From Paludibacteraceae bacterium (GTDB lineage Bacteria > Bacteroidota > Bacteroidia > Bacteroidales > Paludibacteraceae), in assembly GCA_024401475.1 (NCBI GenBank), contig JAKSKZ010000001.1, positions 62,001 to 126,000 on the forward strand: a stretch of 64,000 nucleotides of DNA, in the 5' to 3' direction. The stretch's first letter is position 1, and each line of letters begins with the position of its first letter. A program made the position numbers and the translations under genes. The notes beneath the pieces were generated by a model. It was given only the letters and a program-made list of their open reading frames with translations, was not told the DNA's origin and did not search any database. Of the stretch, positions 1 through 64,000 are shown in pieces.

Positions 1-8
1 TCCTTTCT

Positions 9-635
9 TTAAATCTTCAAACCAGAGAAACACATAAACGCCATTGCCATAAGACCCACGGTAATAAATGTAATACCAAGACCTCTCAATGGTGCAGGCA
101 CGTTAGAGTAGGCCAACTTCTCACGGATAGCTGCCAAACCAACGATAGCCAACAACCAGCCAATACCAGAACCCAAAGCATAAGCAATAGCATCAGACAC
201 TCCGCCAATGTATTGTGTACTTTCTGGATCCATTGTAATACGTTGCTGCATGAACAAAGAAGCTCCCATGATAGCACAGTTTACTGCAATCAAAGGCAAG
301 AATATACCCAATGACGCATAAAGACTTGGTGAGAATCTTTCCACAATCATCTCAACCAATTGCACAATACCTGCAATCACAGCAATGAAAAGGATGAAAC
401 TCAAGAAACTCAAGTCAACACCATCAACCAAGCAATCTGGTCCCAAAACCTTAGTCTGCAACAAATAGTTGACAGGCAACGTTATGAGAAGCACAAATGT
501 AACTGCAACGCCCAAACCGAACGCTGTCTTCACATTCTTTGATACTGCCAAATATGAACACATACCAAGGAAGAATGCGAAAATCATATTATCCACAAAG
601 ATAGAGCGGATCAATAAACTAAAAAAATGTTCCAT
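9..635 (-). CDS. nqrE: Na+-NQR subunit E (NqrE)
   Basis: Integral membrane subunit of the Na+-translocating NADH:quinone oxidoreductase, which oxidises NADH, reduces quinone and exports Na+ across the inner membrane. The 208-residue length is usual for the family. There are six hydrophobic segments. Cys26 (in GMCSYLA) and Cys120 (in VNCAIMG) match the positions which, with the NqrD pair, hold the intramembrane 2Fe-2S centre in characterised enzymes. NqrD and NqrE are homologous and pack as an inverted pair. The gene begins 27 bases after nqrD, so it is co-transcribed with nqrA-D. It is the last complete gene at the left edge; nqrF, the NADH/FAD/2Fe-2S subunit, should follow outside the window. 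Confidence 0.97.
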
Positions 636-662
636 ATTCTATTCTAAATTATTGGTATGTAA

Positions 663-1286
663 TTATTTCTCTTGCAAATCCTTATTAAATGCGCGTTGAG
701 CCCAGATAACACAAGCAACGAGAATCAATGCCATTGGAGCCAACAACATCAAACCATTGTTTACATATCCTAACTCATAAACACAATCAGGAATAACTTG
801 GAACCCGAAAAGGCAACCGGAGCCCAAAAGTTCACGGAAAAAGGCAATGACAACCAAAATGATTGCATAACCCAAACCATTTCCAACTCCATCAAGGAAT
901 GAATCCCATGGTTTGTTTTGCAAAGCAAAAGCTTCCAAACGTCCCATCAAGATACAGTTAGTGATGATAAGTCCCACATATACCGAAAGTTGTACGCTCA
1001 CATCATATACGAATGCCTTCAAGACATTGCTCACAATAGTTACCAAAGCAGCAACTACTACCAATTGCACAATGATACGGATACGGTTGGGAACCAACTT
1101 ACGCATCAACGACATCACAACATTTGCCACAGCCAAGATAGCCGTTACTGACAAACCCATCACAATGGCTGGCTTCAATTGGGCAGTTACCGCCAATGCA
1201 GAACAGATACCAAGAATCTGAACCGTAACTGGGTTGTTCACACTTAGCGGATTTACGAATACCTCTTGATTCTTTTTAGAAAACAT
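663..1286 (-). CDS. nqrD: Na+-NQR subunit D (NqrD)
   Basis: Integral membrane subunit of Na+-NQR and partner of NqrE in the Na+ channel and the intramembrane 2Fe-2S site. A Cys lies in LGICSALAV near residue 28 and another in TNCILMGR. The open frame extends to an ATG at 1301. I start at the inner ATG at 1286 because a strong ribosome site (GGGAGGAG, about 1291-1298) lies just before it, and the product then begins MFSKKNQEVF as NqrD proteins usually do, at 207 residues. With this start the gene does not overlap nqrC, whose stop codon is at 1301-1303. Confidence 0.95.
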   Translation of the reverse strand: MFSKKNQEVFVNPLSVNNPVTVQILGICSALAVTAQLKPAIVMGLSVTAILAVANVVMSLMRKLVPNRIRIIVQLVVVAALVTIVSNVLKAFVYDVSVQLSVYVGLIITNCILMGRLEAFALQNKPWDSFLDGVGNGLGYAIILVVIAFFRELLGSGCLFGFQVIPDCVYELGYVNNGLMLLAPMALILVACVIWAQRAFNKDLQEK

Positions 1287-1300
1287 ATTCTCTCCTCCCA

Positions 1301-1963
1301 TTAATTATTTAAAAATCCTTTATAACGAGAAAGGCAACCCTTCAGCATGGCATCAACACCCTTTGAAGTGATTGTACCACCAGAGATACCATCTACTTGA
1401 TAATCTGGCTTTGAAACCTTTCCGTTCTTCTCTACACCAAGAGCCACATTTCCATTCTCAAGAACGCGCTTGCCAGCGAAACGAGATTGGAACTTTTCTG
1501 TTGCAATCTCTGCACCCAATCCTGGTGTCTCACCCTCATGCGAGAAATATACGCCGTAAACAGTATTCTTGTCTGCATTCAAGCCTACATAACCCCAAAT
1601 TGGGCCCCATAGACCAGCACCCTTCACTGGAATGACATATTTAGTCTCGCCATTTACATTACATACATAAAGAGGCAACTCATCTTCTGATTTAGCAGAA
1701 ACCTTGAAACCTCCATTTTGAGACTTTACATTGCAGTTCAAATCCAAGATTTGGTCTGCCTTGACATACTGGTTGAAAGCAGCCTCAGCATCCTCCACTT
1801 CGTGTATATTCAACGCACTCAAAATCTGCTTCATCTTATCCAACTCAACGTTTTTATCTTGCTGCTCCTTCAAAGAAGAGGCAACACACGCAAGGAGGAA
1901 CGCAACGACAACAACCATCACCGCTGCGAAAGTTACAGTATAGCTATTACTATTAGTATTCAT
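1301..1963 (-). CDS. nqrC: Na+-NQR subunit C (NqrC), covalent FMN
   Basis: Membrane-anchored periplasmic subunit of Na+-NQR that carries a covalently bound FMN. One N-terminal membrane helix (residues about 8-28) is followed by a soluble FMN-binding domain. The attachment motif is seen as DGISGGTITS near the C-terminus, with the flavinylated residue expected to be Thr197. The usual motif is SGAT, so Gly replaces Ala before the Thr, which looks tolerable. The sequence PIWGYVGLN earlier in the domain is also typical. The FMN is attached by ApbE, which is not encoded in this window. The gene lies 19 bases after nqrB. Confidence 0.96.
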   Translation of the reverse strand: MNTNSNSYTVTFAAVMVVVVAFLLACVASSLKEQQDKNVELDKMKQILSALNIHEVEDAEAAFNQYVKADQILDLNCNVKSQNGGFKVSAKSEDELPLYVCNVNGETKYVIPVKGAGLWGPIWGYVGLNADKNTVYGVYFSHEGETPGLGAEIATEKFQSRFAGKRVLENGNVALGVEKNGKVSKPDYQVDGISGGTITSKGVDAMLKGCLSRYKGFLNN

Positions 1964-1982
1964 ATTCCTTCAACATTAATAG

Positions 1983-3179
1983 TTATTTCACCTTGTTTGC
2001 ACGCTTCAATCTACGATTGATGTTTGCTTGAACTACTAAATTATCGATGAGCGGAGCAAATAGATTCATCAACAAGATGGCCAACATCATACCTTCTGGG
2101 AATCCTGGGTTCAAGACACGAATGACTATCGCAACAGCTCCGACCAAGAAACCAAAAACATATTTACCACACTCCGTACGAGCCGATGTCACAGGGTCTG
2201 TAGCCATAAAGACAGCACCGAAACAGAAACCACCCAACAAAATATGCTCATACCAAGTAATCGGAGTAGCTCCAACTGAGTTGAAAATATAACCTACAAC
2301 TGCGCCTCCAACAAATACTGAGAACATCGTCTTCCAACTTGCAATACCAGATAACAAGAGGATAACAGCACCTATAAGGATAGCCAATTTACTTGTTTCA
2401 CCAATTGAACCTGGAATTAGACCAATGAACATATCCATGGTTGACAATGTGTTACCCATCGCATCTGTAACCGTAGCCAAACCCGACTCAGCAACAGCAA
2501 CCTGACCAAGAGCCGTAGCTCCCGTCATGCCATCAACCACTGCAGCATCACCACCGATACCCAAGATAGGATCAGTAGCAATCCAAACAGCATCACCCGA
2601 CATTGCAGTTGGATAAGAGAAGAACAAAAATGCACGTGTGATCAAAGCCACGTTGAAAATGTTCATACCTGTACCACCAAACACCTCTTTTGCGAAAATC
2701 ACAGCAAAAGCAGTGGCAACTGCCAACATCCACAATGGACAATTAACTGGAACAATCATCGGAATGAGAAGACCAGAAACCAAGAATCCCTCTTGAATCT
2801 CCTCTCTCTTCCATTGAGCCACAATGAACTCAATGCCCAAACCTACCAAATAAGAAACGACTATTTTAGGCAGAACTGCGGCCAAGCCAAAAACAGCCAT
2901 GCCACAGAAGTCTGTCGTATCTTGACCTGTCACCAAATAGTGTTGGTAACCTACGTTATAAATACCAAACAACAATGCTGGTATCAAAGCTATAACGACC
3001 ATCGACATCACACGCTTCGAATCGATACAGTCGTGGATGTGAGTCCCGTGCTTTGCCGTCGTGCCAGGAACAAACAAGAATGTTTCAAAGCCATCGAAGA
3101 CAGAACGGAACATCGCCAGCTTGCCGCCCTCCTCGAAGTTCGGCTTCACTTTGTCGAGAAAATTCCTTAACGCTTTCAA
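1983..3179 (-). CDS. nqrB: Na+-NQR subunit B (NqrB), covalent FMN
   Basis: Large membrane subunit of Na+-NQR that binds FMN covalently and riboflavin, and forms much of the Na+ path and quinone site. At 398 residues with about ten hydrophobic segments it fits the family. The flavinylation motif VDGMTGATALG places the FMN on Thr222. The soluble N-terminus and the stretch PNFEEGGKLA match other NqrB proteins. The gene follows nqrA by 32 bases. The start at 3179 gives a normal N-terminus (MKALRNFLDKVKPNF). Confidence 0.97.
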   Translation of the reverse strand: MKALRNFLDKVKPNFEEGGKLAMFRSVFDGFETFLFVPGTTAKHGTHIHDCIDSKRVMSMVVIALIPALLFGIYNVGYQHYLVTGQDTTDFCGMAVFGLAAVLPKIVVSYLVGLGIEFIVAQWKREEIQEGFLVSGLLIPMIVPVNCPLWMLAVATAFAVIFAKEVFGGTGMNIFNVALITRAFLFFSYPTAMSGDAVWIATDPILGIGGDAAVVDGMTGATALGQVAVAESGLATVTDAMGNTLSTMDMFIGLIPGSIGETSKLAILIGAVILLLSGIASWKTMFSVFVGGAVVGYIFNSVGATPITWYEHILLGGFCFGAVFMATDPVTSARTECGKYVFGFLVGAVAIVIRVLNPGFPEGMMLAILLMNLFAPLIDNLVVQANINRRLKRANKVK

Positions 3180-3211
3180 CTTATTTCAATTTTTAAATTA
3201 TTACTTGATAA

Positions 3212-4567
3212 TTAGGCCATTTCTTTACGCAAGAAATCCAAACCTTCACGAACGATGCGTTGTGTTTCAATCTTAGATGAACATACGAATTCACAAAGAG
3301 CGAAATCTTCTGGAGCAACCTCGTAAATACCCAATTGCTCCATCTTGTCAATATCCTTAGCGATGATCGCCTTAACCAGGAACTCTGGCAAAATGTCCAT
3401 TGGGAATACTCTGTCATACTCACCAGACATGATGAACGCACGTTCACCTCCATTAATGTTTGTATCCAAGACATACTCCTTACTGCCGCCAAGCAACCAA
3501 GAGAAATATGAACGGTTAACACTAAATTTATTCAAACGAGGCATAATCCAACCCAAGAATTCTGACTGCTTACCCTCTGGGATAACTGTCACCTGAGAAT
3601 CATATGCACCTAAGAATCCGTCTGGCGCAATTTGCATACCAGTCAAAACATTACCGCTGATGAATCTTGCATTTGCAGGATTCTCGACATTGTCTGCAAG
3701 AATATTAGACAATTGTGCGAAATAGGTTGTTCTATAATATGCTGGCTTTTTAACACAGCTGCCAGACAATATGATAATCTTGCTGAAATCGTAAGCACCC
3801 TTCTTGAATGCCGTTCCAATAGTAACAACATCTTGAGGATTAATGCACCATACGACCTCACCCTTGTTGATTGGATCCACATGATGAATTTGAACACCCA
3901 CGTTTCCTGTTGGATGAGGACCCTCAAATTCATGAAGCTCCACGCCTTTTGTTCCTTTGTAAACCTTGGAAGCGTTTTCGATGTTGATGCCAATGTGAAC
4001 CTTACCTGTCGTAAGCTTTGCCAAAGCATTCACACCCAATTGGAACTCCTCCAATTTGCCCTCCAAGATGTAATCATACTCAGGAGCCAAAGGTGCTGTA
4101 TCAAAACCTGAAATAAATATTGCCTTAGGTGCCACATTAGGGTCAGCAACAATGTCATAAGGACGTTGCTTGATAAATGGCCAGAAACCTGAAGCCAACA
4201 TCAAACTCTTCACATCAGCAGCAGACAACGTGCTTGGATCCACCTTTTTAAATGGTTCTGAAGCATACGCACCATCTGACTGGATGCTGATATTCAACAC
4301 TTTTCGTCTATCTCCCCTTTTAACCTCCAAAACGGTTCCACTCACTGGAGAGACGAACTTCATTTCAGGATTTGCCTTGTCTTGGAAAATGACAGTACCT
4401 GCCTTCACGACATCACCATCCTTCACCACAACTTTTGGCTTAATTCCTTGAAAATCGTCGGGTCTAATGGAAAACAAAGTAGCAGGTTCCGCCTTACCAA
4501 AGATCTGGCCAGCCTTGCCCTTCAACTTTATATCCAAGCCTCGCTTAATTCTAATCAACTCAGCCAT
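3212..4567 (-). CDS. nqrA: Na+-NQR subunit A (NqrA)
   Basis: Cytoplasmic peripheral subunit of Na+-NQR, without a known redox cofactor, that packs against NqrB and has been linked to quinone binding. The 451-residue protein begins MAELIRIKRGLDIKLKGKA, the characteristic NqrA N-terminus, and contains the barrel-sandwich region VVVKDGDVVKAGTVIFQDK near residues 45-65. It is the first gene of the operon. A rho-independent terminator for the upstream aspartate kinase lies between the two genes, so the nqr operon should have its own promoter in the 90 bases before the ATG; I did not see a clear TAnnTTTG box there. Confidence 0.96.
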   Translation of the reverse strand: MAELIRIKRGLDIKLKGKAGQIFGKAEPATLFSIRPDDFQGIKPKVVVKDGDVVKAGTVIFQDKANPEMKFVSPVSGTVLEVKRGDRRKVLNISIQSDGAYASEPFKKVDPSTLSAADVKSLMLASGFWPFIKQRPYDIVADPNVAPKAIFISGFDTAPLAPEYDYILEGKLEEFQLGVNALAKLTTGKVHIGINIENASKVYKGTKGVELHEFEGPHPTGNVGVQIHHVDPINKGEVVWCINPQDVVTIGTAFKKGAYDFSKIIILSGSCVKKPAYYRTTYFAQLSNILADNVENPANARFISGNVLTGMQIAPDGFLGAYDSQVTVIPEGKQSEFLGWIMPRLNKFSVNRSYFSWLLGGSKEYVLDTNINGGERAFIMSGEYDRVFPMDILPEFLVKAIIAKDIDKMEQLGIYEVAPEDFALCEFVCSSKIETQRIVREGLDFLRKEMA

Positions 4568-4654
4568 AATGAATTATAATTATTTTAATTAATTTTTGTA
4601 CAAGTCAAGCACTTCAACAAGAAGTGTGTTTCTTTAAAAACTTTCAACAAGCGA

Positions 4655-4695
4655 AAAAAGCAGTCTTCCAATTTCGCAGAGGAAGACTGCCTATT
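4655..4695 (-). terminator. Rho-independent terminator of aspartate kinase
   Basis: A perfect 10-bp stem, GCAGTCTTCC (4660-4669) with GGAAGACTGC (4681-4690), has an 11-base loop. Read on the minus strand it is followed by TTTTTT. It lies 23 bases past the aspartate kinase stop codon and before nqrA. Confidence 0.9.
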
Positions 4696-4712
4696 TTTAT
4701 ACCGGAAAAAAG

Positions 4713-6119
4713 TTATTCGTTGGCATTTACACACAATGCGTCATTCAAACTAACGATTGCTGCAGAATAGTCCTTACGCTCAATAACGAATTGCATATTC
4801 ACTTGACGAAGTGATTGTGCAAAACACTCTATATTAATATGGTTGTCGCACAACGCCTTTGCAGCCTTGCACAAGAAACCTGGATGGGCAATGTTAGTAC
4901 CCATGCAACATACGATGGCAACCTTCTTCACCGTAACCTGATAGAAAGTGTCCTTCAACTCTTGCAACAAAGCCTCTGCGTTTGCCTTGTCCCAAATAAC
5001 CATCGTAATGCTATTAGCATTGGTTGATTTAAGAATATAACTTACGCCATGTTTTTCAAACACTTGCATAACGCGCAAGTCATAACCAACCTCTCCAACC
5101 ATCATCGGATCGTGAACCTCAACGGCCAAAACCTTCTCTGTACCAGAAACGATTTCGATACGAGACTTTTCCGCCACATAATCCTTTGAAATCAATGTTC
5201 CAGGATGCTCTGGCTCGAAGGTGTTCTTAATACGGATGTTGATGCCAGCCATTTCAAGAGGCTTAGAAGCCTTAGGGTGGATGGCCTCCATACCGACGTC
5301 TGCCAATTGGTCAGCCACCATGAAGTTTGTGCGACCAACAGGAATAGACTTATCCGCACCTACCAACTTAGGGTCTGCAGACGACAAGTGGAACTCCTTA
5401 TGGATAACAGCCTCGTCGGCCTTCACCTCAACGGCAATCTTTGAGAATGTAACCTCTGAATAGCCACGGTCAAATGCGCGCATGATACCTTCTGTTCCTT
5501 TTGTATAACCAGTTGCAACGCATAGAGTCTCAGAAAAATCAATTCCCTTGAAAGCCTTTTGAATACGTTGGTCGATTGTCAAAGACTCAGAATCGTCAAA
5601 GCCACAAAGATCCACGAAAGTTGCATTGATGCCGTGATTTTTGATGATATTCACTGAATTGAACGCAGAGTGAGCCTCTCCGATAGAAGAAAGGATCTCA
5701 CGAGCAGCCAAATACAAATCCTTTTTATTGACGTAGCCCGAAGCGACTACACTGTGCATAGAGAAAAGGTAATTCTTAGCCTTAGCAATTCTGTCGTATA
5801 CAAACTCATCGGCCAAACGTTGGTCCAACTTAATATCCTCGAACGTACGATTGATTTCAATAAGTTTTTGAGCCAAATCGTCCAAGGCTCCTGCGTAATC
5901 CTCGTCATTCAAGAATTTCACATAGATGCCAGGCTCGCCAGTTTTCTTATGCTCCAACAACCAGTTCGTAACGTTGTTATAAGCCGAAACGACAAAAATA
6001 CGATTGTACATCTCTTCGGCAGAGAACGAACCCAATTTTCTCTTGCCTATGATAATGTTGTTTAGTACATCTTTAAACTGAGACATGGAAGTCCCACCAA
6101 TCTTCTCTACTGTAAGCAT
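4713..6119 (-). CDS. Aspartate kinase
   Basis: Phosphorylates L-aspartate, the first step to lysine (and diaminopimelate for peptidoglycan), threonine and methionine. The N-terminus carries the amino-acid-kinase motif KIGGTSM (residues 6-12). The middle has the substrate region around VATGYTKGTEGIMRAFDRG. The C-terminal third (about 310-468) looks like tandem ACT domains, including VKKVAIVCCMGTN, which normally mediate feedback control. At 468 residues it is monofunctional, with no fused homoserine dehydrogenase. It may belong to the subgroup first noted in ectoine clusters, but I see no ectoine genes here. A TATCTTTG promoter box precedes it and its own terminator follows it. Confidence 0.88.
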   Translation of the reverse strand: MLTVEKIGGTSMSQFKDVLNNIIIGKRKLGSFSAEEMYNRIFVVSAYNNVTNWLLEHKKTGEPGIYVKFLNDEDYAGALDDLAQKLIEINRTFEDIKLDQRLADEFVYDRIAKAKNYLFSMHSVVASGYVNKKDLYLAAREILSSIGEAHSAFNSVNIIKNHGINATFVDLCGFDDSESLTIDQRIQKAFKGIDFSETLCVATGYTKGTEGIMRAFDRGYSEVTFSKIAVEVKADEAVIHKEFHLSSADPKLVGADKSIPVGRTNFMVADQLADVGMEAIHPKASKPLEMAGINIRIKNTFEPEHPGTLISKDYVAEKSRIEIVSGTEKVLAVEVHDPMMVGEVGYDLRVMQVFEKHGVSYILKSTNANSITMVIWDKANAEALLQELKDTFYQVTVKKVAIVCCMGTNIAHPGFLCKAAKALCDNHINIECFAQSLRQVNMQFVIERKDYSAAIVSLNDALCVNANE

Positions 6120-6157
6120 GCTATTTAATTATATCAAGTAATATATAAAATATCACA

Positions 6158-6165
6158 CAAAGATA
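6158..6165 (-). promoter_or_regulatory. -7 promoter box for aspartate kinase
   Basis: Minus-strand TATCTTTG matches the Bacteroidota -7 consensus TAnnTTTG exactly, 38 bases before the ATG at 6119. No convincing -33 TTTG is seen at the right distance. Confidence 0.5.
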
Positions 6166-6359
6166 ATAAAGACAAACAACATAATAAAAGCAAATGAAAA
6201 TTAATTAATTCACATCATCAAGAATTTTCACAAATAACCTCTCATTTTGTCATTTCACAAGCCAAATTATGGTGAATGTAGTCACTCAAGCATGCGAATC
6301 AACATTATCGAGATAAAACAAGTATTCGCAGAAAGAACAATTCTTTTCGTCGGAAACTC

Positions 6360-6389
6360 TTTGACTTCTTATTTTTTTCCCTAAATTTA
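6360..6389 (+). promoter_or_regulatory. Promoter of the ECF sigma factor operon
   Basis: TTTG at 6360-6363 and TAAATTTA at 6382-6389 resemble the Bacteroidota -33 (TTTG) and -7 (TAnnTTTG) boxes with an 18-base gap and one mismatch. The ATG is at 6405, so the leader would be very short. Confidence 0.5.
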
Positions 6390-6404
6390 CAAAAACTTAT
6401 TGAA

Positions 6405-6953
6405 ATGGGGTTGCAAGAATCAGAATTGACACAACAATTAAAAGACGAGTCAACACAAGCTCAAGCTTTTACCATATTGGTAAAACAATATCAAGAGCAA
6501 GTGTATTGGTTGATTCGTAAAATGGTGTTATCGCACGATGATGCCAATGATGTTCTGCAGAACACACTCCTACATGCTTGGAATGGCATCAAATCTTTCC
6601 GAGGCGACGCCAAATTCTCCACATGGCTCTATCGCATTGCCGTCAACGAAACTTTCACGTTTCTCGCAAACGCAGAATTGAAAAATGCAAATACGATGAC
6701 GGACTTGGAAGATGTCATGGTGCAAAACCTTGCAAGCGACGAATATTTCGAAGGAGACGAGGCTCAAATAAAGCTTCAAAAAGCCATCCTTTCCCTTCCT
6801 CCGAAACAACGTATGGTCTTCAACATGAAGTATTTCGAAGACAAAAAATACGAAGAGATGGAAGAGATTCTCGGCACCTCCGTTGGTGCTCTCAAGGCCT
6901 CCTACCATCACGCCGTGAAAAAAATCGAGAATTTTATTTTGATGGAGGATTAA
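6405..6953 (+). CDS. ECF-type RNA polymerase sigma factor
   Basis: A 182-residue sigma-70 family protein of the ECF group. Region 2 spans about residues 22-88 and includes DDANDVLQNTLLHAWNG and the DNA-contact segment GDAKFSTWLYRIAVNE. Region 4 spans about 125-178 and includes LPPKQRMVFNMKYFED and a helix-turn-helix, YEEMEEILGTSVGALKAS. It heads a three-gene plus-strand unit with a one-helix membrane protein and a periplasmic protein. That order suggests an envelope-stress system in which the membrane protein holds the sigma factor. The stimulus cannot be read from the sequence. Confidence 0.93.
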   Translation: MGLQESELTQQLKDESTQAQAFTILVKQYQEQVYWLIRKMVLSHDDANDVLQNTLLHAWNGIKSFRGDAKFSTWLYRIAVNETFTFLANAELKNANTMTDLEDVMVQNLASDEYFEGDEAQIKLQKAILSLPPKQRMVFNMKYFEDKKYEEMEEILGTSVGALKASYHHAVKKIENFILMED

Positions 6954-7010
6954 ACCTTTTGTCCAAAAGTCAGTCATATATACAAATCGAATTACTAAAA
7001 AGACAAGACA

Positions 7011-7376
7011 ATGGAAACAAAAAGTAACATATTAGATTCATTGAAAGGAGAAAAAAATCCGTTCAGTGTTCCAAAAGGCTATTTTGAAGGTCTTGACCCA
7101 ATGCTCCAAAAAGTAATCGAATCAAAGGAGAAAGAAGTTAAAGAAGTCAAACTTGAGCCTTTTTACTCAAAACTAAAGCCGTGGTTGGGCGTTGCTGCAT
7201 CTGTTGCACTTCTAGTTTCTGCTATCCAGCTAATCTCTAGCGTCAGCAAAGAAAATGTTGAGCAAGCGAGAATCAACAACACCCCAGAAGAGATCAACGG
7301 CATTCAAACAAAAATCCTCTACACTCACTTGGAGGATGAGTCCATAATGAATTATCTTTTATCTGAAGAAGAATGA
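7011..7376 (+). CDS. Single-pass membrane protein, possible anti-sigma factor
   Basis: A 121-residue protein with a soluble N-terminus containing NPFSVPKGYFEGL (residues 16-28), a charged Lys/Glu segment (37-56), one membrane helix (about 57-78) and a short extracytoplasmic tail. The motif PFxVPxGYFE is one I associate with Bacteroidota proteins encoded after ECF sigma factors. No ZAS (HxxxCxxC) anti-sigma motif is present, so the anti-sigma role is inferred from position and topology only. Its last four bases (ATGA, 7373-7376) overlap the start of the next gene, which implies translational coupling. Confidence 0.7.
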   Translation: METKSNILDSLKGEKNPFSVPKGYFEGLDPMLQKVIESKEKEVKEVKLEPFYSKLKPWLGVAASVALLVSAIQLISSVSKENVEQARINNTPEEINGIQTKILYTHLEDESIMNYLLSEEE

Positions 7377-7840
7377 AAAAAATAATATTATCACTATTGC
7401 TTGTTTTCGCCAGCACTGCCTCGTATGCAGAGAAAGACGACGAGGAGAAGACGAAAGCGATGGTGGAATTCAAGAGTGCATATATTTTGGAAAGGATGGA
7501 TTTAACCCAAGAAGAGGCCGCAAAGTTCATTCCTATCTATAAAAAATATATCACCGAACGAATCAACACATTCGAAGAGTGTCCCTTGGAAGATTTCGAC
7601 TACAAGGCAAACAACAAATTGACAGAGCAAGAGTACAAAAAAATAAATGATACTTTTGTCAATGGTAGAATCAATCGTGCCCTTGCAACGAAGTTTTACT
7701 ACGAAAAATTCAGGGAAATAATTCCCGACAGCAAAATTTATAAGATGCAAATGGCCGAAAAAGATTTCAAACACGAACTTCTAAAACGAGTTCAAAACAA
7801 AGGCCACAACCACAAGGCTACAACTACAAACAAAAAATAA
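7373..7840 (+). CDS. Periplasmic LTxxQ/Spy-like helical protein
   Basis: A 155-residue exported protein. Residues 1-19 form a signal peptide with likely cleavage after SYA. The mature part is highly charged and helical, with RMDLTQEEAAKFIPIYKKY near residues 41-59, which resembles the repeats of the CpxP/Spy/ZraP-type family, and ends in a His/Lys-rich tail (GHNHKATTTNKK). Proteins of this type act as periplasmic chaperones or metal-responsive sensors, so it could be the stress-sensing or output part of the sigma module. The family assignment is by resemblance. Confidence 0.7.
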   Translation: MKKIILSLLLVFASTASYAEKDDEEKTKAMVEFKSAYILERMDLTQEEAAKFIPIYKKYITERINTFEECPLEDFDYKANNKLTEQEYKKINDTFVNGRINRALATKFYYEKFREIIPDSKIYKMQMAEKDFKHELLKRVQNKGHNHKATTTNKK

Positions 7841-7857
7841 ACTACTTTCATTTTTTA

Positions 7858-7887
7858 GGGAGGACGCCATTGACGCCCTCCTTTTTT
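7858..7887 (+). terminator. Rho-independent terminator of the sigma factor operon
   Basis: GGAGG at 7859-7863 pairs with CCTCC at 7877-7881, extended inward by a CG/CG step past one mismatch, and is followed by TTTTTT. It lies 18 bases past the last stop codon of the plus-strand operon. Confidence 0.8.
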
Positions 7888-7969
7888 GTTATCCTTTTTC
7901 CGAACTTCTTGGAAGTTTCAAAAGAAGGAACCTTGAAAACCAATTTTATATTTTTCAAGAATGCCTGTT

Positions 7970-9280
7970 TCATTCCGCAATCAAAGCTGATTTATCTTCC
8001 GTAAATGCACCAAGCCTAACCTCTGTTATCGTATTGACTTTCGATCTGTCAAACTCGCACTCCACACGAATGTAGTTTTCCGTAAAGCCATGCATCTTAC
8101 CCACCGTTTTCTTGTCCTCCCAAAGCACCGTAGCCACCTTGCCAATTTGAGATTCATAGAATGCCAAACGCTTCTTTTCGGAAAGGGCATGTAATATTTC
8201 GCTCCTCTCCTTCTTCTTTTGGGATGGCACTCTACCCTCAATCTTCAAAGCTTGTGTATTAGGTCGCTCGGAATATGAAAAGACATGGAATTGTGTCACA
8301 TCCAACGATTCCATAAAGGAAAGTGCATCTTGGAAATAGGCCTCGGACTCGCCGTTAGTTCCCACAATGACATCAACTCCGATGAAAGCATCGGGCATCA
8401 ATCGTTTAATGGCAGCCACCTTATCTGCAAAAAGTTGTCGTTTATAATGACGTTTCATCAAAGCTAACACCTCATCGCAACCCGATTGCAACGGAATGTG
8501 GAAATGAGGCACAAATTTCTTCGACTTTGCCGTGAACTCTATGATTTCATCCGTAAGCAAATCAGGCTCGATAGAAGAGATGCGGTAACGCTCTATGCCA
8601 TCGACCTTGTCCAACTCACGAATCAAATCGAAGAATGTTTCGCCTGTCGATTTTCCAAAATCACCTATATTGACACCCGAAATGACAATCTCCTTGGCTC
8701 CCGACTCTGCCGCACTTACTGCCTGCTTAACAGTGTCTGCAATAGAACCATTACGGCTACGACCACGAGCAATCGGCACCGTACAATAGGAACAGAAATT
8801 ATCACAACCATCTTGCACCTTTAGGAAGAAACGCGTACGGTCTCCTTGCGTACAAGAAGGGAAAAAGACACTGATGTCCTTGCGTTGGGTATGAAAAACT
8901 TTGGTCTCCATCTCTTTCTCCAACGTGGACAGATGCTCTATGACATCGAATTTCTGCTGCATGCCCAAAACCAAATCCACGCCTTCAATGGAGGCTATCT
9001 CTTCCGGTTTCAATTGTGCATAACAACCAATCACAATGACATAAGCACCTGGATGCTTGGCTATCATCTGTTTTATTGCCTGACGATCTTTTCGATCTGC
9101 CACTTCCGTTACAGAACATGTATTAATCAAGCATACATCGGCCACTTCGCCTGGCTTTACCGTTCTAAATCCATTTTCTTTTAATGTACGTCCGATAGTT
9201 GATGTCTCTGCAAAATTCAACTTGCAACCTAAGGTGTGATATGCCACCTTCTTATCTTTGAAAATCGTCTGGTCAATCAT
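7970..9280 (-). CDS. mtaB: tRNA t6A37 methylthiotransferase MtaB
   Basis: Radical-SAM methylthiotransferase that converts t6A37 to ms2t6A37 in ANN-decoding tRNAs. The N-terminal UPF0004 domain starts YHTLGCKLNFAE, and GCKLN is the MtaB hallmark. The radical-SAM cluster ligands are in CDNFCSYC, and a C-terminal TRAM domain follows. The two other UPF0004 Cys are in INTCSVTE and VIGCYAQ. The open frame extends upstream to 9337, but the product from the ATG at 9280 (MIDQTIFKDKKVAYH) has the normal N-terminus, so I use it (436 residues). It lies after transketolase on the same strand. Confidence 0.93.
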   Translation of the reverse strand: MIDQTIFKDKKVAYHTLGCKLNFAETSTIGRTLKENGFRTVKPGEVADVCLINTCSVTEVADRKDRQAIKQMIAKHPGAYVIVIGCYAQLKPEEIASIEGVDLVLGMQQKFDVIEHLSTLEKEMETKVFHTQRKDISVFFPSCTQGDRTRFFLKVQDGCDNFCSYCTVPIARGRSRNGSIADTVKQAVSAAESGAKEIVISGVNIGDFGKSTGETFFDLIRELDKVDGIERYRISSIEPDLLTDEIIEFTAKSKKFVPHFHIPLQSGCDEVLALMKRHYKRQLFADKVAAIKRLMPDAFIGVDVIVGTNGESEAYFQDALSFMESLDVTQFHVFSYSERPNTQALKIEGRVPSQKKKERSEILHALSEKKRLAFYESQIGKVATVLWEDKKTVGKMHGFTENYIRVECEFDRSKVNTITEVRLGAFTEDKSALIAE

Positions 9281-9366
9281 AACGCTGATAAAATAAAAGA
9301 GAAAAATGCGAAAGCCCACGACTGAAGAATCAGCCATGGGCCTTCTATATCAATAAAAACCCGTGA

Positions 9367-11403
9367 TTAGAGTTTCAACATTTCACAAACCTCGTTATAC
9401 ACAGATTCTGCATTGAAGCCGAACTTCTCATCCAAAACTGTATAAGGAGCTGAATTACCGAAATGGTTAAGTCCATGGGTACGGCCGTTCAAACCTACCA
9501 AACCAATCAATGTCAACGGCATACCTGCTGTCAAACCAAATTTTGGAGTAGCGTCAGGCAAAACCTCTTGTTGGTATGCTTGTGATTGAGAACGGAACAA
9601 ACCTTCCGAAGGTGCAGACACGATTTGAATATTCAAATTCTTACGCTCTTCCAACAAAGCTGCACCCTCAAACAAAGTCGAAACCTCGGAACCACTTGCT
9701 ACCAAAATCACATCAGGAGTACCCTTTGCCTTCTTGACAATGTATGCACCCTTCTGTGCTTGCAATGCCTCTTCGTAACGATTGCCTGCAGCTGGTAAGT
9801 TCTTAACATTTTGACGAGAAAGAATCAATGCAGTTGGAGTGTCAACATTCTCCATTGCCATCTTCCAAGCAACGGTAGTCTCATCAACATCAGCAGGACG
9901 AAGAACCAACATACTGTTCTTACCCTTATGATTCTTCACGTGCTCCAACAAACGAACTTGAGCCTCTTGCTCAATTGGTTGGTGAGTTGGGCCATCCTCT
10001 CCTACTCGGAATGCATCGTGCGTCCAGATATACTTAACAGGAAGACGCATCAAAGCCGACATACGATAAGCTGGCTTCATATAGTCAGAGAACACGAAGA
10101 ATGTTCCGCAAGCAGCATAAACACCTCCGTGAAGAGCAATACCATTCATAATACAAGCCATAGTCAACTCAGACACACCTGCATTGAGGAATGCACCTGT
10201 GAAGTCACCACTTACCAAAGGATGTGTATTGGTCAAGAAACCATCTGTCTTATCTGAGTTTGACAAGTCAGCAGAGGCAACGATCATATTCTCAACCTCT
10301 TTAGAAAGAACTTTCAATACAGTTGCCGAACCAACGCGAGTGGCTTGGTCTGCCTTTTGTTCAATCTTAGCATAGTCAATATTTGGAGCTTTGCCGCTAA
10401 AGAATTGTTCCAACTTTTTAGCCAATTCTGGGTTCTTTTTAGCCCATTCAGCTTGAGCAGCCTTCTTTTCTGCGGCGATCTTAATCAATTCAGCCTTACG
10501 TTGCTCGTAAAGTGCCTTAACCTCCGTGAAGATTTGGAATGGTTCGTCAGGATTACCACCCAAGTTCTTAATAGTGGCAGGAATATCAACACCAGCCTTT
10601 GACAATGGTTGTCCGTGAGTAGAGACCAAGTTCTCCGCACTTGAACCGTCAGCCTTCAAACAGCCCTTACCCATTGTTGTCTTACCAATGATGATTGTAG
10701 GGCGTTTAGTCTCCTCATTTGCCTTCTTCAAAGCATCAATGATTTGAGCGGCATCATTACCATTAATTGTAATTACATTCCAGTTCCAAGCCTTATATTT
10801 CATCTCAATATCCTCATTTGAAACCTCATCTACTTTGGTAGAGAGTTGGATATTGTTAGAATCGTAGAACATAATGAGGTTGCTCAATCCCAATGTGCCA
10901 GCAATACGACCAGAACCTTGAGAAATCTCCTCTTGAATACCACCATCCGAGATGAACGTATAAATCTTGTGACTCATCCATTCGCCGAAACGAGCACAAA
11001 GGAAACGCTCTGCAATAGCTGCACCTACAGCCATTGTATGTCCTTGACCCAACGGACCAGAAGTGTTCTCGATACCTCTAGCAAAATCAACCTCTGGGTG
11101 ACCAGGAGTGTTGCTACCCCATTGACGGAAATTCTTGATATCCTCCATAGAGAACTTACCAGCCAAGGCAAGCACAGAATAGAGCATTGGAGACATGTGT
11201 CCTGGATCCAAGAAGAAACGATCTCTGTTAATCCAATTTGGATCGTTTGGATCATAAGTTAAGAACTGAGAATAAAGTACGTTGATGAAATCTGCGCCAC
11301 CCATAGCTCCTCCTGGGTGTCCCGATTTTGCTTTCTCGACCATTGCGGCAGTCAATATTCTGACATTATCTGCTGCGCGATCTAGCGTTTTCATATCAAC
11401 CAT
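9367..11403 (-). CDS. tkt: Transketolase
   Basis: Thiamine-diphosphate enzyme that moves two-carbon ketol units between sugar phosphates in the non-oxidative pentose phosphate pathway. Visible family segments are AADNVRILTAAMVEKAKSG and GHPGGAMGGADF at the N-terminus, the ThDP-binding region around SDGGIQEEISQGSGRIAGT, and HDAFRVGEDGPTHQP in the pyrimidine domain. Length is about 678 residues. ATGs at 11415, 11403 and 11394 are all in frame; I choose 11403 without ribosome-site support. The upstream beta-barrel gene ends at 11422, so the two are probably co-transcribed. Confidence 0.95.
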   Translation of the reverse strand: MVDMKTLDRAADNVRILTAAMVEKAKSGHPGGAMGGADFINVLYSQFLTYDPNDPNWINRDRFFLDPGHMSPMLYSVLALAGKFSMEDIKNFRQWGSNTPGHPEVDFARGIENTSGPLGQGHTMAVGAAIAERFLCARFGEWMSHKIYTFISDGGIQEEISQGSGRIAGTLGLSNLIMFYDSNNIQLSTKVDEVSNEDIEMKYKAWNWNVITINGNDAAQIIDALKKANEETKRPTIIIGKTTMGKGCLKADGSSAENLVSTHGQPLSKAGVDIPATIKNLGGNPDEPFQIFTEVKALYEQRKAELIKIAAEKKAAQAEWAKKNPELAKKLEQFFSGKAPNIDYAKIEQKADQATRVGSATVLKVLSKEVENMIVASADLSNSDKTDGFLTNTHPLVSGDFTGAFLNAGVSELTMACIMNGIALHGGVYAACGTFFVFSDYMKPAYRMSALMRLPVKYIWTHDAFRVGEDGPTHQPIEQEAQVRLLEHVKNHKGKNSMLVLRPADVDETTVAWKMAMENVDTPTALILSRQNVKNLPAAGNRYEEALQAQKGAYIVKKAKGTPDVILVASGSEVSTLFEGAALLEERKNLNIQIVSAPSEGLFRSQSQAYQQEVLPDATPKFGLTAGMPLTLIGLVGLNGRTHGLNHFGNSAPYTVLDEKFGFNAESVYNEVCEMLKL

Positions 11404-11421
11404 TGTTATATGCAATTTATA

Positions 11422-12162
11422 TTAATGGAAAAAATAACTAATCGTATATCTGAAACCCCACGAACCATCTTCCGAATCTCCGTAACCCGGAGCATAGGAT
11501 TGATTGATGGAGCAATTACCTTCTCTTACTCTATTTATATGAAGGAATCCCTTGTATCGCAACTCAGCACCCAAGCAAAATCCCTTATAGATCGGCGTGT
11601 TCACACCTGCAAGAAATTCAGCCCATTGTGCTGTCGTATTTCCTTTTTGAGCTGGGATAAAGTCTGCATCGTCAGCCCACATTGAGGCATCAGTCCTAAA
11701 TCCAGCAATCTCATACTCATAATTAGGGGCGATAGCGTAACGAACACCGACATAGCCGTATGGCGTCAATTTTTTTGAATAATCTTTCTCCAACAAATTT
11801 ATATTCACACCCACTTTGCCGTAAGCACCCTTCAAATCATAGGTAACACCCTCCGTTTGTGCTCCCGTACCCGTATTGTCGTATGAATAATCTGGAGCCG
11901 CATCGTATGTTGCATAACCTATCTCAAAAGCAGGATAAATGAAGTGCTGAAAATCCAAAACAACAGAACCATTCATGCCGAAACGTCGTGTCTCTATGGC
12001 CGTCATAAGAAGATCGCCCAAATCATAATCCACATAAACTCCGTAAAAGAACTGCTTTTGTTCTTCTGCGGACTTGCTTTTGTTTTTTTTCTCGGCGAAT
12101 ACAGAATTCGAGAGAAGCAAAAGCATCATCAGACTAATAAAGCGACATATATATGTTGACAT
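11422..12162 (-). CDS. Outer-membrane beta-barrel protein (DUF6048-like)
   Basis: A 246-residue exported protein with a signal peptide (about residues 1-23, ending SVFA). The mature part alternates hydrophobic and polar residues with many aromatics and ends in TISYFFH, an aromatic C-terminus typical of outer-membrane barrels. Segments such as YGVYVDYDLGDLL, LTPYGYVGVRYAI and LGAELRYKGFLHI look like barrel strands. I recall such proteins as DUF6048, usually beside a DUF6452 lipoprotein as here, but I could not check. The substrate or role is unknown. Its first 29 bases overlap the end of the upstream gene. Confidence 0.75.
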   Translation of the reverse strand: MSTYICRFISLMMLLLLSNSVFAEKKNKSKSAEEQKQFFYGVYVDYDLGDLLMTAIETRRFGMNGSVVLDFQHFIYPAFEIGYATYDAAPDYSYDNTGTGAQTEGVTYDLKGAYGKVGVNINLLEKDYSKKLTPYGYVGVRYAIAPNYEYEIAGFRTDASMWADDADFIPAQKGNTTAQWAEFLAGVNTPIYKGFCLGAELRYKGFLHINRVREGNCSINQSYAPGYGDSEDGSWGFRYTISYFFH

Positions 12163-12811
12163 GATTCTCCTTATACTTATTAGTTACCATATTGCTTTCT
12201 ATAAACACTTCGCCTACACCATGCGTAAAATCTACGCTCTTCAGTTCGTACGCAGTGCGATAACCGCACTCTCCCGAAACAAACTCATGAATAGCCTCAT
12301 ACGAAATGTTCAAAGTATCTGTCATCGGTTTTGCAAAGACTCCATTATAGTAATAAAGCATAGAGTTGTCTGCAAAAAGTAGCAAATCGTTCTGAACCTT
12401 TTTCAACGACAAACTCTCACCCTCTATATTGAATTTAACCTCTGAAATCAAACTGTCTTGCCAAACAGTATCCATAGACACCTCTACGGTCTCATACTCC
12501 TTTGGCAACATACACCATACATACTTAGTTTCTGCAGAAGTTGGATTTAGTGGCAAGTAAAACTGACCGCTTTCAACATTTGTCAATAGGGTGTCTGCTC
12601 CTACTGGCAAAAGGGACAAACGCAAAAGAGAATACTTCTCAGAAGGATTCAGTTCCGAAAGGCAAGAAATACCTATTGGTGAATACATTGGCTCATCACA
12701 ATGCTGATTGTCACATGAAAGGAAACCACACCCCACACATAGAGAAAAGGTCAACAAGAGCAAAGCCCGCCAGCCTTTCTGCACCCTATGTTTCATATTC
12801 GCGTTCTGCAT
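12134..12811 (-). CDS. Probable lipoprotein (DUF6452-like)
   Basis: A 225-residue protein with a hydrophobic N-terminus (about 17-30) followed by GFLSCDNQHC. The Cys after FLS could be lipidated, although the lipobox is not ideal. The rest is rich in beta structure with no catalytic motif I recognise. It overlaps the following beta-barrel gene by 29 bases in another frame, which suggests coupled translation of a periplasmic or outer-membrane pair. Translation may start at the internal Met6 (MKHRVQKGW) instead of 12811. The DUF6452 name is from memory of this gene pair. Confidence 0.7.
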   Translation of the reverse strand: MQNANMKHRVQKGWRALLLLTFSLCVGCGFLSCDNQHCDEPMYSPIGISCLSELNPSEKYSLLRLSLLPVGADTLLTNVESGQFYLPLNPTSAETKYVWCMLPKEYETVEVSMDTVWQDSLISEVKFNIEGESLSLKKVQNDLLLFADNSMLYYYNGVFAKPMTDTLNISYEAIHEFVSGECGYRTAYELKSVDFTHGVGEVFIESNMVTNKYKENHVNIYMSLY

Positions 12812-12835
12812 CTCTTTTTTCTAAAATTCTATTAA

Positions 12836-13354
12836 TTACAAATAACTTACAATATCTGACAATGCCTTACGCTTCTTCTCGTTTTTATCCCAAACTTCTG
12901 CATCCGAAGGATAACCGACAGGGACAATAACGCAAGGTTCCAAATCTTCATCCGTCAGATTCAACGCCTTGCGACATAAAAGCGGATCAAAATTGCAGAC
13001 CCAACATGAGCCCAACCCCAATTCTGTTGCTTCCAAGATGAGATGTTCTGCTGCAATTGCCACATCCACATCGCAATGATCCTTTCCGTCTGCACGCTTC
13101 CACGATTCGGCATGATTGCCACACAAGACGAAATAAAGAGGTGCTGATTTGAACCAATCTCTATCATACGAAGCTTGAATTGCCTCGCAAGCAGAAGGAC
13201 TTTGGACAACAAAGATCTTCCAAGGCTGACGGTTGACAGCAGAAGGTGCCAAACGCAACGCTTCCAACATTGCATCAATCTTATCCTTTTCCACAGCCTT
13301 GTCTGAATAACTTCTTACCGAACAACGCCTGTCTATCAACTTCATCAAGTCCAT
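12836..13354 (-). CDS. Nitroreductase family protein
   Basis: A 172-residue FMN-dependent nitroreductase/flavin-reductase type protein. The N-terminal RRCSVRSYSDKAV and the following APSAVNRQPWKIFVV are the FMN-phosphate and flavin-contact segments. LEATELGLGSCWVCNFD is the typical central motif and VIVPVGYPS the third. It is a short, single-domain member of the family. The physiological substrate cannot be told; these enzymes reduce nitroaromatics, quinones or flavins with NAD(P)H. It sits in a minus-strand run with unrelated envelope genes. Confidence 0.9.
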   Translation of the reverse strand: MDLMKLIDRRCSVRSYSDKAVEKDKIDAMLEALRLAPSAVNRQPWKIFVVQSPSACEAIQASYDRDWFKSAPLYFVLCGNHAESWKRADGKDHCDVDVAIAAEHLILEATELGLGSCWVCNFDPLLCRKALNLTDEDLEPCVIVPVGYPSDAEVWDKNEKKRKALSDIVSYL

Positions 13355-13365
13355 ATCACTGCCTA

Positions 13366-13884
13366 TTAGAAATTTTTCACTTCCGTTTTCAAGATATTCA
13401 AAGCCACCTCAATCGGCGAACTCTCCATTGAATTGTACGTCTCAATCAAAATCTTCGACAACTCAATAGCTGGCACATTATCAGGCACTTTTGCTGAATA
13501 TGTATTGATAAATTGAATCAAACTCTCTTTGGAATTCTTAATTACAGACCACAATTCAGAACTAATATAGATCTGTTGAGAAACATTGTGTTCAAACTCC
13601 TCGCGGATAGTTGCCAATAGAGCCACATGTAAATCAACAGCCGTCATTCCGGGCTGATGAACTCTCAAAATCAATGATTCGGGATTGATACGTTCCAAAA
13701 ACAAAGCGAAACGCTCATAAGCTGTCAATCGTATAGGATCCAATACTTTAGACGCATTTCTCTTCATATCATAAAAACGACGTCTCTCTTCGTTTTTCAA
13801 CATTCCGTCCAAGACATAATAAGCAGCCAATAGCACTAATAGTCCTGGAAGTGTTATCTTTAATATCTCTAAAAAAGTTTGCAT
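13366..13884 (-). CDS. Conserved membrane-anchored protein of unknown function
   Basis: A 172-residue protein with one N-terminal membrane helix (about residues 7-27) and a cytoplasmic domain that begins KNEERRRFYDMKRNASKVLDP and is mostly helical. I recognise this as a protein type conserved in Bacteroidota (possibly DUF7935) but no activity is known to me and no catalytic motif is seen. It ends 11 bases before the nitroreductase gene and starts 11 bases after the glycosyltransferase gene, so the three are likely one transcript. Confidence 0.75.
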   Translation of the reverse strand: MQTFLEILKITLPGLLVLLAAYYVLDGMLKNEERRRFYDMKRNASKVLDPIRLTAYERFALFLERINPESLILRVHQPGMTAVDLHVALLATIREEFEHNVSQQIYISSELWSVIKNSKESLIQFINTYSAKVPDNVPAIELSKILIETYNSMESSPIEVALNILKTEVKNF

Positions 13885-13895
13885 ACTTAGTTATT

Positions 13896-14852
13896 TTACA
13901 AATTTTTTGTCTCTTCCAATTTATAATCGTTTCTTTCTGAAGCATTGCGAGAAACCAATTCTGCAACGAAACCAGTCAGGAACAATTGTGTTCCGATTAC
14001 CATCGACGTCAACGCCATATAAAAATAAGGACTGCTGGTCACTAATGGTGCGGGGGTTCCGTTCATGATATGATACAATTTAGCGCCTCCGACAAGACTT
14101 ACTGCAATAAAGCCCAACAAAAAGATCAAGCTACCAACAAATCCGAAGAAGTGCATTGGCTTTTTGCCAAACGTTGAGAGGAACCAAAGTGTGATTAGGT
14201 CCAAATAGCCATTGAAGAAACGATTGAAACCAAACTTCGATGTTCCATACTTTCTTGCTTGATGGATAACTACCTTTTCGCCTATCTTCTTGAAACCTGC
14301 ATTCTTAGCCAAATATGGGATATAACGGTGCATCTCACCATAGACCTCGATGCTCTTCACCACATTCTTGCGATATGCCTTCAAACCGCAGTTGAAATCA
14401 TGCAACTTGATGCCTGAAATGGCTCTTGTGGTCGCATTGAACAACTTAGACGGCAAGTTTTTGGCAATTTTAGAATCGTAACGAACCTTCTTCCAACCTG
14501 AAACCAAATCATAACCATCCGTCATGATCATCTTATACAATTCAGGAATTTCGTCCGGACTATCTTGCAAATCAGCATCCATCGTAATCACCACGTCTCC
14601 TTCTGCTCTGTCAAATCCACAATACAATGCTGCCGACTTACCATAGTTGCGACGGAACTTGATTCCTTTCGCTTCAGGATGTTTTTCTGACAAACCAGAG
14701 ATGATAGACCATGAGCCATCCACACTTCCGTCATCCACGAAGATGACTTCATAGGAGAAGCCGTTTGCAGCCATCACCCTACTAATCCAAGCGAAAAGTT
14801 CTGGCAACGACTCCTCTTCGTTATACAATGGAACAACAACTGAAATATCCAT
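13896..14852 (-). CDS. Family 2 glycosyltransferase, dolichol-phosphate-mannose-synthase type
   Basis: A 318-residue inverting GT2 enzyme. The GT-A fold is marked by VVVPLYNEEESL (residues 5-16), FVDDGSVDGS (39-48) and the metal-binding DxD in MDADLQDS (Asp92, Asp94). Two membrane helices close the protein (about 232-255 and 268-290). This is the DPM1/GtrB-like architecture that transfers a sugar from a nucleotide donor to a polyprenyl phosphate at the cytoplasmic face. The sugar is not predictable. The DUF4199 gene just upstream is a common neighbour in Bacteroidales, as far as I recall. Confidence 0.9.
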   Translation of the reverse strand: MDISVVVPLYNEEESLPELFAWISRVMAANGFSYEVIFVDDGSVDGSWSIISGLSEKHPEAKGIKFRRNYGKSAALYCGFDRAEGDVVITMDADLQDSPDEIPELYKMIMTDGYDLVSGWKKVRYDSKIAKNLPSKLFNATTRAISGIKLHDFNCGLKAYRKNVVKSIEVYGEMHRYIPYLAKNAGFKKIGEKVVIHQARKYGTSKFGFNRFFNGYLDLITLWFLSTFGKKPMHFFGFVGSLIFLLGFIAVSLVGGAKLYHIMNGTPAPLVTSSPYFYMALTSMVIGTQLFLTGFVAELVSRNASERNDYKLEETKNL

Positions 14853-14893
14853 ATTTATTTCTTTTTCATACGCTTAAGCCTATTGGCAAAAGC

Positions 14894-15466
14894 CTATTCA
14901 CTTATTTTCTTGTTTAAAAAAAACGACGTCACCAAACAGAAGAAGAAGCCGTAGGAGGTCTCTCCAAACAAACTGTTCATTGCGATGTCTTTCGGACTTT
15001 GTGCCATCAAGGTGACAAACTCTTTGTTCAATATCTCCTTGAACGACGCCAACATCTCTTTGGAAGCCCCCTCCATCGACTCCATCTGGACAAAGACAGA
15101 ATCGTAAAAGTTCTTTTGATCCACCAAAACCTCGGGGTTGAAAAGCGTCAAACAAAGGAAAAGATAAACAGCATAAATCATAGAGGCGAAGAAAAAAAGA
15201 TAAAATCCATAATTCAACACCTTAAAATACGAAACACTCTCTTTCAAGACTTCTCGTTTATAAATGCCGGTACCTTTCACAACTATATACAACGTAAAAG
15301 CAAAAGAGACTATAGAAAGCACAGACAGCAGACATAAGCCTCCAAAAGAAACGACATGTGAATAGACGAACATCTCTATGAGATCACGAGCAACGAACCA
15401 ACCGCCCAAATAGAGGCCGCCTTTCATTGCGTATGAAAACACATTTCCTTCGTTTGCTTCTCCCAT
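14894..15466 (-). CDS. DUF4199 family membrane protein
   Basis: A 190-residue membrane protein with four hydrophobic segments (about 12-30, 38-62, 83-108 and near 170-185) and a polar loop between the third and fourth. This pattern and the length fit DUF4199, whose function is not established. It is the first gene of the minus-strand run, with a promoter box just upstream, and the GT2 gene follows after 41 bases. Co-transcription suggests a role linked to lipid-carrier glycosylation, which is inference only. Confidence 0.8.
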   Translation of the reverse strand: MGEANEGNVFSYAMKGGLYLGGWFVARDLIEMFVYSHVVSFGGLCLLSVLSIVSFAFTLYIVVKGTGIYKREVLKESVSYFKVLNYGFYLFFFASMIYAVYLFLCLTLFNPEVLVDQKNFYDSVFVQMESMEGASKEMLASFKEILNKEFVTLMAQSPKDIAMNSLFGETSYGFFFCLVTSFFLNKKISE

Positions 15467-15484
15467 TAGTATACAATTTGACTA

Positions 15485-15519
15485 CAAAGTTAAATAAAAA
15501 TCAGCAGAGAAAAGGCAAA
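15485..15519 (-). promoter_or_regulatory. Promoter of the DUF4199-GT2 operon
   Basis: Minus-strand TAACTTTG (15485-15492) is an exact -7 box. TTTG at 15516-15519 could be the -33 box, with a 23-base gap that is longer than usual. The ATG is at 15466. Confidence 0.5.
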
Positions 15520-15616
15520 TTGTAAGGTAAAAGTTCTCTTTCGATTTAAGATTTAAGGTTAACAAGGGAGGAATTAACAACAATTAAAAAACATTGGCGA
15601 GACTTTTGGGATGAAT

Positions 15617-16130
15617 TGATACCTTTCGGAAACGAACGTCACGCCGAACCCTGGTTGCCCCGCACATAGGGGCAGACACAGGGCCATGCCCCTACAGTGT
15701 CCACCATTGGCAGTGCGTTTGTTCATTGTATTTTTGGGAAACGATCGTATGCAAAAAAATCATGATGAATTGATGACCTTCAGAAACGAACGGCACGCCG
15801 AACCCTGTGGATAACCTTGCCCTCACGGACAAGGTTATTGCATGTCGCGCTTTCAGCGCTGGGGCGTGGCGGGTAATTTGACGGACGGGGCACATACGAA
15901 AAAAGGTGGACGCAACGCCACGGGACGGATTTGATGACCTTCGGAAACGAACGGCACGCCAAACCTCATGGATGACCTTGCCCTCATGGACAAGGCTATT
16001 ACGTGTCGCGCTTTCAGCGCTGGGGCGTGGCGGGTAATTTGACGGACGGGGCACATACGAAAAAAGGTGGACGCAACGCCACGGGACGGATTTGATGACC
16101 TTCGGAGACGAACGGCATGCCGAACCTCTG
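15617..16130. repeat. 161-bp tandem repeat array (two full and two partial units)
   Basis: Units beginning TGATGACCTTC start at 15771, 15932 and 16093, exactly 161 bases apart. The first two are full length and differ at about ten positions by eye, all in the first half; the last 90 or so bases are identical. The unit at 16093 stops after about 38 bases, and a further 37-base copy lies at 15617-15653. A period of 161 is not a multiple of three, so the open frames across the array are not conserved coding. Each full unit contains TTTCAGCGCTGGGGCG and GGGACGGAT. No transposase is present. The segment is GC-richer than its surroundings. Confidence 0.85.
15667..15694. repeat. GGGGC inverted repeat, copy 1
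   Basis: TAGGGGCA (15667-15674) and TGCCCCTA (15687-15694) are perfect inverted arms around a 12-base loop. They lie between the partial and full 161-bp units. A related element follows the array at 16132-16192. Confidence 0.7.
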
Positions 16131-16131
16131 T

Positions 16132-16192
16132 AGGGGCAATCCCTTGTGGTTGCCCTTAGATTGTGGTTGTTCCCTTCTTTGTGGTTGCCCCT
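16132..16192. repeat. GGGGC inverted repeat, copy 2, with TTGTGGTTG direct repeats
   Basis: AGGGGCAA (16132-16139) and TTGCCCCT (16185-16192) are perfect inverted arms. Between them TTGTGGTTG occurs at 16144, 16161 and 16179, 17-18 bases apart. It looks like a small non-autonomous intergenic repeat element. No protein is encoded. Confidence 0.65.
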
Positions 16193-16224
16193 CACATAGG
16201 CCACCAACCATCGAACAAAAAAAA

Positions 16225-16252
16225 TCGCAGAGGCACACATGCACCTCTGCGA
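16225..16252 (-). terminator. Rho-independent terminator of the alpha/beta hydrolase gene
   Basis: A perfect 9-bp stem, TCGCAGAGG (16225-16233) with CCTCTGCGA (16244-16252), is followed on the minus strand by eight T residues. It lies 48 bases past the stop codon of the gene at 16301. Confidence 0.9.
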
Positions 16253-16300
16253 CATCTTTTATATCATTCAAAATTAACAACTCAATTGGTCTTCAATCGA

Positions 16301-17113
16301 TTATTTCTTTTGAGCGAACATCCATTTCAAAAAGTCGTTGGAACTCATTGCCTCACGCCAACAAGCATGGCCCTTGTCTGAATATTCGATAATCTCAGCC
16401 ACCTTGGAACCATTTGCCTTCAACTCGTAATAGGCATCACGAGAATAGGATACCGAAACCGTGGAATCGGAAGCTCCATGGTAAAGACGAATCGGCAATT
16501 TCTTCAAAGGCTTCATTCTCTCCGAATGAACAGCACCGCCGATAGAGACAACAGCCGAATAGGCTTTCGGGTCACGAGCCGCCAAATCCAACACGCCCAT
16601 CGCTCCTGAAGATATACCCACCAAATAAATTTTACTATTATCTACTATCGACTTCTTTGCATAATGCTCTATCATACGAGAAAGCACAATCGATGTCTTC
16701 GTTTGTTCTGGATCGGCCGTAACCGAATATTTGCCAGTTGCCTCATCTACTGAAAAGTTAGCCCATTGATCACCAATCGGACATTGAGGGAACAAAACAA
16801 TCGCCGGATAGAAATGACGCATCTCCGGATTCAAGAACAAAGATGAACCATACTTCAATTGCGACTGATTATCAGATCCATTCTCGCCCTCAGCATGCAA
16901 GAAAACTATAAGTGGATACTTTGTTTTTTTATCATCTTTATTATAGCCTTCTGGATAAAGAACACGATAACGAAGCGTATCTCCCTTCGACCTATATTCT
17001 CTCGAAAAAAGAGTTGGTTTATCCTTCTCCTTTGCTTCCACACTTGTCAAGGAGAGCAAATAGAAAAGCGAGATTAGTAAATAATAAACTATTTTCATAT
17101 TCATATCAGTCAC
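16301..17113 (-). CDS. Secreted alpha/beta hydrolase (esterase/peptidase-like)
   Basis: A 270-residue exported protein of the alpha/beta hydrolase fold, close in pattern to the predicted peptidase/PHB-depolymerase group. A signal peptide spans about residues 1-27; Met4 and Met6 are alternative starts. The oxyanion segment is PLIVFLHAEGENGSDN (67-82). The nucleophile is Ser168 in GISSGAMG, the acid probably Asp216 in GASDSTV, and the base His249 in DKGHACW. The triad therefore appears complete. The usual HGxGE oxyanion motif reads HAEGE. The substrate is unknown; such proteins often cleave feruloyl, acetyl or peptide bonds outside the cytoplasm. It is a single gene with its own terminator. Confidence 0.85.
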   Translation of the reverse strand: MTDMNMKIVYYLLISLFYLLSLTSVEAKEKDKPTLFSREYRSKGDTLRYRVLYPEGYNKDDKKTKYPLIVFLHAEGENGSDNQSQLKYGSSLFLNPEMRHFYPAIVLFPQCPIGDQWANFSVDEATGKYSVTADPEQTKTSIVLSRMIEHYAKKSIVDNSKIYLVGISSGAMGVLDLAARDPKAYSAVVSIGGAVHSERMKPLKKLPIRLYHGASDSTVSVSYSRDAYYELKANGSKVAEIIEYSDKGHACWREAMSSNDFLKWMFAQKK

Positions 17114-17389
17114 TAAAATTTCACATAAAGAATCGAATTTGGCAACAATAATTCCAAATTCATTGCAATTTAAAGATTATATCGATAAACAACAAATGTT
17201 TTCACGGATTTTTCAAACAGGCATAGGCTTTTGGAAAAAAAAATTAAATCTGATAGGTTTTATGCCCCGTCTCTATAATTTGGATAGGCACCTCCTATCC
17301 TATATAATGACGACCACTCGGGACTATTAGCAACAAAAATCAGTCACCAAACGAGTGAAACACTCACATTTCTCACTTCTTAACGCCCC

Positions 17390-18340
17390 TCAACTCTCAT
17401 AATAGACGATGACAGAAAATGCCATAGACAAGATTAAGATCATTTTCGCCAGATTGGCAGAAAAGCGGAAATCCATTCTTGTCGTTGCTTTCTTCAAAGA
17501 ATAGACAAAATAACCCGATGTGACCACAATAGCACATAAGAAATAACGCCAAGATAAAGAATCATCCAACGGATAGAGGCAAAAAACAAAATATGAGCAT
17601 ACCGCCAACGCAACAGCCAAGCAGCAATAGACCAATATCTTCGCCTTCTCAAAGCCAAGCACAACGGCAAATGTGTGACACTCCAACTCTCGATCGCCCT
17701 TTTCTGTATCGAAATCTTTTACAACCTCGTAAATGAACGTCCACATAAAAGCCAAAACAGAGAACGCTCCTAACCAATTTAAAATAAGATGTGCGATGAA
17801 ATTCACATCCTCAGAAGGTTCATACATAAGTGTCATATATCGCAATTCGAACAATGCGAGGAAGAAAGGAACCATGCCCATCAAAAAAGCCACAATGAGA
17901 TTTCCTAAAACGAACTGACGTTTATACGAAGAGGAGTAAAACCACAACAAGCCAAGGAACATAACATAGACAAAGAAATTGGTGAACGACATTGTTTTAA
18001 CACATAGCAATATTCCTAAAGCCATACCTATTCCCGACAAGATTTGATAGAAGAGCATTGTCTGCTTTTTTGTCAAAGTCTTACCTACAACATGCGACAA
18101 AGGCAAATTGATCTCATCTATCTTCATGTCAAAATAGTCGTTGACCACATAACCTCCGGCCGCGATAAAAAAGAGCGACAAAAGCAACAAGTAAAAATCA
18201 GAGACTGGCATACACGGCTCCAAAGAGTATTGTGCCAAAACCGGAACCAAAACACAATGATACATCAACAATTGAATAGAAACGACCAACAACAAATTGG
18301 GCAATCGCATCAATTTCACATACTCTTTTATAGTCTCCAT
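17390..18340 (-). CDS. UbiA-family prenyltransferase
   Basis: A 316-residue membrane prenyltransferase with about eight or nine helices. The first Asp-rich motif is NDYFDMKIDEIN (residues 67-78), the Mg2+/diphosphate site NDxxDxxxD. The second is YEVVKDFDTEKGDRE near 203-217. UbiA enzymes attach a polyprenyl chain to an aromatic ring or to glycerol phosphate. Bacteroidota homologues are often named geranylgeranylglycerol-phosphate synthase-like, without proof of the substrate. It follows the short DUF1573 gene by only 14 bases, so it is probably the last gene of the redox-related operon on this strand. Confidence 0.9.
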   Translation of the reverse strand: METIKEYVKLMRLPNLLLVVSIQLLMYHCVLVPVLAQYSLEPCMPVSDFYLLLLSLFFIAAGGYVVNDYFDMKIDEINLPLSHVVGKTLTKKQTMLFYQILSGIGMALGILLCVKTMSFTNFFVYVMFLGLLWFYSSSYKRQFVLGNLIVAFLMGMVPFFLALFELRYMTLMYEPSEDVNFIAHLILNWLGAFSVLAFMWTFIYEVVKDFDTEKGDRELECHTFAVVLGFEKAKILVYCCLAVALAVCSYFVFCLYPLDDSLSWRYFLCAIVVTSGYFVYSLKKATTRMDFRFSANLAKMILILSMAFSVIVYYES

Positions 18341-18354
18341 AACTTTATACTCGC

Positions 18355-18726
18355 TTATTTTTTGACAGTTTCACCCTTAATCATCAAAGGGACTTTTTTA
18401 GAACCTTTCGCAGTTGAGATAACCTTGACCGTCTTGTGGAAAACACCGCTCACGTTATTCTTATATCTAACACAAACTGAACCCGTGTCGCCCACAGCAA
18501 CAGGAGTTTTCGTCCACCCTGCCGATACGCAGCCACAAGAAGCCACCACATCCTTAATCAAAAGAGGTTCTTTGCCCTCGTTTTTAAACACAAAACGGTG
18601 ATTGATCGGACCCGAGCCCAATTCCACTTTACCGAAATCATATTCTTTAGCCTCCCAGTTCATAGTCTCCTTAGCATACATCGCTATGGAAACAAACGAG
18701 AAAAGCATTAAAAAAGTCAATCTCAT
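18355..18726 (-). CDS. Short DUF1573 periplasmic protein
   Basis: A 123-residue exported protein with a signal peptide (about 1-18) and one Ig-like DUF1573 domain. The family signature is clear: YDFGKVELGSGPINHRFVF, then SCGCVSAGWTKTPVAVGDTG. The long DUF1573 protein at 20722-21828 shares the CGC...WTKTPVAxGxTG segment. The function of DUF1573 is not known; the conserved CGC suggests metal or thiol chemistry in the periplasm. The gene sits 8 bases after the CcdA-like permease gene. Confidence 0.88.
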   Translation of the reverse strand: MRLTFLMLFSFVSIAMYAKETMNWEAKEYDFGKVELGSGPINHRFVFKNEGKEPLLIKDVVASCGCVSAGWTKTPVAVGDTGSVCVRYKNNVSGVFHKTVKVISTAKGSKKVPLMIKGETVKK

Positions 18727-18734
18727 AATCTTAT

Positions 18735-19454
18735 TTATTCAAAATAATACTCAAAAATAAACAACAATCCCGAAATTACGAAAAGCAATCCCAATCCTCG
18801 TCTAAACCACAACTCGAATTTAGAGAACTTATCATACCAAAGGGACAAACTCTTAACGCTATATGCCAAAATCCACGAGATAAATATCACAGGTAGCGCC
18901 GCACCCACCGCAAATAAAAACGGCAAAATAGCGCCACAAGACATTGAGGACGAAAGCGACAATGGCACCATCAGTCCAAAATAGACAGAGGCACAGTAGG
19001 GACAAAAAGCAAAAGCCAACAAAAAGCCCACCCAAAAAGATCGAGTCATAGAGGCCTTCCGTTCTTTCATATTAAATCGAGAGACGCATTTGTCTGCAAA
19101 TCCATGAATATGAATAACATCCAACATTACCAACCCTATAAGGATGAATAGAGGCCCCGCCAAAAATCCAACCCAATATTGAACTTTAGAGCCGAACTCA
19201 GTACCACTCGTGAAATAGAAGAGCAACAAACCCAACGAAGCGTATGCCACCGTTCTGCCTAATGTATATACAAGTCCACGAAGGAACAATTTACTTGCAG
19301 TAACCTCCCCCGAAGCACCATCTTTTGTCAAATAGGAAACAGCTGAAACATTCGCCGCCAACGTGCACGGACTAATCGACACGACCAAGCCCATCAACAA
19401 AGATGCCAACAGAGGGAAATCCCTTCCCATCAATATGTTTATGAGTTCATCCAT
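18735..19454 (-). CDS. CcdA/DsbD-like membrane protein (sulfite exporter/ArsG-like group)
   Basis: A 239-residue membrane protein with six or seven helices. SISPCTLAANVSAVSYL near residue 26 and AFAFCPYCASVYFG near 140 hold Cys in the places where CcdA/DsbD proteins keep the Cys pair that passes electrons across the membrane. Related proteins are variously annotated as CcdA, TauE/SafE-like or ArsG permease. The TlpA-like gene just upstream, an extracytoplasmic thioredoxin-fold protein, supports an electron-transfer role, with the caveat that this TlpA lacks one active-site Cys. Confidence 0.8.
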   Translation of the reverse strand: MDELINILMGRDFPLLASLLMGLVVSISPCTLAANVSAVSYLTKDGASGEVTASKLFLRGLVYTLGRTVAYASLGLLLFYFTSGTEFGSKVQYWVGFLAGPLFILIGLVMLDVIHIHGFADKCVSRFNMKERKASMTRSFWVGFLLAFAFCPYCASVYFGLMVPLSLSSSMSCGAILPFLFAVGAALPVIFISWILAYSVKSLSLWYDKFSKFELWFRRGLGLLFVISGLLFIFEYYFE

Positions 19455-19511
19455 TAACTGATTCTATAAAATCAAACAAAAGTAACCTTTAATCACCAAA
19501 TCTCAAAGAAA

Positions 19512-20624
19512 TCAATAACCGAATATATTGGAGAGTTTAGCCTCCAACATATAGCGACGAGGATTTATCGAGACAACCTTTCCTGTTGGATCAATTAAAA
19601 CTCCGTACGGAATCTTGTGAACTCGATAAACTTTTGATATCGGACTCTCCCAATAAAGCAAGTCTGAAGCCTCCGTCCAACCGTATGGCTTCTCATCCAC
19701 AGCAGCTCGCCAATCCTTCTCTTCCCTATCCAACGAAACGGCCAAGACACTAAAACCTGATTTCTTATACTTTTCAAAAGATTTAGCAATGCGTTGACGA
19801 CGTTCAGCACTCTGAGGGCACCAAGAAGCCCAGAAGTCTATAAAGAGATACTGGCCTTCGTAATCAGCCAAGGAGACCGAATCTCCTGCAAGCGTTGGCA
19901 AGTGAAAATCTGGAGCAACAGACTCCACGCTCAATTTTTGATTCAAAGCCAACTCTTCATTCAGAAATTTAACATATTGATTATCGGAGACAGAAGCATC
20001 AAAAGAGACTATTATCTCTTTCAATTTCATCACGTCAAAATATTGCAAGAGCATACACACGAAATAGGCCGCACCTACCGAGGTGGGATTTCCAGCCACA
20101 AACTTTTGTGTATTCGTTAGCAATTTCTCCGAAGCATCATTATATTTTTTTGTCAAGGACTTCACCTCGGCATAATCGTTTTGCTTCTTCGCATTAGTCA
20201 ACTCTATAAGCAAATTATTATGTTCACCCTTCATTTTCAACATCTCTTTTTGGAGAGTAGAAAACTCAGAATGCGAACGCGAGCCCTCCACTTTCACTTC
20301 ATCTGGCAAAAGAATGGAACCCGTCATGTTAATCTTCGTGTTTTCCACCAACACATCAATAGGATGCCTCCTCCCGACCTGTACATACATCATTGTAGGA
20401 GAATCCACATGGCCATGAAAGCGAAACACGCCACCCCGAATGGAAGTGCTATCTCTGACAACGATGTCTCCCAATTCATTCTGTTCCAACAAATAAGCTT
20501 TTGAGGCATTGACAAATCGCAAATCGCCCTGTATCAAGAATGATTCATTCTTTGAACAAGACATAAACAATAGAAATAAAAAGAAGGGAAGAAAACGAAT
20601 CATAACAGATTGCATAGATGACAA
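19512..20624 (-). CDS. TlpA-like thioredoxin-fold lipoprotein lacking the second active-site Cys
   Basis: A 370-residue protein. A lipoprotein signal ends FLLFMSCSKN, so it is likely membrane-anchored. Residues about 28-120 resemble DUF4369, a helical linker follows, and a TlpA/AhpC-type thioredoxin fold starts near 235 (APDFHLPTLAGDSVSLADYEG). The active site reads FWASWCPQSAERR: Cys269 is present but the resolving position 272 is Ser, where WCxxC is normal. The cis-Pro is seen in HKIPYGVLID. A single-Cys protein cannot form the usual internal disulfide, so it may act by a mixed-disulfide mechanism or have another job. It lies between the long DUF1573 gene and the CcdA-like gene. Confidence 0.87.
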   Translation of the reverse strand: MSSMQSVMIRFLPFFLFLLFMSCSKNESFLIQGDLRFVNASKAYLLEQNELGDIVVRDSTSIRGGVFRFHGHVDSPTMMYVQVGRRHPIDVLVENTKINMTGSILLPDEVKVEGSRSHSEFSTLQKEMLKMKGEHNNLLIELTNAKKQNDYAEVKSLTKKYNDASEKLLTNTQKFVAGNPTSVGAAYFVCMLLQYFDVMKLKEIIVSFDASVSDNQYVKFLNEELALNQKLSVESVAPDFHLPTLAGDSVSLADYEGQYLFIDFWASWCPQSAERRQRIAKSFEKYKKSGFSVLAVSLDREEKDWRAAVDEKPYGWTEASDLLYWESPISKVYRVHKIPYGVLIDPTGKVVSINPRRYMLEAKLSNIFGY

Positions 20625-20657
20625 ATTTTCAAAACACGAGAAACATAACAGAAAGCA

Positions 20658-20692
20658 AAGAAGGGCAATCGCACATGTCGACCACCCTTCTT
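20658..20692 (-). terminator. Hairpin after the long DUF1573 gene
   Basis: AAGAAGGG (20658-20665) and CCCTTCTT (20685-20692) form an 8-bp stem. On the minus strand it is followed only by TTGCTTTC, a poor T tract, so it may be a weak or partial terminator between the DUF1573 and TlpA-like genes. Confidence 0.45.
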
Positions 20693-20721
20693 GCCTTAGT
20701 ATTTTACGATATCAAAGTAAA

Positions 20722-21828
20722 TTACTTCTTAATCGAACCATTGATTTGCAATACAGAGATACCCTTGTTGTTAGGATCGTTGGTGATCAAAGTAACACGG
20801 TTAGAGAAATCGCCAGCAGCGAATCCCTTAGTGTTGATTTCCAACTTGATATCAGCCTTCTTTCCTGGCTTGATTGGCTTAGAAGGAGCTGTCAAACTGA
20901 TAGCCTTGCTATCAGCCGTTGCCTTACGGATATACAAATCACTCTTACCCTCGTTAGACACAGTGAACTTGAATGTCTTCTTAGCATCTGGCTTCAACTC
21001 ACCCAACTTGATTACGTTACCAACCTTAACTACAGGAGCGTTAGCCTTCTCTTCTGCTGTCATAGAAGCGAAATTCTCTTGGATGTTACCGTGAATAGAA
21101 AGAACCGCGTTCTTGCCATCCTTTACGACAGGCTTGCCGTTAACAAGCACCTCGATGTCTTCAGAAATAGAACCCCACTCACCAGCGTTCTTCTTAATAG
21201 TAACGTCGATAGTACCCTTCTCATCAGCCTTCAACTTTTCAGGAGAAGCCTTAACTTCCATATAATCAGGAACATTCTTGAACGAAACAGTCATATCAGA
21301 CTTAGTGTTGTTCACAATTTGAACACGCTCTGTCTTACCATTCTCATACTCAACAGCATTCATATAAACGTGTTTCTTCTTCAAACGCAAGCCATTGAAG
21401 TCGATTTGATATTGATCCTCGACCTTAGCAGCCTTAGGGATAACCTCACCCTTGATAGTCAATCTCTTATCGCCAGCGTTAGAAGTAACTGTGATAGTCT
21501 TAGTAAATGCACCTGGACGACCACTTGCGTTATATGTAGCGATAACAGTACCTGTCTCACCTGGAGCAACAGGAGTCTTTGTCCACTCTGGAGTAGTACA
21601 ACCACAAGATGCCTTAACCTTTTGGAGGACCAAATCAGCAGCACCCGTATTCTTGAATGTAAATGTACAAGAAACCTTTCCCGTCTCCTCTGGGAATGTT
21701 CCAAAATTGTGAACTAGCGTATCGAACGAAATCTCAGGAGCCTTTCCATTCGAAGCGACATTATCTGCAGCCGATGTAGTGAAAACATAGGAAACTGCAG
21801 CCAAAAAGAATAAAAGCAACTTTTTCAT
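20722..21828 (-). CDS. Long DUF1573 periplasmic protein with three Ig-like domains
   Basis: A 368-residue exported protein. The signal peptide is about 1-20 (TTSA/AD). The first domain is DUF1573, with VHNFGTFPEETG and ASCGCTTPEWTKTPVAPGETG. Two more Ig-like domains follow: about 145-245 (IVNNTKSDMTVSFKNVPDY) and 265-368 (FTVSNEGKSDLYIRKA). The codon choice is regular and the gene has its own promoter box, which suggests strong expression. It opens a minus-strand group with the TlpA-like, CcdA-like and short DUF1573 genes. A structural or thiol-handling role at the outer membrane is inference only. Confidence 0.9.
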   Translation of the reverse strand: MKKLLLFFLAAVSYVFTTSAADNVASNGKAPEISFDTLVHNFGTFPEETGKVSCTFTFKNTGAADLVLQKVKASCGCTTPEWTKTPVAPGETGTVIATYNASGRPGAFTKTITVTSNAGDKRLTIKGEVIPKAAKVEDQYQIDFNGLRLKKKHVYMNAVEYENGKTERVQIVNNTKSDMTVSFKNVPDYMEVKASPEKLKADEKGTIDVTIKKNAGEWGSISEDIEVLVNGKPVVKDGKNAVLSIHGNIQENFASMTAEEKANAPVVKVGNVIKLGELKPDAKKTFKFTVSNEGKSDLYIRKATADSKAISLTAPSKPIKPGKKADIKLEINTKGFAAGDFSNRVTLITNDPNNKGISVLQINGSIKK

Positions 21829-21917
21829 GATTCTTTTTCTTATTAATTTTACTTGTTTTTAATTCTCTCTAAAATCAAAGTTGACTAAAACATAAGTCTG
21901 CCACCCTTTTCGGAATG

Positions 21918-21925
21918 CAAAATTA
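21918..21925 (-). promoter_or_regulatory. -7 box for the DUF1573 gene
   Basis: Minus-strand TAATTTTG matches TAnnTTTG exactly, 89 bases before the ATG at 21828. The resulting leader is AT-rich. It is divergent from the M23 promoter box at 22041. Confidence 0.4.
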
Positions 21926-22040
21926 TAAATAAACTGCCAAAAATAAGTTTATATCTTAAAATAAAACTTAAAAAATTTAAAACTCAATGCTTTTTACCTT
22001 ACAGAAGGGGCAAAACAGCCTCAAATAGGGCTTTTTTTTA

Positions 22041-22048
22041 TAATTTTG
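22041..22048 (+). promoter_or_regulatory. -7 box for the M23 peptidase gene
   Basis: TAATTTTG matches TAnnTTTG exactly, 25 bases before the ATG at 22074. No TTTG is seen at the -33 distance. Confidence 0.5.
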
Positions 22049-22073
22049 AACCAAAATTATTATATCAAAATAA

Positions 22074-23780
22074 ATGAGAAGATTCATTGGCTCATTCTTA
22101 ACGATGCTAGTTTGGGCATCCACAACAGTTTCCGCTCAATTAGAGAATTGGAATGTAGTCTCCCCCCTCAAAACAAAGACTACATTGAGCGGAAGTTTCG
22201 CTGAACTTAGAAGAAACCATTTTCACGGAGGATTGGACTTCAGAACGCCCATGGGAGAAAACACCCCAATTTATGCCATCGACAAGGGATACGTTTCTCG
22301 CATAACCATATCCGCACGCAGTTACGGAAAATTGGCATACATCACCCATCCTAACGGATACACGACACTTTATGCTCATTTGAACGGCTTCGTCCCCAAG
22401 TTGGATTCCATTGTAAAATCCAAGCAATATGCCAAACAGAGTTACGAGATAGACTTCACGTTAGAGCCCAACGAATATCCGGTAAACAAAGGTGATCTAT
22501 TCGCTCTTTCGGGCAACACAGGAGCATCCGCTGGCCCGCACCTTCATTTTGAAATCCGCACGACGGAAGGCCACTACATGCAAAACCCTCTAAAACTGAA
22601 CAAAGATTTCCAATTTGAAGACAACAAAAACCCTCGAATTTTCGCAGTCAAACTATATGGATTGAACGGAGGATCTGTCAATGGCAGCAAAGAGAGACGC
22701 TACACGTCTGTCCTCGTAAAAGGGAAAGGGAGAAAACTGCAAGCAGCCAACAACATCAAGGCTTGGGGCGAAATCGGATTCGGAGTCAAAGCCAATGATT
22801 ATATGACAGGCACAAGTTTCACCCACACGCCTCGCCACCTAAAAGTGTATGCAGACGGCAACATCATCTCTGACATCACGATTGACAATTATAAATTCTC
22901 CGACACTCGCGCATTAAACAACTTCATTGATTTTCGCCACCAGGCAAAAACAGGTGAATTTTTCATGCGTTCGTTCAAAGACAAGAACAATCCGTTGGAT
23001 TTCAACCATGGGACATCTGGCACTCTAAACATAAACGAAGAACGTGATTACAACATAAAATACGAGGTAATAGACGATTTCGGCAACTCAGACTCCATTC
23101 TCTTTACGATAAAAGGAGAGCAACACGACCCCATCATCGAAGCCCCCAAAGAAGGCGACATGATTCAAGCCGGACAAGGAACCTTTTACGACAAAGGCGA
23201 TTTCCTTTTCCACTTTCCTGCCAACGCGCTCTATTCAGACCTTTATACAGAATACAAAAAGAAAGCTAACAACAGATACCATTCTTCCATACACACCATC
23301 GGCAATTGGGAGAATCCATTACACACCTATTGCGACTTATCCATCAAAGTCGAAAAAGATAGTGCATCGTTGGATATTTCTAAGTTGTTCATAGCCAAGC
23401 TTAATGAAAACGATTTGATAATCGGTTCTGCTGGCGGGAAATACACCAATGGCTTTATGGTAGGCATGACCAACACCTTGGGCAAATTTGCTGTTGCCGA
23501 GGACAAAACGCCGCCTGTCATATCAGCCATCCACACTAAAGGGTTAAGAGGCTACCCTGTATTGGTTTTCAAGATTAGCGATGGTCTTTCGGGCATTGCC
23601 AGCTACGACGGATATATCGACGATGAATGGGTGCTCTTTGAACACGATGCAAAGACACATACTATACGCTACCATATAGACACCAAAAAATTCCAAAAGA
23701 ACAAAAGTCATACGTTCAAGTTGGTAGTGAAAGACTATTGCGGAAACGCAACCTCTTATTCTAAAATTATCTTTTTATAA
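22074..23780 (+). CDS. M23 family metallopeptidase
   Basis: A 568-residue exported protein with a signal peptide (about 1-21). The N-terminal part is a LytM/M23 domain. Zinc ligands are in NHFHGGLDFRTPMG (His51 and Asp55 of HxxxD) and in GPHLHFEIR near residue 160. M23 enzymes cut peptide cross-links of peptidoglycan, and both metal motifs look intact. The remaining 380 or so residues are beta-rich with no known motif, including a stretch that begins KTPPVISAIHTKGLRG, and may guide the enzyme to the wall. It starts a plus-strand group of hydrolases and ends 26 bases before the C69-type gene. Confidence 0.9.
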   Translation: MRRFIGSFLTMLVWASTTVSAQLENWNVVSPLKTKTTLSGSFAELRRNHFHGGLDFRTPMGENTPIYAIDKGYVSRITISARSYGKLAYITHPNGYTTLYAHLNGFVPKLDSIVKSKQYAKQSYEIDFTLEPNEYPVNKGDLFALSGNTGASAGPHLHFEIRTTEGHYMQNPLKLNKDFQFEDNKNPRIFAVKLYGLNGGSVNGSKERRYTSVLVKGKGRKLQAANNIKAWGEIGFGVKANDYMTGTSFTHTPRHLKVYADGNIISDITIDNYKFSDTRALNNFIDFRHQAKTGEFFMRSFKDKNNPLDFNHGTSGTLNINEERDYNIKYEVIDDFGNSDSILFTIKGEQHDPIIEAPKEGDMIQAGQGTFYDKGDFLFHFPANALYSDLYTEYKKKANNRYHSSIHTIGNWENPLHTYCDLSIKVEKDSASLDISKLFIAKLNENDLIIGSAGGKYTNGFMVGMTNTLGKFAVAEDKTPPVISAIHTKGLRGYPVLVFKISDGLSGIASYDGYIDDEWVLFEHDAKTHTIRYHIDTKKFQKNKSHTFKLVVKDYCGNATSYSKIIFL

Positions 23781-23806
23781 AAACATACATATAGATTGAC
23801 ATTTCC

Positions 23807-25456
23807 ATGACTTCTATAAAAAAAATCCAAACTGTGCTCCTTGCTTCAATAATGAGCTTAGGTTGCATACAAGCAGGAACGAACATCTTAGTCGGAAAGA
23901 ATGCTTCAGAAGATGGTTCATCTTTTTGCACATATTCGGCAGACTCTTACTCTCTCTATGGAGAGCTCATCCACTACCCAGCCAATGAATACTCGAAATA
24001 TACGACAACAGATATATACGGTTGGGACACGCACAAATACCAAGGAAAAATCAAACAAGTGTCCAACACCTATGCCGTATTAGGAAACATCAACGAACAC
24101 CAAGTCTGTATCACCGAATCAACCTTCGGAGGTCGTAGCGAACTAATAGACACGACTGGCGTATTAGATTATGGAAACTTAATCTACATTACGCTTCAAC
24201 GCTCAAAAACCGCAAAGGAGGCTATCGAAGTGATGACAGACCTCGTGGCCACATACGGTTATTGCAGTTCTGGTGAGACATTCTCCATTGCCGACCCTAA
24301 CGAGATATGGATTATGGAGATGATCGGCAAAGGCCCCGATGTAAAAGGTGCTGTATGGGTAGCCATGAAAGTTCCCGACGATTGTATATGTGCGCACGCC
24401 AACCACTCCAGAATAACCAGCTTCCCTTTAAAAGACAGGGAAAATTGTCGATACTCCAAAGACGTCATATCTTTTGCCAAAGAGAAAGGATATTTCAACG
24501 GAAAGAATAAAGATTTCAGTTTCTCGGACGCTTACGACCCTATGGGATTTACCGCACGCCGTTTTTGCGACTCCAGGGTTTGGAGTGTTTTCAGAAGAAT
24601 CAATCCCGACATGGAGAAATATGTGGACTTCATCCTCGGAAAATCAAACGAAAGGTTGCCTCTTTGGGTAAAGCCAAGTCGCAAAATCACCCTTCACGAG
24701 TTGAAAAACTTGATGAGAGACAAATTCGAGAACACACCTCTTTCCCTCGACAAAGACCCCGGTTCGGAACCATTTGGCGCACAATATCGTTATGCACCTC
24801 GCTACTGGCAAGTGGACGACGTGGAATATTTCCACGAGACCCCAATCGCAGGTCCGCAAAACGCTTTTTCTTTCGTAGCCCAAATGAGGAATTGGCTTCC
24901 CGACATGGTTGGAGGTGTTCTTTGGTTTGGTGTAGATGACGCAACATTTACGGTTTATATTCCAATCTATTGCGGCACAACGGCCGTTCCTGAATGTTTC
25001 CGAGCTGGAAATGGAAGTTTGTTAAAATTCTCTTGGACTTCAGCCTACTGGGTTTTCAACTGGGTGTCCAATATGGCATACGCCAAGTATGAATACATGG
25101 AAAAAGACATCAAAAAAGTTCAATTAGACATAGAGACGAAACTGGAAGACAATCTTGAAGTTATAGAAGTCGCCGCCAAATCTCTATTTAGCAAATCGCC
25201 AGAATTTGCAGCAAGATTCCTCACTGAATACTCGGAAAACCAAGCCCTCATCATGATGGATCAATGGAAAAACTTAGGTGAGTTCTTGATGATAAAATAT
25301 TGCGATGGTAACATCAAGAGAGAACGCAATCAAAAGTTCATCGACAATGGATGGGGTGTTCCCGACAAGATTATCCAACCTGGATACTCCACCCAATACT
25401 ACAAAAATATTATTGACGCCACTGGCACAAGGTATAAAGTACCAGAAAGCAAATAA
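23807..25456 (+). CDS. C69-type (Ntn-hydrolase) dipeptidase homologue with Cys-to-Gly change
   Basis: A 549-residue exported protein of the C69 dipeptidase family, whose members are N-terminal-nucleophile hydrolases that use the Cys exposed after signal removal. Family segments are strong: YSADSYSLYGELIHYPA, GNINEHQVCITESTFGGR, GSLIY-like YGNLIYITLQRSKTAKEAI and FSIADPNEIWIMEMIGKGP. In homologues I recall, the mature N-terminus is CTNF(I/L)VGK. Here it reads AGTNILVGK, so Gly24 (codon GGA) takes the place of the nucleophile. Two Cys lie nearby, Cys20 and Cys41. The rest shows no decay. It may be inactive, or use Thr25 after cleavage between Gly24 and Thr25. Confidence 0.85.
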   Translation: MTSIKKIQTVLLASIMSLGCIQAGTNILVGKNASEDGSSFCTYSADSYSLYGELIHYPANEYSKYTTTDIYGWDTHKYQGKIKQVSNTYAVLGNINEHQVCITESTFGGRSELIDTTGVLDYGNLIYITLQRSKTAKEAIEVMTDLVATYGYCSSGETFSIADPNEIWIMEMIGKGPDVKGAVWVAMKVPDDCICAHANHSRITSFPLKDRENCRYSKDVISFAKEKGYFNGKNKDFSFSDAYDPMGFTARRFCDSRVWSVFRRINPDMEKYVDFILGKSNERLPLWVKPSRKITLHELKNLMRDKFENTPLSLDKDPGSEPFGAQYRYAPRYWQVDDVEYFHETPIAGPQNAFSFVAQMRNWLPDMVGGVLWFGVDDATFTVYIPIYCGTTAVPECFRAGNGSLLKFSWTSAYWVFNWVSNMAYAKYEYMEKDIKKVQLDIETKLEDNLEVIEVAAKSLFSKSPEFAARFLTEYSENQALIMMDQWKNLGEFLMIKYCDGNIKRERNQKFIDNGWGVPDKIIQPGYSTQYYKNIIDATGTRYKVPESK

Positions 25457-25470
25457 TACTCTTGACAAAA

Positions 25471-25499
25471 GGCATCGGCAACAAATCCCGGTGCCTTTT
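25471..25499 (+). terminator. Rho-independent terminator after the C69-type gene
   Basis: GGCATCGG (25471-25478) and CCGGTGCC (25488-25495) form an 8-bp stem with one G-T pair and a 9-base loop, followed by TTTT. It precedes the TatD gene, which starts at 25515. Confidence 0.75.
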
Positions 25500-25514
25500 C
25501 TATAAAATAGGATC

Positions 25515-26150
25515 ATGTATATCAACATTCACACTCACAACATAGAGCTACGAGAGAACGTTTGTTCGGTGGTCAATTTCAAGATAGAGGAATCCTTACC
25601 CGATTATAGAGGACTTTATTCCATAGGAATACATCCTTGGGAGATACGCAGTCTGTCATCATACGACTCGCACAAACTCTTATCAAAACTTTCCGACGAA
25701 CAAGCTTTTGCCATAGGGGAAATCGGGTTGGATAAACTTGCAGAGTGCGACATGGCCCTTCAAATAGAACTTTTCAAAACTCAAATAGAAATAGCCAACC
25801 GATTAAAAAAGCCTATCATCATTCATTGTGTCAAAGCCTTCAATGAACTCCTACTGTTAAAGAGAGAGATAAAAACGAACGCCATCATTCATGGTTTTAG
25901 AGGGAAACCGCAATTAATGAAAGATCTGTGCAAAGCCGGATTCTTCATCTCTTTTGGAGAAAAATTCAATGAAGATAGTCTAAAAGAAGTGCCAATGGAT
26001 CGACTCTTTTTAGAAACAGACGACGCAAAAATCGATATTCAATCCATTTATCAAACAGCAGCCAAAATCAAACAGTGCGATATTTCCATCTTAGAAAAAT
26101 CCATCGAAGAGAATTTCCAAAAGATAAGTCATACGTTTGTAAACATCTAA
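25515..26150 (+). CDS. TatD family metal-dependent hydrolase
   Basis: A 211-residue TIM-barrel metallohydrolase of the TatD group (3'-5' DNA/RNA exonuclease-type enzymes). The metal ligands follow the family: HTH (His6, His8), Glu in AIGEIGLDK, His in PIIIHCVKA, His in AIIHGFRGKP and Asp in FLETDDAKI. It is shorter than the usual 255-265 residues, with reduced loops, as in other small Bacteroidota members. The gene lies downstream of the two peptidase genes. The substrate here is not known. Confidence 0.88.
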   Translation: MYINIHTHNIELRENVCSVVNFKIEESLPDYRGLYSIGIHPWEIRSLSSYDSHKLLSKLSDEQAFAIGEIGLDKLAECDMALQIELFKTQIEIANRLKKPIIIHCVKAFNELLLLKREIKTNAIIHGFRGKPQLMKDLCKAGFFISFGEKFNEDSLKEVPMDRLFLETDDAKIDIQSIYQTAAKIKQCDISILEKSIEENFQKISHTFVNI

Positions 26151-26260
26151 GGTGAACTCTATAATAAAATCAAGGCGCAGTCTTTCCCGTTTCTGAAAAT
26201 TCAAATGGATTTGCTATAATATTCCAAACGAAAAACCGAGAAGAGTACATAAGTTTATTC

Positions 26261-26302
26261 CATAATTATGATAACATAATAGTGCTATTCCCCATAACTT
26301 TG
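26261..26302 (+). promoter_or_regulatory. Promoter and putative operator of the metal efflux operon
   Basis: TAACTTTG at 26295-26302 is an exact -7 box 26 bases before the ATG at 26329. Just upstream ATTATG-N4-CATAAT (26265-26280) is a perfect inverted repeat, overlapping the palindrome CATAATTATG (26261-26270). The repeats sit where the -33 element should be, so they are a candidate site for the AraC-type regulator encoded in the operon. Confidence 0.5.
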
Positions 26303-26328
26303 CAGACAAATAACAAACAGGTGAAACA

Positions 26329-27591
26329 ATGCAACAAATCATCATGCTCATAAACGAGATGGCTCCTTATCTGCTGTTCGGATTCCTCATTGCGGGATGT
26401 ATGCATGCCTTCATTCCATCAACCATCTACAGCCGATATCTCGCTCAACCGAAATTCAAGAGCGTGGCACTCGCCACACTTTTCGGCATTCCCCTGCCTC
26501 TTTGCTCATGTGGTGTGATTCCCACAGCCATGTCTCTAAGGCGAGAAGGTGCCAGTAAAGGTGCAACGACGGCTTTCTTGATTGCTACACCACAGACGGG
26601 CGTGGATTCCATTGTAGCTACATACTCGCTCATGGGTCTCCCTTTTGCCATTATTCGCCCGATAGCAGCTTTGGTGACAGCATTGTTGGGTGGACAATTG
26701 GCAAGTATGATAGAACGCACACGTACGGATGAGAAGGAAACGATAAAAATTGTATCGGAGTGCACAAATGGTAACTGCAGCACGGCTGATGTGAAGCCAA
26801 ATACTTTTTTCGGCAAACTGAAGGAGGCATTGCATTACGCATTTGTCGATATGATGCAAGACATTGGCAAATGGCTCGTCGTAGGTCTCATTGTGGCAGG
26901 ATTGATTACTGTTTTCGTACCAGATTCAGCATTTGAGGTCTTCAGAGACAACTCAGTTGCTTCAATACTTTTGGTACTTTGCCTCGCTGTGCCTATGTAT
27001 TTGTGTGCTACGGGCAGCATCCCTATTGCCGTGGCACTGATGTTGAAAGGACTGACTCCAGGTGCGGGTCTTGTATTACTGATGGCAGGGCCGGCGTGCA
27101 ATATGGCAAGCATCCTGGTCATCAATAAGGTGCTAGGCAGAAAGATATTGATTACTTATCTCTCCTCTATCATCACAGGTGCTGTGGGATTTGGTCTGAT
27201 GATAGACCATGTGCTGCCTCGTCAATGTTTTTTGTCGAACCTTGTAGTGCAAGACGCTTGCTGTCACGACAAAAACAATTGGTTTTCAATCTGTTGCACC
27301 ATAGTATTTGTAACTTTACTTGTCAATGCTCTAATACGATATTTTATTGCCACCCGCAACTCTCAGTCTACGATTTTAAACTCCGATAATATGAAACAGA
27401 TTTTTATCATCAACGGCATGAATTGTAATCATTGTCGTACGTCGGCAGAAAAAGCCATCCTTTCAGTAGCAGGTGTCACTTCTGCATCAGTTGATCTCGC
27501 GACAAAAGTTGCCATTGTGGAAGGAACGGCCACACCAGAAGTCATCTGCAAAGCAGTGGAAGAAGTTGGTTTCTCATGCACAAAAGCCTGA
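26329..27591 (+). CDS. SO_0444-type Cu/Zn efflux permease with C-terminal HMA domain
   Basis: A 420-residue protein. The permease part (about 1-345) has two homologous halves, each with a conserved hydrophobic motif: FGIPLPLCSCGVIPTAM and VPMYLCATGSIPIAVAL. A Cys-containing loop lies between them (ECTNGNCSTAD). Residues 355-420 form a heavy-metal-associated domain with GMNCNHC (Cys366, Cys369). This is the layout of the permeases named SO_0444 family Cu/Zn efflux transporters, so it probably exports a soft metal from the cytoplasm. The next gene, an AraC regulator with a matching Cys motif, starts 3 bases after the stop codon. Codons are richer in CTG, GTG and GCG than in neighbouring genes, which suggests transfer. 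Confidence 0.87.
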   Translation: MQQIIMLINEMAPYLLFGFLIAGCMHAFIPSTIYSRYLAQPKFKSVALATLFGIPLPLCSCGVIPTAMSLRREGASKGATTAFLIATPQTGVDSIVATYSLMGLPFAIIRPIAALVTALLGGQLASMIERTRTDEKETIKIVSECTNGNCSTADVKPNTFFGKLKEALHYAFVDMMQDIGKWLVVGLIVAGLITVFVPDSAFEVFRDNSVASILLVLCLAVPMYLCATGSIPIAVALMLKGLTPGAGLVLLMAGPACNMASILVINKVLGRKILITYLSSIITGAVGFGLMIDHVLPRQCFLSNLVVQDACCHDKNNWFSICCTIVFVTLLVNALIRYFIATRNSQSTILNSDNMKQIFIINGMNCNHCRTSAEKAILSVAGVTSASVDLATKVAIVEGTATPEVICKAVEEVGFSCTKA

Positions 27592-27594
27592 CGA

Positions 27595-28152
27595 ATGACG
27601 AACATCAACATCAAAAACATGGTTTGCCCTCGATGCATCACAGCTGTGAGGGCAATACTTGTATCTATGGGATTCACCATCAAAGATGTCACTCTCGGAA
27701 AAGCTGTGATAAATGACGACCTTACCGATGAACAACTTAAATCACTGGCAAACAAATTGTTGGATGAAGGATTTGAATTTCTTGACAATCCCCGTTCTTG
27801 TATTGTTGAGCAGATAAAAATTGGCGTGCTTCAATGGGTGCGAATGCATAACCAAAGACCAAAACTTTCCGATTATATCAGCGAAATCGTTCATCGCGAC
27901 TACAGCAGCCTAAGCAAACTTTTCACGCAGGTTAAGGGAATGACAATCGAACATTATGCCATACTGCATCGTGTGGAATATGCCAAAGAACTTTTGAGTT
28001 ATAGTCAACAATCCGTCAGCGAGATTGCCTATCAACTAGGCTATAGTTCGCCGTCGCACCTTACAAGTCAGTTCAAGCAGCAGACAGGAATGTCGCCAAA
28101 AGAATTTCGCGAGATGAAAAACAAAAATCGTTTACATCTCGACGAGTTATAA
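27595..28152 (+). CDS. AraC-family regulator with N-terminal HMA-like metal domain
   Basis: A 185-residue regulator. Residues 1-65 resemble a ferredoxin-like HMA domain (NMVCPRC, Cys11 and Cys14). The C-terminal domain (about 85-180) is a double helix-turn-helix of the AraC type, with HRVEYAKELLSYSQQSVSEI and YSSPSHLTSQFKQQTGMSP. A metal-binding sensor fused to the DNA-binding part, 3 bases after a metal permease, suggests that it senses the exported metal and controls the operon. The candidate operator is at 26261-26280. Such regulators are known beside metal transporters in Bacteroidales. Confidence 0.87.
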   Translation: MTNINIKNMVCPRCITAVRAILVSMGFTIKDVTLGKAVINDDLTDEQLKSLANKLLDEGFEFLDNPRSCIVEQIKIGVLQWVRMHNQRPKLSDYISEIVHRDYSSLSKLFTQVKGMTIEHYAILHRVEYAKELLSYSQQSVSEIAYQLGYSSPSHLTSQFKQQTGMSPKEFREMKNKNRLHLDEL

Positions 28153-28231
28153 TTTACATTTCTCTATAGATTCACCAGTTTGATAATGAAACGTAATTGT
28201 GATGCTTGAAAATCTTTTTTGATTTTGGAAT

Positions 28232-28405
28232 TTAGAAGTTGTATGTTAATACCCTTTGCAGCAACAATGTGGTCTTGCCTACTCCTCTTGGACCCTTTAA
28301 ACCAATAAGTCTATCGTTCCAATCCATACGATCATACATATATCTATGAAACCCAATCGGAGTTTCTGACAACATTGTATTAAACCTATTTTGAAGTCTT
28401 TCCAT
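28232..28405 (-). pseudogene. Truncated AAA-type ATPase (N-terminal fragment)
   Basis: From an ATG at 28405 the minus strand encodes 57 residues and then stops. The fragment contains FHRYMYDRMDWNDRLIGLKG and the Walker A motif GPRGVGKTTLL, as in the first 60 residues of Bacteroidales ATPases of the AAA/DUF4143 type. The remaining 300-odd residues are missing. A palindrome, TTGCAC-N8-GTGCAA, and a CAATTTTG box lie just upstream, so the original promoter region is still visible. Confidence 0.75.
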
Positions 28406-28426
28406 ATTCTACAACAACGAGAAACA

Positions 28427-28451
28427 CAAAATTGCACCAAATTTAGTGCAA
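28427..28451. promoter_or_regulatory. Palindromic operator-like site between two ATPase remnants
   Basis: TTGCAC (28432-28437) and GTGCAA (28446-28451) form a perfect inverted repeat. The 8-base spacer CAAATTTA is itself palindromic except for its outer pair. On the minus strand CAATTTTG (28427-28434), one base from the -7 consensus, overlaps its edge. The site lies 26 bases before the ATG of the minus-strand remnant and 16 bases before that of the plus-strand remnant, between the two divergent fragments. Confidence 0.6.
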
Positions 28452-28467
28452 CTACTCATCAAATTCA

Positions 28468-28627
28468 ATGGTGTACGATCGAGAAACTGAATTAGCGGAA
28501 CTTCGTCGCATCAACGACCTTGCTGAGCAATCATCTCAGTTTACGGTGTTGCTTGGACGTCAACGTACAGGGAAAAACCAAAGCTTTTAAAGACCGTCCG
28601 TACTTATATTTCTTCATCGGACAAAAA
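28468..28627 (+). pseudogene. Frameshifted and truncated ATPase remnant (archaeal-ATPase/DUF234 type)
   Basis: An ATG at 28468 opens MVYDRETELAELRRINDLAE and VLLGRQRTGK, the N-terminus and Walker A region of the archaeal-type ATPases common in Bacteroidales. The frame stops at 28590. Removing one A from the run of five at 28573-28577 restores TKAFKDRPYLYFFIGQK, which is the expected continuation with a few residues missing. Similarity ends near 28627 at a hairpin. The gene is therefore broken by a frameshift and lacks most of its length. Confidence 0.75.
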
Positions 28628-28663
28628 TCCCCGATTTTCCTGGCGGAATATCGGAGATTTTTG
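28620..28663. terminator. Hairpin between the ATPase remnant and the intact ATPase gene
   Basis: ACAAAAATC-C-CCGAT at 28620-28634 pairs with ATCGG-A-GATTTTTGT at about 28648-28662, a long stem with one internal mismatch. On the minus strand it lies immediately after the stop codon of the ATPase at 28664 and contains GATTTTTGT, so it may be a bidirectional terminator. Confidence 0.6.
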
Positions 28664-29878
28664 TCAGCATTCGGGAATGTGATTTAGGAAATCAATAATA
28701 TTTATATGTTTGATTCCATTTCTTGACATATCTATTGAGTCGGCACTAATCACATACTTGGGATAACTATTTCTAATTGATTCTATATTGCCAAATTCCC
28801 TATCTATATCATGTTCCGTGATTAAATATGCCACCTGTATATACATTGTTTTGTCGGCTTTTGTACAAACAAAATCAATTTCAACATCATTAAGTTTACC
28901 GACATAGACATTCCATCCTCTGGCAACCAATTCCATATATATCAGATTCTCACATACATGACCTATATCTTGCTTATCCGTTCTGCTTAAAATTGTGCGG
29001 AATCCCAAATCCACACAATAGTATTTCTCAGAAGTTTCAAGGAGTTTCTTACCCGTTATGTTATAACGTGGTACCGAATATAAAGCAAATGATTTCGTTA
29101 TTGCTTCAATATAAGACAAAATAGTGTCAACACTCGTACTAACACCCTCACTTTTCAGTTTTTTAACTATAGAATTAGCAGAAAAAGTGTTGCCTATATT
29201 ATCAACAAAGAAATCAAGCAGTTTTCTCAATAGTATAACATTCTTTATACCATTTCTTTCTACTATATCTTTTAGGACAACTGTATCATACAAATCTGAA
29301 AGATAAACTTTTCTCGCGTCATCATCATTAAAAACAAACCTTTGAGGAAAACCACCATACTTCAAAAATTCAGCAAAGAGTTTTTCATCAGATATCGCAA
29401 CCCCTTCATCTTTATAATACTGTTTTGCCTCAACGAAAGAAAAAGGAAAAATATTGAAAGACACATATCTACCACGCAAATTTGTCGCTAACTCACCGGA
29501 CAGCAATCTTGAATTTGAACCGGTAATATAAATATCGCAATCAAAATCCACTCGGAATGAATTTATCGCTTCCTCCCAATTCTTAACCTCTTGTATCTCA
29601 TCAAACAAAAGATACACTTTTCCCTCACATGTCGACTGCCACTGACAAACATAATTATATAGGCTGTCAGCATCCTTAATGTGATCAAAACGTTTTGACT
29701 CATAATTTACATTAAGAATGTTACTTTGAGACACGCCACGTTCAAGCAACAGATCCTTTAACTGTGTCAATAAAGTACTCTTACCACAACGTCGGACCCC
29801 CATAAACACCTTTATCAAATCCTTGTCTATAAAAGGCGACACCTGCTTTATATAACTATCTCTACGTACCATAGCCAT
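28664..29878 (-). CDS. AAA-type ATPase with DUF4143 domain
   Basis: A 404-residue protein of the AAA_14/DUF4143 type. Walker A is FMGVRRCGKSTLLTQL (near 25-40), Walker B is VYLLFDEIQEVKNW (near 87-100), and sensor-like GSNSRLLSG follows. The middle holds a winged-helix-like segment (FSANSIVKKLKSEGVSTSVD) and the end a nuclease-like fold (VEIDFVCTKADKTMYIQVAY). The family is abundant, poorly understood and often behaves as accessory DNA. The gene is intact, but remnants of two other ATPase genes lie beside it. Three regularly spaced palindromes and a TAATTTTG box precede it, so its expression is probably tightly controlled, perhaps by its own winged-helix part. Confidence 0.9.
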   Translation of the reverse strand: MAMVRRDSYIKQVSPFIDKDLIKVFMGVRRCGKSTLLTQLKDLLLERGVSQSNILNVNYESKRFDHIKDADSLYNYVCQWQSTCEGKVYLLFDEIQEVKNWEEAINSFRVDFDCDIYITGSNSRLLSGELATNLRGRYVSFNIFPFSFVEAKQYYKDEGVAISDEKLFAEFLKYGGFPQRFVFNDDDARKVYLSDLYDTVVLKDIVERNGIKNVILLRKLLDFFVDNIGNTFSANSIVKKLKSEGVSTSVDTILSYIEAITKSFALYSVPRYNITGKKLLETSEKYYCVDLGFRTILSRTDKQDIGHVCENLIYMELVARGWNVYVGKLNDVEIDFVCTKADKTMYIQVAYLITEHDIDREFGNIESIRNSYPKYVISADSIDMSRNGIKHINIIDFLNHIPEC

Positions 29879-29888
29879 TAATTTGAGA

Positions 29889-29896
29889 CAAAATTA
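29889..29896 (-). promoter_or_regulatory. -7 box for the AAA/DUF4143 ATPase
   Basis: Minus-strand TAATTTTG matches TAnnTTTG exactly, 10 bases before the ATG at 29878. The first palindrome of the array at 29901-29926 covers the spacer and -33 position, as an operator would. Confidence 0.6.
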
Positions 29897-29900
29897 CAAA

Positions 29901-30008
29901 TTCTTTCAGTCTGAGGACTGATAAAATCATAAAAATTTAATTTTTATCCGTCTATAGACTGATAAAATTAGTTTTTTTTGAATTTTATCTGCCTTAAGGC
30001 TGATAAAA
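29901..30008. repeat. Three 26-bp palindromes with exact 41-bp spacing
   Basis: Each unit is an inverted repeat of the form TTTTATCnGYC, a 4-base centre, and GRCTGATAAAA. Units span 29901-29926, 29942-29967 and 29983-30008; their centres are at 29913.5, 29954.5 and 29995.5, exactly 41 bases apart. The centres differ (TGAG, TATA, TTAA), and compensating changes keep the arms paired (AGTC/GACT in the first, GCC/GGC in the third). Unit 1 has a weaker left arm. Spacers of 15 bases are unrelated and AT-rich. Forty-one bases is close to four helical turns, so the sites face one side of the DNA. Confidence 0.85.
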
Positions 30009-30153
30009 ACACATTAAAAATTTCAACGAAAACAAAAAAGTACGCGCAAAGTATGCAAATCTAAATTTCACTTTTGGATTTACATACTTTCTATATTCTG
30101 ATACAAAAAAATAGTATACATTCAATTTAGAAGTGCAAAAAAAGAGGGGGGTA
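30009..30153. other. AT-rich gap upstream of the palindrome array
   Basis: No gene, hairpin or promoter box is evident here. It is AT-rich apart from a GAGGGGGG tract near 30146. Confidence 0.5.
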
Positions 30154-30366
30154 TCAAAACTGAACTGGAACCCCGAAAGACAAGGCCATTAAGTCTCTTA
30201 GAAATGGACAAGTGTCCCGCAAATTCCGAGCCGTTATCTGCAGTAATGGTTTTAAGACAAAGACCTTTGTAAGGAAGCAAAAGCCTCCAAGCGATTTTAA
30301 CAATCGATTCCGCATTTTTCTGTCAGGAAGTGCAACCAAGAATGAAGTTGGTTCACAACTTGACAC
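30154..30366 (-). CDS. Doubtful 70-residue open frame
   Basis: The frame encodes a 70-residue product ending LRDLMALSFGVPVQF. I have an impression of similar short products scattered in Bacteroidales genomes, which would point to a remnant of a repeated element, but I cannot confirm it. It shows no promoter, ribosome site or domain. Some of its DNA could be the tail of a decayed gene left by the accessory segment to its left. Confidence 0.2.
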   Translation of the reverse strand: MSSCEPTSFLVALPDRKMRNRLLKSLGGFCFLTKVFVLKPLLQITARNLRDTCPFLRDLMALSFGVPVQF

Positions 30367-30408
30367 AGTTCATTTTACACAACCTACACTCACATCTACT
30401 TTCAGGCT

Positions 30409-31449
30409 TTAGAATCTGCCACCTGCTCCACCGCCACCTGAACGACCGCCGCCACAGCCGCCATGAGAAGATCCTCCACGGCCACCACGACCACCCGAAC
30501 TTGAGCCAGAGAACAGACAAGAGAGGATGAACAAAAATATCCTAAGCCATGGTATTCCACTTACATTATAATAGAAGCGAGCACCATTTTCATTTACATA
30601 ATAGTACTTATTACCTGTATTCCAAAACGAATCGACACAGTCCAACAAGAAGTTCGTCATACTATTCGGATTCTTAATTTGGACATTCTTTTCTTTATGG
30701 AAATGCAAATAAAGCAGATTAGGGAAAAACAATACAAATCTAATTCCCATACCCATAAAGAATAAAACTATGCCATAGAGCATTATATTGACCATAAACT
30801 GACCAACAGGCCCTAGTTCCTCATCTTCATACTCATAACCGTCATCATACGAAGAATATCCATCACCACTAAAACTTTCAACGGTCAATGAATTATGAGT
30901 CAAAATAGCACAAATCGTGTCTATAGCGGAGACAACAGCCCCATTCCAATCACCCTCCTTAGCTCTCGGTTCAATAACACGATAGCCAACCCTTCTACAG
31001 ATTGCATCAGTCAACTCACTTTCCAAACCATAACCCGTTGTTATATAATAGCTCCTGTCAAGCGATGCCAATGTGAGGAGAAAGCCTCTATTATTTTTTG
31101 CATCACCCACTCCATACTTGTTATACGTCTGCAAGGAGAATTGTTGCGGATCATCACCATCTAATCTTTCTACAACTACCACGACTGCCTTGACACCGGC
31201 AGAATCTTCCAGCATATGAAGCATTCCCTCTATATGACCTACGCTCTCTGGGGAGAGTATATTGTCGGGATTGCTCGTGTACATCGGATAATGCCCGATT
31301 TTAGGCATTGGAATATTATCAGGATTGTAGGATGCTGCTTGAATAGTCAGTGTCGAAACAGAGAACACAAACAAGCACATAAGCATAGATAAAAACCCGA
31401 ACAACTTATGACTTTTAGTTTTGGTCACATCCGATAAGTTTAAGTTCAT
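30409..31449 (-). CDS. TPM-domain membrane protein with Gly-rich tail
   Basis: A 346-residue protein of the YgcG/TPM type. A signal or anchor segment (about 17-38) is followed by a TPM domain (about 60-190), with NNRGFLLTLASLDRSYYITTGYG split over its core, and then a membrane helix (about 220-245), a soluble stretch and a second helix near 305-320. The last 35 residues are Gly/Ser/Arg-rich (GGRGGRGGSSHGG). TPM domains were first linked to phosphatase activity and to photosystem repair; their role in Bacteroidota is unclear. A TACCTTTG -7 box lies at 31493-31500 on the minus strand. Confidence 0.85.
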   Translation of the reverse strand: MNLNLSDVTKTKSHKLFGFLSMLMCLFVFSVSTLTIQAASYNPDNIPMPKIGHYPMYTSNPDNILSPESVGHIEGMLHMLEDSAGVKAVVVVVERLDGDDPQQFSLQTYNKYGVGDAKNNRGFLLTLASLDRSYYITTGYGLESELTDAICRRVGYRVIEPRAKEGDWNGAVVSAIDTICAILTHNSLTVESFSGDGYSSYDDGYEYEDEELGPVGQFMVNIMLYGIVLFFMGMGIRFVLFFPNLLYLHFHKEKNVQIKNPNSMTNFLLDCVDSFWNTGNKYYYVNENGARFYYNVSGIPWLRIFLFILSCLFSGSSSGGRGGRGGSSHGGCGGGRSGGGGAGGRF

Positions 31450-31492
31450 TTGACAAATTATCTTTATTAATCAATACATACATTCACCTTTA

Positions 31493-31500
31493 CAAAGGTA
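31493..31500 (-). promoter_or_regulatory. -7 box for the TPM gene
   Basis: Minus-strand TACCTTTG matches TAnnTTTG exactly, 43 bases before the ATG at 31449. Confidence 0.5.
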
Positions 31501-31587
31501 TAAAAACATTCTGACTCTACGAATCATATAACTGCAAAACAGAAGGTCCCAAGTCTAAAAAATTGAACCGACTATTTTCAAATTAGA

Positions 31588-31619
31588 TTTCTTAGAATCA
31601 ATAAAAAAGAGTAACTTTG
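31588..31619 (+). promoter_or_regulatory. Promoter of era-der
   Basis: TAACTTTG (31612-31619) is an exact -7 box. TTTC at 31588-31591 fits the -33 element (TTTG) with one change and a 20-base gap. The leader to the ATG at 31708 is about 80 bases. Confidence 0.6.
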
Positions 31620-31707
31620 CATTAAAATTGTAAATTCGGTAGAAAGCACGGATTTTGTTTCTTCGCTACCCTTTTACGCCAAGTCACAATTAAAAATAGG
31701 CATAGAC

Positions 31708-32589
31708 ATGCACAAATCTGGATTTGTAAATATCGTAGGAAATCCGAATGTGGGTAAATCCACATTGATGAACGCCCTCGTTGGTGAGAAAATCTCAATC
31801 ATCACATCTAAGGCACAAACAACCCGACACCGTATAATGGGAATCGTTAACGGAGAGGATTTTCAAATCGTATATTCAGACACGCCTGGGGTTCTGAAAC
31901 CCAATTACAAATTACAAGAATCCATGCTAAACTTCTCCACCAGTGCATTGTCTGACGCCGACATAATTCTTTATGTGACAGACGTAGTTGAAAGTGGAGA
32001 GAAGAACTTCAATTTCATCGAAAAAGTACAAAAGAACAACGCCAAGATTTTGGTCATCATCAATAAGATTGACCTTTGTGAACAAAACAAATTGGAAGAG
32101 TTGGTTGAAAAATGGGGAAAGTTACTGCCAAACGCAGAAATCATCCCTATCTCAGCCCTCAACAATTTCAATTTGGATTATGTCCTCAAAAGAATCAAGG
32201 AGTTGTTGCCAGACTCTCCCCCATTTTTCGAGAAGGACGCACTCACAGACAAGCCAGCACGCTTCTTTGTGACTGAAATCATCCGCGAGAAAATATTGAC
32301 AAACTACGACAAAGAGATTCCTTATTCAGTTGAAGTTGCGGTTGAACAATTCAAAGAAGACGACAACCTCATCAGGATCAACGCAGTCATCTACGTCGAG
32401 AGAGATTCTCAAAAAGGCATCATCATCGGACAGAAAGGCAGGATGTTGAAAAAAGTGGGAACCGAAGCCCGCAAAGACATCGAGGCTTTCTTCGACAAAA
32501 AGGTCTTCTTGGAATTATTTGTCAAAGTCGAGAAAGACTGGAGAAACAAAGACAGCAAGTTGAAGGCTTTCGGCTATCAACTTGATTAA
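31708..32589 (+). CDS. era: GTPase Era
   Basis: A 293-residue GTPase that binds 16S rRNA near its 3' end and assists 30S subunit assembly. The G domain shows G1 GNPNVGKST (residues 11-19), G2 in TTRHRIMG, G3 DTPG, G4 NKID and G5 SALN. The C-terminal KH domain contains [15 protein letters not shown], the RNA-binding loop. Length is normal. The gene ends 23 bases before der; both act in ribosome assembly, and this order is usual in Bacteroidota. Confidence 0.97.
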
Positions 32590-32612
32590 AAACGCAGAAA
32601 AAGAAAGAAGAA

Positions 32613-33926
32613 ATGAGCAATTTAGTAGCAATAGTAGGAAGACCTAATGTCGGAAAATCAACGTTGTTCAACCGACTCACGCAAACCCGCAGGGCAATCG
32701 TGAATGAAGAGGCGGGCACGACGAGAGACCGACAATACGGCAAAGTTTTATGGAACGGAACTGAATTCTCTATCGTCGATACAGGAGGTTGGGTTGTCAA
32801 TTCGGAGGATATCTTCGAAGAGGAAATCCGCAAACAAGTACAGATTGCCATCGACGAATGCGATGTCATACTTTTTGTCGTTGATGTTCATAACGGCGTA
32901 ACCGATTTGGATATGCAAGTGGCAAAACTTCTTCGTCAAAACAAGAAGCCAGTAATCGTCATCTGCAACAAAGTGGACAATTACGAAATGCAATACTCAT
33001 CGCCTGAATTTTACAAACTTGGCTTAGGCGATCCATTCTGCATTTCGGCAATGAACGGCTCTGGTACAGGCGACCTCTTGGATATGGTATTGGAGAAACT
33101 TCCGAAGAAGAAAGAAGAAGAGATGGACGAGGGATTGCCTCGTTTTGCTGTCGTAGGCCGACCAAACGCAGGTAAGTCTTCTATCGTAAACGCTTTTATA
33201 GGAGAAGATCGTTATATCGTAACAGACATTGCGGGAACAACTCGTGATAGTATCCACACTCGCTATACAAAGTATGGCTATGACTTCTATCTTGTCGATA
33301 CCGCAGGCATTCGTAAGAAAGGGAAAGTCACTGAAGATTTGGAATACTTTTCAGTCATTCGCTCCATTCGCTCCATTGAAGACTCTGACGTCTGCATTCT
33401 AATGATAGATGCTACGAGAGGTATTGAAAGCCAAGATTTGAACATCTTCCAACTTATTCAAAAGAATAAGAAAGGTATCGTTGTTTGTGTCAACAAATGG
33501 GACCTTATCACAGAGAAGGATTCAAAATCAACAATCACAATGGAAAAGGCCATCCGTGAAAGAATGGCTCCTTTTGATGATTTTCCAATCATTTTCACTT
33601 CAGCTTTGACTAAACAAAGAATTTTCAAGGTGATAGAGACTGCAATGGAAGTGTACGAAAATAAGAACAAAAAGATTCCAACAAGCAAACTAAACGAATT
33701 CTTCTTGCCTCTTATCGAGAATTATCCACCTCCTGCAACCAAAGGCAAATACATCAAGATCAAGTATGTTATGCAAGCCCCAGAAACAGGAATTCCGACA
33801 TTCATATTCTACGCCAATTTGCCACAATACGTTAAAGACCCATACAAACGCTTTTTGGAAAACAAACTAAGAAGCAATTGGAATCTTAGTGGTACACAAG
33901 TGAATATATTTATTCGTCAAAAATAA
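32613..33926 (+). CDS. der: GTPase Der (EngA)
   Basis: A 437-residue protein with two tandem G domains and a C-terminal KH-like domain, needed for 50S subunit maturation. The first G1 is GRPNVGKST (residues 8-16) and the second is GRPNAGKSS near 183-191; both have DTxG (DTGG and DTAG) and NKxD (NKVD and NKWD) motifs. The linker is rich in Lys/Glu ([10 protein letters not shown]). It follows era and is closed by a strong terminator. Confidence 0.97.
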
Positions 33927-33932
33927 GACAAA

Positions 33933-33972
33933 AAAGAAAGTCGTTCTTTCCAAGAGCGACTTTCTTTTTAAT
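33933..33972 (+). terminator. Rho-independent terminator of era-der
   Basis: AAAGAAAGTCG (33933-33943) and CGACTTTCTTT (33957-33967) form an 11-bp perfect stem, followed by more T residues. It lies just after the der stop codon. Confidence 0.9.
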
Positions 33973-34043
33973 TAGATCACACCATCCAACTTGAAAATAA
34001 TTCAAAATGGATGGTTACACTAATTGTAAGTGGGGGAAACAGA

Positions 34044-35075
34044 TCATGCCATCGTTTCCCCTATTTTTTCCGTCCATTGAGACAAATGCCTTCTTAACAG
34101 GACTGTAGAGGAATTCTCGAGTCTGAGCTCGTCCAATTTACCCAAACATAGTTTTATATCATCCTTACACTTCTGCACATTCCCTTCATTGAAATTGACT
34201 TCCATAGACTCAATCGTATAAATGACTTCCAAGAGATTCTTTTTATAAGTCTCCTTACGTTTGATTCCCTTGCCCCTCTTTTTAGTCAAAATCATTTGTT
34301 CAACATATTCGGGATGCTTTTGCTTATACGCCGCATTATACTTACTTATCTCTTTATTAATAGCCTTCCTTGCTTTAGTGTGTATCAACTCCGATTGTTC
34401 CACATCTTTTTTGAAAACTCGCAACTGCTCTTCGTATTGCTCGTCTCCCGATTCCGCAAACTGCATCAAATCGAGTAGTTTCAGGTTTAACCATTTTTTT
34501 AGTTTTATCCTCTCCGCAAGCACCATATACTTTGGAGGCAATGTCGGCTCATATTCGCTGTCCTCATTCACCTTTTGCAATTCCGAATATGCATGACAAA
34601 CCTCTTCGTACCGCTCTTTCACACCATCTATGCCTTTAGCCTCCCCGTATAACTCTTCGTACTCTTTGAATAGGTTTTCAAGAGTGCAGTAATCATATTT
34701 CAATAAGCAGATCTCCATCTTCACCAACCAACAAATTCGCTCTTTCTTCTCCTCTCTTTCACTCTTCATAGCCGGCTTTTCAGCCTTCTTCTGCTTTCTC
34801 ACCATCTTTTCGGATTCTGAATATTTTCGGATAAAATCAATGGCCGCCTGCTCCCTCTGATCCAATTCAGCACCCACCTCCAAGTTCGGATTGCTCGTCA
34901 CATGCCAACCCATGCAGAACTGACAATAGTAACTGCGGACGGGAGCCTTCTTCACTGTCTCCAACATTTCAGCACTGTTGTACTTGATGAAGTTGTCAGC
35001 CTTCGCCTGCGTCTCGAAAAGCATCTTGGTTCTTTTAGCCCCATAACAGAAATTTTTATTCTTAGTCGGTTTCAT
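34044..35075 (-). CDS. Protein with N-terminal Cys/His domain and long helical region, paralogue A
   Basis: A 343-residue cytoplasmic protein. The N-terminal 75 residues contain FC near residue 10, KADNFIKYNSAEMLE, and APVRSYYCQFCMGWHVTSNP, whose Cys and His suggest a small zinc-binding fold. The rest is highly charged and helical, probably coiled coil. The first 75 residues are closely similar to those of the protein at 40844-41332, whereas the C-terminal parts are unrelated. The start at 35075 is supported by a near-perfect ribosome site, AAGGAGGAGA (35081-35090), which is rare in this window. I do not know the function. Confidence 0.8.
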   Translation of the reverse strand: MKPTKNKNFCYGAKRTKMLFETQAKADNFIKYNSAEMLETVKKAPVRSYYCQFCMGWHVTSNPNLEVGAELDQREQAAIDFIRKYSESEKMVRKQKKAEKPAMKSEREEKKERICWLVKMEICLLKYDYCTLENLFKEYEELYGEAKGIDGVKERYEEVCHAYSELQKVNEDSEYEPTLPPKYMVLAERIKLKKWLNLKLLDLMQFAESGDEQYEEQLRVFKKDVEQSELIHTKARKAINKEISKYNAAYKQKHPEYVEQMILTKKRGKGIKRKETYKKNLLEVIYTIESMEVNFNEGNVQKCKDDIKLCLGKLDELRLENSSTVLLRRHLSQWTEKIGETMA

Positions 35076-35080
35076 AAATC

Positions 35081-35090
35081 TCCTCCTTGC
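35081..35090 (-). promoter_or_regulatory. Strong Shine-Dalgarno site of paralogue A
   Basis: Minus-strand AAGGAGGAGA ends 5 bases before the ATG at 35075. Most genes in the window lack such a site, so this one decides the start. Confidence 0.8.
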
Positions 35091-35385
35091 GTATAATTCA
35101 ATTCTAATTTAGTGAAAATTTCTCATAATGAAAACGATAAAGCGGCATAACATTCCGCCTTTCATTTATTTCCTTTTGGTTCTCCGTACATTGAAATGGC
35201 TTTTTCAAGCTATATTTTATACCTCTGGTATGTAAGAATTGTCTAAACTATTCGGCATAGTGAATTTATAGAGGTTAACAACGAACATTTTGCTGAAAAA
35301 AGTCACTTATTTTAGGTTCTGATTTGTGAGTTTCCAGCTATAATTGAGTTTAGCGGACACCAATGTAAAAAAACATAGAAGTAAA
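35091..35385. other. Gene-free AT-rich region
   Basis: No coding frame, RNA gene or clear promoter box is seen between the Cys/His-domain gene and the hairpins that follow the PorP/SprF operon. Confidence 0.5.
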
Positions 35386-35432
35386 AAATCGGTCTAAAAC
35401 GGAGCTAAATCCTCCGTATTAGGCCGATTTCT
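35386..35432. terminator. Two-part hairpin in the intergenic region
   Basis: AAATCGGtCT...AGgCCGATTT brackets an inner ACGGAG...CTCCGT pair between 35386 and 35432. This makes a long interrupted stem. It may be a second terminator for the minus-strand operon ending at 35548 or a small structured transcript. Confidence 0.45.
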
Positions 35433-35474
35433 CATCTATAGTGGTTTCTTCGTTCCTTTGAAACATTATAAAAC

Positions 35475-35512
35475 AAAAAAAGATGATATTTACCCAAACA
35501 CCATCTTTTTTT
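35475..35512. terminator. Bidirectional terminator after the PorP/SprF operon
   Basis: AAAAAAAGATG (35475-35485) and CATCTTTTTTT (35502-35512) form an 11-bp stem with T runs on either strand. It lies 36 bases past the PorP/SprF stop codon on the minus strand. Confidence 0.8.
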
Positions 35513-35547
35513 GCTATGATTAAATTCGACGTTTAGCGTCGTTCTGC

Positions 35548-36450
35548 TTACCGTTTTGCAAATCCGTATGAAAGGATGATCTCGTGCGTACTTGCTGACA
35601 ATCGATCCATTGAGCCTAAGCCCAAATCATACGAATAACCGAATCTAACTTTGTACCACTCCAATCCTAATGTCATCACCAACATGGAAGGGTTGAATCC
35701 ATTGTTCAAATCGGGACGGAGCGTAAGGCCTCCCCAAACAAAGCGATCATAGAACGCCAATGAACCTACTTCCATCACGTTCGTGTTGTTCCTGTGCATA
35801 TATGAAATGGTAGGTGCCAATTCCCACGTTTGGTTAAGTGGGATAAGAGAGGTTCCGTAAAGATAAAAGTGACGCTCGGGTTCAAAGGTCGTCATCTCTC
35901 CTTTCGTCAAGTGCGTGACTGAGGCTCCAACCGTCCAAAGCGGATTTGACAACTCTAAACCAAAATCAAAATCGGGCGAAATCTTCGTCTCTTTTTGTTC
36001 AGGATAAGTCTCATCTCCAAATTCAGTCATATCTTCCAACTCATTGCAATAGGAGTTGTAATAGCCCCAATTGACACCTGCGCCCAATCCCATGGAGAGG
36101 ACATACTTCTCAGACAAATCAATATGGTAGGCATAGACCACCTTCATATTGGTGGTATGGTGAGCCACTCCCATCTTATCGTAAGAACAAGTCAGTCCCA
36201 TTCCCGACTTTATCTTGTCAACATAATTGGTGACATTAAGCACACCCGTGCGAGGTCCGTTGTCTATGCCAGTCCATTGAATACGTCCATGAAGGAATAT
36301 GTCTATGTCCTCTGTATTACCTGTGGCTGCAGGATTCTTGTTGACACGAGAGAATATTTCCTGCGACAACATCAAGTCTTGTTGGGCATAAACGGTTTGA
36401 AGCCCAAACATCACACAGAGGCAGTATGCTAATAATTTTATCGTTTTCAT
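35548..36450 (-). CDS. PorP/SprF family outer-membrane protein, first copy
   Basis: A 300-residue outer-membrane beta-barrel of the PorP/SprF family, which helps move or attach T9SS cargo at the surface. A signal peptide (1-22, ending VYA) precedes QQDLMLSQEIFSRVNKNPAATG, the family N-terminal segment, and the protein ends ILSYGFAKR. It is the last of three genes transcribed together: CHU_C repeat protein, OmpA-like protein, PorP/SprF. Its ATG overlaps the OmpA-like stop codon by four bases (36447-36450). By analogy with SprB-SprF of Flavobacterium, the large CHU_C protein encoded upstream is its probable partner. Confidence 0.9.
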   Translation of the reverse strand: MKTIKLLAYCLCVMFGLQTVYAQQDLMLSQEIFSRVNKNPAATGNTEDIDIFLHGRIQWTGIDNGPRTGVLNVTNYVDKIKSGMGLTCSYDKMGVAHHTTNMKVVYAYHIDLSEKYVLSMGLGAGVNWGYYNSYCNELEDMTEFGDETYPEQKETKISPDFDFGLELSNPLWTVGASVTHLTKGEMTTFEPERHFYLYGTSLIPLNQTWELAPTISYMHRNNTNVMEVGSLAFYDRFVWGGLTLRPDLNNGFNPSMLVMTLGLEWYKVRFGYSYDLGLGSMDRLSASTHEIILSYGFAKR

Positions 36451-37724
36451 TGTTGTGAATTGTCAAGTTTGATGATTTCTACGCGACGGTTCTTCTGATG
36501 CTCGTCGTCGGTAGTTGCGTTCTTAATATCAAGTTGTTTTTTACCGAATCCTTTAACGGTCATTCGATTCTTGTTGACTCCCATCTTTACAAGACGATTG
36601 TAAACCATTCTTGCACGGTTTTCAGATAGAGGCTGATTGTATTCATCACTACCCCTCGCATCGGTGTGTCCATTGATGGAGAACTTGCTATCTGGGAATG
36701 CATTAATGAAATCATAGATATATTCAAATTCCTTATCGTATGAATCAATGAGCGTGGTTTTATCGAAATCAAAATAGAAGACACACGTATTGTAATCCTT
36801 CATAACCACGTTCGTTGGGGTTGTATCGGTAGCCGCCGAATCAACGGGAACTGATTCTGCCGAAGAAACTACCAATCGGGCAGGACGGTAAATGTCAGCA
36901 TCTCCATTCCTGTCTGAAATAAGGAATGGGCAACCATTGGCCACTACGAAATTGGCATCCGAACCGTTCGAGTTGAACTCTGCAGCCAGCATGACGGGAG
37001 CACTATTTGCCTTTAACGTAGTCTTAAAGATGTTTGAGCCGCCTAACGTATCAGGTCTTGTCGATGAAAAGTAGAAGGCGGTATCGCCAGCCAAATATGG
37101 GAAATCCTCATCCCCCTCGGAATTGACTCCTTTCAGATTCTGGGGAGCCGACCAACTTTTTCCGTCCGGTTTCCTATCAGAATACCAAATGTCCATACCT
37201 CCCACTCCATCTTTCAAATCAGCCACATAATAGAGTCTTCTACCATTCTTTGTAATGGCAGGATTATAGAGCCCAGTTACTGTAGGAATTTTGTATGTCC
37301 ATCTTCTTGCAGCAAAGGAGGTTCCTCGGACAGCCGTTCGTCCTCCGCCCAAGCCTTCGATGTTCAATTTTTGGGCATTTCCCCATTTCTTGTTGACCAA
37401 CTCGGCCATGTAAAGCACGCCGCCTTTGGAGAAGATGATGGTCTTTCCGTATTGTGCAAATTGTCCCTCCATGCCCAAATTACTGAGATCTGGCATTGCT
37501 GTCAACGACTGGATATCCAAACTGTCGTTCTGTTCGGCAACATAAACAGTATCATTTCTTGAGAAAGCCAACTTATTGTCCAACAACGACAAGCCTCCTT
37601 CTGCACTACGGTTGTTGATGCGCGATGGTTTTATCGTGTAGCCATCGATAAACTTACGTTCAACAGCCTGCACGCCAACGACTAACATTGCCATTATTGT
37701 TATAAAAAATATCTTTTTCATCAT
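36447..37724 (-). CDS. OmpA-family protein with PD40-like propeller region
   Basis: A protein of about 425 residues with a signal peptide, a beta-propeller-like middle (GRRLYYVADLKDGVGGMDIWYS, split here at its centre, and TAFYFSSTRPDTLGGSNIF) and a C-terminal OmpA domain (FDFDKTTLIDSY, then NGHTDARGSDEYNQPLSE and NRRVEIIK). The OmpA domain should bind peptidoglycan. The frame continues to 37754, but a strong ribosome site, AAGGAGG (37730-37736), points to the Met codons at 37724 or 37721. It lies between the CHU_C protein and the PorP/SprF gene, so it may tie the surface complex to the cell wall, as PorE does for the T9SS. Confidence 0.88.
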   Translation of the reverse strand: MMKKIFFITIMAMLVVGVQAVERKFIDGYTIKPSRINNRSAEGGLSLLDNKLAFSRNDTVYVAEQNDSLDIQSLTAMPDLSNLGMEGQFAQYGKTIIFSKGGVLYMAELVNKKWGNAQKLNIEGLGGGRTAVRGTSFAARRWTYKIPTVTGLYNPAITKNGRRLYYVADLKDGVGGMDIWYSDRKPDGKSWSAPQNLKGVNSEGDEDFPYLAGDTAFYFSSTRPDTLGGSNIFKTTLKANSAPVMLAAEFNSNGSDANFVVANGCPFLISDRNGDADIYRPARLVVSSAESVPVDSAATDTTPTNVVMKDYNTCVFYFDFDKTTLIDSYDKEFEYIYDFINAFPDSKFSINGHTDARGSDEYNQPLSENRARMVYNRLVKMGVNKNRMTVKGFGKKQLDIKNATTDDEHQKNRRVEIIKLDNSQQ

Positions 37725-37737
37725 TTCGACCTCCTTA

Positions 37738-39954
37738 TTATTTATACACTTCAATAGAGCCCTTCACTTTTCTGCCATCTTTTAAAAAGACGGTGTAAAT
37801 ATATACTCCCGGATCGGCCACCTTACCTCGGTAATAACCGTCCCATCCTTCCGTCGAATGGCATACCAAATTGCCGTAACGGTCATAGATGTAAACTTCA
37901 TAACCGAGCATAAAGAAATCGTTCTTTCCTTCACGGTGATGAGGAGTGAACACATCCGGAATGGCTATATCGTCTGGCTCAACAGGAGGTTCAGCCACCG
38001 TAAGAGCCAAATTCACAATACTATCACAACCATATTGGTTGGTCAATTTGATTTGATGAGCAAAAATGCCCAATTCGGTTTGCGCAGGCAATTCAAAGCC
38101 ATTTTCGCTGTACTCTTCACCTAAGAAAGCTTTGTCGGTTATATGTCCTTCGCTGGTAGGAAGAACAACCAACGATAGAGAGACAACGCTATCACAACCA
38201 TATTGTGTCTTACCATTAAAATTGTATATACCCGTTTCCGTCAACTCTTTCTGGTTCCATAAGTACGATTCGCCTTGACAAATGGAAACTGAGACATTCT
38301 CTGTCGGCAAACTACAAGAAGTAACCTCCAACATCAAATTAACCGTACTATCACAACCATATTGGTTGGTCAACGTGATCTGATGCGTAAATGTTCCTAT
38401 CTCGGTCTGCTTAGGCAAATCAAATCCATTCTCTTTATAATCCTCTCCAAGAGAAACGGAGGCCGTGACATACTCCAAACTTAGTGGAAGTACCGACAAC
38501 GTAAGTTTCACCAAACTGTCACAACCATTTTGCGTCTTGCCGTTCAACATATAGACGCCTGCTTCCGTTAAATCTCGAGTTCCCCAACTATACGATTTTC
38601 CTCTACAAATGGAAGCAATCACATCCTCCGTAGGAACACTGCAAGGGTTAACTGTCAATGTCAAATCAACGATGCTGTCACATCCATATTGGTTGGTCAA
38701 CTTAATCTGATGAGTAAACGTACCAACCTCCGTCTGTATAGGTAAATTAAAACCTTTCTCATTGAACTCCTCCCCTACAGAGACGGATGCCACAATATGC
38801 TGCGAACTTTGCGGGAGCACCGACAACATAAGTGTCACCAAACTGTCACAGCCTGCGGCGTTCAATAATTTGCACTCGTACACACCGGCTTCCGTCAACA
38901 ATTTACCTCCGAAAGAATAACTTCCTCCGGCACAGATCGTATCCTTGATTAACGTGTCTGTCGGCATACAGTCACAGGTTTTGAGTTTTATCTCAATGAT
39001 ATCAGATGACGAGTTGCACATGTTGAAGGAACCCTCCACACCTGCAGAAGAAACAAAGACTTTGTAATAACCTTCATCGATGGATGACAAGTGAGGGAAT
39101 GACAAAGACGAACCCGTTTCAATCTTTGTCCATCCTTGCTCGTTGTAGTTCTTTTGCGTATTCTTGAACCACGTATATGTCAACGGTTCAACGTATGTAT
39201 TATCTGTGTTTGCAAAGAAAGCATTCATCTTAAAGTCGGAACCCACGCAAAGGCTGTCGTCTGGTTCGTTTACCTCAACCGGAGCCTTACACAAACGGAC
39301 TTCTATATCGTCCAAAGCGAGGTCTCCTCCATTTCCACCTGCTCCTGAGAATACTTTATAGACGATGGAAGTTTCACCCTCTGGCACGGAAAAAGGAAGT
39401 TCGAAACGGCTCCAGGCATAAACAGAACTGCTGAGCGTAAACTGCTTTTGAGCCAATACTTTTTCAGAGAGATCTTCGATAGTGATGGTGACCGGCGCAC
39501 TTGAACTTGCATTGAGGGACCTTCCCCAGAAAGAGAAAGTTAAATTTGTGTTTTCACACAAATTATCGACCCTTGTTTTATAAAAAGTAGCCTCTTCATA
39601 ATCCAAATCCACAACCATAAAATAACCTCTCGTAAGGTCATCTTCATACGTGTGGTCGCCGAAATCAGCATACCACCCTGCATAAATGTGATTGTGAGGG
39701 TTGAAATCACGACGTCTAATGGCCTCTTTTCGTATATCATATCCGTTTTTCAATTTTGCCCATTCATGGTCGCAAAAAGGAAGGGATACTAAGCCATCTG
39801 GCAATGCGGGACCCAAAGCCGGATCTGACACGCTATTTCCGCCAAAATCTTCACGAAACAGTATGGTTCCGTTTGAACATTCGGAATCATCAGCAAATGC
39901 AGAGAAAACATTAAATACCAATAATAAACTCCACAAAAGTTTTCTACAATTCAT
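37738..39954 (-). CDS. CHU_C-type T9SS cargo with three 109-residue repeat modules
   Basis: A 738-residue secreted protein. The signal peptide (about 1-21) is followed by a jelly-roll-like region (about 70-220), an Ig-like region, three repeat modules (about 331-658) and a C-terminal CHU_C domain (from about 665) with IPDVFTPHHREGKNDFF and GVYIYTVFLKDGRKVKG. The CHU_C domain is the type B signal for T9SS export. Each module is 109 residues and contains ICxGxSYxW...GCDSxVxL and ENGFxLPxQTExG...TNQYGCDSxV. At DNA level the repeats are 327 bp apart. The OmpA-like gene follows within a few bases. Confidence 0.92.
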   Translation of the reverse strand: MNCRKLLWSLLLVFNVFSAFADDSECSNGTILFREDFGGNSVSDPALGPALPDGLVSLPFCDHEWAKLKNGYDIRKEAIRRRDFNPHNHIYAGWYADFGDHTYEDDLTRGYFMVVDLDYEEATFYKTRVDNLCENTNLTFSFWGRSLNASSSAPVTITIEDLSEKVLAQKQFTLSSSVYAWSRFELPFSVPEGETSIVYKVFSGAGGNGGDLALDDIEVRLCKAPVEVNEPDDSLCVGSDFKMNAFFANTDNTYVEPLTYTWFKNTQKNYNEQGWTKIETGSSLSFPHLSSIDEGYYKVFVSSAGVEGSFNMCNSSSDIIEIKLKTCDCMPTDTLIKDTICAGGSYSFGGKLLTEAGVYECKLLNAAGCDSLVTLMLSVLPQSSQHIVASVSVGEEFNEKGFNLPIQTEVGTFTHQIKLTNQYGCDSIVDLTLTVNPCSVPTEDVIASICRGKSYSWGTRDLTEAGVYMLNGKTQNGCDSLVKLTLSVLPLSLEYVTASVSLGEDYKENGFDLPKQTEIGTFTHQITLTNQYGCDSTVNLMLEVTSCSLPTENVSVSICQGESYLWNQKELTETGIYNFNGKTQYGCDSVVSLSLVVLPTSEGHITDKAFLGEEYSENGFELPAQTELGIFAHQIKLTNQYGCDSIVNLALTVAEPPVEPDDIAIPDVFTPHHREGKNDFFMLGYEVYIYDRYGNLVCHSTEGWDGYYRGKVADPGVYIYTVFLKDGRKVKGSIEVYK

Positions 39955-40092
39955 AAGTTTTATATGTATAAGAAATTTTTTTTTGTATTTCTATTTTTAA
40001 GCCCTTTTCTTAAAATTATCTATGGTGTTGGGGGCACATGAAAAAATTCACTAATGGACGAATGTTTGCGAATCTTTTTTTTTGCAATCCGC

Positions 40093-40656
40093 TTATACCC
40101 AATGTTGCATAGCTGCAAATTTCCATAAAGGAGCCACCATCATGGCTTGATGGAATTCCCCATTTTTCAACATGCGAATAACGTCCTCCTTTTCCAGTAA
40201 AACTATTTGTATATCCTCAGAAACTTCTAAATGTTGTTCGGAAACTTGCTCTACACCAAATGCCACATAGGTGTGACTATAGTTGGTACATGCGCCCGCA
40301 TTAGGGCTGATTGTCATAAAGTGACTCCATTCGCCACCAGCATAACCGGTCTCCTCGTATAACTCACGTTGGGCAGCCGCCAAAGGATCCTCTCCCTTTT
40401 CGACGCACCCTGCGGGAATTTCGTAAGCTGTTAAGCGTTGGGCATGACGATATTGGCGTTCCATGAGGAATTTACCTTCCTTGGTAAGGGCAATGACATT
40501 ACAGAAATCTGGATATTCGAGTATGTAAAAATCTCTGATTTCCGCTCCCGTCGGCAATTTTACATGCTCGCGCCTTGCTGTAAGCCAAGGCCGTTGGAAT
40601 AGATATTCGCTTTCCAACACCTGCCACTCCATTGAATCTTTTTGTTGTTGGGCCAT
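40093..40656 (-). CDS. NUDIX hydrolase (ADP-ribose pyrophosphatase-like)
   Basis: A 187-residue NUDIX hydrolase. The complete NUDIX box, GCVEKGEDPLAAAQRE followed by LYEETG, has the Gx5Ex7REUXEE pattern with its Mg2+-binding Glu residues. MTISPNAGACTNYSHTYVA after the box is usual for ADP-ribose and nucleoside-diphosphate-sugar pyrophosphatases. It stands alone on the minus strand between the T9SS operon and the second Cys/His-domain gene. Confidence 0.9.
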   Translation of the reverse strand: MAQQQKDSMEWQVLESEYLFQRPWLTARREHVKLPTGAEIRDFYILEYPDFCNVIALTKEGKFLMERQYRHAQRLTAYEIPAGCVEKGEDPLAAAQRELYEETGYAGGEWSHFMTISPNAGACTNYSHTYVAFGVEQVSEQHLEVSEDIQIVLLEKEDVIRMLKNGEFHQAMMVAPLWKFAAMQHWV

Positions 40657-40843
40657 GGGTCTATGATTAAGGGACCTACCATAAACTCATCCAACCGAAT
40701 TGATTAGGAAATAGAGGTCACGTTGTCATATGTAAAAAGCAATTTTTAAAACGCAAAAGTAATAAATTAAATCCACATAATCCATTTTTTATGTTACGCA
40801 ATATAAATTCTCACCTACTCGCATGGTCTAACCTTCTATATGC

Positions 40844-41332
40844 CTATGATTTTCGCAAGGAAGAAATCAAAACGACCCTTCTCGCCAGTTGCCGTTTTGG
40901 GCGAAGAACAACATAAGGATTTAAACTCAACGCCGCCATAACCTTTAGATCAGCCCGAGAAAGTTTTATAAGTTCGTCGGCAAGCGAAAAATCACATGTT
41001 TCGATTGCCTTATCAATAGCCTCCATCCTCGTCCGTAACTTCACGGCAATGGTCTTTATCTCCTTTTTGAATTGGTCTGCATTCAAAAGGTTATTCAAAA
41101 ATCGGTTGTCTCGCTCATCCAATCGCTCACCCTCTTTTTGCGACGGCTTACTTGTCACATGCCAAGCGCAGCAGAAAGGACAATAGTAACTCCTAACCGG
41201 AGCCTTTCCAGTCTTTTCCAAGATTTCTGCCGCATTGAATCGAATAAAGGCATCTGCCTTCTCTTTCGTTTGAAAGAGAGTCTTGGACTTTCCACTTGCT
41301 CTACAAAAAACAAGGCTTTTGGTTGGTTTCAT
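40844..41332 (-). CDS. Protein with N-terminal Cys/His domain, paralogue B
   Basis: A 162-residue protein that shares its first 75 or so residues with the protein at 34044-35075: MKPTKxxxFC, KADAFIRFNAAEILE, and APVRSYYCPFCCAWHVTS, with an extra Cys after FC. The C-terminal half is a different helical stretch with many Arg and Lys. No ribosome site precedes it. The shared domain is likely a zinc-stabilised fold. The two genes lie on either side of the CHU_C/OmpA/PorP operon and the NUDIX gene. Function unknown. Confidence 0.78.
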   Translation of the reverse strand: MKPTKSLVFCRASGKSKTLFQTKEKADAFIRFNAAEILEKTGKAPVRSYYCPFCCAWHVTSKPSQKEGERLDERDNRFLNNLLNADQFKKEIKTIAVKLRTRMEAIDKAIETCDFSLADELIKLSRADLKVMAALSLNPYVVLRPKRQLARRVVLISSLRKS

Positions 41333-41385
41333 GCTGTCGTCAGATCTATAAACAAAAGCGGGATGCTATCGCACCCCGCTCAAAA

Positions 41386-44300
41386 CTATTTCATATAAAC
41401 AACCTCTATCGTACCTTGGAATGATCGAGTGTTCAATTGAACATCATAGAAATAAACTCCAGGATCGACACGACCACCAGGCGTTGTTCCATTCCAACCA
41501 TCGTTGCCCTCAAACACCCGTTGTCCGTAACGATCAAAGATTGTAACCTTGCGTCCCTTCATGAAGTAGTCATTCATACCATCGACATTGAACGGCGTAA
41601 ATGCCGTTGGCAACTTATCCATCACATTCAATCCGAAGACATTAGAAGGCATTGCAGGACAAACACCATCACCAATCAATACGTAGAACAAAGAGGAATC
41701 TTGAGAAACATATTTAAACTCGTTTTTAGGATTAACCTCATCCAGATAAAGAAGCACATCTTCTGCATCCGTAGTCAAGCTATCCAATCTTTGTCCATAC
41801 TTGTCGAATGCGTCAGCATGAACGCCATCATATTTTCCATCAACTTCCATCCACATATAGAAGGCTGGTTTATAAGGAGAACTAACCTTAAACGTCACCT
41901 CATCGCCTACCCAAACTGAATTATAAGGCAAAGCTGAAACCGGAGTGAAGAAGATGCTATCCGACTTGTATCGTTGATTAACAATAAAGACAATGCTATC
42001 CTTTGAATGTAGTTCATCTCTACGCCACAACTTCAAATCATTTTCAGAACCTACCAAGGCAAGAGAGTCCTCCTTCGTAAGAGGTATCTCTCCACAATAT
42101 GTAAAGTAACTATCGTAAGTTGTAGAACGACCACACTCATTCTCTGCAAAGTAATACATCTGCTGAGGCTTACCAACGAAAGGAACAGGCGTGCCAGCTT
42201 CGTAATCAACCCCGCCAATAGTCCAACCCGATTTGGTAATCTCCATTCCCATATCATCCAGACAAACTTTATGGTCGAAGAAAAGTCCATCAACATCCAA
42301 TGTGTCATTTTCACAATGATAGAATGTATCAGAAAGCATTGCCAAACGAGGACGCTCATAAATCGTCAAATAAGCAACGGCCGTATCCATACATTGCGTC
42401 AACGTATCCATTGCCACGAAATAGTAGTAGTCAGATTGATCCTTTTTACGAAGATTCACCCTCGACTTAAATATAGAATCTGCAACCACAGGATTGGGAT
42501 TTGAGAACCTATCGGCATATGTATGCTTATTGTTACTATAAACCAAAGTTGACTCAGAAATATGACCTCGGTAACAATCATATGTAAAGATACTTGGCAC
42601 TGTCGTAATCTGATTCATATCTTCAATTGTAACCTCACCGACAGCCAAACGTACTTGTTGAGACCACAAATTAATAGACGCAGTATCCGAGCCACACAAT
42701 ACCAATGAGTTCGCCTTCAAATCAACGTTTTTCTTAATAGCATCAAGATAAACGACGACACTCAAAGAATCTCTATTGCCACACAAATCCTCAGCATAAA
42801 TAAACACCGTTGTGATTTCTGAAATCTTAGTTCCTGCAGAAGGATTTTGCCATACCTTTATGTCTTCAATATCAGTACACTCATCAGAGATGAACTTTTT
42901 AACCATATCAGACAAGACCGGAACATCCTTCTCACAATTCTTAATATTGTTAGCCAATACCGTATCCCTCCAATCCTCTGGAAGATTAAATTTAGGAGCT
43001 GTTGTATCAACCACCATCACAACTTGAACCAATGGACGGCTCACATTACCGCAACTATCGGTAGCAGTCCATGACCTATAAATTTTATAGTTGTTGTAAT
43101 CACAAGACCTAGGATTTAACGAACGATCATTTGTAATAGACAACTCAATCTTAATCTTGTCATCAGGAGTACAGTTATCAGTAGCCTTAACGACGATAGT
43201 ATCCGCAGTTGGTATTTCTTGGTCACAAGAGATAACAATCGTATCCAACATCGTACTAATAACAGGAGCCGTAATATCATGAATAATGAACTCTTGAGAA
43301 CAAGAGATTATTGAGTCACGAACATCCTGAACGAAATATGTACGAATCAAATGATAATCGCAAGGAGCTGCACCCCTATCACTTTCCTCATAACCAAACG
43401 TACCCTCTTTGTATTTCTTCATATCAGAAATTGAACCACCCGCAGCTTGGAACTCTTCAAACGATTGATAAGGAGTTGGAATCTCGCCATAACACTCAAA
43501 TGTGACATCTGACAATGGAGGACAGATCAATGTAGGAGGAACCATATCATTAATTTGAACTACTTGAGTACATATCTTTTGGTCTCCGAATACATAATCA
43601 AAAGTCCAATATACGTCTGTCTTACCTATTTGATAATTGTCGTTTTCTGTCAAATTATCAGAACGAGAGAATGAAATCGTTGCTGCATTACAAGTGTCAA
43701 TCTCTATTTGAGGAGTAACCAAACCTGCTGCTCTAACCTCATCTGGTGTAGCATAATAATTCTCCAAAAGATCAACAGTAACCACTGGTTGAAGAGTATT
43801 ACAATCAAACAATTCAGTCTTAAGAATCAACGATTTGTCGCAAGAGTCTTTCATTACCCCCAACTTGTCTGTAAATATCCAACGGATATCCGTTTGACCA
43901 AGAGGGAAATCTTGAGAATCCCAAACAATAGGTTTGCCATCCTCATCAACAACCAACTCGCCATTGAATCGTCTTTCTATACGATAATTCACGAACTCTT
44001 CATCACACAAATCCCAAGCAGATGGGAATTTGATATACTTAGACAATTCAGATGCTTTCAAACTACATTGACCTGCTGGCAACGTAACAACCTTCTGCTT
44101 GTCAACATCACAATCAGACAACTCCAACGCTACTGAATCAGACACCGTCAAATTCATCACACAAGAATCTTGGAGTCCTGCATTATCCGTATAAACCCAA
44201 ACAAATCTATGCGTTCCAACTGGATAACGAGCCGACTTCAACTCTTCATCTTGATAAACGATGACAGAACCATCCTTTTGTGACACTCTCGCTATAACTT

Positions 44301-47300
44301 TAGGATACAATAGTCCATCGCACGGATCATCCACAATTGGATTAGGCAATTTCAAAGCATTATAATCAACCGAACACTCTGTTGTTGCTGGAACTGTCTT
44401 TTCTGGATCAGGACATACTCCATGAGGATTAGGAGGCGTAACATCCTTAATTTCCAAATCTTGATAACATATCTTAATATTGTTCTCTGAATCCGTGAAT
44501 ACCCAAGAAATCAAATAAACAGTATCCTTCTTAAATGACTCTGGCAAGCCGACATAAGAAGAATCGACCAATGTCAAATAAGGAACACCCATGATCTTTC
44601 CATCACAATTATCCTTAGCTTCGCGAGTTCCCAACTTCTTCTTTACATATTCAAGAGAAGCGAAACAAGAATCAGGATCCAACTCAATAACAATAGGCAA
44701 CATATTACCACAATCAGGGAATACAGGAGCCATCGTGTCAAGTACGGTCACAACTTGAATACAAGAATCCTTGTTGTCTTGAGCATCCGCAAACACCCAA
44801 TGAATATACGTCACTCCCTTAGGATAAGCATCCGAGAAGACCTCTTTTCCATCTTTCACCATAACGCCACCCACTTCAATATAACGAGTACCAACACCCT
44901 TAATTGAATCTCCAGTAGGAGAACATGGATCATCTGCGATAACAGGAAGTGAAAGGCCAGCCTTTACCACCGCGTCAACTGTAGCTTCACAATTCTCGTC
45001 AGCATAAGCGGTGATTGGACCCAACTTACTACAATCCAAAATCGGAGCCAATGTATCCAACACGGTTATTGTCTGAACACAATAGCTAGAAATACCCGAC
45101 TCATCCGTAAGTTTCCATGTAATAGTAGTCTTACCCAATGGATAGTCTTGTTCAAAAGTATTAATTGTCTCTTCGCCAAATTTACGAGTCCAAGAAATTA
45201 CGATATCCTCTGGAGCCGTACAATTATCAGTAGCTTGCAAAGAATCCACATTAGGAATACGAACACCCACTTTTTGATAAGGAACCAAACAAGTTGTATC
45301 ACAATAGAACAACGATTCTTCGCCCCACTTACCACAATCTTTCTTAGGTGGGATTGTATCCAAAACAGTGAACTTAGTCACACAACTATCAAGGACACCC
45401 TTACCATTATCATAATACCAAACTATAATATGTCTTCCCTTTCCGAACGCGTCAGTTATACAAGAAGGCAATTCTGTGAAATTAGTCACCTTAAGAGGCA
45501 TTGTCTCTATTGGATCTTTTGCACAAACCGATTTATCCGGATTTCTATGATGAACCTCTTTTACAGGAACAACATCTGCAGACGTCAACAAATTCTCGCA
45601 TTCAAATGTTTCTGTCTTCCCAGCAACACTTTTCCAATTTTCATCCAAATAACTAATACGGCGCACCATATATGGATAACCCAACGTATCATATGTCTTT
45701 GACTGTTCAGCGCTCATGCCCAAAGATTGGTAATTATAGGAAGCACCAGAACAAGCATCGTATGTATATTTCACCTCTTTAAAATAAGGAATCGTTGCTG
45801 TCGGAACATCTTTCAAAGTAATATTCCACGTAACCAAGCAATTCTCATCCACATAAAGCGTTGTGTCCTTAGGACAGTCATTGGGTTGAGGTGCATCTTT
45901 TGAAGCAATAATCACCTTTTGACCACATTCCAATGTATCCTTCTTATTTCTTATCGTATCATTGTCAGTAATGAATCGATAAGTAACTTCTGTCAATCCA
46001 ACAGGGAATTTATGCTTCAAGAAATTATCAGCAGAGATTAGTGAATCTTTTGCAACAGCAATAACATCACCATTATCATCCACACAATCACCTGTAAACA
46101 AGATGTCCAATTTTACCGTTCCACAATATTTAGGATTAGGAACAGGCACAACCAACAAATCAGCCAATGCGTATTTTGTATCTGGGTTCGGTGCTTTTTG
46201 AGACTTAGCAGAAGCATAATGATATTGGAGTCCCGCTTTGTTCTCGTTTACCGAAGCTCTGATATCAGACAAAGAAGAACAATTAAACGGATCCTCCTCA
46301 TTCTTAACCGTTACGCTACTATGACAATATGTGGTAAGGCCTGACGGATCTGAATATTCCCACAATATATATGTCACACCCTTTTCGTACGGAGCATTCA
46401 AATCTACAGACATTGAATAATTAGAAGGTTTCAAGCCTGGATCTTCTGTTGGATTAATTTGGGAACGTCCAGCGTATTTACCTTCTATATATATAAGTGT
46501 ATCTACGAAATTCAAATCTCTCAATGGTTTAGGCTTCAATTCAGGGAAACCATCATGAGAACCAGGAACTGCCTTACAATCATTTTCCTTTGTAACAGTC
46601 AAATGATAATCAGTAATCTCGTCACAATTAATCTTTGGTGCAGTCGTATCAATTACAGCCCATTCGATTTGACATGAAGCCGATTTTCCACAACCATCCA
46701 CCAAATTATAACTAACCGTTCCCTTTCCAGCATAAAGATCGAACTTCAAGTTTTCCTTATTAGCCAATTGAGCTTTATGCAAAACAAATGTCGAATCTAC
46801 ATTATGAATTGCCTCAGCTCCCTTATAGCTAATCACTACATTCAATGCGGGATCATCGTCGCAACTTGTGGCATACTCCGGAATTGGAAGATAAACAACC
46901 GTATCCAATTGGGAAGACGACAACTCATAAGTAGTAGGAGCCGACAAGTTACTACAATCTATTGTCGGTGCATCTGTCGAATGAACATAGAATGTATCTT
47001 TCAATGTAGTACTACATCTCTTATTGACAACGTCCAATTGAATTGGGAAACTTGCGCCTACAGAATTACACAACGCAGTCTTTTCAAATCCATCAATATG
47101 AATAGTTCCATTGGCATCCATTGTTGCGCCTGTAAAATTCCATTGGTAACCTTCGATGAGTTCTTTGTTTTGCAAAATCACCGTATCATTGGCATAGGCA
47201 GCACAAATAGAGTCCTCACCTCGCAAAGTGACGAAGTTCAACGTAGAGACGTTCGGCTTGTCATAAATCCAAATGCTCATAGAATCCGAACCTATTGATT

Positions 47301-48990
47301 TATCAGAAACAACACCCGAACTAATCTTATGAACATCAACGATTACCGTGTAGCTTGTATCCTTACCAAAGGCATCACTCATCTTCGCACCCTCGTCCAC
47401 ACGAACAGTAGCCGATAACTTATCAGGAGCTGTTGTTATAGAAACTTTAGTAACGTCACTATTGGATTTATCTGGCGACTCGATTCTCCATTTGAATGTA
47501 TAATCCACATCCAAATCGCCCATCCACGACAAGGTTTCAGGATTTCGAGCTTTAAATGTCTGAGTAAAAGGAAACTCAGTCACACAAACATTTTCACTGC
47601 CATCAATTCCAGGGCCAGGGACAATACAATTACGACCAACCAAAGTGAACCGAATCGGTTCATTTGAAGATTTTGCATTTTCTACCGTATAATAGAACGT
47701 TCCAGAAGACAACATCTTAATATCCACCTTGCTTTTGCCACCCATTGCATTGGTATGATATACAATCTCATTTTTCTCCATATTCCAAGGGACAACCTGA
47801 GTATATGTATTATCTGTATATCTTTTCCAAACATACTCTGCGTCATAAGAGAAACCTGCCGCATTTACTGTAATAGAGTCATCAATACAAGCCGAACGTG
47901 GAGTTACACAAACAGACTCTGACTCTGCACTAATGTAGTCCACAGCAAGCGTTGCACAATCTGGGAATTGCTCAAAACGTGGGGTAAATGTAAAATATTC
48001 CAAAGCATTAACCGTTTCCAAATAACCATAATAGACCATTTCGAAACGATACACATTCTTTTCTCCCACTTTTTTATGATTTTGATGATACTCTCTTAAA
48101 ATAGTTCCAAATTCATATTTTGCAGCATCACCTCCGTTTTGAACGACAACGGAATCAATAATAGCATTCGAATAATCATCTATCATTCGAATATTCATCA
48201 AGTCTTGTGTTGCATTACCATGCAAAGTACGCGCAATCAACTTGGCAGAGGACTGAATTTGGCAATCCTCCTCTGGCATAATCAAGTAAAATCGCATCGT
48301 AAAATTGTAATTCTTCTTATTAAACTTCTCCTTAGAGAACCTTATCGTAAAGAAGTCATCGTTTACATGCTCTTTAACATAGAAATTATTATTCGGATTA
48401 ACACCCAAAGAGTCATCAATTCGAAGATTTACATCCAAATCTTTTTGGTTCTTAATAACACCATCTTTAGATTCAAATTTGATGTCTTGCTCCGAGAAAT
48501 ACTCTTCCAAACCTGCTGGCGGTTTTTGAGTCCAATCAATATGGTCAGCACCATTAAGAAGGTTAAAGTCCGTACCACCAAAGTATTCACCAGTCGTTGT
48601 CTGGTGGCAAACTTTCAATTCACAAGAAGAAGACAACTTAACCTCGTATACATCACTGGTAACTATAGGTTTTGCCTCTTCTTGACACTCTACCTTAACA
48701 TACAAATCATTATTGGGCATCTCTTCAACAGCAAAGCTATTACTGTTGAACACACCTTTTTTCACCCAATCTTCGCCTTCCATCAGATACCAAGTATAGG
48801 TAACTGGCTTTTCAAAATGCTTCGATGCCACCGCCGTAAAAGACAATGGATCGCCAGGACACGCATCCATCTGATCCGAATTAATGGTCACAGTATAATC
48901 CTGAGCTAACACCTCAACTTGGAAAGATAACAATAAAGTGAAAATATAGAATATCTTCACCATAAGGCCCCTATAATCCAATAGTTTCAT
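41386..48990 (-). CDS. Giant CHU_C-type T9SS cargo with HYR-like repeats
   Basis: A 2534-residue secreted protein. After a signal peptide (MVKIFYIF... from Met10, ending VLAQ) come Ig-like and lectin-like segments (about 30-360). From about residue 700 to 2100 there are roughly a dozen HYR-like repeats, each ending in a phrase such as VLDTxAPxxxDC or INDMVPPTLICP with a Cys pair. The C-terminus is CHU_C (MDKLPTAFTPFNVDGMND, then GVYFYDVQLNTRSFQGT), the type B T9SS signal. HYR modules are extended adhesive domains, so this is probably a long surface fibre. ATGs at 48990 and 48963 are possible; an AGGGG stretch before the second makes it plausible. Confidence 0.9.
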   Translation of the reverse strand: MKLLDYRGLMVKIFYIFTLLLSFQVEVLAQDYTVTINSDQMDACPGDPLSFTAVASKHFEKPVTYTWYLMEGEDWVKKGVFNSNSFAVEEMPNNDLYVKVECQEEAKPIVTSDVYEVKLSSSCELKVCHQTTTGEYFGGTDFNLLNGADHIDWTQKPPAGLEEYFSEQDIKFESKDGVIKNQKDLDVNLRIDDSLGVNPNNNFYVKEHVNDDFFTIRFSKEKFNKKNYNFTMRFYLIMPEEDCQIQSSAKLIARTLHGNATQDLMNIRMIDDYSNAIIDSVVVQNGGDAAKYEFGTILREYHQNHKKVGEKNVYRFEMVYYGYLETVNALEYFTFTPRFEQFPDCATLAVDYISAESESVCVTPRSACIDDSITVNAAGFSYDAEYVWKRYTDNTYTQVVPWNMEKNEIVYHTNAMGGKSKVDIKMLSSGTFYYTVENAKSSNEPIRFTLVGRNCIVPGPGIDGSENVCVTEFPFTQTFKARNPETLSWMGDLDVDYTFKWRIESPDKSNSDVTKVSITTAPDKLSATVRVDEGAKMSDAFGKDTSYTVIVDVHKISSGVVSDKSIGSDSMSIWIYDKPNVSTLNFVTLRGEDSICAAYANDTVILQNKELIEGYQWNFTGATMDANGTIHIDGFEKTALCNSVGASFPIQLDVVNKRCSTTLKDTFYVHSTDAPTIDCSNLSAPTTYELSSSQLDTVVYLPIPEYATSCDDDPALNVVISYKGAEAIHNVDSTFVLHKAQLANKENLKFDLYAGKGTVSYNLVDGCGKSASCQIEWAVIDTTAPKINCDEITDYHLTVTKENDCKAVPGSHDGFPELKPKPLRDLNFVDTLIYIEGKYAGRSQINPTEDPGLKPSNYSMSVDLNAPYEKGVTYILWEYSDPSGLTTYCHSSVTVKNEEDPFNCSSLSDIRASVNENKAGLQYHYASAKSQKAPNPDTKYALADLLVVPVPNPKYCGTVKLDILFTGDCVDDNGDVIAVAKDSLISADNFLKHKFPVGLTEVTYRFITDNDTIRNKKDTLECGQKVIIASKDAPQPNDCPKDTTLYVDENCLVTWNITLKDVPTATIPYFKEVKYTYDACSGASYNYQSLGMSAEQSKTYDTLGYPYMVRRISYLDENWKSVAGKTETFECENLLTSADVVPVKEVHHRNPDKSVCAKDPIETMPLKVTNFTELPSCITDAFGKGRHIIVWYYDNGKGVLDSCVTKFTVLDTIPPKKDCGKWGEESLFYCDTTCLVPYQKVGVRIPNVDSLQATDNCTAPEDIVISWTRKFGEETINTFEQDYPLGKTTITWKLTDESGISSYCVQTITVLDTLAPILDCSKLGPITAYADENCEATVDAVVKAGLSLPVIADDPCSPTGDSIKGVGTRYIEVGGVMVKDGKEVFSDAYPKGVTYIHWVFADAQDNKDSCIQVVTVLDTMAPVFPDCGNMLPIVIELDPDSCFASLEYVKKKLGTREAKDNCDGKIMGVPYLTLVDSSYVGLPESFKKDTVYLISWVFTDSENNIKICYQDLEIKDVTPPNPHGVCPDPEKTVPATTECSVDYNALKLPNPIVDDPCDGLLYPKVIARVSQKDGSVIVYQDEELKSARYPVGTHRFVWVYTDNAGLQDSCVMNLTVSDSVALELSDCDVDKQKVVTLPAGQCSLKASELSKYIKFPSAWDLCDEEFVNYRIERRFNGELVVDEDGKPIVWDSQDFPLGQTDIRWIFTDKLGVMKDSCDKSLILKTELFDCNTLQPVVTVDLLENYYATPDEVRAAGLVTPQIEIDTCNAATISFSRSDNLTENDNYQIGKTDVYWTFDYVFGDQKICTQVVQINDMVPPTLICPPLSDVTFECYGEIPTPYQSFEEFQAAGGSISDMKKYKEGTFGYEESDRGAAPCDYHLIRTYFVQDVRDSIISCSQEFIIHDITAPVISTMLDTIVISCDQEIPTADTIVVKATDNCTPDDKIKIELSITNDRSLNPRSCDYNNYKIYRSWTATDSCGNVSRPLVQVVMVVDTTAPKFNLPEDWRDTVLANNIKNCEKDVPVLSDMVKKFISDECTDIEDIKVWQNPSAGTKISEITTVFIYAEDLCGNRDSLSVVVYLDAIKKNVDLKANSLVLCGSDTASINLWSQQVRLAVGEVTIEDMNQITTVPSIFTYDCYRGHISESTLVYSNNKHTYADRFSNPNPVVADSIFKSRVNLRKKDQSDYYYFVAMDTLTQCMDTAVAYLTIYERPRLAMLSDTFYHCENDTLDVDGLFFDHKVCLDDMGMEITKSGWTIGGVDYEAGTPVPFVGKPQQMYYFAENECGRSTTYDSYFTYCGEIPLTKEDSLALVGSENDLKLWRRDELHSKDSIVFIVNQRYKSDSIFFTPVSALPYNSVWVGDEVTFKVSSPYKPAFYMWMEVDGKYDGVHADAFDKYGQRLDSLTTDAEDVLLYLDEVNPKNEFKYVSQDSSLFYVLIGDGVCPAMPSNVFGLNVMDKLPTAFTPFNVDGMNDYFMKGRKVTIFDRYGQRVFEGNDGWNGTTPGGRVDPGVYFYDVQLNTRSFQGTIEVVYMK

Positions 48991-49442
48991 AATTTGTATT
49001 TTTGTTTTTACGTTTTCTTACTAATGCAATAGATGATGTAATTTCAACAAAAAAAAGATTATAATAGGAGTTTAAACATACAATTTAGCATATCTAATCT
49101 ACTTTTCAATGGTACACATAGGCTTAGGATTCAAAATCCAGATCTAAATAGAGGAAACATTTTATCAAACACAACTCTCATTCGACAAAAAAACAACCAA
49201 TAGGACAAAAACATTTCCGATATTTAGGCTGGCTTTGGTATAGTTATTGCATATGAACAATATGAGAAACCTAAGCAATCGCCCAACAACACAAAATCAA
49301 CAACACTTTGAAGCATTCAACTTCAACAATCTCTTTTTTTCAGTACTATCTTTACGTCTACAAAAATACAACTTTCTTAGATAGTATGAAAGTTTTCATC
49401 ACTTTTCTTCATTACAAAATCAAAATCAACAGATTTATCCAA
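48991..49442. other. Gene-free region between the giant protein and the second PorP/SprF gene
   Basis: No conserved coding frame is seen. On the plus strand TGGTATA-N4-TTGCA at 49236-49251 fits the sigma54 consensus, with GG and GC ten bases apart. It is followed by a 40-codon open frame from 49262 that I do not consider proven. Confidence 0.4.
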
Positions 49443-50420
49443 TTACCAATAAGTAACAGGACAAGGATATTTTTCTGTTTTCTTATATACATAGATGAAA
49501 TTTATTTCATGCGACCATGACCCATTCTTTTTTGATGACGTAAACAAATCATATACATAATATACTTGTAATCCTTTAAAATGTCCACCCAACATAAAAG
49601 CTAATATATTGACCCCATCCAAATTATTCTTGTCTGAGACTCCCAGCACCAAAGGATCCCACGCAACACCGACTCCGGCATTCAACTGCTGGTATACATC
49701 TTGATTCTGATAACTCACGTTAGAAAAGAAATAGTTATCAGACAAGTCCGCCCTGCCCCACAAACCATTTCCATATTGTAAATCTTGGAAGAAACTAAGA
49801 TGACCGACAAACTTTCGTTTTAGTACGTTATCCTCCAACTCGACAAATCCATTGCTTGGCTCGGCTATATGATAACAAGAGGCTCCAACCGTAAGTCTAT
49901 TTTGTATGACAAAAGCAGCACCTGCTGAAAAATCAAAAAAAGTACGTGAATCATTATCAAACGACTCCAAAGTTTCCAAAGTTGGCTTCCTTGAATTTCT
50001 ATCATATTGGTCGCCATATTTTATTCGATCCCAACCGAATTGATTGATAAACATTGTAGCCTGCAAACCTAAGCGAAGGAACATTTCATCTTGCACTTTC
50101 ATAGTATGAGCATAGACTAACGACAGTTCATTAACACTATAGACACTGCTAGCCATATTATCATAAGAATACGAAAATCCGACCGAACACATTTGCTTAT
50201 AGAAGTTCTGATCGTAGGATGCTCGAAATGTATGATAATTATTACCTAAAGCCATCCATTGTTGACGATAATTCAATCCTACACGAACCGCATTTGCATT
50301 TCCTGCCAAAGCTGGATTGAGGCTAAACGGAGTCAAATTATGATTGACCATCGTATAGTCTTGCGCCAATACGTTCCATGTGCATATGTTCACTAAGAAC
50401 AAAAACAACCACTTTTTCAT
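49443..50420 (-). CDS. PorP/SprF family outer-membrane protein, second copy
   Basis: A 325-residue PorP/SprF protein with a signal peptide (1-19, ending VLA) and the family start QDYTMVNHNLTPFSLNPALAG. The barrel has typical strands such as VRVGLNYRQQWMALGNNYHT and FRLGLQ-like LRLGLQATMFINQ. It follows the 1516-residue CHU_C gene by 15 bases on the same strand. By analogy with SprB-SprF it should assist secretion or attachment of that protein. It is longer than the first copy and differs in sequence, so the two are not recent duplicates. Confidence 0.9.
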   Translation of the reverse strand: MKKWLFLFLVNICTWNVLAQDYTMVNHNLTPFSLNPALAGNANAVRVGLNYRQQWMALGNNYHTFRASYDQNFYKQMCSVGFSYSYDNMASSVYSVNELSLVYAHTMKVQDEMFLRLGLQATMFINQFGWDRIKYGDQYDRNSRKPTLETLESFDNDSRTFFDFSAGAAFVIQNRLTVGASCYHIAEPSNGFVELEDNVLKRKFVGHLSFFQDLQYGNGLWGRADLSDNYFFSNVSYQNQDVYQQLNAGVGVAWDPLVLGVSDKNNLDGVNILAFMLGGHFKGLQVYYVYDLFTSSKKNGSWSHEINFIYVYKKTEKYPCPVTYW

Positions 50421-50435
50421 CTCGCCTTATAAACT

Positions 50436-53400
50436 TTAACGGATTAATGAAACAAAACCTTTTCGCTCGCCATCTTTATTGATTCCCATGTAATGGCTCT
50501 TATAGTTTACGACCCATCCATAAACACCCCAAGGACATGGCTCTCCATTGATCGTACCATCCCATTCGTCATTGATGCTATTTCCGGTAAAGACAATTTC
50601 GCCCATACGATTATAGATAATAAAATGGAAATCATCCATATACTCTCCCCCATAGAATTTGAATGTGTCATTTAGTTCATCTCCATTCGGAGTGAAACCT
50701 TCTGGCCCCCAAAAATCCATCCATGTATAAACTGACGCTCTGCCATTATATACACATCCAAACTTGTCAACTGCATGAACTTTCACTTCAAAAGAATCTG
50801 CTTTTGTCGGATCATAATAGTGAGAAGTGCTAACACCATGAACATCTTCCGAACCATCACCTGGCTCCCAAGTCCAAACGCCATCCTTAGGAGAAACTCC
50901 TACAAATCGGACATTAGAACTTCCGACTTCTATAAAACTAGGAGCAACCGTGAAATCAATCTCTTCGCGTGGCATCATCTCCATCTCTCGCTCCGTCCTT
51001 CCTATACAACCGAAGACATCAATACCCTCTACTTTTATCAATGTTGGTTCTTCAATTGTCGCCACTAAATTCGACGTGAATCCATTCATTGCTACACTCT
51101 CATTATATGGTTCACTTGACCATTTATACAAAGATGCACCATGAGCAGAAAGACGAATCGTATCTGGCATATCCAAACAACCCGACTGAGTTCCCTTTTC
51201 TATTGTAATCAAAGGTGCTGGGCGAACCTTTACAATATGGCTCGTACTTGACGTACATCCATATTCGTTTGTCCCATAAACTGTATATTCAGCAGTTGAA
51301 CTGGTGATATGAGATATGGACGAAGTCTCATCTCCTGTATTCCATTTATACTTTTCCGCACCTGAAGCATATATGGAGAAAGAATCGCCTAAACAAACAG
51401 CCGTATCTCCAGATATGAACAATGAAGGTGGGGTCAACACCACAATTTGAATATCTATTGTAGAAGGACAATTACCCACATCACTACCTGTCATACGAAC
51501 CACCATATTATTTTCAGGCTTAACATTAAACGAAGCACCCGTACCTTGATTAACTCCATCATCCCACGAATACATCAAAGCACCTCTGCCTTGGATAGTC
51601 GTCAACTCCCCTTGACAAACAGTAGTCTTCCCCTCGAATGACAAAGTTGGAGGATCTATCAAAGAAACCGTATGAGTGGCAGACGATTTACAGCCATACT
51701 TATTTTCACCCACGACATCAAAAACTGTGCTTTCCAAAATAGTAGGCGTAATGATAGAGCCGAAACTACCATTCGACCATACGAAGTTTGAAGTCTCATT
51801 ATTCGCATCATACGCCTCGATTTTCACCATTGATTCAACACACGCTTTGGCATCTCCTTTAGTATAGATCATCGGACGAGGATTCACTTTTATTGGCACC
51901 GTAATCATCGCTTCGCAACCCTCATCTGAATATCCATACAAAGTATAATTAGAAGAGGCCGCAGGTATAAAATTTATAGTATCCTTCTTCTCTCCATTTC
52001 CCCATTGATAATGATGAGCTCCATGCGCTACCAAAGTTGCCAAGCTATCAGGACAGACACCCGTTATGGCAGTACCAGAAGCCCACAACGAAGGAACAGG
52101 CAAAACCCTAACAGGTATCAACAAGTCAGAGGAACAACCATTAATGCTTCCCGTAACTTTCAACTCTGCATCCGAAGTCAAAACCTCACTGAAAACTGAA
52201 GTTCCATTTCCATTGTGCCATAAATAGGTATTTGCACCGGAAACAGTCACCGTCAATATAGAACCCGAACAAACAGCTGTTTCGCCAGTATAAGACAATA
52301 CCGGTTTCTCTTTTTGGGTGATATGCCAAGAAGCTGTTGTTTCGCATCCATTTTCATCAACTCCCCTCACCACCAATTGTTCATCTTTCGTTATGACTAA
52401 CGAAACAGATGGACCATACGCATTGTTGCTCCAAAAGAATTCTTTGGCACCAGAAGCTGTGACTTTTGCAATATCACCGTCACAAGCAGCTGCATCTCCC
52501 GACAATTTCAAGGTAGGAGATTCGTTTACAACCACCTTAATATCACTAGTCCCGACACATCCACCCTCTGCGGTTGTACCCACCACAGAATATTCTGACG
52601 TTGAGAAAGGGAATACGACGATCGAATCAGCCTCGCTTGAATTATTCCATTTGTAAGCATCCGCTCCTCTTGCCCTTAAAATCGCAGAATCCCCTTTACA
52701 TAGCACCGCAGATGAAGCATCAATCCATACATAAGGAACATTCAAAATTTTCACAGAAAATTCTGCCCTACCCTTACAATTATTAGAATAACCCTCTACC
52801 CAATAGGTCGTATCTTGCGTTGGTACACGAGTAATAGTCGTTGTCCCTTCAGTTCCATCATACCACATTACATTTGAACTGACTCCTGACACCGTCATTT
52901 TAGCCGGACGACCTTCACACACGACAGAGTCTCCCATTATTTTCAATTCAGGAAGAGGTTTTACCTTTACAGTTATAGATTGAGGCAAAGATTTACATGA
53001 CAACGAGTCCACACAAGAGACCGTATATGTAGTAGTGCTATCAGGCATAACCGCACGTTCCTTTCCACTAAACAAATCTGACCAAACGTATGTAACAGGT
53101 CCGTTGGAAGAAACAACATTCGCTGTCAGCGTTGTCATGTCACCCTTGCATATAGGGCCTTCGTTCGTCACCGAAACGACAGGCAATGGGTCCAAACGAA
53201 CAAAAACACTCTTTGTAGTTGAACAACCATTCTTATACGTACCCGTAACAGTATATTCTGTATCATCTTTCAATGGACGAGCCCTCATGACAGGAGTCGT
53301 GGCTCCCGTATTCCATACATAAGAGATGTTATCCCCTGTAGTATATGAGCGAGCAGTCAATTCCACTGTATCATTTAAACAAACACGTTGGTCACCCATA

Positions 53401-54986
53401 ATAGTAAACTCCGCACTTGGCTTTACTATAATCCAATAATCTTCTTTATACGTACAGAAAAACTCATCTTCGACAGTCAACTCAAAATTCTGTGAATTGG
53501 TCATTTTGTGGCGAATTGTCTGTGTTGTATCTCCCGTGCTCCAATGGAATTTACTACCAACAGAAGCCTCCAAAGCTGTCAACTCCACATCCGCACCATA
53601 GCACACAGAATCGGCAGCACTAATTTTCAAATGAGGGAAATAACGCACATTGATTTTTTTCGTATCGGTCTTTGTACAACCCATTTTTGTCTTCACGGTC
53701 AATGCCACATTATGAACACCAGGATCCATATATTTTGAATCCGGATTTTCAAGAGAAGAGTATGTTCCATCGCCGAAATCCCACGAATAGCCAACTATTT
53801 CATCGCCATCGATGACTGTCTTATTGGTAAAGAAGACACGACCATCACAAGTGTCACGCGTTGCAAAATCAATATTCACACCCACCTCATCAAGTTCCGT
53901 ATCCAAATTTACTGAAGTACAACCACTAACATCATTCAACTTACAAGAATATGTCACACCCGCCTTGATTAATTCAGGAGGAATAAGTGCCACATTGGGC
54001 TTGTTTTTCATCGTTTCCACACCTATATTATCAGAACGAGTCCATTCATATGAATCAAAACCTTCTGGAGCTATAATCTGGGCTGTATCCAAACCACAAT
54101 TCTTCACCTTCAATTCCAACTTCTTAGTCTCCGCCCAGAAATATCCATAGGCACGATGCGAACCTGGTCCTATCTTACCATTGCTCTCACGCAAACAATC
54201 GTGTACCGTAATAGTAATCGTTGCCTCTTTTCCTACATGTTGAGAAAGATTTAGCGTTCCATAAGTCCATGGTCTATAGGCGAATTGAGTTATCAAATTT
54301 GCGGCAGCTGACCCCCTACATGTTTTATTAGGTTGTTCATTCACCAAATCCAAAGAGTACGAATTTTTACTATCTGCACTTACAGTAAATGCTCCACAAG
54401 GCAAACTTGTCTCCAACTGGCTGACTGGATCATAAAATTCCACAGAAAGATTGAAGGATGGCAATTGCTCTCCAATATGTTCCGAACGTACATTTCCCCT
54501 ATTTACCAAGTCTGGACAATGCAAAACAGCAGCGAACCGATAAGTTAAAAGTGTGGTATTCTCTGTGACCTTGAATTTATAAACCAACTTTTCTGCCATA
54601 GCCGCATTCTTGTTTCCCGTTGAGCCTGACTGACATTCTGCCGTCTCAAATGAGCCAATTCTGACAGGGGTTATTCCATCAGGATTAGTTGGAAAATCCC
54701 AACAACTGATTACGGGATCTTGACTAGTTGGGAATCCATTTACAATACTAATTTGCTTGTTATTGGTAACCTCTTTCCACTCATCATAATAATAAGTACT
54801 ATCTGTAGGATTAAAATAAAAACCTCCTACATATTGTTGCCAATTTTGAAGATTACCATTTTCGAAACTTAAATTAGGAGTATCAATGTTTTCGTTTTGG
54901 GCGAAAGCATTGTTTAAACACCATAAGGATAATAACAATAAAATAGCGTGCCTATATATTCTTTGGGCACTACGATTCAAGGTCAT
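50436..54986 (-). CDS. CHU_C-type T9SS cargo with PKD/Ig-like repeat array
   Basis: A 1516-residue secreted protein. Signal peptide about 1-29 (ending AFAQ). Residues about 30-290 form a carbohydrate-binding-like jelly-roll region. A clear PKD domain near 390-440 has YSWDFGDGTYSS. It is followed by about a dozen Ig-like modules of 75-80 residues, each with a CxGD...AxGAxxYxW...GCxxT pattern and often one Cys pair. The CHU_C end (GFTPNGDELNDTF, then GEIVFTGNSIN) is a type B T9SS signal. A promoter box (TATATTTG) lies at 55091-55098 on the minus strand. The PorP/SprF gene that follows is its likely partner. Confidence 0.92.
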   Translation of the reverse strand: MTLNRSAQRIYRHAILLLLSLWCLNNAFAQNENIDTPNLSFENGNLQNWQQYVGGFYFNPTDSTYYYDEWKEVTNNKQISIVNGFPTSQDPVISCWDFPTNPDGITPVRIGSFETAECQSGSTGNKNAAMAEKLVYKFKVTENTTLLTYRFAAVLHCPDLVNRGNVRSEHIGEQLPSFNLSVEFYDPVSQLETSLPCGAFTVSADSKNSYSLDLVNEQPNKTCRGSAAANLITQFAYRPWTYGTLNLSQHVGKEATITITVHDCLRESNGKIGPGSHRAYGYFWAETKKLELKVKNCGLDTAQIIAPEGFDSYEWTRSDNIGVETMKNKPNVALIPPELIKAGVTYSCKLNDVSGCTSVNLDTELDEVGVNIDFATRDTCDGRVFFTNKTVIDGDEIVGYSWDFGDGTYSSLENPDSKYMDPGVHNVALTVKTKMGCTKTDTKKINVRYFPHLKISAADSVCYGADVELTALEASVGSKFHWSTGDTTQTIRHKMTNSQNFELTVEDEFFCTYKEDYWIIVKPSAEFTIMGDQRVCLNDTVELTARSYTTGDNISYVWNTGATTPVMRARPLKDDTEYTVTGTYKNGCSTTKSVFVRLDPLPVVSVTNEGPICKGDMTTLTANVVSSNGPVTYVWSDLFSGKERAVMPDSTTTYTVSCVDSLSCKSLPQSITVKVKPLPELKIMGDSVVCEGRPAKMTVSGVSSNVMWYDGTEGTTTITRVPTQDTTYWVEGYSNNCKGRAEFSVKILNVPYVWIDASSAVLCKGDSAILRARGADAYKWNNSSEADSIVVFPFSTSEYSVVGTTAEGGCVGTSDIKVVVNESPTLKLSGDAAACDGDIAKVTASGAKEFFWSNNAYGPSVSLVITKDEQLVVRGVDENGCETTASWHITQKEKPVLSYTGETAVCSGSILTVTVSGANTYLWHNGNGTSVFSEVLTSDAELKVTGSINGCSSDLLIPVRVLPVPSLWASGTAITGVCPDSLATLVAHGAHHYQWGNGEKKDTINFIPAASSNYTLYGYSDEGCEAMITVPIKVNPRPMIYTKGDAKACVESMVKIEAYDANNETSNFVWSNGSFGSIITPTILESTVFDVVGENKYGCKSSATHTVSLIDPPTLSFEGKTTVCQGELTTIQGRGALMYSWDDGVNQGTGASFNVKPENNMVVRMTGSDVGNCPSTIDIQIVVLTPPSLFISGDTAVCLGDSFSIYASGAEKYKWNTGDETSSISHITSSTAEYTVYGTNEYGCTSSTSHIVKVRPAPLITIEKGTQSGCLDMPDTIRLSAHGASLYKWSSEPYNESVAMNGFTSNLVATIEEPTLIKVEGIDVFGCIGRTEREMEMMPREEIDFTVAPSFIEVGSSNVRFVGVSPKDGVWTWEPGDGSEDVHGVSTSHYYDPTKADSFEVKVHAVDKFGCVYNGRASVYTWMDFWGPEGFTPNGDELNDTFKFYGGEYMDDFHFIIYNRMGEIVFTGNSINDEWDGTINGEPCPWGVYGWVVNYKSHYMGINKDGERKGFVSLIR

Positions 54987-55029
54987 AACTTTACTTTTAA
55001 CTCAGAGGATAACACTATATGTGCAACAA

Positions 55030-55065
55030 GGAAAAGACACAGAACGGACTATTCAGTCCTTTTCC
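55030..55065. other. Leader hairpin of the 1516-residue cargo gene
   Basis: GGACT-ATTC-AGTCC (55046-55059) is an inner stem inside the outer arms GGAAAAG (55030-55036) and CTTTTCC (55059-55065). It would lie in the 5' leader of the minus-strand transcript. Confidence 0.4.
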
Positions 55066-55090
55066 AATGATTTACAAATAAACATTCGCA

Positions 55091-55098
55091 CAAATATA
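55091..55098 (-). promoter_or_regulatory. -7 box for the 1516-residue cargo gene
   Basis: Minus-strand TATATTTG matches TAnnTTTG exactly, 104 bases before the ATG at 54986. Confidence 0.4.
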
Positions 55099-55231
55099 AT
55101 GGTTCACTCTCGAAATGTTCTCTTTTACAAAGATGGACATTTATTCAACAAATGCCACAAAAACGTATTGATTTTTTATATTTTTTCAACGAACACACTT
55201 TTTTTCCGCACAAACGACAAAATAGACATTT

Positions 55232-56476
55232 TTATAGATATCGCAACGTAGACAATTGACCTTCGTCAAAAATCTCATTAGCCACTTCCAACAGGTCAGA
55301 AGGAGTGACACGGTTCAAACAACGGCAGATATCCTCCATGCACTCAAACTTATCAAAATAAAGAAAACTTTTACCAATATTCAAAGACAATGATTCTTTA
55401 CTTTCTTGCGAAATAGAGAGTTGGCATATCAACTGCTTTTTAGCCTTCATCAATTGAAGGTCGGAGAAACGCTCTGTGCGAAGCTTTTTCAGTTCGGAAA
55501 GAACCAAATGACAACTCTTATCCAAATTCTTAGCATCCGTGCCAAAATAGATGGAGAGTATGCCAGAATCAGAATATGACGTAAAATTGGATTCCACGTT
55601 ATATGCTATTCCATTACGTTCGCGAAGAGCCACATTCAAACGACTATTCATACCAGGACCTCCCAATATATTATTCAACAAATACAAAGTGAGCCTACGT
55701 TCATCCGACAATTTATAAGCCCGCCCTCCATATACGACATGGGCCTGATGTGTTCCTTTGTCCACAATTTTGTTATTGGGAACATATATAGACGGTGCGA
55801 CACGCGGATTATGAGAATGCGATTCCGGAACATCGCCAAAATACTTTTCAGCCCAATGCACTATCTTTTTGAATGGGACATTTCCCAATGAGAAAAAAAC
55901 AATCTGGTCCGTTGCGTAGTTACGTTTTATAAAACGCAAAGCATCCTCCGTTTTATATTGTTTCAAGATCTCAGCATCTCCTAAAATATTTCTACCCAAT
56001 GGATGGTCTGAGAAAACCATATTCTCGAAATCGTCAAAAATAAGTTCGGATGGAGTGTCGTTATAAGAGTTGATTTCATCAATGATTACATCCACCTCTT
56101 TTTCTATTTCATTTTGAGGAAATACGGAATGAAAAACTATATCAGCACATAGTTCCATAGCCCTCTCAAAATCAGCAGAAAGGACAGTTGCATAGACAAA
56201 CGTCTCCTCTTTCGTCGTATAAGCATTCAATTCACCCCCTACATTCTCAAGGCGATTCAAAATATGCCAGGACCGACGTTTCTCAGTTCCTTTGAAAAGC
56301 ATGTGTTCGATAAAATGAGCCATGCCCGACTCTTGCTCTTCCTCATCTCGCGTACCAACATTAATAGCGATACCACAATAAGAGACCGGGCTCAAATCAG
56401 GCTTATGCACCACACGGATGCCATTAGCAAGCGTCAATTTTTCTATCGTACTTTCCATACCTCTCACTATTTTCAA
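55232..56476 (-). CDS. M16 family zinc peptidase
   Basis: A 414-residue M16 (pitrilysin/processing-peptidase) protein. The inverted zinc motif HxxEH is seen as MAHFIEHMLFKGT near residue 53, with the distal Glu in EVDVIIDEINSYND. The C-terminal half is the inactive repeat of the fold, with the substrate-binding GGPGMNSRLNVALRE. These enzymes degrade short unfolded peptides. The ATG at 56476 overlaps the previous stop codon by four bases (ATGA). Met7 (56458) is an alternative start with a purine-rich stretch upstream. Confidence 0.92.
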   Translation of the reverse strand: MKIVRGMESTIEKLTLANGIRVVHKPDLSPVSYCGIAINVGTRDEEEQESGMAHFIEHMLFKGTEKRRSWHILNRLENVGGELNAYTTKEETFVYATVLSADFERAMELCADIVFHSVFPQNEIEKEVDVIIDEINSYNDTPSELIFDDFENMVFSDHPLGRNILGDAEILKQYKTEDALRFIKRNYATDQIVFFSLGNVPFKKIVHWAEKYFGDVPESHSHNPRVAPSIYVPNNKIVDKGTHQAHVVYGGRAYKLSDERRLTLYLLNNILGGPGMNSRLNVALRERNGIAYNVESNFTSYSDSGILSIYFGTDAKNLDKSCHLVLSELKKLRTERFSDLQLMKAKKQLICQLSISQESKESLSLNIGKSFLYFDKFECMEDICRCLNRVTPSDLLEVANEIFDEGQLSTLRYL

Positions 56477-57063
56477 GGTCGCTTCACCATTCCACTTTTA
56501 TATAATTCTTCAGCGGCTATCTCCAACTCCGTATACCAATCTTCCCCAAATTTTCGGATAAGAGGAGTTTTTAAAAATTGATAGACAGGCGTGCCATTCG
56601 TCTTTCCTAATTCAAAAGCAGCCTTGCACACTTTCCATTTATGGAAATTCACCGCTGTATAAGAGGCATACTTCCCTAAACGAACGGGATAAAGATGGCA
56701 AGATATTGGTTTGTAGAAATCTGTCTTTCCTGCCCTACAAGCTTTTTCAATAGCACACTTGCAATTACCATCTTCATCGACATAAGAGAATACACACTCT
56801 CCATTTCCAACGATAGAAGTAACCAAATCGCCCTCAATGTCACGATAAGCAACACCTTGTGCCTCGATGACAGCTTTAGACTTTTCGGACAAATCATCCC
56901 AAATAATAGGGAGTAGTTCTTTGATGATTTCAACCTCCTCCTCTTCCAAAGGAGCACCAGAATCACCCTCCACACAACATTGCCCTTTACATGCAGAGAG
57001 ATCGCAAATAAACGCCTTCTCCAACATGTCAAAACTTACTATCGTCTCTCCTATTTGTATCAT
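56473..57063 (-). CDS. DUF3109 family Cys-rich protein
   Basis: A 196-residue cytoplasmic protein of the DUF3109 family. It is rich in Cys: CDLSACKGQCCVEGDSGAPL, then GNGECVFSYVDEDGNCKCAI, EKACRAGKTDF and PISCHLYPVR. The pattern resembles the YkgJ zinc/iron-cluster group and suggests metal binding, but the biochemical role is unknown. It overlaps the M16 peptidase gene by four bases, so the two are translationally coupled. Confidence 0.9.
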   Translation of the reverse strand: MIQIGETIVSFDMLEKAFICDLSACKGQCCVEGDSGAPLEEEEVEIIKELLPIIWDDLSEKSKAVIEAQGVAYRDIEGDLVTSIVGNGECVFSYVDEDGNCKCAIEKACRAGKTDFYKPISCHLYPVRLGKYASYTAVNFHKWKVCKAAFELGKTNGTPVYQFLKTPLIRKFGEDWYTELEIAAEELYKSGMVKRP

Positions 57064-57088
57064 ATTCCCCTAATTCAAGATCAACAAA

Positions 57089-58171
57089 TTATAAAGTGGT
57101 AATAAGAGTTCCGTATTTAATCCACTTTCTTGCCGACTCTATAATCGTATCGTATCCATTAACTGCATCTGCATCCAACATATCCACATGGACATCTGGA
57201 TCGATACCAAATTCTGTATATTTTTTATTAATATCCAAATATGGAGAAACCGAGAGACGGAAACTCCATCCTATCGGCAATTCACTTGACATCGGCATAC
57301 CTGCACCACCGCCAGTTCTATCGCCAAACTGCTTAACCTTTGGCAATGCTTTCATTGTTTGGACAAAATCGTTCGTTGCACTAAAACAATTACGGTTTGT
57401 AAGCAAAGCCACCTTACCAAAATACGATATTTTCTCAGACGGCTCCAAATACTGAGGTTCCGGCTCTGACAAATCTGCATGTCCTTTTCCTGTCTTATGT
57501 TGCCAGTAGCCCACCAATGTTTTAGACCTAGCAAAACGAGAGGCGAAGACATCAACCAAAGAGGCATAACCACCTCCATTATTACGAAGGTCAATAATAA
57601 TACCATCTGTATTTCTAAACAACTTCAAGACATAATCCAAATTATCATCCGTAAATGAGTTTGAAAAACTCGTATAAGAAATATAGCCCACCTTATCTTC
57701 CAACAACTTATACCTCAATCCACCTGCTGTCTTATAATCCTTACCCAAATAGTGATCTTTACGAATTATCTTACTATCATAATTATCCGGATAATCTCCT
57801 TGAATATCATAACGAGACACATCAAATGAAGAAATCAAGTTGACATGACCGTCCTTCAATTCATTCAACACATCAGAAAAAATATAGAAAAGATCCGTCT
57901 TCGTTTTACAAGCCTTTACCATTGGCAAATATTCACGGTAAACCTCGTCCCAATCCTTAATGCTATCTTTCTTATATTCGAAAAAGCAGTAGTTCTCATC
58001 TACAACTTTCCACAACATATCATAATTTTCCATTGCACTATTAGTCGTCACCTCCAAATCTTTATCACAAGACGAGAATGAAAACATTGCAATGCAAAGA
58101 CCAATTAAATATCGGCATATGCCGAATTTAGCATTTATTCTATTATTAGTAGTCCTCATACCCTCAATCAT
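57089..58171 (-). CDS. S41 family peptidase, lipoprotein
   Basis: A 360-residue tail-specific-protease-like (S41) protein. The signal ends MFSFSSCDKD, a lipobox, so it is expected at the membrane. The family substrate-groove motif IIDLRNNGGGY is near residue 195, and the nucleophile Ser is in NRNCFSATNDFVQTMKALP. Bacteroidales S41 lipoproteins of this form lack a clear PDZ domain, as seems to be the case here. Met5 is an alternative start. The gene lies 4 bases after the upstream barrel gene's stop codon. Confidence 0.88.
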   Translation of the reverse strand: MIEGMRTTNNRINAKFGICRYLIGLCIAMFSFSSCDKDLEVTTNSAMENYDMLWKVVDENYCFFEYKKDSIKDWDEVYREYLPMVKACKTKTDLFYIFSDVLNELKDGHVNLISSFDVSRYDIQGDYPDNYDSKIIRKDHYLGKDYKTAGGLRYKLLEDKVGYISYTSFSNSFTDDNLDYVLKLFRNTDGIIIDLRNNGGGYASLVDVFASRFARSKTLVGYWQHKTGKGHADLSEPEPQYLEPSEKISYFGKVALLTNRNCFSATNDFVQTMKALPKVKQFGDRTGGGAGMPMSSELPIGWSFRLSVSPYLDINKKYTEFGIDPDVHVDMLDADAVNGYDTIIESARKWIKYGTLITTL

Positions 58172-58175
58172 TAAA

Positions 58176-59078
58176 TCATTCTACAGGATTTCTATAATCA
58201 GCAGGAATCTTTTGAGTTCCCTTGAACGTATTGAAATTATAAACCAATCCGAACATTGCAGAGACATTCATCGTACGAGTTTCCAATTTGTTCACTTCGG
58301 TCACCGAACGTTCAGCCAAGAGACCCACTCTAAACGTACAAGGTTTGATTGGCATATCAATCGACAACTTGTTTCTCCACTGCCAACGAGAGCCGAATGA
58401 TGTGACGGGGAACACCCCGTCATAATTTCCTAAACTAAAAATCTCATAATAGGTTTGCATATAATTTGGAGAAAACATCACTCCCACGAAAGGCATTGAA
58501 AAATGATCACGCAAAGTGAATGTCCTACTCTTCAATCTAATATGATAGTAACACATTGCCGACACCCACAAATTGGCATCAAAAATCATTGAAACTGGAT
58601 TGTTTTGATTAACGGTGTTATAACGAGCACCCAGTTCCACATCCAACAAACTTCCCAACAACAAATTCATATTCTTGACAGGACGAAGATGATAATGGGC
58701 ACCTGTAACACCTTGGAAATCGAAATACATCATATTTGATGTCTCAGCGGGATTCAATAGGGATGCAATTGAAAGATTCGTTTCTGAATAGCGACTTACC
58801 TTATCAAAATTCTTCGTCATCATCTTCAAACGCTCGTCCATCAGTTTGAAACCGGCACCTTTATAAAGCAATGGAGACAAATATGAATCGTAAGAACGCC
58901 AAGCCCCTAAAGAGAGCGTCACTGCCCTATTCGTCAAACTATAATTATAGGTAGGCGATGAGACTGAAACAGTGTCATCAACATCGCTAACAGACCTTAC
59001 TCCTGCCTTGGCATTCGCAGTCGCCAAGAGAAGCAACAAGCTAAAAATGTATAATACAGTGTTACGCATATCCAACAA
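58176..59078 (-). CDS. Outer-membrane protein, DUF3316-like
   Basis: A 300-residue exported protein with a signal peptide ending ANAKA (about 1-25). The mature part has barrel-like alternation with many Tyr/Phe (LSLGAWRSYDSYLSPLLYKG, MPFVGVMFSPNYMQTYYEIF). The pattern and length fit the DUF3316 proteins of Bacteroidales as I recall them, with unknown function. Met4 (MRNTVLYIF) is the likely start. It is probably co-transcribed with the S41 gene that follows. Confidence 0.7.
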   Translation of the reverse strand: MLDMRNTVLYIFSLLLLLATANAKAGVRSVSDVDDTVSVSSPTYNYSLTNRAVTLSLGAWRSYDSYLSPLLYKGAGFKLMDERLKMMTKNFDKVSRYSETNLSIASLLNPAETSNMMYFDFQGVTGAHYHLRPVKNMNLLLGSLLDVELGARYNTVNQNNPVSMIFDANLWVSAMCYYHIRLKSRTFTLRDHFSMPFVGVMFSPNYMQTYYEIFSLGNYDGVFPVTSFGSRWQWRNKLSIDMPIKPCTFRVGLLAERSVTEVNKLETRTMNVSAMFGLVYNFNTFKGTQKIPADYRNPVE

Positions 59079-59105
59079 ATAAAATCGTAAACTTGTTAGA
59101 ATCAG

Positions 59106-60059
59106 TTACAACCAATTCTTCTTTTTAAATATAAACAAGGTCAAGCCCGAACATAAGATCATCAACAAAATGGAGAACAAATAACCATATTTCCATTCCA
59201 ACTCAGGCATATACTTAAAGTTCATACCATACATACTAGCTATGAGTGTAGGAGGCAAGAAAATCACCGACACCACAGTGAATATCTTGATAATCTTATT
59301 TTGTTCGATATTAACCAAACCTAAGAAGGTATCCTGCAAATAGTCCAAACGTTCAAAACCAAACTTTGTGTGTTCTATCAAGGAATTGATATCCTTAATT
59401 ACCAATCCCAACTTAGGTTTCAAATCATCAGGTATTTGATCGCTACGCATCACACTGGAAACCACACGATGCTTGTCTATGATGTTCTCTCTTAGATGCA
59501 TCGTCTTTTCCTGAAGGTTCTTGATTTCCAACAAATCATCCTCATTTACAGAATCTGCGATTGTCAACTTTTTACTCAGACGACTAATTTCAGAAGTTGC
59601 ATCCTCAATCATGTCGGCATCATATTCAACTCGAGTTTCTAACAAAGCGACAAAAATGTGATAACCCGTTGGATAGTTTTTGGGGTTGGCGAACATCTTT
59701 TTAATCGTTTCGTCGAACGACTTCAAATTCGTGTCACGAACAGAAACCAGAATTCCGTTTTTCAAGATAAAAGAGACAGGCTCCTTTTCGTAAGAATCCA
59801 AAAGGAAATTCGAGTTAGCCACCAATGTATCCTCTGTCTCAATGAAACGAGAAGATATCTCGATTTCCTCGATTTCCTCTTCCTCTTGAATATAAATTTT
59901 AAGAAACTGCTCCAATTCCGACTCCGTTTCTGGAGTTACATTGTTTAGATCCACCCAAACAAAGTTAGACAAAGGGACAGTCTTTAATATATTGATATCT
60001 TTAGCAATCTTTAGTCGGCCATTCTCAATGTAGAATAGTTTTACTTCCGAAGGTCTCAT
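59106..60059 (-). CDS. corA: CorA-type magnesium/divalent cation transporter
   Basis: A 317-residue inner-membrane channel for Mg2+ (also Co2+ or Ni2+). The N-terminal cytoplasmic domain is acidic (FLKIYIQEEEEIEEIEI) and is followed by a long stalk helix. Two C-terminal membrane helices flank the signature YGMNF, with the family MPE near residue 283. The length is normal. The gene begins 97 bases after rsmA on the same strand. Confidence 0.93.
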   Translation of the reverse strand: MRPSEVKLFYIENGRLKIAKDINILKTVPLSNFVWVDLNNVTPETESELEQFLKIYIQEEEEIEEIEISSRFIETEDTLVANSNFLLDSYEKEPVSFILKNGILVSVRDTNLKSFDETIKKMFANPKNYPTGYHIFVALLETRVEYDADMIEDATSEISRLSKKLTIADSVNEDDLLEIKNLQEKTMHLRENIIDKHRVVSSVMRSDQIPDDLKPKLGLVIKDINSLIEHTKFGFERLDYLQDTFLGLVNIEQNKIIKIFTVVSVIFLPPTLIASMYGMNFKYMPELEWKYGYLFSILLMILCSGLTLFIFKKKNWL

Positions 60060-60156
60060 TTTTTTAATTTGAATAAAATAAATAACTCGGTTTTCTTTCT
60101 CAAACGCATCAAACCCTTAATGCGCTATTGGGAAGAACTCCCAACTGCCGACAATA

Positions 60157-60942
60157 TTAAGGAACTTTGTTCTTCTCAACAATATTCGTCAACTCCACAA
60201 ATTCCGCAACGCTCAACTGTTCCGGACGTTTAGTAAACAAAGGCATCTGGAAAACAGGATTATCCTTACCCAACAGAGGTTGAAGTGAATTTCTCATCAT
60301 CTTCCTTCTCTGATTGAAACCAGTCTTTACTACTTGAGTGAAAAGAGCCTCATTACAATCTAACTTGGAAACAGCATTACGTTTCATCCTTATCACTGCC
60401 GATTTCACTTTCGGAGGCGGATCGAAAACATATTCATGGACGGTAAATAGATATTCAATATCGTAAAAGGCTTGCAACAATACACTAAGTATTCCGTAGG
60501 CCTTCGAGCCTGGAGCTGCCGCTATACGTTCAGCAACCTCCTTTTGAATCATGCCAGAACAGACTGGTATATGATCTCTATTTTCTAAAACCTTAAAAAA
60601 TATTTGGCTTGAAATGTTATAGGGATAATTGCCTATCACAAACAAATCCCCCTCCCCATACAATTTAGAAAGATCCATCTTGAGGAAATCCCCCTCTATC
60701 ACACGGCCTTCCAATGCTGGAAAATTCTCATGCAGATAAGCTACGGACTCTCGGTCCAACTCCACAACCTGCAAATCTATATCCTTATTTTGTAATAGGA
60801 ATTGAGTCAAGACTCCCATTCCCGGACCTATCTCCAAAACCTTAGTCGGTCTGGATATCTCCAAACTTTCAGCAATGCTGCGGGCAATATTGAGGTCCTT
60901 CAAAAAGTGTTGCCCTAAGAATTTCTTGGGCGTAACTATCAT
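60157..60942 (-). CDS. rsmA: 16S rRNA dimethyladenosine transferase RsmA (KsgA)
   Basis: Dimethylates A1518 and A1519 in helix 45 of 16S rRNA using SAM, a late step in 30S assembly. The 261-residue protein begins PKKFLGQHFLKDLNIA. The SAM site is LEIGPGMGVLTQFLL (residues 36-50), the acidic residue follows in QVVELDRES, and the catalytic motif is NYPYNIS near 104. The C-terminal helical domain has the usual NQRRKMMRNSL. Length is normal. Twin hairpins lie between this gene and the divergent gene at 61202. Confidence 0.96.
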   Translation of the reverse strand: MIVTPKKFLGQHFLKDLNIARSIAESLEISRPTKVLEIGPGMGVLTQFLLQNKDIDLQVVELDRESVAYLHENFPALEGRVIEGDFLKMDLSKLYGEGDLFVIGNYPYNISSQIFFKVLENRDHIPVCSGMIQKEVAERIAAAPGSKAYGILSVLLQAFYDIEYLFTVHEYVFDPPPKVKSAVIRMKRNAVSKLDCNEALFTQVVKTGFNQRRKMMRNSLQPLLGKDNPVFQMPLFTKRPEQLSVAEFVELTNIVEKNKVP

Positions 60943-60986
60943 AATCCATTTTACTCCTATACTTTAAGCGGGATTAGAGAAAACCC

Positions 60987-61020
60987 CTTAATTAGTAATT
61001 AAGCGGAAGGCAACCTTCCG
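60987..61020. other. Two adjacent perfect hairpins
   Basis: CTTAATT-AGT-AATTAAG (60987-61003) is followed directly by CGGAAGG-CAA-CCTTCCG (61004-61020). Each has a 7-bp perfect stem and a 3-base loop. They lie in the 258-bp divergent region between rsmA and the UPF0104 gene, in the 5' leader of rsmA if its promoter lies beyond them. There is no T run, so they are not classic terminators. Confidence 0.6.
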
Positions 61021-61141
61021 TTAGGAAATTTTCAGAGAACTGCCATCCGCAGAAAACAGATCAACTCCACAAAGTTAAATATTTTTATCTACAAAGGAAA
61101 CATATAAATGATATAAAATGCAAAGAATGGCATAATTTGAC

Positions 61142-61149
61142 TACTTTTG
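61142..61149 (+). promoter_or_regulatory. -7 box for the UPF0104 gene
   Basis: TACTTTTG matches TAnnTTTG exactly, 52 bases before the ATG at 61202. No TTTG lies at the -33 distance. Confidence 0.5.
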
Positions 61150-61201
61150 CAAAAACAAATAGAAATACCAAAATTTAGTGTTTCGACCATAAGAATTGAC
61201 A

Positions 61202-62188
61202 ATGAATAAAGAAAAGATAAAGAAGACGCTGCAAGTCATCGGCTCATTCTGCCTCAGCTTCTTCATATTCTATTGGGTTTACAAAGACCAAGATCCAACA
61301 GTCATCCAACAAGAGTTAAGCAAAGGAAACATCCTTTGGATTCTTTTCTCCATCTTATTGGGAGCGGCCAGTCACTTTGTCCGTGCTCTGCGTTGGAAAC
61401 AACTCATCGAACCTCTTGGGAAAACCCCGAAAACGAGTTCTTCTTATATCGCCGTCATGATCGGCTACTTTGCCAACTACCTCATACCAAGAGCCGGGGA
61501 AATGGCTCGTTGCGGTGTATTGAAAAAAACGGACGGCCTCTCTTTTGCTGAGCTTTTAGGCACAGTCATCGCCGAACGATTTTTCGACCTCATCGTATTG
61601 CTTCTTTTCGTAGGTGCTGCCGTTCTTTCGCAATTAGACCTATTCTCACAAATATTCGCTACCAGCACTTTTGTAGGAAACGGCCTCATACAAATCATCT
61701 GCAACCCTGTTTTATGGACGGCAATCGTGATTATTGGCGTAACATTATACATTTTCAGGAAGAAAATATTAGAATCTTCTCTCTGCAAGAAAGTCGCCAA
61801 TTTGATAAAAGACATCATCAATGGCGTCAAGACATTTTTCAAGGTGAAAAACAAGCCTCTTTTCATCTTCTACACCCTCATCATCTGGATATTCTATTTC
61901 AACATGACATTCCTCTGTTTCAACGCATTTGACTTCACAAAAGACCTCTCTATGAGTGTCGGTCTATCCACCTTTGCTATCGGAAGCATGGGTATCGTCG
62001 CCCCTGTCCAAGGTGGCATTGGTGCATGGCATTTCTTAACGTCTGAATGCTTGAAATTTTACGGAGTGGAAGAAGGGCAAGCCCTATCATTCGCCTTTGT
62101 AGTCCATCTCGCACAAACTCTTATGATTCTTTCCATTGGATTCGTCTGTTTCATAACATTTTCCTTCATCAAGAAAGAGAAAAAATAA
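61202..62188 (+). CDS. Lysylphosphatidylglycerol-synthase-TM/UPF0104 family membrane protein
   Basis: A 328-residue membrane protein of the UPF0104 (lysylphosphatidylglycerol synthase transmembrane, flippase-like) family. About eight helices are seen. The family segments FVRALRWKQLIEP, ANYLIPRAGEMARCG and VIAERFFDLIVLL are clear, and VAPVQGGIGAWHFL lies near the end. Related proteins move lipids or lipid-linked groups. I start at the ATG at 61202; a TTG at 61196 is in frame but less likely. It precedes a glycosyltransferase by 7 bases, so a role in envelope polymer assembly is plausible. Confidence 0.88.
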   Translation: MNKEKIKKTLQVIGSFCLSFFIFYWVYKDQDPTVIQQELSKGNILWILFSILLGAASHFVRALRWKQLIEPLGKTPKTSSSYIAVMIGYFANYLIPRAGEMARCGVLKKTDGLSFAELLGTVIAERFFDLIVLLLFVGAAVLSQLDLFSQIFATSTFVGNGLIQIICNPVLWTAIVIIGVTLYIFRKKILESSLCKKVANLIKDIINGVKTFFKVKNKPLFIFYTLIIWIFYFNMTFLCFNAFDFTKDLSMSVGLSTFAIGSMGIVAPVQGGIGAWHFLTSECLKFYGVEEGQALSFAFVVHLAQTLMILSIGFVCFITFSFIKKEKK

Positions 62189-62195
62189 TACGGGC

Positions 62196-63308
62196 ATGGC
62201 ACAAAAGGGAAGGATAACCATTACGGTAACCAACAATCTTGAAGGAGACCAACGTATAAACAAAGTGGCCTCCTCCTTGCATAATCATGGATATGAGGTG
62301 ACGGTAATCGGCTCTAAAAGCAGGCAATGCCACCCCTACTCTCGATCATATAAGACAAAACGATTACCGGTATTTTTCAAAAAGGGATTTCTCTTTTACG
62401 GGGAATTCAACATCCGATTGTTTTTTCATCTGCTTTTTGCCAAGTGTGATTTAATGCTCGCCAACGACACAGACACTGTCATTGCCAATTTCATAGCAAG
62501 CAAAATCAGAAGAAAACGATTTGCGGTTGATTTACACGAATTGTTCCCAGAAGTCCCAGAAGTCGTAAATAGACCTTTCGTCAAATCTTTTTGGACCAAA
62601 ATAGAAGACATCATATTTCCACATATTCATTATGGCTATACCGTATGCCAATCTATTGCAGAGCACTACAAAAATCGTTACGGCATAAATCTTGGCGTTG
62701 TTAGAAACATCCCGAATAAGAAACCTTACGAAGGGAGAAACAAGAAATTGGATTTTGGCGATAAAAAAATCATTCTTTACCAAGGTGCAGTCAATGTAGG
62801 CAGAGGCATTGAATGGATTATAGACGCAATGCCTTTCATCGAAAATGCTGTATTCGTCATCATTGGCAATGGCGACGTTAAAAGTGATATGGAAGCCAAA
62901 TGCAAAGAGATGGGGCTGACAGACAAGGTCTTCTTCTTGGGCCATGTGCCGTTTGATGAACTTTCGGAATACACTCGATCAGCAGACTTAGGCGTATGCC
63001 TACTAAAAAACCAGGGCCTCAGCTATTACTATTCTCTACCCAACCGCGTATTCGACTATATGCAACAGCATGTACCGCTCTTGGCGACTGACTTCCCTGA
63101 AATCGCAAATGTGCTTCGCAATCACGGAACAGGTGTACTTGTTTCTCATTACGAACCAAAATACTTAGCCGAAACAATCCAGCAAATTTTCGAATCGCCA
63201 ATCGACCACGAGAAGTATGAAAAAGCGTGCGAACACTTCAACTGGGAAAAAGAAGAGGAGATTATGCTTTCGATAATTGAGGAAGCCTTAAGGTGTCACC
63301 GTTTTTAA
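62196..63308 (+). CDS. Family 4 glycosyltransferase
   Basis: A 370-residue GT-B glycosyltransferase of the GT4 group. The N-terminal domain has NNLEGDQRINKVASSLHNHG and the donor-side domain has ILYQGAVNVGRGIEWII and PLLATDFPEIANVLR near 290. The catalytic Glu region is near YYSLPNRVFDYMQQ. The sugar and acceptor are unknown. It shares an operon with the UPF0104 protein and probably acts on a cell-envelope glycan. No clear terminator is seen after it. Confidence 0.9.
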   Translation: MAQKGRITITVTNNLEGDQRINKVASSLHNHGYEVTVIGSKSRQCHPYSRSYKTKRLPVFFKKGFLFYGEFNIRLFFHLLFAKCDLMLANDTDTVIANFIASKIRRKRFAVDLHELFPEVPEVVNRPFVKSFWTKIEDIIFPHIHYGYTVCQSIAEHYKNRYGINLGVVRNIPNKKPYEGRNKKLDFGDKKIILYQGAVNVGRGIEWIIDAMPFIENAVFVIIGNGDVKSDMEAKCKEMGLTDKVFFLGHVPFDELSEYTRSADLGVCLLKNQGLSYYYSLPNRVFDYMQQHVPLLATDFPEIANVLRNHGTGVLVSHYEPKYLAETIQQIFESPIDHEKYEKACEHFNWEKEEEIMLSIIEEALRCHRF

Positions 63309-63669
63309 TTTTTTTGTAATAAGTGATTCTATATAAACTTTTCGGTGCTTGGGGGCATCTTGCACTGTGATTGAGTGACAAAAAGCTCGCAATGTTCCTT
63401 CCTTCCGCAAAAAAATTCAAAAATCCCTCGAAATCAATCTATAGAGGTCAACTTAAAATAAGTCTTGGTGATCATATAACTGATTTGTCAAACATTAACC
63501 AATCGTTAATTTAATGATTGACAGAATGTTTCATAATACCCGACCAAAATATTGTTTCAAAATCAACAAATAAACTAATGAACGATTAAGTTTTAAACTG
63601 ACAAATATATTTTGGGCCTTATTGTATGTAACCCCTTAAATCTTTGCAATTAAACCAAGGGAGTCATAA
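63309..63669. other. Gene-free region after the glycosyltransferase
   Basis: No coding frame or RNA gene is recognised. It is AT-rich, with an imperfect palindrome near 63504-63524 (CAATCGTTAA...GATTG). Convergent genes end on both sides. Confidence 0.4.
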
Positions 63670-63706
63670 AAAAACAAAAGCGACTCAATGAGCCGCTTTT
63701 GTTTTT
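63670..63706 (-). terminator. Terminator of the DUF1508 gene
   Basis: AAAAACAAAAGCG (63670-63682) and CGCTTTTGTTTTT (63694-63706) form a 13-bp stem, extended inside by CTC/GAG, with a T run on the minus strand. It follows the DUF1508 stop codon. Confidence 0.85.
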
Positions 63707-63721
63707 CAATGCAGATATGAA

Positions 63722-64000
63722 TTAGTCTTCCAATTTCTCAACAATCTCTGCCTCAGGTGCATTTCTCTTGATTGAGTCAATACCGTTCATGCATCCAGCT
63801 TTTGCCTTGTAACCTTCGCCTGTAGCGATGATTTCACCATTAGAAGCCTTCAAACGAAAACGAAACTCACCTGCCTTGTCCTTGTAAATTTCCCACTTTG
63901 GATTCTTAGCGGTTTCAAAACCTTCAACAGTTTGATCCTCCATGTTAGCTATTGTACAATTCTTTTGAATACTTGCAATACCATTCTTACAAGATGCCAT
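63722..64000 (-). CDS. DUF1508 (YegP-type) protein, 5' end outside the window
   Basis: A two-repeat DUF1508 protein. The second repeat is complete (KWEIYKDKAGEFRFRLKASN, then GEIIATGEGY and GCMNGIDSIKRNA). The first repeat is cut: the visible start MASCKNGIASIQKNC matches the end of a repeat, so the Met at 64000 is internal and the gene extends past the right edge. DUF1508/YegP proteins are small and conserved, with no settled function. Confidence 0.85.
   Translation of the reverse strand: MASCKNGIASIQKNCTIANMEDQTVEGFETAKNPKWEIYKDKAGEFRFRLKASNGEIIATGEGYKAKAGCMNGIDSIKRNAPEAEIVEKLED

What the first reader, a model, noticed from the sequence alone, without database searches (positions are those of the whole stretch)
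29889..30008. Three 26-bp palindromes at exact 41-bp spacing control an AAA/DUF4143 ATPase
Seen: three inverted repeats (TTTTATCnGYC, 4-base centre, GRCTGATAAAA) with centres 41 bases apart; compensating changes in the arms (AGTC/GACT against GCC/GGC) keep the symmetry while centres and spacers vary. The first abuts an exact TAATTTTG box 10 bases before the ATG. Inference: 41 bases is about four turns, so dimers could bind cooperatively on one face. No separate regulator is encoded nearby, so the ATPase itself, through its winged-helix-like segment, is a candidate binder. An RNA-hairpin role is less likely because units 2 and 3 lie upstream of the promoter.
Basis: partly seen in the sequence, partly recalled or inferred. 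Interest (0 to 1): 0.75.

Follow-up and report, generated by a model that had tools for sequence, protein, structure and literature searches.

The report
Self-operator arrays of PDC-S01 defence-candidate ATPases
The three evenly spaced DNA palindromes are real and belong to a family-wide pattern: genes for a very common but untested candidate anti-virus ATPase each carry their own private row of repeats at the promoter, spaced about two, three or four DNA turns apart according to the ATPase lineage, which suggests that the protein binds its own promoter.

Summary
Three 26-bp palindromes lie at exact 41-bp steps directly upstream of an AAA_14/DUF4143 gene (PADLOC candidate defence family PDC-S01, E 5e-154), and nowhere else in this genome beyond chance.

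The pattern is family-wide. In 90 of 123 Bacteroidales homologues the upstream DNA is a tandem array, against 20 of 300 control genes. The period follows the protein clade: 23, 32-33 or 40-42 bp (5 changes on the tree; 31 for shuffled labels). A prediction written beforehand held in 25 of 39 held-out homologues (best lag 39-42; about 2 expected). Arrays also occur in other phyla, and at 51-54 bp in the sister family PF01637.

Motifs differ between genes, are shared by close homologues elsewhere, and were private to the gene in both motifs tested. Units overlap the promoter. The modelled protein is AAA+, winged helix and a PD-(D/E)XK-like domain with E-x-K replaced by Q-x-A.

Best explanation: the ATPase binds its own array, on one face of the helix, and autoregulates. 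Binding is inferred, not shown. I found no published description in the library searched.

The parts
28664..29878 (-). AAA_14/DUF4143 ATPase (404 aa; likely start at 29872, 402 aa), PADLOC PDC-S01 family; modelled as AAA+ (about 1-200), winged helix (214-288), PD-(D/E)XK-like domain (305-399)
29901..29926 (.). palindrome unit 1 (promoter-proximal; imperfect in its gene-proximal arm)
29942..29967 (.). palindrome unit 2
29983..30008 (.). palindrome unit 3 (distal; its far edge is also where homology to L039-L041 ends)
29889..29896 (-). TAATTTTG, matching the Bacteroidetes -7 element TAnnTTTG (consensus from general knowledge), between array and start codon; TATTTTTG stands at the same place in L038-L041
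   Evidence: sequence match only, no transcript data
28624..28663 (-). conserved 3' flank; an inverted repeat followed by a T run (by eye) looks like the gene's terminator, although the automatic scan did not list it
   Evidence: homology to L038-L041 ends at 28624; one search reports no terminator here

Best explanation
The array is the private operator of the ATPase gene. The AAA+ ATPase, most likely through its winged helix, binds each 26-bp palindrome as a dimer. Neighbouring dimers sit on the same face of the DNA, about four turns apart, and assemble cooperatively over the promoter, so that the protein limits its own synthesis until ATP state or infection changes the assembly. Each lineage has a fixed spacing (about 2, 3 or 4 turns; about 5 in the sister family PF01637), set by the geometry of the protein assembly, while the recognised sequence diversifies from gene to gene. 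Shown: array, gene linkage, clade-specific period, motif-protein co-divergence, promoter overlap, privacy of two motifs, domain model. Inferred: binding by the ATPase, dimers and cooperativity, the sign of regulation (repression), and the link to infection.
For: Same kind of array, with other spacers and other flanking genes, in 86-90% identical homologues. Arrays in 90/123 family members against 20/300 control genes (Fisher 9e-44). Period follows protein clade, 5 changes against 31.2 on average for shuffled labels, minimum 26. Prediction written in the notebook before the data: best lag 39-42 in 25/39 held-out homologues, 4.9% expected, p 1e-23. Motif similarity follows protein identity: shared above about 60%, near background below 40%. 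Motifs private to the gene in the genomes tested. Homology between relatives often ends at the outermost unit. Units overlap -7 or -10 elements (median array end within 5 bp of the ATG in the 33- and 41-bp classes). Model with pLDDT 91 contains a winged helix and resembles SSO1545/PABY2304 (Z 18) and, less closely, Orc1/Cdc6. In the 3-turn clade the unit is a conserved anchor AAAARTGT plus a variable segment.
Against: No binding or expression data. About a quarter of the homologues, and one whole clade, show no detectable array. A window scan for protein segments that best predict the motif was inconclusive and did not single out the recognition helix. Dyad symmetry is significant in only part of the arrays (6/18 in the 41-bp class, 23/56 in the 33-bp class, 0/9 in the 23-bp class). 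23 bp is 2.2 turns, not exactly 2. Homologous genes are not independent samples.
Confidence: 0.62

Rival explanations
1. Assembly or safety platform: the ATPase with its PD-(D/E)XK domain is held inactive (or assembled) on its array, and the array is mainly a storage or sensing site, released for example when phage disturbs transcription or degrades host DNA. Autoregulation would be a by-product.
For: Arrays can have 6 or more copies, more than a simple operator needs; family filed as candidate defence and common in prokaryotes (PMC12988326); fold resembles the NTPase core of NLR/CED-4-type proteins that assemble on activation.
Against: Units lie at the promoter in most genes, as an operator would; no defence activity has been shown for the family in what I read.
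Confidence: 0.15
2. The array is the end or insertion site of a mobile gene cassette, recognised by the ATPase or by an unlinked recombinase.
For: Homology between relatives often ends at the outermost unit; upstream flanks are exchanged at the array between L038 and L039-L041 while downstream flanks stay; many paralogues per genome and many plasmid copies.
Against: No copy of the unit at the 3' end, no paired terminal repeats; units overlap the promoter; a period set in helical turns fits binding rather than end recognition.
Confidence: 0.1
3. An unlinked host regulator or nucleoid protein binds all these arrays.
For: The 3-turn clade shares an anchor AAAARTGT, also in some homologues of other phyla.
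Against: Most motifs differ between paralogues of one genome, follow the protein's identity across genera, and were not found elsewhere in the genomes tested.
Confidence: 0.07
4. The palindromes act as RNA hairpins (attenuator or leader structures).
For: The strand folds better than shuffles, z -4.2, which palindromes give trivially.
Against: A -7 type box lies between array and ATG; one motif occurs in both orientations relative to the gene; no Rfam family matches; many arrays are not palindromic.
Confidence: 0.03
5. Neutral minisatellite growth upstream of these genes.
For: Some arrays have many near-identical copies with homogeneous spacers (L058).
Against: In the window family 14 units keep the palindrome (1.63 bits per column) while spacers vary (1.02); period is clade-specific and was predicted on held-out genes.
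Confidence: 0.03

Closest known systems
PDC-S01, candidate single-gene defence ATPase (PADLOC; PMC12988326)
   Same: Same protein family (HMM E 5e-154): ATPase plus PD-(D/E)XK-like domain, single gene.
   Different: In the passages read, the published work treats the protein only; an upstream array is not mentioned there. This clade has Q-x-A instead of E-x-K.
SSO1545 / PABY2304 archaeal ATPases (PDB 2fna, 2qen)
   Same: Best structural match over AAA+, lid and winged helix, Z 18; the sister family PF01637 also carries arrays.
   Different: No arrays or DNA targets known to me for the solved proteins (general knowledge).
Archaeal Orc1/Cdc6 initiators and their origin repeats
   Same: AAA+ plus winged helix that binds repeated DNA sites (general knowledge); structural match Z 14.
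   Different: A replication origin; here the repeats sit at the promoter of a single gene with patchy distribution and the sequence is gene-specific.
MalT and its MalT boxes (STAND ATPase activator)
   Same: ATPase regulator that oligomerises on arrays of sites (general knowledge); a maltose-system entry is among the Foldseek matches (8bob).
   Different: MalT activates other operons; here the tested motifs occur only at the ATPase's own gene.
RptR repressor of a phage-defence island (PMC12255303)
   Same: Defence promoter with three repeats overlapping the -10 box, repressed by a protein encoded in the locus.
   Different: RptR is a 9-kDa dedicated repressor with 9-bp repeats; here no separate small regulator is shared and the repeats are 2-5 turns apart.

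Membership tests
PDC-S01 (PADLOC candidate defence) | match to the family HMM | tested here: met
   E 4.9e-154 over residues 2-399
PDC-S01 (PADLOC candidate defence) | ATPase domain with intact Walker A and B | tested here: met
   AAA_14 E 1.3e-32; GVRRCGKS and LLFDEIQ present, key residues invariant in 50 homologues
PDC-S01 (PADLOC candidate defence) | canonical PD-(D/E)XK catalytic motif D...E-x-K (a sub-feature of the reported architecture, not part of the HMM definition) | tested here: not met
   D335 kept, E-x-K is Q348-V-A; Q-x-[ATSC] in nearly all of the clade
PDC-S01 (PADLOC candidate defence) | protects against phage | not testable with these tools
   validation reported as pending for most of these candidates (PMC12988326)
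Self-operator (autoregulatory array) | sites overlap or abut the promoter of the binder's own gene | tested here: met
   promoter elements by consensus only
Self-operator (autoregulatory array) | sites private to that gene | tested here: met
   two motifs, four genomes: only in the own array beyond chance
Self-operator (autoregulatory array) | the encoded protein binds the sites | not testable with these tools
   indirect only: co-divergence, winged helix in model
Orc1/Cdc6 origin system | AAA+ and winged-helix initiator fold | tested here: inconclusive
   Z 14 to 2qby and 1w5t, below SSO1545 and NLR proteins
Orc1/Cdc6 origin system | repeats function as a replication origin | not tested
   no skew or replication analysis made
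CRISPR array | non-palindrome-bound repeats with unique 20-50 bp spacers and cas genes nearby | tested here: not met
   15-bp spacers between 26-bp palindromes; no cas-like gene identified among the neighbours examined
RNA hairpin element | match to a known RNA family | tested here: not met
   no Rfam match at gathering threshold

The most novel reading that the evidence does not exclude
PDC-S01 and its sister ATPases form a class of single-gene elements whose protein is addressed to a private DNA array, with spacing counted in helical turns, and the array is part of the effector machine: it stores or assembles the ATPase-nuclease and releases it on infection. The array would then be a second, DNA-only component of a system so far listed as single-gene.
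Probability: 0.2. Interest if true: 0.92.

Novelty: new variant of a known kind. Interest (0 to 1): 0.78.

Why it matters
PDC-S01 is reported as the fourth most common defence candidate in prokaryotes, still unvalidated (PMC12988326). A family-wide cis-element points to what the protein may do first (bind specific DNA as an ordered assembly), supplies ready-made DNA substrates for each homologue, and warns that expressing the gene without its own array may miss its function. The spacing classes give a natural experiment on how protein geometry sets operator spacing, and the variable half of the unit gives many protein-DNA specificity pairs.

Tried and rejected
Segment-wise covariation between protein windows and motif to locate the recognition element: weak and inconsistent between clades, not used. 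Search of the palindrome in viral contigs: no exact match. Palindrome with 3 mismatches in 149 Bacteroidales genomes: hits at the level of the reversed control. Rfam: nothing. RNA folding signal: real but trivial for palindromes. Sequence search of PDB: no significant relative. NCBIfam: no model. sigma-70 scan: chance level, and it does not cover Bacteroidetes promoters. Exclusion of similar paralogues within one genome: no co-resident pair above 0.7 identity, but too few pairs to be significant. Nearby AraC regulator considered as binder and rejected, because it is not in the fetched flanks of array-bearing homologues. Literature: ten full-text searches found no description of these arrays; the library lacks preprints and most subscription papers.

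Full report
Observation. The three palindromes exist as described: 29901-29926, 29942-29967 and 29983-30008, step 41 and 41. Against dinucleotide shuffles the expectation in the window is 0.01 sites. In the whole genome the pattern with up to three mismatches finds these three and one further 3-mismatch site, with one such hit for the reversed control. Unit 1 is imperfect in its gene-proximal arm. The TAATTTTG box is at 29889-29896, 10 bases before the first ATG.

The gene. The 404-aa protein matches AAA_14 and DUF4143 and PADLOC family PDC-S01 at 4.9e-154. PDC-S01 is described as the fourth most common defence candidate of prokaryotes, an ATPase fused to a PD-(D/E)XK domain; experimental validation is reported as pending for most of these candidates (PMC12988326). 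The AlphaFold2 model built from 50 homologues has mean pLDDT 91.2 and shows an AAA+ domain, a winged helix at about 214-288 and a PD-(D/E)XK-like domain at 305-399 (domain assignment is mine, from the secondary-structure order and motifs). The nearest solved structures are the archaeal ATPases PABY2304 (2qen, Z 18.5) and SSO1545 (2fna, Z 18.2), then NLR/CED-4 proteins and Orc1/Cdc6. In this clade the nuclease motif E-x-K is replaced by Q-x-A, Q-x-T, Q-x-S or Q-x-C, so DNA cleavage may be lost; this is inference.

The array is linked to the gene. Homologues with 86-90% identity in other genomes (L011, L038-L041) carry 3-4 units of the same palindrome type at 41 bp, followed in L038-L041 by TATTTTTG and the start codon. 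Nucleotide homology between the window and L038-L041 runs from 28624, just past the stop codon, into the array; with L039-L041 it ends at 30008, the last base of the outermost unit, and with L038 and L011 within the array. The flanking genes differ. Across 14 units from five loci the palindrome keeps 1.63 bits per column, against 1.02 in the flanking spacer columns and 1.12 in the 4-base centre.

The array is a family feature. I measured the best ungapped self-match of the 260 bp upstream (lags 15-99). 90 of 123 non-redundant AAA_14/DUF4143 genes of Bacteroidales scored 12 or more, against 7 of 615 mononucleotide shuffles and 20 of 300 ordinary genes from 20-kb stretches of the same genomes and the window. 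The best lags pile up at 32-33 and 40-42, with a smaller group at 23 and with multiples. On a tree of 154 homologues the three period classes need 5 changes; shuffled labels need 31.2 on average and never fewer than 26. One clade has none. To guard against hindsight I wrote down a prediction, fetched 40 further homologues of the window's clade (one had no upstream DNA), and tested it: 25 of 39 had their best lag at 39-42 where shuffles give 4.9%, p about 1e-23.

Other phyla and a sister family. Plasmid-borne homologues of the 3-turn clade show 32-33 bp arrays in Collinsella, Fusobacterium animalis, Acinetobacter and (33 and 66) Glaesserella. Homologues of the window's clade have their best lag at 39-40 in 6 of 11 cases, binomial p 3e-6; the individual scores are significant in Monoglobus and Ruminococcus and weak in the other four, and no array was detected in Listeria and Lachnospira. 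In the sister family PF01637, 15 of 27 genes had arrays, 11 of them at 51-54 bp or twice that, mostly long palindromes, and one at 63 bp. The periods are thus close to 2.2, 3.1, 3.9 and 5.0 turns of 10.5 bp.

Motif logic. Between genes of one period class the motif similarity is at background below about 40% protein identity and high above 60% (not seen in the small 23-bp class). In the 3-turn clade with proteins of about 415 aa the unit has a nearly constant anchor, AAAARTGT (AAAATGT in 21 of 29 genes, 1.8 expected; AAAGTGT in 17, 1.0 expected), next to a variable segment such as TCGTCCCG, TCGCTTG, ATCTCC or GGTTCCT. One such motif, ACACTTTTATCnnGATAA, was searched in four genomes of three genera: all 17 matches are in the array of the cognate ATPase gene. 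In the window's genome this array (L091) is inverted relative to the gene compared with its relatives, which argues for double-stranded DNA as the functional form.

Position. The median array end is within 5 bp of the start codon in the 33- and 41-bp classes (with a permissive definition of the array end), and units abut or contain the promoter element: -7 boxes in Bacteroidales and, by eye, TATACT or TATAAT inside the unit in Ruminococcus and Peptoclostridium. This is the geometry of a repressor operator.

Mechanism. The simplest account is that the ATPase binds its own array, on one face of the DNA, as an ordered assembly whose repeat length is a property of the protein lineage, and thereby represses or tunes its own promoter. 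The comparative facts are shown; binding, cooperativity and sign are inferred. A precedent for the logic, not for the protein, is RptR, which represses a defence island through three repeats over the -10 box (PMC12255303). The main alternative, that the array is a platform or store for the effector, is compatible with everything seen and differs mainly in what matters for function.

Caveats. Homologous genes are not independent; mononucleotide shuffles are lenient (the gene controls are the stronger comparison); the start codons were chosen by rule; symmetry is significant in 6 of 18 arrays of the 41-bp class, 23 of 56 of the 33-bp class and none of 9 of the 23-bp class; an attempt to find the protein segment that determines the motif failed; privacy was tested for two motifs only.

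Novelty. Ten full-text searches of the held library found no description of these arrays. Autoregulatory operator arrays are a known kind; gene-specific arrays with lineage-set helical spacing throughout a major candidate defence family appear to be new, within the limits of that library.

Noticed in passing
L251, L249, L268, L259, L248, L270, L263, L247, L252 (about 300 bp upstream of PF01637 genes); L246: The sister ATPase family PF01637 carries large palindromic arrays at 51-54 bp (about 5 turns), in L246 at 63 bp (6 turns); for example TTTCCAAAAGT...ACTTTTGGAA in L251.
   Followed up: partly
L112, L114, L130, L006, L190, L071: A separate DUF4143 clade has 23-bp direct repeats without dyad symmetry (about 2 turns).
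   Followed up: partly
L104, L124, L118, L110, L103, L088, L125 and others (3-turn clade): Array unit is a fixed anchor AAAARTGT plus a hypervariable 5-9 nt segment; similar anchors occur in plasmid homologues of Acinetobacter and Segatella.
   Followed up: partly
window 28232-28405 (-) and 28468-28590 (+): Remnants of two other ATPases just downstream of the gene: an AAA_14-type N-terminus with Walker A (GPRGVGKTT) and a short PF01637-like N-terminus (weak match, E 0.02), suggesting repeated gain and decay of such genes here.
   Followed up: partly
window 26329-28152 (+): ArsP-type permease with a heavy-metal-associated (HMA) domain at its C-terminus, followed by an AraC-type HTH regulator; an apparent metal-response pair.
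   Followed up: no
L038 1-2860 against L039/L040/L041: Closely related loci (95% identical downstream) have exchanged the DNA immediately upstream of the array; L038 has two P-loop GTPase-like genes there.
   Followed up: no
window residues 333-350 of the ATPase, whole 41-bp clade: The PD-(D/E)XK motif is E-I-D-F...Q-V-A/S/T: the catalytic E-x-K is replaced by Q-x-[ATSC] in nearly all members, while the 33-bp clade with proteins of about 415 aa keeps E-x-K.
   Followed up: partly
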